A stretch of 20,923 nt of DNA, taken from NCBI GenBank assembly GCA_937958695.1, contig CALGNK010000046.1:1-20923 (forward strand), read 5' to 3'. A model generated the notes under the pieces. It worked only from the letters and a program-made list of their open reading frames with translations, ran no database searches and was not told where the DNA came from. A program made the translations under genes and the position numbers. Below, piece by piece: positions 1 to 20,923 of the stretch. The stretch comes from an uncultured bacterium (GTDB lineage Bacteria > DUMJ01). Position 1 is the first letter of the stretch. Every line of letters starts with the position of its first letter.

Positions 1-189
1 AAGTCCGATAGAGGTAAGGAAGAGCATAATAAGGGGAGATAGGTTTAAGTTTACAACTGAGCTATATAGATGAAAGGGGATGAGAATGTAGGAAAAGTTT
101 AGGAATATTAAAGTAAGATATAAATTTAGTCTAGATAACCCAAGAAGGGTAGTGTAATTATAAGGTAAGCAATAAAATACATAAAAATT

Positions 190-1545
190 ATGAAGGAGGA
201 GTTATTTGGTGATGAAGAAAAAATATTGGTTTTAATTTTGTCTTTTGTACTTATGATATCTTATACTAGCTATTCTTACAGTAAAGTTACTATTAGATGG
301 TGGGGAATAGTAGGTGGCCCGCAAGGCGAAGCTTTAAAAGCTTTGGCTAATAAATATATGAAATTAAATCCAGAAATCACTATAGAGATAAGAGAGGGTA
401 CTTTAGGACTTACAGATGTAGCTGCATTTTTAGCAGCTATTTCTGCTAAACAGACTCCAGAGCTCCTTTATTGGGATAGATTTACGGTAGCTGAATTTGC
501 TGCACGTGGTGCTTTTATGCCTCTAGAAGAATTTATTACTTCCTCTAAAGTTATAAAGACTAAAGATATGTATGCTTATGCCCTAAAGGAGGCTAGCTTT
601 AAAGGACATATTTATGCTGTTCCACACGATGCTGCTACTCATGGATTGGCTATCAATATGACGCATTATAAAGAAGCTGGACTAGACCCTTCTAAACCCC
701 CAAGGGATTTTGAAGAATTTATAGTTTATGCTAAGAAGTTTACTAAATATGATGACAAAGGTAATATAATTAGGTGTGGGATAGAAGCAAGTGAATATTT
801 TAATGATCCTACCCCTCTAGTTGTCCTTATGAAAAGTGCTGGAGCGGATTGGGTTTCTATAGATGGAAAGAAGTGCACAGTGAATGACCCTAGAATAGTA
901 GCAGCTCTCGAAGCTATTGTAAGGCTTTGCGATACTTTAGGAGGTAGGCAGAAGTTGCAGGATTTTATAAGCGCACAAGAGGTTATGGCTGGAATATCTT
1001 ATTTTGCTGCAGAGCTTACATCTCAATACTATAGGGGTGGATTATGGCTTCTGGCTCAGATGCGACGAGCTAAGCCAGAACTAGCAAAAAGTGTAAAGGT
1101 ATTTCCTAGTCCTCCTATGCCAGGAGGTAAGCCTAAGGCTTTTATGGGTGGTTTTAGTTTTGTTATTCCTGCTGGAACACCTTTAGATAAGGCAAAGGAG
1201 GCTTTTAAGTTTATAGAATTTTGTATGGCTCCTGAAAATATTTTAGAATATGAGAAATCTTCTACTAAGATAATTCCTTATCATAGTGCTATAAATCTTA
1301 CTAAAAAAGAATTACAAGCTAAACCTCAAGACTTTTTTGCTCCACATTTATGGAAAGATTTTTTGGACCTTATTCGTATAGGAACGCCTAGAACTCCTAC
1401 ACCATTTAACTTCCTTATGTATACAGAGTTGAGAAGAGCAGTAGACAATGCTACTTATCATAAGATGTCTCCTAAAGAAGCACTTGATCAAGCTGCTGCT
1501 GTAATCCAGAAGAATCTTGATGAATTTTATAAGAAGGAGAGATAA
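190..1545 (+). CDS. ABC transporter substrate-binding protein, family 1 (MalE/UgpB-like sugar type), start region probably frameshifted
   Basis: Extracytoplasmic binding protein for a carbohydrate-type ABC importer; it would deliver ligand to the two permeases encoded directly downstream. Seen: a hydrophobic segment at residues about 11-30, then a mature domain opening with TIRWWG; the motif PAGTPLDKAKEAFKFIEF in the C-terminal half is typical of family-1 binding proteins. Length (451 aa) is normal. The open frame begins at ATG 190 with MKEELFGDEEK, an acidic lead that makes a poor signal peptide and contains the Shine-Dalgarno sequence itself. If the A6 run at 218-223 had one more A, translation from GTG 209/ATG 212 would read MKKKILVLILSF, a textbook signal peptide continuing in the observed frame. 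The true start is therefore probably 209/212 with a real or assembly deletion. It ends 2 bp before the first permease. Substrate unknown; the sulfatases in the operon suggest an acidic sugar. Confidence 0.85.
   Translation: MKEELFGDEEKILVLILSFVLMISYTSYSYSKVTIRWWGIVGGPQGEALKALANKYMKLNPEITIEIREGTLGLTDVAAFLAAISAKQTPELLYWDRFTVAEFAARGAFMPLEEFITSSKVIKTKDMYAYALKEASFKGHIYAVPHDAATHGLAINMTHYKEAGLDPSKPPRDFEEFIVYAKKFTKYDDKGNIIRCGIEASEYFNDPTPLVVLMKSAGADWVSIDGKKCTVNDPRIVAALEAIVRLCDTLGGRQKLQDFISAQEVMAGISYFAAELTSQYYRGGLWLLAQMRRAKPELAKSVKVFPSPPMPGGKPKAFMGGFSFVIPAGTPLDKAKEAFKFIEFCMAPENILEYEKSSTKIIPYHSAINLTKKELQAKPQDFFAPHLWKDFLDLIRIGTPRTPTPFNFLMYTELRRAVDNATYHKMSPKEALDQAAAVIQKNLDEFYKKER
194..200 (+). promoter_or_regulatory. 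Shine-Dalgarno site that decides the start of the first binding-protein gene
   Basis: AGGAGG lies at 194-199, just inside the longest open frame, which opens at ATG 190. It is correctly placed for GTG 209 (about 9 nt away) or ATG 212, but not for ATG 190, which it overlaps. GTG 209/ATG 212 are in a different frame from the rest of the gene, which points to an indel in the following A6 run (218-223). Confidence 0.6.
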
Positions 1546-1547
1546 AG

Positions 1548-2429
1548 GTGAGTTCTTTTAAGAAAGTCCAAACTACCGCAGGAATAATCTGTGCATTACC
1601 TTCTATCCTTGGTTTCTTTATCTTTGTATTAGGTCCCGCTATAGCTTCTGCTTATTTTAGTTTTACTAGATATACAGTTATAGAACAGCCAGAGTTTATA
1701 GGTCTTGAAAACTATAGATCATTGATTTTTGAAGACCTTTTTAAGGTTTCTTTTTATAACACTATATATCTGACAAGTTTAGGTGTTTTATCTACCATAA
1801 TAACCGCACTCGCTTTAGCTATTCTTTTAAACCAAAAGTTAAAGGGAATAAGTATTTATAGAACGGTCTTCTTTGTGCCATCTATTACTCCTCTGGTAGC
1901 TAACGCGGTGATTTGGACCCTTTTCTTAAATGGTAAATATGGATTAATCAATTATGTATTATCTTGGTTCGGCATAAATGGCCCAGCGTGGTTAGCCGAT
2001 CCACGCTGGGCTAAGCCAGCCCTTATCATGATGGGGATATGGGGAGTAGGTCAATCTATAGTGATTTATCTGGCTGGACTTCAAGGAATCCCCTTAGAAT
2101 TCTATGAAGCTGCAGAAGTTGATGGGGCAGGTATTATAGCAAGATTTAGATATATTACCTGGCCATTACTTTCTCCTACTACATTTTTTATATTGATTAC
2201 ATCCACTATAAATCATTTCCAGATGTTTGTCCAACCATATGTTATGACTCAAGGAGGTCCAGCTGATGCTACGATGACTTATGTATATCTACTTTATAAC
2301 AAGGCATTTGGCTGGTTCAAGATGGGAGAGGCATGTGCTATGGCTTGGATGTTGTTTATATTAGTAATTACCCTTACCATGTTACAATTTTATTTTAGTA
2401 AGAAGTGGGTCCATTATGAACTTTTCTAG
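1548..2429 (+). CDS. ABC transporter permease, MalF/UgpA type
   Basis: Inner-membrane subunit of a carbohydrate ABC importer. Seen: 293 aa with about six hydrophobic segments (first at residues 12-34, last at about 262-284) and a good EAA loop at residues 185-209 (FYEAAEVDGAGIIARF followed by ITWPLLSP), the site that docks the ATPase. The segment WLADPRWAKPAL (148-159) is typical of the MalF branch. It starts with GTG, 2 bp after the binding-protein stop, with AAGGAGAG at 1534-1541 as its ribosome binding site. It pairs with the MalG-type permease 16 bp downstream. No ATP-binding subunit is encoded in the window; a shared MsmX-like ATPase elsewhere is the usual answer for such operons, but that is inference. 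A GC-rich inverted repeat lies inside the coding region at 1981-2011. Confidence 0.93.
   Translation: MSSFKKVQTTAGIICALPSILGFFIFVLGPAIASAYFSFTRYTVIEQPEFIGLENYRSLIFEDLFKVSFYNTIYLTSLGVLSTIITALALAILLNQKLKGISIYRTVFFVPSITPLVANAVIWTLFLNGKYGLINYVLSWFGINGPAWLADPRWAKPALIMMGIWGVGQSIVIYLAGLQGIPLEFYEAAEVDGAGIIARFRYITWPLLSPTTFFILITSTINHFQMFVQPYVMTQGGPADATMTYVYLLYNKAFGWFKMGEACAMAWMLFILVITLTMLQFYFSKKWVHYELF
1981..2011. repeat. Perfect GC-rich inverted repeat inside the permease gene
   Basis: Arms 1981-1991 (GCCCAGCGTGG) and 2001-2011 (CCACGCTGGGC) are exact reverse complements around a 9-nt loop. The arms are far more GC-rich than the surrounding AT-rich DNA. They encode the family-typical WLADPRWA segment, so the protein constrains part of the sequence, but the codon choice completes the stem. 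No T-run follows, so it is not a classical terminator. Confidence 0.75.
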
Positions 2430-2445
2430 TAGAAGGTGGTAAGAG

Positions 2446-3273
2446 ATGTTTAGAAGAAATTTGCTTTTTTTCTTGGCTTATTTTATTGCTTCGATTCTTG
2501 CTTTCTTCTTTCTATTACCTCTTTGGTGGATGGTATCTACCTCTTTAAAAACTAGTGATCAGATTTTTATTTTCCCACCAACTTGGTATCCGAATCCAAT
2601 CAGATTTTCAAATTATGGAGAAGCTTTAAGTAAGATAAATTTTTTTAGACACTTTTCTAATACCCTTTATGTTACTCTTATGACTCTGATCGGAGTATTC
2701 TTTTCGGCTCCTCTTGCAGCTTACTCTTTTTCTAGATTAAAGTGGAGAGGTAGAGATTTTTGGTTTTTTACTATATTGAGCACTATGATGTTACCCCCTC
2801 AAGTTACTATGATACCTTTGTATATGATCTTCAGTAGGATAGGATGGATAGATAGTTTTAAACCATTATATATAAGGTTTTATTTTGGACCACCTTATTT
2901 TATATTTCTCTTAAGACAGTATTTCTTGACTATTCCTTCCTCTTTTGATGATGCAGCTTATATAGATGGTTGTAGTCCATACCGAGTTTATTGGAGTATA
3001 ATGTTACCCTTAGTCAAACCTGCACTTATAACTGTGGCGATATTTGTTTTTCTTAATACTTGGAACGATTTTATAAATCCCCTATTATATCTTCATAGCC
3101 CTAATTTATATACCTTAGCTATAGCTCTTAATATTTTTAAAGGTCAGTATGAGGTAGACTGGAGTTATCTTATGGCTATTTCTACTCTAATGACTACCCC
3201 TGTACTCTTAATCTTTTTCCTACTTCAGAGGTATTTTATAAGAGGGATAGTGTTAAGTGGAATAAAGGGATAA
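2446..3273 (+). CDS. ABC transporter permease, MalG/UgpE type
   Basis: Second inner-membrane subunit of the carbohydrate importer. Seen: 275 aa, N-terminal membrane segment at residues 7-30, several later ones, and an EAA-type loop at about 167-195 (FDDAAYIDGCSPYRVYWSIM, then LPLVKPA). In the usual EAA core the second residue before the Ala pair is Glu; here it reads DDAA, a mild variation. The motif MLPPQVTMIPLY at 115-126 is typical of the MalG branch. The ribosome binding site is AAGGTGG at 2433-2439. The gene is 16 bp downstream of the MalF-type subunit and 14 bp upstream of the first sulfatase-like gene, so uptake and hydrolysis are very likely cotranscribed. Confidence 0.93.
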   Translation: MFRRNLLFFLAYFIASILAFFFLLPLWWMVSTSLKTSDQIFIFPPTWYPNPIRFSNYGEALSKINFFRHFSNTLYVTLMTLIGVFFSAPLAAYSFSRLKWRGRDFWFFTILSTMMLPPQVTMIPLYMIFSRIGWIDSFKPLYIRFYFGPPYFIFLLRQYFLTIPSSFDDAAYIDGCSPYRVYWSIMLPLVKPALITVAIFVFLNTWNDFINPLLYLHSPNLYTLAIALNIFKGQYEVDWSYLMAISTLMTTPVLLIFFLLQRYFIRGIVLSGIKG

Positions 3274-3287
3274 AAGGAGGAAAATAT

Positions 3288-4685
3288 ATGAATGTCTTTG
3301 TTATTGTTACAGACAGTATGAGAAAGGATGCCTTAGGATGTTATGGAGGTAAAGCCAAAACTCCAAATATAGATAGCTTAGCAAAGGATGGGATAATTTT
3401 TACTAACGCTTATAGTGAGGGTTTACCTACTTTACCTACAAGAACAACTTGGTGGACAGGAAGGTATACTTTTCCTGTTCGTGGTTGGCAGCCCTTTGAA
3501 TCCTCAGATTTGCTTTTAGCTGAAGTCCTTTGGGATAAGGGTTATACGTCTTGTTTAGTTTCAGATACGTATCATATGCATAAACCAGTTTATAATTGTG
3601 GTAGGGGGTTTGATACAGTAATTTGGATAAGAGGCCAGGAATATGATCCTTGGATTATAGATGATATAAATGTAGATATATCTAAATATCACAGGTTAAG
3701 GGGAGACTCTTCCGATTTTTTATGGAAGCCTAGATTTGAACAGTATCTTAAGAATGTATCCTGGTATAAGAATGAGGAAGATTACTGTGTAGCTAGAGTG
3801 TTTAAGTCTGCAATAGAATGGTTACAAAGAATAAGTAAGGAATATAAAGATAGACTTTTCCTATGGATAGATGCATTTGATCCTCATGAACCTTGGGACC
3901 CTCCTGAACCATATAGAAGTATGTACAATCCTAATTATTCAGGGCAGGAATTGATAGATCCTGTTCCAGGCATAGTAGAAGGTTATATGACTGAGGAGGA
4001 ACTTCAGCATACTATAGCTTTATATCATGGAGAAGTTTCATTTGTAGATAGATGGGTAGGTGTATTTCTTGAAGAGCTGAAATCTCTGGATTTATACGAT
4101 GATTCTATAATAATATACACCTCTGATCACGGAGAACCATTTGGAGAGCATGGGATTATAAGAAAAGCAAGACCTTGGAATTATGAAGAGTTAGTTCATA
4201 TTCCTTTGGTTATAAAATATCCAGGTATTTCAGGTAGTAAAGTAGTAGAATCTATTGTACAAACCACCGATTTAATGCCAACTATATTAGATATGCTAGA
4301 TATAAACAAAGATTCCCTTACTCTAGACTTTCTAGCCCCAGCTTCTACCGGAACGTTTCCTCAAGATATGAGGCTTTACTCTAAGAAGGTCCTTTTAGAG
4401 GGTAACAGTATGTTGCCTCTTATAAAAGGAGATATAGAGAAGATAAGAGAATATGCATTTATAGGACATTATAAACAGTCTTGGACGATAAGAAATTTAG
4501 ATTATAGTTTTCACCTTTTTATAGACGGTTCTAAAAAACCAGAACTTTACAATTTAAAAACTGATCCTTGGGAAAAGAATAACATAATTGAAAAAGAGCC
4601 TCATATAGCAGAAGAACTAGAGAGAATACTAAAGAATTTTGCTGATGAGATTATACAGAAGAGGAGAAAAGAATATGAAACCTAA
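3288..4685 (+). CDS. Sulfatase-superfamily hydrolase with Thr in place of the formylglycine Cys
   Basis: Member of the sulfatase/alkaline phosphatase superfamily, 465 aa. Seen: metal ligand Asp9 followed by Ser10 at the end of strand 1; active-site segment T48-L-P50-T-R52 where sulfatases have C-x-P-x-R; D93-T-Y-H96 where canonical sulfatases have G-K-x-H; FDPHEPWDPP with His200; SDHGE with Asp280-His281; and Lys293. No signal peptide precedes strand 1, so the enzyme is cytoplasmic. Thr is not a known substrate of formylglycine-generating enzymes, so this is probably not an ordinary formylglycine sulfatase. Thr nucleophiles are known in related phosphodiesterases and phosphoethanolamine transferases, so phosphoester cleavage or transfer is possible. 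First of three hydrolases in the transporter operon; its last 11 bp overlap the next gene. Ribosome binding site AAAGGAGG at 3272-3279. Superfamily certain; reaction not known. Confidence 0.9.
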   Translation: MNVFVIVTDSMRKDALGCYGGKAKTPNIDSLAKDGIIFTNAYSEGLPTLPTRTTWWTGRYTFPVRGWQPFESSDLLLAEVLWDKGYTSCLVSDTYHMHKPVYNCGRGFDTVIWIRGQEYDPWIIDDINVDISKYHRLRGDSSDFLWKPRFEQYLKNVSWYKNEEDYCVARVFKSAIEWLQRISKEYKDRLFLWIDAFDPHEPWDPPEPYRSMYNPNYSGQELIDPVPGIVEGYMTEEELQHTIALYHGEVSFVDRWVGVFLEELKSLDLYDDSIIIYTSDHGEPFGEHGIIRKARPWNYEELVHIPLVIKYPGISGSKVVESIVQTTDLMPTILDMLDINKDSLTLDFLAPASTGTFPQDMRLYSKKVLLEGNSMLPLIKGDIEKIREYAFIGHYKQSWTIRNLDYSFHLFIDGSKKPELYNLKTDPWEKNNIIEKEPHIAEELERILKNFADEIIQKRRKEYET

Positions 4686-5994
4686 TATTCTAATGATAAT
4701 CTGTCATGATTTAGGACAGCACTTGAGATGTTATGATAATTTATCTGTAGAGACGCCTAACATAGATTCTATAGCTCATAATGGCACCCTCTTTAGAAAT
4801 TATTTTGCAACTGCTCCTCTTTGTAGTCCAAGTAGGGGAAGCATCATGACAGGGAAATATCCAGCTAAAACTGGTTTTATGGGGTTAGTAAATAGAGGCT
4901 GGGAGTTACCAAATAGTGAGAAGACTATGCCTCAGTACTTAAAGGAGATTGGATATTCTACTTATCTTTTTGGGTTTCAGCATGAAAGGCGAAATCCAAA
5001 GTCTTTAGGGTATGATTATGTCTTTGGTTGGAATGACCCGCCCCATTTAGCAAGAAAGATAACACCATTGGTATTAGATTTTATAAGAGAAGTAAAAGTA
5101 CCATTTTTTGCCTGTGTAGGCTTTTTTGAAGTCCACAGACCATGGGATATCTATAGAAAAGTTGATCCTAAAATTGTAAAGATACCTCCTTATTTACCAG
5201 ATACTCCAGAAGTTAGAGAAGATCTGGCAATGTTTTATGGAGCAATATTAGAAACTGATTATTATGTGGGGAAAGTATTAGAAGCATTGAGGGAGAATAA
5301 TAAAGAAGAAGATACCATTTTAATCTTTACCACTGATCATGGTATAGCGTTTCCTAGAGCAAAGTCTACTCTTTATGATCCTGGAATAAAGACTACATTA
5401 ATAATGAGATGGCCTAAAGGAAACTTAGTTAATGGAAAGGTATACAATGAATTACTAAGTAATGTAGATCTTCTACCAACGATACTTGATATAGTTAATG
5501 TTGAAATTCCAAATTCCTTGCAGGGTAAGAGTTTTAAACCACTTATTGAAGGAAGAGATTATAAACCTAGAGAAGAAATATTTGCCCAAAAAGATTGGCA
5601 TGATATTTATGATCCGATTAGATGTATAAGGACGAAAAGATTTAAATATATAAGGAATTTTGTAGAAGGTATATGGCCTTATTTGCCACTACCACTAGAT
5701 ATAGAAGAAAGTCTTACTAGGAGGTCTTTAGGTAATTCCCATTACCTAAGGTTAAGAGAAAGAGAAGAACTTTATGACTTAGAGAATGATCCAAATGAGT
5801 TTTATAATCTTGCTAGAGATCCGAAATATTTATCAGTATTAGAATCTCTTAGGTTAAAGCTACAAAGTTGGATGGAAGAAAATGATGATCCGATTCTTAA
5901 AGGAGCTATACCTGTTCCAGGTAAAGGATTTGTTCAAGACCCTGTCCCTATGTTTGAAGATACAAAAGATGACATAGTTGGCAAGTTAATGTAG
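4675..5994 (+). CDS. Sulfatase, Cys-type with His-Asp metal motif
   Basis: Predicted sulfate-ester (or N-sulfate) hydrolase, 439 aa, cytoplasmic because no signal peptide precedes the first strand. Seen: C50-S-P-S-R54, the canonical formylglycine motif, followed by GSIMTGKYP; D221-H222 as distal metal ligands; Lys230; His154 in FFEVHRPW. Two differences from the textbook: strand 1 ends in C-H-D-L-G (His11-Asp12) rather than D-D, and the GKxH motif reads G-F-Q-H. From memory this HDLG/GFQH combination recurs in a bacterial sulfatase clade related to heparan N-sulfatases; I cannot verify that here. I chose ATG 4675 over the in-frame ATG 4639 because GAGGAG at 4661-4666 sits 8 nt upstream and the protein then begins MKPNILMI, as its relatives do. 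It overlaps the upstream gene by 11 bp. It needs a maturase, none of which is in the window. Confidence 0.9.
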   Translation: MKPNILMIICHDLGQHLRCYDNLSVETPNIDSIAHNGTLFRNYFATAPLCSPSRGSIMTGKYPAKTGFMGLVNRGWELPNSEKTMPQYLKEIGYSTYLFGFQHERRNPKSLGYDYVFGWNDPPHLARKITPLVLDFIREVKVPFFACVGFFEVHRPWDIYRKVDPKIVKIPPYLPDTPEVREDLAMFYGAILETDYYVGKVLEALRENNKEEDTILIFTTDHGIAFPRAKSTLYDPGIKTTLIMRWPKGNLVNGKVYNELLSNVDLLPTILDIVNVEIPNSLQGKSFKPLIEGRDYKPREEIFAQKDWHDIYDPIRCIRTKRFKYIRNFVEGIWPYLPLPLDIEESLTRRSLGNSHYLRLREREELYDLENDPNEFYNLARDPKYLSVLESLRLKLQSWMEENDDPILKGAIPVPGKGFVQDPVPMFEDTKDDIVGKLM

Positions 5995-6004
5995 GAGGAT
6001 ATTT

Positions 6005-7567
6005 ATGTTAAATTATTCTAAAAGACCAAATGTCTTATGTTTTATTACCGATCAGCAGAGAGCGGATCATCTAGGCTGTATGGGAAATCCTATTGTCAGA
6101 ACTCCTAATATTGATGCTATCGCCAAAAGTGGTATAGTTTTTCAGCGTGCTTATGTTTCTAATCCCCTCTGTATGCCCGCTAGAGCTACACTTTTTACTG
6201 GCAGAACCCCTAGAGGTCACGGAGTAAGAACAAATGGTATACCTCTTTCTAATAATATTCCGACAATGGTTGAAGCTCTAAGAATTGCAGGTTATAGAAC
6301 CCATTCTATAGGTAAATTACACTTGAATACCTTTGATACTCCGCGTGGAGTTGATCCTAAAACTTTAAAGCCAGAAAAATTCCCAGAGTCTAGATGGATG
6401 TGGATTAATGAAAAGATTAAAAGTATTCCAACCCCATATTATGGTTTTGAAAAGGTTGATTTTGTTGGAGGCCATGTAAGCTATGTATTTGGAGATTATT
6501 TAAATTGGCTTAAAGAAAACTATCCTGGAATGGAGAAGTTGCTCCTTAAAGAGAATGCCTTGGAAAAGCCTAGTGGAGCTGATCAATGTTATAAAATGTC
6601 TTTGCCTGAAGAATTACATTATAATCGTTGGATAGCAGATCAAACAATAAGATTTTTAGAAGAAGCTAAAGAGGATTCTAAGCCATTTTTCTTGTGGTGC
6701 TCTTTTCCAGATCCTCATCATCCTTATAGTGTTCCTGCACCGTGGTGTTATATGTACGATCCAAAAGACATACCTTTACCTATAAGAAGAGAAGGAGAAT
6801 TGGAAGACCTACCTCCTTTTTACAAGAAAATTTATGAAGAAGGTGCCCCTTTAGTAAGTGGTCTTCTAGGAGCGTCTAAGATGCCGGATAAACATATACG
6901 AGAGATTATAGCTATGACTTACGGGATGATAAGCTTTGTAGATAATGAGATAGGAAGAATTATAAAAAAGTTAGAAGAGCTTGGCTTAAGAGAGAATACA
7001 ATAGTTATATTTATGTCTGATCATGGGGATATGATGGGAGATCACTGGATGGTTAGAAAAGGACCGTTTCATTTCGATGGACTTCTTAAAATACCTTTCA
7101 TATGGAGTTTTCCTGGACGCTTTCCTGAAGGAAGAGTTATAAAAAGCCTTGTAAGCCAGATAGATTTTGCTCCTACAATCTTAGATCTATGTGGTGCTCC
7201 TATCCCTGAAGGAGAAGTCCCTGAAGAACCAGAAGCTCCTGAAATGCTACCACCATGGCCAGGTAAGTCTTTAAAAGAGATCTTCGAAGGGAAACTAGAT
7301 AAGGTTAATGACTATATAATAGTAGAAAATGATGAAGATTATTTAGGCCTTAGATTGAGAACTTTTATTACTGAAAGATATAAAATAACCATATACCCAG
7401 GAAAAGATTTTGGTGAGCTATTTGACCTTAATGAAGATCCACAAGAGCTATTTAATCTTTGGTGGGAACCTCAATTCCAAGAGTTAAAGAAGAATTTAAT
7501 TTTACAATTTACTGATGCTTATATACTTCAGGAAAGTACTTTACCAAGGCGTCTATGTCATGCATAA
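6005..7567 (+). CDS. Sulfatase, canonical Cys-type (arylsulfatase / phosphonate monoester hydrolase-like)
   Basis: Predicted sulfatase, 520 aa, with the most canonical active site in the window. Seen: T-D16-Q17-Q-R after strand 1, the Asp-Gln metal pair typical of the arylsulfatase/choline sulfatase/phosphonate monoester hydrolase branch; C56-M-P-A-R60 for formylglycine; G-K104-L-H106; FPDPHHPY with His238; SDHGDMMGDH with Asp339-His340; Lys352. No signal peptide, so cytoplasmic. A long insert between residues 107 and 200 and a Pro/Glu-rich stretch around 398-418 enlarge it relative to its neighbours. It is last in the transporter operon, 10 bp after the previous stop, with AGGAGG at 5993-5998 spaced 6 nt from ATG. 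The substrate could be a sulfate ester or phosphonate/phosphodiester, because this branch is promiscuous. Confidence 0.93.
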   Translation: MLNYSKRPNVLCFITDQQRADHLGCMGNPIVRTPNIDAIAKSGIVFQRAYVSNPLCMPARATLFTGRTPRGHGVRTNGIPLSNNIPTMVEALRIAGYRTHSIGKLHLNTFDTPRGVDPKTLKPEKFPESRWMWINEKIKSIPTPYYGFEKVDFVGGHVSYVFGDYLNWLKENYPGMEKLLLKENALEKPSGADQCYKMSLPEELHYNRWIADQTIRFLEEAKEDSKPFFLWCSFPDPHHPYSVPAPWCYMYDPKDIPLPIRREGELEDLPPFYKKIYEEGAPLVSGLLGASKMPDKHIREIIAMTYGMISFVDNEIGRIIKKLEELGLRENTIVIFMSDHGDMMGDHWMVRKGPFHFDGLLKIPFIWSFPGRFPEGRVIKSLVSQIDFAPTILDLCGAPIPEGEVPEEPEAPEMLPPWPGKSLKEIFEGKLDKVNDYIIVENDEDYLGLRLRTFITERYKITIYPGKDFGELFDLNEDPQELFNLWWEPQFQELKKNLILQFTDAYILQESTLPRRLCHA

Positions 7568-7633
7568 GACATAATAATTAAAGCTTATTTTCTAAAAATA
7601 TTACCAAATTCATATAAACCTTGATAGACAGGT

Positions 7634-7639
7634 TATAAT
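7634..7639 (+). promoter_or_regulatory. Possible -10 element for the CHR transporter pair
   Basis: TATAAT at 7634-7639 lies in the 72-105 bp gap after the sulfatase operon. No convincing -35 hexamer is present (best is TTCATA at 7609, spacer 19). A start point near 7646 would leave ATG 7640 untranscribed and favour ATG 7673 as the start of the next gene. Confidence 0.3.
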
Positions 7640-7672
7640 ATGAGATATGATTTTAAGTATCCAGAGGTAGTA

Positions 7673-8233
7673 ATGGATATAAAAGATGATGTAAAGTCTA
7701 AACTTGAATTGGCTTTTTCTATCTTTGTTGTGTTTTTTAAGATAGGTGCTTTTACTTGGGGGGGAGGTTATGCTATGCTTCCCCTCATAAAGAACGAGGT
7801 AGTAGAGAAGAAGAGTTGGCTTACATCTGAAGATTTTATAGATGGAATAGCGGTGTCTCAAAGCCTTCCTGGCCCAATCGCAATAAACATTGCTACCTTT
7901 GTTGGGAATAAACTCTGTGGGAAGTTTGGTTCATTAATGGCTTTAGCCGGTGCAATACTTCCCTCTTTTATCTCAATTTTAATCATAGCTATGTTCTTTT
8001 TAAGATTTCGTGAATTAACTCTTGTGCAGAACTTCTTTAGGGGAGCAAATCCTGCCATAGTTGCCCTTATAGTAAGTGCAGTGATAGATATAGGTAGAAG
8101 CGCATTGAAAAGATATAGAGAACTCATAATAACTATAACTCTTTTCTTTTTGCTTGTATATTTTAGGATTCATCCTATATGGGCAATATTAATATCGGCA
8201 ATTTTGGGGATAATTTTAGGGGAGAGAGGATGA
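7673..8233 (+). CDS. CHR-family (chromate transporter-type) membrane protein, first half
   Basis: Half-size CHR-family membrane protein, 186 aa from ATG 7673. Seen: the family signature FFKIGAFTWGGGYAMLPL (residues 21-38), then KKSWLTSEDF and SQSLPGPIAINIATFVG (62-78), followed by several hydrophobic helices to the C-terminus. Short CHR proteins are normally encoded in pairs and act together; some pairs expel chromate, but many are uncharacterised, so the substrate should not be assumed. An in-frame ATG at 7640 would add 11 residues; I prefer 7673 because AGAGGT at 7663-7668 precedes it and the protein then starts close to the conserved region. The stop overlaps the next start in an ATGA arrangement, indicating translational coupling. 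Confidence 0.88.
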   Translation: MDIKDDVKSKLELAFSIFVVFFKIGAFTWGGGYAMLPLIKNEVVEKKSWLTSEDFIDGIAVSQSLPGPIAINIATFVGNKLCGKFGSLMALAGAILPSFISILIIAMFFLRFRELTLVQNFFRGANPAIVALIVSAVIDIGRSALKRYRELIITITLFFLLVYFRIHPIWAILISAILGIILGERG

Positions 8234-8754
8234 TTTTTTTAAGACTTTTTTTAACCTTTGCCCAGATAGGACTCTTTGCCTTTGGTGGGGGATATGCTAT
8301 ATTACCCCTAATAGAGAAGGAAGTAGTTATTAGCTTGCGCTGGCTTACTCATAAGGAATTCTTAGAGGTAGTTACCATCTCACAACTTACACCAGGGCCT
8401 ATAGCTATTAATGCAGCTACCTTTGTTGGTTACAAGGTAGGTGGGATTATGGGTTCAGCTATTGCTACCATTTCTGTATGTCTTCCTCCAGTGATACTTG
8501 TTCTTATTGTACTCAAGTTCCTTAAGAGATTTGAGACAAATGTATGGGTCAATAATGTTATAAAAGGGTTAAGACCTGCTGTTGTAGCTCTAATTGCTTC
8601 TGCTGCCTATTCTCTAGTAAAGGGCGGAGGAATTGCTGAAACAAAAGGATTAATTATAGGTATAATAAGCTTCATTATATTAAGGACTAAAAAGCTGGAC
8701 CCAATTTTAGTACTTATATTAGCTGGAATAGTAGGGATAATTGTATATTCATGA
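8230..8754 (+). CDS. CHR-family (chromate transporter-type) membrane protein, second half
   Basis: Partner half of the CHR pair, 174 aa. Seen: FAQIGLFAFGGGYAILPL (10-27), RWLTHKEF, and SQLTPGPIAINAATFVG (51-67), the same block order as the upstream protein, then hydrophobic helices to the C-terminus. I set the start at ATG 8230 rather than the in-frame ATG 8179: GGGGAG at 8219-8224 sits just upstream, the ATG overlaps the preceding TGA (ATGA), and the conserved domain then begins within ten residues. The earlier start would create a 55-bp overlap and add polar residues not expected in the family. The two proteins presumably form a heterodimer with antiparallel topology, as inferred for other short CHR pairs. 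Confidence 0.88.
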   Translation: MIFLRLFLTFAQIGLFAFGGGYAILPLIEKEVVISLRWLTHKEFLEVVTISQLTPGPIAINAATFVGYKVGGIMGSAIATISVCLPPVILVLIVLKFLKRFETNVWVNNVIKGLRPAVVALIASAAYSLVKGGGIAETKGLIIGIISFIILRTKKLDPILVLILAGIVGIIVYS

Positions 8755-8875
8755 AAAATTCCCCTCTTGGAGGTGGTAAATACTTATTAGATAGGGTATA
8801 TGGGTCCATCCTAATGTAAGGTTGGTAAAAGTTATCTTAATAGAAGAATGAAGTTTAAAGAGCTGTGGAGGAGAT

Positions 8876-9907
8876 ATGAGTAGGATCAAAGATATACTTT
8901 TTACTCTTAAAAGATACAATTATAAAAGGCCATTTTGTATAGCATATGGGTTTGTGACAGAGACAGAAAACATAGAGATAGAGATTATTACCGAGAGTGG
9001 GGTTTCAGGATATGGAGAATCTGCCCCTTCATTTAGAATAAGTGGGGAAACTACAGAGATGTTATTAGCTTTACAACCAAAAATCAGAGAGATGATTTTG
9101 AATAAGGATGTTAAAAACTATAGGTTAATATTTGATATTACAGATAGGCTTATCTCTTCTCCTAGTCTCAAAGCAGGTGTACAGTTTGCAGTTATTGATG
9201 CTTTCTGTAAAGAAGGAGGAATTGGTGTATGGGAATTCTTTGGAGGAGTAAAAGATGAAATAGAAACAGACAGAACAGTCTCTGTTAGACCTGTAGAGGA
9301 AAGGATTAACGAGGCGCTTGAGATATATAGAGAGGGTTTTAGAGTCATAAAAATAAAGGTGGGAGAAAATTTAGAGGAGGATTTAGTAGTAATTTGCGAG
9401 GTTTATAGTAAAACCAGAGGCTGTAGATATATAGTCGATGTTAATGGAAACTATACCCCAAAAGAAGCTGTCTATTTTGTAAAGAGGCTCTACTCTAGTG
9501 GTGTAGATATATCAGTTTTTGAACAGCCAGTTAATAGATATGACATAGAGGGACTTAAATATGTTAGGTTTAATTCTCCCTTTCCTGTTTGTGCCGATGA
9601 GTCTGTGAAAACTAGATATGACGCTTTAAGATTAATTAAGGAAGAAGCAGTTGATATGTTCAATATAAAACTTATGAAAAGTGGCATATCAGATGCAATA
9701 GCCATTGTTGAGTTGGCTAAGACTGCTAATATAAGATTGATGATAGGATGTGTAAGTGAATCGAGTTTAGGTATTAATCAGAGTGTTCAGCTGGCTTGTG
9801 GAATTGGATGTTTTGATTTCTGCGATCTTGATTCTCATCTTATGCTTGAAGAAGATAGCTTTAGAGGCACTTTTAAACAGGTTGGTAGTAAGATGATTGT
9901 AGAATAA
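8876..9907 (+). CDS. Enolase-superfamily enzyme, L-Ala-D/L-Glu (dipeptide) epimerase-like
   Basis: Predicted cytoplasmic racemase/epimerase acting alpha to a carboxylate, 343 aa, normal length. Seen: N-terminal capping domain (about 1-125) with GYGESAPS; barrel domain with the K159-x-K161 acid/base pair (IKIKVG); metal ligands Asp188 (VDVNGN), Glu216 (FEQPV) and Asp241 (CADES); and the second catalytic Lys265 (NIKLMKSG). The C-terminal DLDSHLML contains the Asp317-x-Asp319 motif that in dipeptide epimerases binds the substrate ammonium group, which argues for a dipeptide epimerase over a muconate or mandelate enzyme. The ribosome binding site is GGAGGAG at 8867-8873. The gap of 121 bp from the CHR genes shows no clear promoter. 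Such enzymes often serve recycling of murein or other peptides; the neighbouring peptidase gene is consistent but proves nothing. Confidence 0.88.
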   Translation: MSRIKDILFTLKRYNYKRPFCIAYGFVTETENIEIEIITESGVSGYGESAPSFRISGETTEMLLALQPKIREMILNKDVKNYRLIFDITDRLISSPSLKAGVQFAVIDAFCKEGGIGVWEFFGGVKDEIETDRTVSVRPVEERINEALEIYREGFRVIKIKVGENLEEDLVVICEVYSKTRGCRYIVDVNGNYTPKEAVYFVKRLYSSGVDISVFEQPVNRYDIEGLKYVRFNSPFPVCADESVKTRYDALRLIKEEAVDMFNIKLMKSGISDAIAIVELAKTANIRLMIGCVSESSLGINQSVQLACGIGCFDFCDLDSHLMLEEDSFRGTFKQVGSKMIVE

Positions 9908-9932
9908 CCTATTACTTGCATAAGATTATTTT

Positions 9933-9960
9933 TTGACATTTTGTATTTTAGTAGTATAAT
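9933..9960 (+). promoter_or_regulatory. Near-consensus sigma-70-type promoter
   Basis: TTGACA at 9933-9938 and TATAAT at 9955-9960 with a 16-bp spacer. Both hexamers match the housekeeping consensus exactly. Transcription would start near 9967, 14 nt before ATG 9981 (AAAGG at 9969-9973) and 83 nt before the peptidase start at 10050. Confidence 0.85.
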
Positions 9961-9980
9961 TTTAATGTAAAGGTATAGAG

Positions 9981-10049
9981 ATGAAAATAATATGAACTTA
10001 CTTTATAAAAGCTAAGGCTTTTGCCTCTGGAGGAAAGACCGCAGAATCC
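9981..10049 (+). other. Apparent remnant of the peptidase gene's lost 5' end
   Basis: ATG 9981, placed just after the strong promoter and an AAAGG site, is in frame with the peptidase but reads MKII and then TGA (9993-9995). After that stop the frame stays open into the peptidase and encodes YFIKAKAFASGGKTAESMAV, which looks like the last strand of a bacterial Ig-like domain. No ATG, GTG or TTG occurs in this frame between the TGA and 10050. The simplest reading is a deletion that removed the signal peptide and most of an N-terminal domain. Confidence 0.5.
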
Positions 10050-11129
10050 ATGGCTGTAACGGTTAATGTCAATAATGATATCAAGTGGACATTTATGGTG
10101 TATATTAATGGGGATAACAATCTAGAAAATGCAGCATTAGATGATTTGAATGAGATGAAAGCTGTTGGTTCTACTGATAAACTAAATATCATAGTTCAGC
10201 TGGATAAGTATAGTGAATCTGGGTGCTGGAGATACAAGGTTAATCAGGGGAGTCTGCAAACATTACAAACCCTTGGCGAGCAAGATTTTGGTGACCCTAA
10301 TGTTTTACTTAACTTTGTAGACTGGGCAATGACTAATTATCCTGCAAGTAGATACGTCTTAGTCATCTGGGACCATGGAGGTGGATGGAGGAGAAAGATA
10401 GGAGAGTCTGTAAAAGGGATTTCTTATGATGACCATGGGGGTTCTATAGATACCGTAGAGCTAGGTAATGTCTTTGATTCTATTGATAGACCAATTCATA
10501 TTATAGGAATGGATGCTTGCTTTATGCAGATGGAAGAGGTAGCTCACCAGATAATGTATAAAGGTTACTATTTAGTTACCTCTCAAGAGACGGAGCCCGG
10601 AGATGGCTGGCCTTATGATACGATACTTCAGGAGTTGAAGAACAATCCTAATATGGATATATCTCAATTACCTACAATAATAGTAAATAAGTATATGGCT
10701 TCTTATCCTGGTGGAGGAGTTACACAGTCATCTAGAATCTTATACTCAAGGGAGGTAGCTTATAAAGCCAATGACCTAGCTCGTACTATTAGGAGTAATC
10801 AAAATGTATGGGGAACAGTTAGAGAGATAATAAATAGCACTCAACATTATTACTATTCAGATTATAAGGATCTTTACGACTTTGCTAAAAGACTTAAAGA
10901 TAATGCTTCTATGCCTACTTCTATAAAGAATGCAGCCCAAGCAGTAATGACTGCAGTAACCAATGTAGTAACAGCAGAAGGACATAGTGGTACGAGCTTA
11001 GCTAACTCACATGGTATCTCCATATGGTTACCTAATGCCTCTCAGTTTAATAGCGGAAAAGCAAGTTACTCTCTTCTAGATTTTGCCCATGATACAGAAT
11101 GGGATGAAATGCTAGATGACCTATACTAA
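10050..11129 (+). CDS. Clostripain-family (C11) cysteine peptidase, probably N-terminally truncated
   Basis: Caspase-like cysteine peptidase of the C11/clostripain family, 359 aa. Seen: opening WTFMVYINGDNNLE (13-26), typical of the family; catalytic His109 in VIWDHGGGW; catalytic Cys157 in GMDACFMQMEEVA; SQETEPGDGWPY after it; and a C-terminal LANSHGISIWLP block. Both catalytic residues are intact. Family members are usually secreted or surface proteins, yet no signal peptide remains. Coding-like sequence continues upstream of ATG 10050 to a TGA at 9993, and the GGAGG at 10029-10033 is about 16 nt from the ATG, which is too far for efficient initiation. The gene may be a recent pseudogene or expressed poorly in the cytoplasm. 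Driven by the promoter at 9933-9960; a terminator follows the stop. Confidence 0.85.
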   Translation: MAVTVNVNNDIKWTFMVYINGDNNLENAALDDLNEMKAVGSTDKLNIIVQLDKYSESGCWRYKVNQGSLQTLQTLGEQDFGDPNVLLNFVDWAMTNYPASRYVLVIWDHGGGWRRKIGESVKGISYDDHGGSIDTVELGNVFDSIDRPIHIIGMDACFMQMEEVAHQIMYKGYYLVTSQETEPGDGWPYDTILQELKNNPNMDISQLPTIIVNKYMASYPGGGVTQSSRILYSREVAYKANDLARTIRSNQNVWGTVREIINSTQHYYYSDYKDLYDFAKRLKDNASMPTSIKNAAQAVMTAVTNVVTAEGHSGTSLANSHGISIWLPNASQFNSGKASYSLLDFAHDTEWDEMLDDLY

Positions 11130-11142
11130 ATTTTAGCATTCA

Positions 11143-11179
11143 GGACCTGGTAGAAATTTACAATCTACTAGGTCCTTTT
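11143..11179 (+). terminator. Rho-independent terminator after the peptidase gene
   Basis: A 12-bp stem (11143-11154 with 11164-11175, one G-U pair) encloses a 9-nt loop and is followed by TTTTCTTATTCTTT. It begins 14 bp after the peptidase stop and separates it from the regulator gene. Confidence 0.88.
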
Positions 11180-11202
11180 CTTATTCTTTCAGGATCGTGC
11201 TG

Positions 11203-11231
11203 CTGACATAATATGGTCTATATGTTAGAAT
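11203..11231 (+). promoter_or_regulatory. Promoter of the IclR-type regulator gene
   Basis: CTGACA at 11203-11208 and TAGAAT at 11226-11231, spacer 17 bp, 10 of 12 consensus matches. The start point would be near 11238, giving a leader of about 29 nt. A second TATAAT lies at 11243-11248 without a -35 partner. Confidence 0.65.
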
Positions 11232-11248
11232 ATATATGAAACTATAAT

Positions 11249-11260
11249 ATCATATGTGAT
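11249..11260. promoter_or_regulatory. Candidate operator palindrome in the regulator leader
   Basis: ATCATATGTGAT is a near-palindrome (10 of 12 positions symmetric) located between the promoter and ATG 11267, where IclR proteins often bind to control their own genes. It is short and the region is AT-rich, so chance is a real alternative. Confidence 0.25.
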
Positions 11261-11266
11261 ACTGAA

Positions 11267-12037
11267 ATGGATAAAAGTTTAGTCCCAGGATTAGAGAGAG
11301 GTTTAAGGATTATAGAGCTATTGGGGAAGGAAAAAGAGGGACTTTCATTTGGGGAGTTACTAGATAGGACAGGTATCCCAAGACCTTCTTTAGCTAGGAT
11401 TCTGAATATTCTTGAGGCTTATGATTTTATTAGAAACTCTAATAATGGAAAATATAGGCTCGGATATAGATTACTTTCTTTAGGATATAAAGTATATTCT
11501 CAGCTAGACTTAGTAAGTGAGGCTAGACCCTTTTTATTGAATCTAGTGGAATTAACAGGGGAAACAGCTGAATTAACAATCTTAGATAGAGGGGAAATCT
11601 TCTACATTGATAAGATAGATAGTCCAGAGCCAATAAGACTTGTTGCTCGCATCGGGAGTAGATACAAAACCCTTCATTGTACAGCTATAGGTAAAGTTTA
11701 TCTAGCATATATGGGAGAGAATTTTCTAAATGACTATCTTTCAAAGGTTGGACTCCCTTCTTTTACTGATAAGACAATTACTAACCCTGAAATTTTGAGG
11801 GAACAGCTGGAAGAAATTCGATTAAAGGGTTATGCATTTGATGACCAGGAGGTGAGAATAGGGGTAAGGAGAATAGCTAGTCCAATATTTGGGTCTTTTG
11901 ATGGATTAGTGGGAGTGTTAGGTATAGCAGGACCGACATTTAGGATAACGCTAGATAGGGTAGAGGAACTTGGGAGTATAGTTAAAGATATAGGACTAAA
12001 GTTATCGGAGAGATTTGGATATAGAGTTGGAATTTAA
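11267..12037 (+). CDS. IclR-family transcriptional regulator
   Basis: DNA-binding regulator of the IclR family, 256 aa, normal length. Seen: N-terminal winged helix-turn-helix (about residues 6-66: SLVPGLERGLRIIELL, then GIPRPSLARILNILEAYDFI), a linker, and a C-terminal effector domain with the family blocks LHCTAIGKVYLAY, KGYAFDDQEVRIGVRRIASPIF and GVLGIAG. IclR proteins sense small catabolic metabolites and control adjacent uptake and degradation genes. Its position directly upstream of the binding-protein/hydrolase modules makes those the obvious targets, though no shared operator could be picked out. It has its own promoter (11203-11231). The Shine-Dalgarno before ATG 11267 is very weak. 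Confidence 0.93.
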   Translation: MDKSLVPGLERGLRIIELLGKEKEGLSFGELLDRTGIPRPSLARILNILEAYDFIRNSNNGKYRLGYRLLSLGYKVYSQLDLVSEARPFLLNLVELTGETAELTILDRGEIFYIDKIDSPEPIRLVARIGSRYKTLHCTAIGKVYLAYMGENFLNDYLSKVGLPSFTDKTITNPEILREQLEEIRLKGYAFDDQEVRIGVRRIASPIFGSFDGLVGVLGIAGPTFRITLDRVEELGSIVKDIGLKLSERFGYRVGI

Positions 12038-12062
12038 TACTAGAGGTTTTATATGACAGGAT

Positions 12063-12195
12063 AAGATAGAGGTCTATATAAGGAGGTGAAGATAGGAAAG
12101 AATATTATTGAGATGGTCTTTAAGGTGTTTTAAACGGGGGAAAGTAGGGATGGGTTTAAATGTTTAAGTTTATAAAATTTAATAAGGAGGTTGAG
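12063..12195 (+). repeat. Leader repeat copy A (upstream of the first family-5 binding protein)
   Basis: Purine-rich noncoding leader of 133 bp, about 96% identical to copy B at 15626-15760. The longest exact block is 75 bp (12080-12154). Differences are two adjacent substitutions (12078-12079), one further substitution and two single-base indels. It ends in the working ribosome binding site AAGGAGGTTGAG. It also contains internal AAGGAGGTGA (12080-12089) and CGGGGGAAAG sites with only short, unconserved reading frames after them. No confident promoter or classical riboswitch fold was recognised; TTGAGA at 12108-12113 lacks a good -10 partner. Confidence 0.9.
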
Positions 12196-12200
12196 AGATT

Positions 12201-14147
12201 ATGAGATATTTAGTTGGTATATTTTCAGTAATAATTTGTATAAGTCTCGTCTTAGGAATTGTGCCATATAATTTTGGAGCAGAGTTGCCATCTCCTAAAC
12301 AGTATAGTACCGTTCAGGAATATGAAAAGGCTACTGGCAAGAGGATTTCTAGATTTAATGAAGCTCCTATGTTAGCTGAATTGGTAAAACAGGGTAAACT
12401 ACCTCCGGTAGAAAAGAGATTACCTGAGGAGCCAGCAGTTGTAGAACCTTTAGAAGAAGTTGGTCAATATGGTGGAAAAATGAGGATAGCTTTTACAGGT
12501 GCAGGAGAGGCGAGTGAAGTACTTATTCAAGGATTACTTACAGCTGAGATGTACCGACTTGGTAAACCTATACCAAATATAGTAAAAGATTTTAAGGCTT
12601 CTAAGGATCAGAGGTTCTTTACTTTCTATTTAAGAAAAGGGTTAAAGTGGTCTGATGGGGCTCCTTTTACTGTAGATGATATCCTTTTTTGGTATGAAGA
12701 TGTGATAAATAATAAAGAACTCACTCCTGTCTTTCCATTATGGTTAACATTTGGAGCAGATAGGATTCCTGCTAAATTTGATAAAATTGATGATTATACT
12801 CTTAGAATAACATTCGCTGGACCTAAGCCAGATTTTATCCAAAGAATGGCAACTACTGGTCAGAGAGAGATATTTTTACCAAAACATTATCTGAAACAGT
12901 TCCATCCTAAATATCAAGACTCTAAGAAGTTAGAAGCTATGGCAAAAGAGGCAAAATTTGACTTTTGGCATCAACTTTTTTGGGATAGAAATAGTTGGAC
13001 AACAAATCCAGAAAGGCCTGTTATGTTTCCTTGGAAGGTCAAAGTACCTTCACCTAATACTCCTGTTATACTAGAACGTAATCCATACTACTGGAAGGTC
13101 GATCCAGCTGGTAATCAACTTCCTTATATAGATAATATTGTTATAGACATAGTTTCTAATGCAGAATTAATAAACATAAAAGCGATGTCCGGAGATTTAG
13201 ATTTTCAAGCCAGACATCTTTTCTTGGCTAATTATCCGGCATTTATGGAGAATAGGAGTAAGGGGAACTATAGAGTATTAAGATGGACTAGACCTGCTAC
13301 TGCCGAACCTATGATTGCTCTTAATCAAAATACAAAGAATTCTAAGTTAAGACCTCTTTTCCAGGACAGAAGATTTCGTATAGCTCTATCCTTAGCCATA
13401 AATCGTGCTGAAATTAATCAAGTAGTTTATCTGGGATTAGGGACACCAGGACAGGCTTCTCTTTCCAAGAGAGATCCCTATTACAGTCCTGAGTGGGCTA
13501 AAGCATATGCTGAGTATAATCCAAAAGAAGCAAATAGGCTTTTAGATATATTAGGGCTTACAAAGAGAGATAAGGATGGATTTAGATTACTGCCTGATGG
13601 GAGTCCGCTAAATCTCACTATAGAGGTTGCTCCTATATTTGCAGACTGGGTTACGGTGTGCGAGATGGTTGCAAACTATTGGAGTAAGATAGGCATAAAA
13701 ACTGCTATAAAGGTTCTGCAAGATACTCTTTACTATACTCGTGCCCGAGCAGGGGAGCCAGATATAGTTGCCTTTCCATTTGACAATACAGCTGCATGGG
13801 GGATACTAGTATTTCCAGACCATGTAATAGGAACACATGGTGCAGTTCCATGGATTCCAGAATATGCTAGATGGTATCTTACAGGTGGCAAGGCTGGAGA
13901 AGAACCTCCTGGGGATATTAAGAGGATATATCAGTTATGGGATAGGGCAATCTCCAGTACTAGTGAAAAGGAAAGGGCTGCAGCTATAAAGGGAATCATT
14001 GATATCCATAAAAGAAATATATATTTAATTGGAACAGTGGGTGACTATCCATTGCTAGCTATAGCTAAGAATAATCTAAGGAATGTTCCGGAAGGAGTAG
14101 ATCAATGGCCCTGTTTAGGATTCCCTGAACAGTTTTTCTTTAAGTAA
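12201..14147 (+). CDS. ABC transporter substrate-binding protein, family 5 (oligopeptide/DppA-like), copy 1
   Basis: Large extracytoplasmic binding protein, 648 aa. Seen: signal peptide at about residues 1-27 without an obvious lipobox Cys; an N-terminal extension with RFNEAPMLAELVKQGKLPPV (51-70) and EEVGQYGG, typical of the long family-5 proteins; the family core LRKGLKWSDGAPFTVDDILFW; a later block with FRIALSLAINRAEINQ; and C-terminal KNNLRNVPEG. Family-5 proteins bind peptides but also oligosaccharides and other ligands, and the adjacent hydrolase suggests the latter. No permease or ATPase for it is in the window. The start is fixed by AAGGAGGTTGAG at 12184-12195. It is a paralogue of the protein starting at 15765 with the conserved block at the same residue numbers. 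Confidence 0.93.
   Translation: MRYLVGIFSVIICISLVLGIVPYNFGAELPSPKQYSTVQEYEKATGKRISRFNEAPMLAELVKQGKLPPVEKRLPEEPAVVEPLEEVGQYGGKMRIAFTGAGEASEVLIQGLLTAEMYRLGKPIPNIVKDFKASKDQRFFTFYLRKGLKWSDGAPFTVDDILFWYEDVINNKELTPVFPLWLTFGADRIPAKFDKIDDYTLRITFAGPKPDFIQRMATTGQREIFLPKHYLKQFHPKYQDSKKLEAMAKEAKFDFWHQLFWDRNSWTTNPERPVMFPWKVKVPSPNTPVILERNPYYWKVDPAGNQLPYIDNIVIDIVSNAELINIKAMSGDLDFQARHLFLANYPAFMENRSKGNYRVLRWTRPATAEPMIALNQNTKNSKLRPLFQDRRFRIALSLAINRAEINQVVYLGLGTPGQASLSKRDPYYSPEWAKAYAEYNPKEANRLLDILGLTKRDKDGFRLLPDGSPLNLTIEVAPIFADWVTVCEMVANYWSKIGIKTAIKVLQDTLYYTRARAGEPDIVAFPFDNTAAWGILVFPDHVIGTHGAVPWIPEYARWYLTGGKAGEEPPGDIKRIYQLWDRAISSTSEKERAAAIKGIIDIHKRNIYLIGTVGDYPLLAIAKNNLRNVPEGVDQWPCLGFPEQFFFK
12349..12409 (+). 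repeat. 61-bp near-identical patch shared with the second binding-protein gene
   Basis: Matches 15913-15973 at 60 of 61 positions, including synonymous sites, although flanking coding sequence has diverged. It encodes RFNEAPMLAELVKQGKLPPV. This looks like gene conversion or a selected duplicate segment. Confidence 0.85.
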
Positions 14148-14158
14148 TTATGCTAAGG

Positions 14159-14203
14159 ATGAGGCGGATAAGAGGTATCTAGGATGCTTCCTTTCCGCCT
14201 CAT
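14159..14203 (+). terminator. Intergenic hairpin between binding protein and hydrolase (attenuator or weak terminator)
   Basis: A perfect 10-bp stem, ATGAGGCGGA (14159-14168) with TCCGCCTCAT (14194-14203), encloses 25 nt and lies 11 bp after the binding-protein stop. Only TTT follows, so full termination is doubtful. It may stabilise the upstream message or reduce read-through into the hydrolase gene, whose ribosome binding site GGAGGT (14210-14215) follows at once. Confidence 0.6.
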
Positions 14204-14224
14204 TTAAACGGAGGTAAACATTTT

Positions 14225-15622
14225 ATGGTGAAAAATATAGTGCTTATAATCTGTGATACTCTTAGACAGGATTTTGTTAGTTACTATGGAGGTTTTGCCT
14301 ATACTCCAAATATAGATGCGCTAGCAAAAGATGGAATTACCTTTACCAATTTCCTCCCAGCAAGTTTTCCTACAGGGCCATTTCGTAAGGATTTGCTTAC
14401 AGGGAGATTTACTTTTACCTATCATGCTTGGAGAGGTAACTGGCAAGAGAGAGATTGTCTAATTACTGATGTTCTAAATACTGCTGGACTTATAACGACT
14501 CTTATCGGGGATACAATGACAGTTGGTACCTATGATTCTCACTTTCGATATGTAGATTTTATTAGAGGGCAAGGTCCTGTTTCTCTTTATCCGGTAGAAA
14601 TTGAACTGCCCCTTCCGGCAGATGAAAACAAACTTCGTACCCCTAGAGAAAGACTTCAGATTTTGATGGAGCAGTGGGTAAGATGGAGGGGAGAGGAGGA
14701 TAGGTTTGCTCCTCAAGTATTTAAAAGGGCCCATCAATGGCTTGAAAATTTTGGGAGAAAAGCCAAGAGATTTTTTCTTATGATAGATTCTTTTGATCCA
14801 CATGAGCCATGGAATCCTCCTAGATATTATATAGAAAGATATGACCTTAACTATGAAGGTGAAGAGTTATTTGAACCCGCCTATGCTCCGAGTAATTATG
14901 CCTCTGAAAGAGAGATTAAACATATGAAGGCAATGTATGCAGGGGAAATAACAATGGTAGACAGATGGGTTGGTTACTTGTTAGAAGGGCTTAAGTATAT
15001 GGATTTATGGGATGATACTGTAGTAATTTTTACTTCAGACCACGGTTTTTATCATGGGGAACATGGGTTTATAGGTAAGGTCGAATTAGATAGAAATGGA
15101 ACAATTATAAAGAGATGGCCTCTCTATGATACAATAACTAGGGTACCATTAATAATTAGAATCCCAGGTGGACCTAAGGGTAAAATATATGATACTCTTT
15201 GCCAAACTCCAGATTTAACAGCTACTATTTGTGATTTAGCTGGTATTAATATACCGAATACCTGTCAAGGATTTTCTCTACTTCCGTTAATAAATAATGA
15301 AAAAGAAAGTATTAGAGATCTTACAGTTACAAGTCATACCTATGTGACTGATAAAGAATGCCGTTGTCCAACCTCTATACGTACTAAAGAATGGCTATAT
15401 ATTTATGGTGGGGATGAGTGGAAACATGAGCTTTATAATTTGTTGAATGATCCCTTTCAGGATGATGATATCTTTGTAACAAATCAGGATATAGCTAAAG
15501 AATTTCATAGAAGATATATTGATTGGCTAAGAAAAGTGGAATGTCCAGAGGTAAGTGTTAATTTGAGATCTGAGTTTAATAATAAAGCTAAGGAGGATCT
15601 GCCATATGCGAAGGTAATTTAA
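14225..15622 (+). CDS. Sulfatase-superfamily hydrolase, Thr-type, most divergent copy
   Basis: Cytoplasmic sulfatase-superfamily hydrolase, 465 aa, no signal peptide. Seen: Asp11-Thr12 after strand 1; T50-G-P-F-R54 in place of C-x-P-x-R; FDPHEPWNPP with His193; SDHGFYHGEHG with Asp272-His273; Lys285. Where canonical sulfatases have GKxH it has G-D-T-M-T (95-99), so both the Lys and the His are gone, while the other Thr-type proteins here keep the His. It pairs with the binding protein upstream, separated by a hairpin, and with GGAGGT 9 nt before the ATG. GTG 14228 is an alternative start two residues shorter at most. Superfamily certain; a sulfatase reaction is doubtful because no formylglycine can be made by known routes. 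Confidence 0.9.
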   Translation: MVKNIVLIICDTLRQDFVSYYGGFAYTPNIDALAKDGITFTNFLPASFPTGPFRKDLLTGRFTFTYHAWRGNWQERDCLITDVLNTAGLITTLIGDTMTVGTYDSHFRYVDFIRGQGPVSLYPVEIELPLPADENKLRTPRERLQILMEQWVRWRGEEDRFAPQVFKRAHQWLENFGRKAKRFFLMIDSFDPHEPWNPPRYYIERYDLNYEGEELFEPAYAPSNYASEREIKHMKAMYAGEITMVDRWVGYLLEGLKYMDLWDDTVVIFTSDHGFYHGEHGFIGKVELDRNGTIIKRWPLYDTITRVPLIIRIPGGPKGKIYDTLCQTPDLTATICDLAGINIPNTCQGFSLLPLINNEKESIRDLTVTSHTYVTDKECRCPTSIRTKEWLYIYGGDEWKHELYNLLNDPFQDDDIFVTNQDIAKEFHRRYIDWLRKVECPEVSVNLRSEFNNKAKEDLPYAKVI

Positions 15623-15625
15623 AAA

Positions 15626-15760
15626 AAGATAGAGGTCTATGCAAGGAGGTGAAGATAGGAAAGAATATTATTGAGATGGTCTTTAAGGTGTTTTAAACGG
15701 GGGAAAGTAGGGATGGGGTTTAAATGTTTAAGTTTATAAAATTTGATAAAGGAGGTTGAG
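15626..15760 (+). repeat. Leader repeat copy B (upstream of the second family-5 binding protein)
   Basis: Noncoding leader of 135 bp, about 96% identical to copy A (12063-12195), starting 4 bp after the stop of the upstream hydrolase. The exact 75-bp block is 15643-15717. It differs at GC 15641-15642, by an extra G in the run ending 15718, by G15745, and by one extra A before the ribosome binding site. Its preservation next to diverged genes suggests function or recent conversion. Confidence 0.9.
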
Positions 15761-15764
15761 TAAA

Positions 15765-17756
15765 ATGAGATTAGTGAAGTTGTTAGTTTTATGTGTAATT
15801 GGTGTTAGCTTAGTTTTAGGTTCGAATTCTTTTGCTCTTACTAAAGAGATTAGCTATCCAAAACAATACAATACTCCAGCTGATTATCAGAAAATTACTG
15901 GCAAGAGAATAACTAGATTTAATGAAGCTCCTATGCTAGCTGAATTGGTAAAACAGGGTAAACTACCTCCGGTTACTAAGAGACTACCTAGCGAACCTTT
16001 AGTTATAGAACCTACAGAGGAGATAGGGCAGTACGGAGGAACAGTAAGAATCATCCATACAAATCCGCAGAACTTTGAGGATGGGGTAAATATAGTTGGT
16101 AAAGAATCTATATTGACCTTTGACCCTAAAGATGGAGCAACCATCTTACCTAATCTGGCTAAATCTTGGATATTCTCTAAGGATGGTAAAACACTTATAT
16201 TAGAATTGAGAAAGGGTATAAAGTGGTCAGATGGTCAACCTTTTACTGCAGATGATATAGAGTTCTGGTGGAAGGATGTAATATTAAATGATGAGCTTAC
16301 ACCTGTAAAACCTAAGGTATGGGCACCTAGTGGAAAGTTGATGAAGTTAGAAAAGTTAGGACAGTATACTGTGAGGCTTCAGTTTGCAATTTCTTACCCT
16401 GCAGCACTAATACAGATGGCTGCTTGGGCTACTGAAAATAATTTTTATCTACCAAAGCATTATTTGAAACAATTCCATATCAAATATAATCCGCAGGCTA
16501 ATGAGCTGGCTAAGAAAGAAGGATTTGCTTCTTGGATACAGCTGTTTCAATCGAAATCTGCTTTAGGCTATTTTGATGGTATACAGAATCCTGATGCTCC
16601 AGTAATAAGAGCCTATAAGATAGTAAGTAGAACACCTGAAGTGACAATCTTAGAGAGAAACCCATACTATTGGAAGATAGACACAGCAGGCAATCAACTT
16701 CCTTATATTGATAGGATTAGATTGACCTTAGTTACAAATGTTGAAGTATATACAGCAAAAGTGGTAGGTGGAGAAGTAGATCTAGCCCAGTGGAATACTA
16801 CTCTAGATAACTATACTCTTTACAAGGAGAATGAGAAAAAAGGAGATTATAGAGTGATTAACTATCAAACTGCTTGGCCCTCTATGGTAGAGATATTCTT
16901 AAACCTGAACCATAAAGACCCAGTAATGCGTAAGATATTTAGTGACCTTAGATTCAGGAAAGCCCTTTCTCTGGCGATAAATAGAGACGAGATAAATCAG
17001 ATGGTCTTTCATGGTATGGCTGAGCCACTGCAGACAGTGATACTCCCGAGAGGAGGTAGATTCTGGGATGAGAGATTGGCAAAGTTATATACAGAGTATG
17101 ATCCGAAGGAAGCCAACAGACTTTTAGATGAGATGGGGCTAGATAAAAGAGATAAGGATGGTTTTAGATTAAGACCAGATGGTAAACCTCTTCAGATAAC
17201 TATTGATTTTTGGCCAGGTGAAGGTGGACCAGCAAAGATCTCTATAGTTGAATTGGTTCAAAATTACTGGAGTAAGGTTGGAGTAAAAACTACTTCTAGA
17301 CAGCTTGAGAGGAGCTTGCTTCAGGTTAGGCGTCAGGCAGGAGACATCGATGCTACTATTTGGCATACAGGTCAGTGTTCAGATCCACTATGGATTTTGA
17401 ATCCATGGCATTTTGTTCCTAATTCCTGGGAGTTTTCTACTGGGCCTCAATGGGCTTTGTGGTATACATCTTGGGGAAAATCAGGAGAAGAACCTCCTGA
17501 AGAGGTAAAGAGGGCACTAAAACTTTGGGAGACTGTGCAGACATCGCTAGATGAAAGGAAACAGATAGAGGCTGGAAAAGAGATGTTAAGACTTTTTGTA
17601 GAGAATCTCTGGGGTATTGGTACAGTAGGACTCCAGCCTTGGCCAGTAATAGCCAAGAATAATCTAAGGAATGTCCCCGAAGGTGGACTGTTAGCTTGGG
17701 ATTGGGTCTACCTAGCTAGGTATAGGCCAGAACAGTTCTTCTTAAAGCAAAAGTAG
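15765..17756 (+). CDS. ABC transporter substrate-binding protein, family 5 (oligopeptide/DppA-like), copy 2
   Basis: Large extracytoplasmic binding protein, 663 aa from ATG 15765. Seen: signal peptide at about 1-24 (MRLVKLLVLCVIGVSLVLG, then NSFA), no lipobox; RFNEAPMLAELVKQGKLPPV at residues 51-70, exactly the same numbers as in copy 1; core LRKGIKWSDGQPFTADDIEFWW; FRKALSLAINRDEINQ; C-terminal KNNLRNVPEG. I reject the in-frame TTG at 15756 because it overlaps the ribosome binding site AAGGAGGTTGAG (15749-15760). Clearly a paralogue of copy 1, conserved mainly at the N-terminus and core blocks, diverged elsewhere, so its ligand may differ. It is followed by a strong hairpin and a Thr-type hydrolase, repeating the module order. 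No permease is nearby. Confidence 0.93.
   Translation: MRLVKLLVLCVIGVSLVLGSNSFALTKEISYPKQYNTPADYQKITGKRITRFNEAPMLAELVKQGKLPPVTKRLPSEPLVIEPTEEIGQYGGTVRIIHTNPQNFEDGVNIVGKESILTFDPKDGATILPNLAKSWIFSKDGKTLILELRKGIKWSDGQPFTADDIEFWWKDVILNDELTPVKPKVWAPSGKLMKLEKLGQYTVRLQFAISYPAALIQMAAWATENNFYLPKHYLKQFHIKYNPQANELAKKEGFASWIQLFQSKSALGYFDGIQNPDAPVIRAYKIVSRTPEVTILERNPYYWKIDTAGNQLPYIDRIRLTLVTNVEVYTAKVVGGEVDLAQWNTTLDNYTLYKENEKKGDYRVINYQTAWPSMVEIFLNLNHKDPVMRKIFSDLRFRKALSLAINRDEINQMVFHGMAEPLQTVILPRGGRFWDERLAKLYTEYDPKEANRLLDEMGLDKRDKDGFRLRPDGKPLQITIDFWPGEGGPAKISIVELVQNYWSKVGVKTTSRQLERSLLQVRRQAGDIDATIWHTGQCSDPLWILNPWHFVPNSWEFSTGPQWALWYTSWGKSGEEPPEEVKRALKLWETVQTSLDERKQIEAGKEMLRLFVENLWGIGTVGLQPWPVIAKNNLRNVPEGGLLAWDWVYLARYRPEQFFLKQK
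15913..15973 (+). repeat. 61-bp patch near-identical to the first binding-protein gene
   Basis: Partner of 12349-12409; the single mismatch is a silent T/C change in a Leu codon. It is a nucleotide-level match inside two otherwise diverged paralogues. Confidence 0.85.
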
Positions 17757-17771
17757 ATATAAATTAAATAT

Positions 17772-17823
17772 ATAAAGGGGGATAGGGGAATAGTATAGAT
17801 TTCTCTGTCCCCCTTTATTATCA
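17772..17823 (+). terminator. Rho-independent terminator/attenuator between binding protein and hydrolase
   Basis: A long stem pairs 17772-17789 with 17801-17818 (18 bp, three G-U pairs, core AAAGGGGGA with TCCCCCTTT) around an 11-nt loop, followed by TTATCA. It lies 15 bp after the binding-protein stop and 18 bp before the hydrolase start. It should cut hydrolase expression relative to the binding protein unless read-through is regulated. Confidence 0.78.
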
Positions 17824-17841
17824 CTGGAAGGAGGTTGAATT

Positions 17842-19272
17842 ATGAACGTCATTTTAATAGTTTCTGATACATTTAGAAGAGATTTCTTGAGTTGTTATGG
17901 GAATGACTGGATTCATACTGAAAATATAGATAGATTTGCAAAATCCGCTATTATCTTTGATAATGCTTATACAGCATCATTTCCAACGGTCCCGAATAGA
18001 CTAGATCTATTTACAGGAAAGTTTACTTTTACCTATAGAGATTGGGCACCACTACCTCAGAATGAAGTGGTACTAGCCGAAGTCTTAAATAAAGCAGGAT
18101 ATACAACTATGCTGATAGCAGATACTCCTCATATATTAAAGGATGGATATAACTTCCAAAGAGGATTCTATGGTTGGGAATGGATAAGAGGACAAGAGAA
18201 TGATAGGTATAATACAGATCCTATAGATATAAAGTTTCCTTGCGATCCTAAAAAACTAAGGAACCCTTATGATGCGGTAGCCCACTATCTAAGAAATACT
18301 TCTTGGAGGAGATATGAATCTGATTACTTTGTAGCTCAGACTATGGAAACAGCTATAAGATGGTTAGAGAGAAATTATAGAAGTGAGAGATTCTTTTTAT
18401 ATGTAGACACATTTGATCCTCATGAGCCTTGGGATCCTCCTAAATGGTATGTAGATATGTATGATCCTGGATATGAAGGAGAAGAGGTCATATATCCAAG
18501 GTATGGTCCAGCAGATTATCTATCTAAAGAAGAATTGAAGCATATGCGAGCCCTATATGCTGGGGAAGTAACACTGGTTGATAGGTGGGTTGGAAGACTA
18601 CTTTCTAAAATAGAAGACCTGGGTTTATTTGATAATACAGCAATAATATTTACTACTGACCATGGATTCTATCATGGTGAGCATAACCTTACGGGTAAAA
18701 GCATCATCCTAGAGGAGAAAAATTATCATGGGCTAGCTCCGCTTTATGAAGAGGTGGCTCATATACCACTAATAGTTAAGATGCCAAATGCTAAAGGTGG
18801 ATGGAGATGTAGTGCTTTTGTTCAGCCTCCAGATATTATGCCAACCATCTTAGAGATCTTAAATGTGGAAGATCCGGGAACTACTCATGGGAAGAGTTTC
18901 TTCCCTATTATTAGAGGCGAGACAAAGTCTATAAGAGATTTTGCTGTTACATCTCCTGCTATAATATATGGTCCTGTTGCAGGACAAAGGATTACGGTAA
19001 CTACAAATGAGTGGAGACTTATATATGCTGGAAATCCTGAAGCTGTTAAAGAACCCTCTTTTACAAGTATAGTTGATGGCATCCAGAGAGAACAATATCC
19101 GCTAGGAGAAGTCAAGTCTGAGCTTTATTACATAAAGGATGACCAAAGAGAAAGAGTAAATCTTATAGATGAAAGAAGAGATATTGCTGTAGAGATCCAT
19201 AGAAAACTTTTTGAATTTCTTAAGTCTATCGGTACTCAAGAGAAATATCTAAGATTCTGGGATAAAATATAA
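17842..19272 (+). CDS. Sulfatase-superfamily hydrolase, Thr-type
   Basis: Cytoplasmic sulfatase-superfamily hydrolase, 476 aa, no signal peptide. Seen: Asp9-Thr10 after strand 1; T49-V-P-N-R53 replacing C-x-P-x-R; A-D94-T-P-H97 replacing GKxH, so His kept and Lys lost; FDPHEPWDPP with His194; TDHGFYHGEH with Asp273-His274; Lys286; the group-specific WEWIRGQENDR (112-122). Its closest relative here is the hydrolase at 14225, with which it shares SFPT before the active site and DHGFYHGEH. It completes the second leader/binding protein/hairpin/hydrolase module. The ribosome binding site AAGGAGGTTGA (17828-17838) is the same sequence that precedes the binding-protein genes. The reaction is uncertain: formylglycine is excluded by known maturases, phosphoester chemistry with Thr is possible. 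Confidence 0.9.
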   Translation: MNVILIVSDTFRRDFLSCYGNDWIHTENIDRFAKSAIIFDNAYTASFPTVPNRLDLFTGKFTFTYRDWAPLPQNEVVLAEVLNKAGYTTMLIADTPHILKDGYNFQRGFYGWEWIRGQENDRYNTDPIDIKFPCDPKKLRNPYDAVAHYLRNTSWRRYESDYFVAQTMETAIRWLERNYRSERFFLYVDTFDPHEPWDPPKWYVDMYDPGYEGEEVIYPRYGPADYLSKEELKHMRALYAGEVTLVDRWVGRLLSKIEDLGLFDNTAIIFTTDHGFYHGEHNLTGKSIILEEKNYHGLAPLYEEVAHIPLIVKMPNAKGGWRCSAFVQPPDIMPTILEILNVEDPGTTHGKSFFPIIRGETKSIRDFAVTSPAIIYGPVAGQRITVTTNEWRLIYAGNPEAVKEPSFTSIVDGIQREQYPLGEVKSELYYIKDDQRERVNLIDERRDIAVEIHRKLFEFLKSIGTQEKYLRFWDKI

Positions 19273-19290
19273 TTTATGGGAGAGTTTTAA

Positions 19291-19374
19291 ATGACAGAAA
19301 AAAAGCCAAATGTATTAATATTTTTTACCGACCAGCAGAGGTGGGATACGGTAGGAGTATACGGAAGTCCTTAA
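19291..19374 (+). pseudogene. Sulfatase gene remnant (N-terminal 27 codons only)
   Basis: ATG 19291 opens MTEKKPNVLIFFTDQQRWDT, then VGVYGSP and TAA. This is the unmistakable first strand and Asp-Gln metal motif of a canonical Cys-type sulfatase, resembling the start of the 6005 gene (PNVLCFITDQQRADHLGC). It keeps a ribosome binding site (GGGAGAG at 19278-19284), yet nothing of the remaining 450 or so codons is left: the next gene begins 24 bp after the stop. It looks like the stump of a deleted sulfatase gene. A translated coupling peptide for the next gene is a less likely alternative. Confidence 0.8.
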
Positions 19375-19398
19375 TATATCTGAAAGGGGCTGATCTAA

Positions 19399-20772
19399 AT
19401 GAATATTATCTTTATAATGCTTGATAGTTTTAGACAGGATCATATTAGCTTGTATAATGAGGGAAAGCCTGTATTTGATGGTGTTCCTCCCTGTAAAACT
19501 CCAAATTTAGATAAATTCGCTAAAGATAGTATCGTGTTCTATAATGTATATCCAGAAGGATTACCGACCATCCCAGTTAGGACAGAATTGATGACTGGTC
19601 AACAGACATTACCTTATAGACCCTGGCAACCTCTAACTAAAGAAGATGTGACAATTGCAGAGATCCTTAAGGAAGAGGGGTATATCTGTGGTTTAATATC
19701 TGATACTTATCACTATAGAGCTCCGGGTATGAATTTCCATAGGGGGTTTCACTCTTATAGATGGATAAGGGGACAGGAATATGACCCATATACATCCTGG
19801 AAATCCAAACGAAATGCTGATGATTACATAAATGAGAATTATACTCCAGAGTGGAGAGCTAGAGTAGAGCAATATCTTAGTAATTCCGACGATATGGAAG
19901 ATGAGGATAATAGATTCCCTGCTCTAGTAGTTTCACAGGCTATAGAGTGGTTAAAGAAGAGCAGAGAGCATAAAAAAATCTTTCTATGGGTAGATTCTTT
20001 TGATCCCCACGAACCATGGGATCCTCCAAAGAGGTTTGATAAGTATACAGACCCAAACTATAAGGGACCTAGATTAATATTGCCAATGGGAGGGAGAGCA
20101 AGCGACTGGGCAACCCCAGAAGAGATAAGGTATATTCAGGGTTTATACGCTGGAGAGGCGGAATTTGTAGACTATTGTTTAGGTGCCCTATTTGAAACAT
20201 TAGAGAATTTGGGCTATTATGAAGATTCTCTTATAATCATAACCGCTGATCATGGACATCCTCTCTGTGACCATGGCAAGTTTTTGAAGGGTGCAGATAG
20301 AATGTATAATGAGTTACTTAAGGTACCATTTATCGTAAGATTTCCAAAAGGTGAGTTTGCTGGGATGAAAGTTTATTCCCTTATTCAATTTCAAGATGTC
20401 CTTCCTACTATACTGGATATAGTAGGACTAAAAAATAATACTTCTAGTATGCATGGAAGAAGTTTCCTACCAGTGATAAAAGGAGATAGGGATAATCATC
20501 GTGACGCAGTAATTATTGGTTATTATGAAGGGATAGATAGATGTGTAAGGGATTTACACTGGAGTTATATCCAGAGGCCTGAGGAAGAGCCAGATGAACT
20601 TTACAATTTAGATGAAGACCCCAAGGAAAAGAATAACCTTATAGATAGATATCCAGAAGAAGCACTTAGACTTTCTTCCATGTTTGGCTCCTACTTTAGA
20701 AATAGAAGAGCTAAGAGAGTTGTAAAGGGTATACAGGGTAAGTACGAAATAAGTTCTGGCAGTGTAGAATAA
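19399..20772 (+). CDS. Sulfatase-superfamily hydrolase, Thr-type
   Basis: Cytoplasmic sulfatase-superfamily hydrolase, 457 aa, no signal peptide. Seen: Asp9-Ser10 after strand 1; T57-I-P-V-R61 replacing C-x-P-x-R; S-D102-T-Y-H105 replacing GKxH; WIRGQEYDP (122-130); FDPHEPWDPP with His204; ADHGHPLCDHG with Asp284-His285; Lys294 and Lys297 as candidates for the usual Lys. It is most like the 3288 protein (both have EGLPT before the active site, SDTYH and RGQEYDPW/Y), so the Thr group here splits into two subgroups. An insertion at residues 21-33 separates strand 1 from the TPNLD motif. Ribosome binding site AAAGGGG at 19383-19389. It follows the sulfatase stump and precedes an acetyltransferase by 18 bp. 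Reaction unknown. Confidence 0.9.
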   Translation: MNIIFIMLDSFRQDHISLYNEGKPVFDGVPPCKTPNLDKFAKDSIVFYNVYPEGLPTIPVRTELMTGQQTLPYRPWQPLTKEDVTIAEILKEEGYICGLISDTYHYRAPGMNFHRGFHSYRWIRGQEYDPYTSWKSKRNADDYINENYTPEWRARVEQYLSNSDDMEDEDNRFPALVVSQAIEWLKKSREHKKIFLWVDSFDPHEPWDPPKRFDKYTDPNYKGPRLILPMGGRASDWATPEEIRYIQGLYAGEAEFVDYCLGALFETLENLGYYEDSLIIITADHGHPLCDHGKFLKGADRMYNELLKVPFIVRFPKGEFAGMKVYSLIQFQDVLPTILDIVGLKNNTSSMHGRSFLPVIKGDRDNHRDAVIIGYYEGIDRCVRDLHWSYIQRPEEEPDELYNLDEDPKEKNNLIDRYPEEALRLSSMFGSYFRNRRAKRVVKGIQGKYEISSGSVE

Positions 20773-20790
20773 CTAAAGGGTGGAGATATT

Positions 20791-20923
20791 ATGAATAATC
20801 CGTTTCTTGTGGGTGAGAGGATATATTTTAGACCATTAGATGTAAACGATTTAGAGAGACTTATAAAGTGGATAAATGACCCTGAAATTACCGTATTTCT
20901 AACTATGGGAAGATTCCCTGTTA
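20791..20923 (+). CDS. GNAT acetyltransferase, RimJ/RimL type (partial, cut by window end)
   Basis: The first 44 codons of a gene that runs off the window. Seen: GERIYFRPLDVNDLERLIKW followed by INDPEITVFLTMGRFPV, which matches the N-terminal strand-helix unit of GNAT proteins related to ribosomal-protein Ser/Ala acetyltransferases (GERIYLRPLE-like start, WxNDPEV motif). The acetyl-CoA binding region lies beyond the edge. Start ATG 20791 has GGTGGAG at 20779-20785 upstream and follows the hydrolase stop by 18 bp, so cotranscription is likely. GNAT enzymes next to sugar-processing genes often modify small amino sugars or antibiotics, but the substrate is open. Confidence 0.78.
   Translation, partial: MNNPFLVGERIYFRPLDVNDLERLIKWINDPEITVFLTMGRFPV

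What the first reader, a model, noticed from the sequence alone, without database searches (positions are those of the whole stretch)
12063..15760. Duplicated 134-bp leader conserved more strongly than the genes it precedes
Leaders at 12063-12195 and 15626-15760 are about 96% identical with a 75-bp exact block, while the binding proteins downstream are diverged paralogues. Noncoding DNA more conserved than coding DNA implies either a functional RNA/DNA element under selection (regulatory leader, binding site, translation enhancer) or recent conversion. It is purine-rich, has no conserved reading frame, and holds two internal SD-like sites besides the real one.
Basis: partly seen in the sequence, partly recalled or inferred. 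Interest (0 to 1): 0.7.

Follow-up and report, generated by a model that had tools for sequence, protein, structure and literature searches.

The report
Leader copied between neighbouring transporter genes
Two distantly related nutrient-binding genes carry nearly the same 134-base lead-in, most likely because recombination recently copied the DNA from one to the other, as seems to happen repeatedly within this bacterium's large transporter-gene family.

Summary
In detail: 12063-12195 and 15626-15760 are 96% identical with a 75-bp exact block, before solute-binding proteins (SBPs) only 44-46% identical. Selection on a conserved leader RNA is poorly supported. There are no other copies in the genome, in two sister species, in 56 other bacteria, or as an exact 21-mer in genome and viral collections. 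Neither copy folds better than shuffles, and Rfam finds nothing. SBP2's orthologue in sister species G002 (88-89% identical over the 213 residues available) has an unrelated leader, although most orthologues keep theirs.

A second homogenised tract lies inside the coding region (codons 44-68). There SBP1 and SBP2 share 69/75 bases against 59/75 between SBP2 and its own orthologue, mostly at silent sites: the signature of gene conversion after speciation. Leader sharing between diverged SBP paralogues recurs: 16 of 1529 same-genome pairs, including another G000 pair where the tract runs from a LacI-type gene into the SBP. A few G002 cases may reflect mobile-element remnants.

In passing I found a possibly new element, GTCWAGTNA plus a covarying hairpin. 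It precedes SBP genes of several families in all three species, including window 126-155, but not this leader pair.

The parts
12063..12195 (+). leader copy 1, between the IclR-family gene and SBP1; homogenised tract
   Evidence: 96.3% identical to 15626-15760, exact run 12080-12154; only two copies in the genome
15626..15760 (+). leader copy 2, starting 4 nt after the upstream sulfatase-family stop codon; homogenised tract before SBP2
   Evidence: the SBP2 orthologue in G002 has an unrelated leader
12201..14147 (+). SBP1, family 5 solute-binding protein (PF00496), 648 aa
   Evidence: Pfam E 3.7e-66; no close orthologue in the two sister species (best 58%)
15765..17756 (+). SBP2, family 5 solute-binding protein (PF00496), 663 aa
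   Evidence: Pfam E 6.5e-65; orthologues in G001 (94% over residues 229-663) and G002 (88-89% over residues 1-213), both cut by contig ends
12330..12404 (+). SBP1 codons 44-68 (TGKRI..RFNEAPMLAELVKQGKLP), second homogenised tract
   Evidence: 69/75 nt identical to SBP2 against 59/75 for SBP2 and its orthologue; permutation 0/20000; motif nucleotide identity rank 3 of 1562 same-genome pairs
15894..15968 (+). SBP2 codons 44-68, partner of the second homogenised tract
14225..15622 (+). sulfatase-family (PF00884) gene between SBP1 and leader copy 2
   Evidence: no close orthologue in G001 or G002 (best 44%)

Best explanation
The shared leader is the product of recent homologous recombination (gene conversion) between two tandem but anciently diverged SBP genes about 3.6 kb apart. 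DNA of one copy replaced the leader of the other, from just behind the upstream gene to the ribosome-binding site, and a second tract of about 75-94 bp was copied in the conserved coding block at codons 44-68. The signal-peptide region between the tracts stayed diverged. The likely outcome is that both genes share promoter and translation signals; that consequence is inferred. Shown: both tracts, their youth relative to the proteins, the incongruence with SBP2's orthologue, and recurrence of leader sharing among SBP paralogues. Inferred: conversion rather than another exchange, the timing after speciation, and any benefit. The direction is undetermined, with a weak lean towards SBP1 as donor.
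For: Two separate tracts, one coding: leader 96%, codons 44-68 92% in DNA, while the signal peptide (54%) and body (53%) are at paralogue background. In the coding tract SBP1-SBP2 beats SBP2-orthologue 69 to 59 of 75 (permutation 0/20000), mostly at silent sites. Motif codon identity is 94%, against a mean of 51% for pairs with motifs at least 90% identical in protein. SBP2's G002 orthologue (88% aa over its first 213 residues) has no leader similarity beyond the ribosome-binding site, whereas 29 of 43 orthologue-like pairs keep a recognisable leader, 65-86% identical. Leader sharing by diverged paralogues recurs: 16 of 1529 same-genome pairs at E<1e-10 with bodies 25-61% identical. In L114/L123 the tract is 96% over 487 bp from a LacI-type gene end through the leader to SBP codon 50, then 47% aa. 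L059/L076 repeats the pattern of leader plus motif without signal peptide.
Against: The leader tract ends almost exactly at gene boundaries, which recombination need not respect and selection would. The 130-bp gap between the tracts needs two events or patchy repair. The N-terminal part of the G001 SBP2 orthologue and its leader are missing because the contig ends, so only one outgroup is available. Some recurrence cases in G002 (L018/L030/L137, L067/L079) may come from mobile-element remnants, which I did not confirm.
Confidence: 0.76

Rival explanations
1. Purifying selection on a functional leader (RNA, operator or translation enhancer) holds the two copies at 96% while the proteins diverge.
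For: The tract coincides with the intergenic region and ends at the ribosome-binding site. Both copies have a perfect internal AAGGAGG site.
Against: It cannot explain silent-site identity in codons 44-68. The leader is absent from the SBP2 orthologue in G002 and from all other searches. Folding z-scores are +0.89 and +0.35 and Rfam has no match. The 75-bp exact run shows no pattern of spared and free sites.
Confidence: 0.12
2. The 134-bp direct repeats are scars of insertion or duplication: an SBP1-sulfatase cassette entered before SBP2 by crossover within a shared leader, which both ends now carry.
For: SBP1 and the sulfatase-family gene at 14225 have no close orthologue in G001 or G002. The repeats flank exactly that pair of genes. 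G002 has another gene pair before SBP2.
Against: It does not account for the homogenised coding tract inside SBP1 and SBP2, nor for leader sharing by non-adjacent paralogues on other contigs. The pre-insertion site cannot be seen because the G001 contig stops inside SBP2.
Confidence: 0.09
3. The repeat is an assembly artefact of a draft metagenome bin.
For: The window is a whole 20.9-kb contig of a 57-contig draft; the sister genomes break inside SBP2.
Against: The copies differ at five places and have different flanks. The coding tract shows independent homogenisation.
Confidence: 0.03

Closest known systems
Intragenomic gene conversion of tandem paralogues, e.g. mtrA-1/mtrA-2 of methanogens (PMC4632066)
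   Same: One domain of two old paralogues is homogenised while another part stays distinct, so paralogues resemble each other more than their orthologues there.
   Different: Here the main homogenised piece is the noncoding leader, the coding tract is short (about 75-94 bp), and only one species shows this pair.
Switched intergenic regions / horizontal regulatory transfer (described in the Piggy paper, PMC5890482)
   Same: A gene keeps its identity while its upstream region is replaced by a non-homologous one (SBP2 in G000 against G002).
   Different: Those cases compare strains and leave the origin open; here the other copy is a neighbouring paralogue in the same genome.
Cis-regulatory leader RNAs (riboswitches and similar) in Rfam
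   Same: A conserved stretch between gene and ribosome-binding site.
   Different: No Rfam match, no fold above shuffles, no conservation between species.

Membership tests
Gene conversion between paralogues | A tract where paralogues are more alike than orthologues, including silent sites | tested here: met
   Codons 44-68: 69/75 against 59/75, permutation 0/20000
Gene conversion between paralogues | Sharp identity drop outside the tract | tested here: met
   Signal peptide 54% and body 53% nt
Gene conversion between paralogues | Non-reciprocal transfer with known donor | tested here: inconclusive
   12 informative sites: 7 with SBP1's relative, 2 with the orthologue, 3 other; states are close to family consensus
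Switched intergenic region | Orthologous genes with non-homologous upstream regions | tested here: met
   SBP2 against G002 orthologue, leader E 3.2
Structured leader RNA / riboswitch | Stable or covarying secondary structure | tested here: not met
   z +0.89 and +0.35; covariation not testable with two copies
Structured leader RNA / riboswitch | Match to a described family | tested here: not met
   Rfam: none at gathering score; best at relaxed threshold E 4.8
Mobile element or MITE | More copies elsewhere and terminal inverted repeats | tested here: not met
   Two copies only; no inverted repeats of 30 bp or more in the window; shorter ones not tested

The most novel reading that the evidence does not exclude
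In this poorly known bacterial lineage the roughly 38-44 family 5 SBP genes per genome repeatedly exchange upstream leaders (with or without signal peptides) by recombination anchored in the leader and the conserved codon 44-68 block. Binding specificity and expression control would then be reshuffled independently.
Probability: 0.3. Interest if true: 0.5.

Novelty: new member of a known kind. Interest (0 to 1): 0.33.

Why it matters
It explains the puzzle (noncoding DNA more conserved than coding) without a functional RNA, and supplies a test, silent-site homogenisation against an orthologue, for similar cases. If leader exchange among SBP paralogues is general, it is a simple way to rewire uptake genes. 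The comparison also exposed a separate candidate RNA element before SBP genes that deserves its own study.

Tried and rejected
Functional RNA leader: folding, Rfam and genome searches all negative. Recent duplication of the whole module: rejected because SBP and sulfatase-family proteins are only 38-46% identical and SBP1 is closer to other paralogues. Repeated mobile element: only two copies. Purine richness and internal ribosome-binding sites as special features: ordinary among 97 leaders. A shared leader family across species: the window leaders do not align convincingly with the L045/L044-type leaders beyond the ribosome-binding site. Relatives by profile in genome contigs gave only other paralogues of the same genus and distant SBPs.

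Full report
Observation. The two leaders exist as described: 12063-12195 and 15626-15760, 96.3% identical over 135 columns (two adjacent substitutions at 12078-12079, one further A-to-G change, and two 1-bp insertions), with an exact 75-bp run at 12080-12154. Only these two copies occur in the 2.09-Mb genome G000. The window is the complete contig C46. Leader 1 lies between an IclR-family gene and SBP1; leader 2 starts 4 nt after a sulfatase-family gene and precedes SBP2. SBP1 and SBP2 belong to PF00496 and are 44-46% identical.

Genomic setting. The held phylum contains three genomes of one genus. Public contigs of the same lengths in the genome collection belong to unclassified bacterial MAGs: MAG-58, matching G002, and SKW194, matching G001. 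Each genome carries about 38-44 SBP_bac_5 matches. SBP2 has orthologues in G001 (94% over residues 229-663) and G002 (88-89% over residues 1-213), both truncated by contig ends. SBP1 and the sulfatase-family gene at 14225 have no close orthologue there (58% and 44% at best). The modules are therefore not recent duplicates of one another.

Is the leader conserved by selection? It is not found in G001 or G002, nor in 56 other bacterial genomes, and a 21-mer from the exact block has no exact match in genome contigs or viral contigs (the own genome may be left out there). The SBP2 orthologue in G002 sits behind a different sulfatase-family gene, and its leader shows no similarity beyond the ribosome-binding site. 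As a yardstick, 29 of 43 cross-species SBP pairs with bodies at least 75% identical keep a detectable leader, typically 65-86% identical. Neither leader folds better than shuffles (z +0.89, +0.35), and Rfam gives nothing. Purine content and internal GGAGG sites are ordinary.

Evidence for recombination. Identity along the module is mosaic: leader 96%, signal peptide 54%, codons 44-68 92%, body 53%. In the coding tract SBP1 and SBP2 share 69 of 75 bases, SBP2 and its orthologue only 59, SBP1 and that orthologue 61; no permutation of codon columns in 20,000 reached this. Elsewhere SBP2 is far closer to its orthologue. In the 17-residue motif 16 codons are identical, and the pair ranks 3 of 1562 same-genome pairs by nucleotide identity; the other top pairs include L059/L076 and L114/L123, which also share leaders. 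Selection on a leader cannot homogenise silent sites 130 bp into the gene, but gene conversion can.

Recurrence. Among 100 SBP N-termini with upstream DNA, 16 of 1529 same-genome pairs share a leader at E<1e-10 with bodies only 25-61% identical. In G000, L114/L123 share 487 bp at 96%, from the end of a LacI-type gene (recognised by eye) to SBP codon 50, and then diverge to 47% aa. In G002, L044/L059 share leader and signal peptide, and L059/L076 share leader and motif but not signal peptide, the same mosaic as in the window. Two G002 groups (L018/L030/L137 and L067/L079) share long upstream tracts that may be mobile-element remnants; this was not confirmed.

Mechanism. Most likely, RecA-type recombination between the tandem genes copied the leader and, separately, the conserved block. 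Direction is uncertain: at 12 sites where SBP1 and SBP2 agree against the orthologue, SBP1's closest relative has their state at 7, the orthologue's at 2 and another at 3, a weak lean to SBP1 as donor. The 75-bp exact direct repeats also predict occasional loss of the 3.6-kb SBP1-sulfatase segment (inference). Shared expression control is inferred, not shown.

A separate element. Aligning the leaders revealed GTCNAGTNA, with 21 exact copies in 100 leaders against 1.35 expected, nearly always 58-90 nt before the start codon and followed at once by a hairpin of variable sequence. Over 38 instances the mean folding energy of the following stretch is -4.4 against -1.6 kcal/mol for shuffles, P = 6e-10. 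A 24-sequence alignment made with the model has 94.6% of cells paired, and its covariation score exceeds all 500 shuffles (the alignment was fitted to the model, so it leans that way). A model trained only on family 5 leaders finds further copies before family 1/8 SBPs, including window 126-155 before the SBP gene at 190. No convincing match occurs in 56 other bacterial genomes, and 19 loci, most of them carrying it, have no credible Rfam match. The leader pair of this finding lacks it.

Verdict. Observation confirmed. The best explanation is recent intragenomic gene conversion, a known process, with an unusual emphasis on the leader.

Noticed in passing
window 126-155 (+); also L178-L197, L199-L202, L205 and SBP leaders in G000, G001, G002: Candidate new 5'-UTR RNA element: GTCWAGTNA followed immediately by a covarying 4-9 bp hairpin, usually 58-90 nt before start codons of solute-binding-protein genes of families 1/8 and 5, in all three species of the genus and not convincingly in 56 other bacteria; no credible Rfam match.
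   Followed up: partly
window 3288-4685, 14225-15622, 17842-19272, 19399-20772: Four of six sulfatase-family (PF00884-like) proteins have Thr at the formylglycine position (T-x-P-x-R) where 4639 and 6005 have the usual Cys (C-x-P-[SA]-R); they may use a Thr nucleophile and not be sulfatases (by motif only).
   Followed up: no
L114 and L123 (G000 contigs C51 and C3): 487-bp tract at 96% identity from the end of a LacI-type regulator gene through the leader into SBP codon 50, with bodies 47% identical: a chimeric pair.
   Followed up: partly
L079 (G002:C181) and L067 (G002:C174): L079 has two stacked leaders: a 283-bp tract 98.6% identical to the L067 leader, then an L044-type leader and signal peptide; the upstream DNA may be a mobile-element remnant.
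   Followed up: no
G000, G001, G002 whole genomes: About 38-44 family 5 SBP matches in genomes of 2.1-2.4 Mb, a very large paralogue expansion in an unclassified lineage.
   Followed up: no
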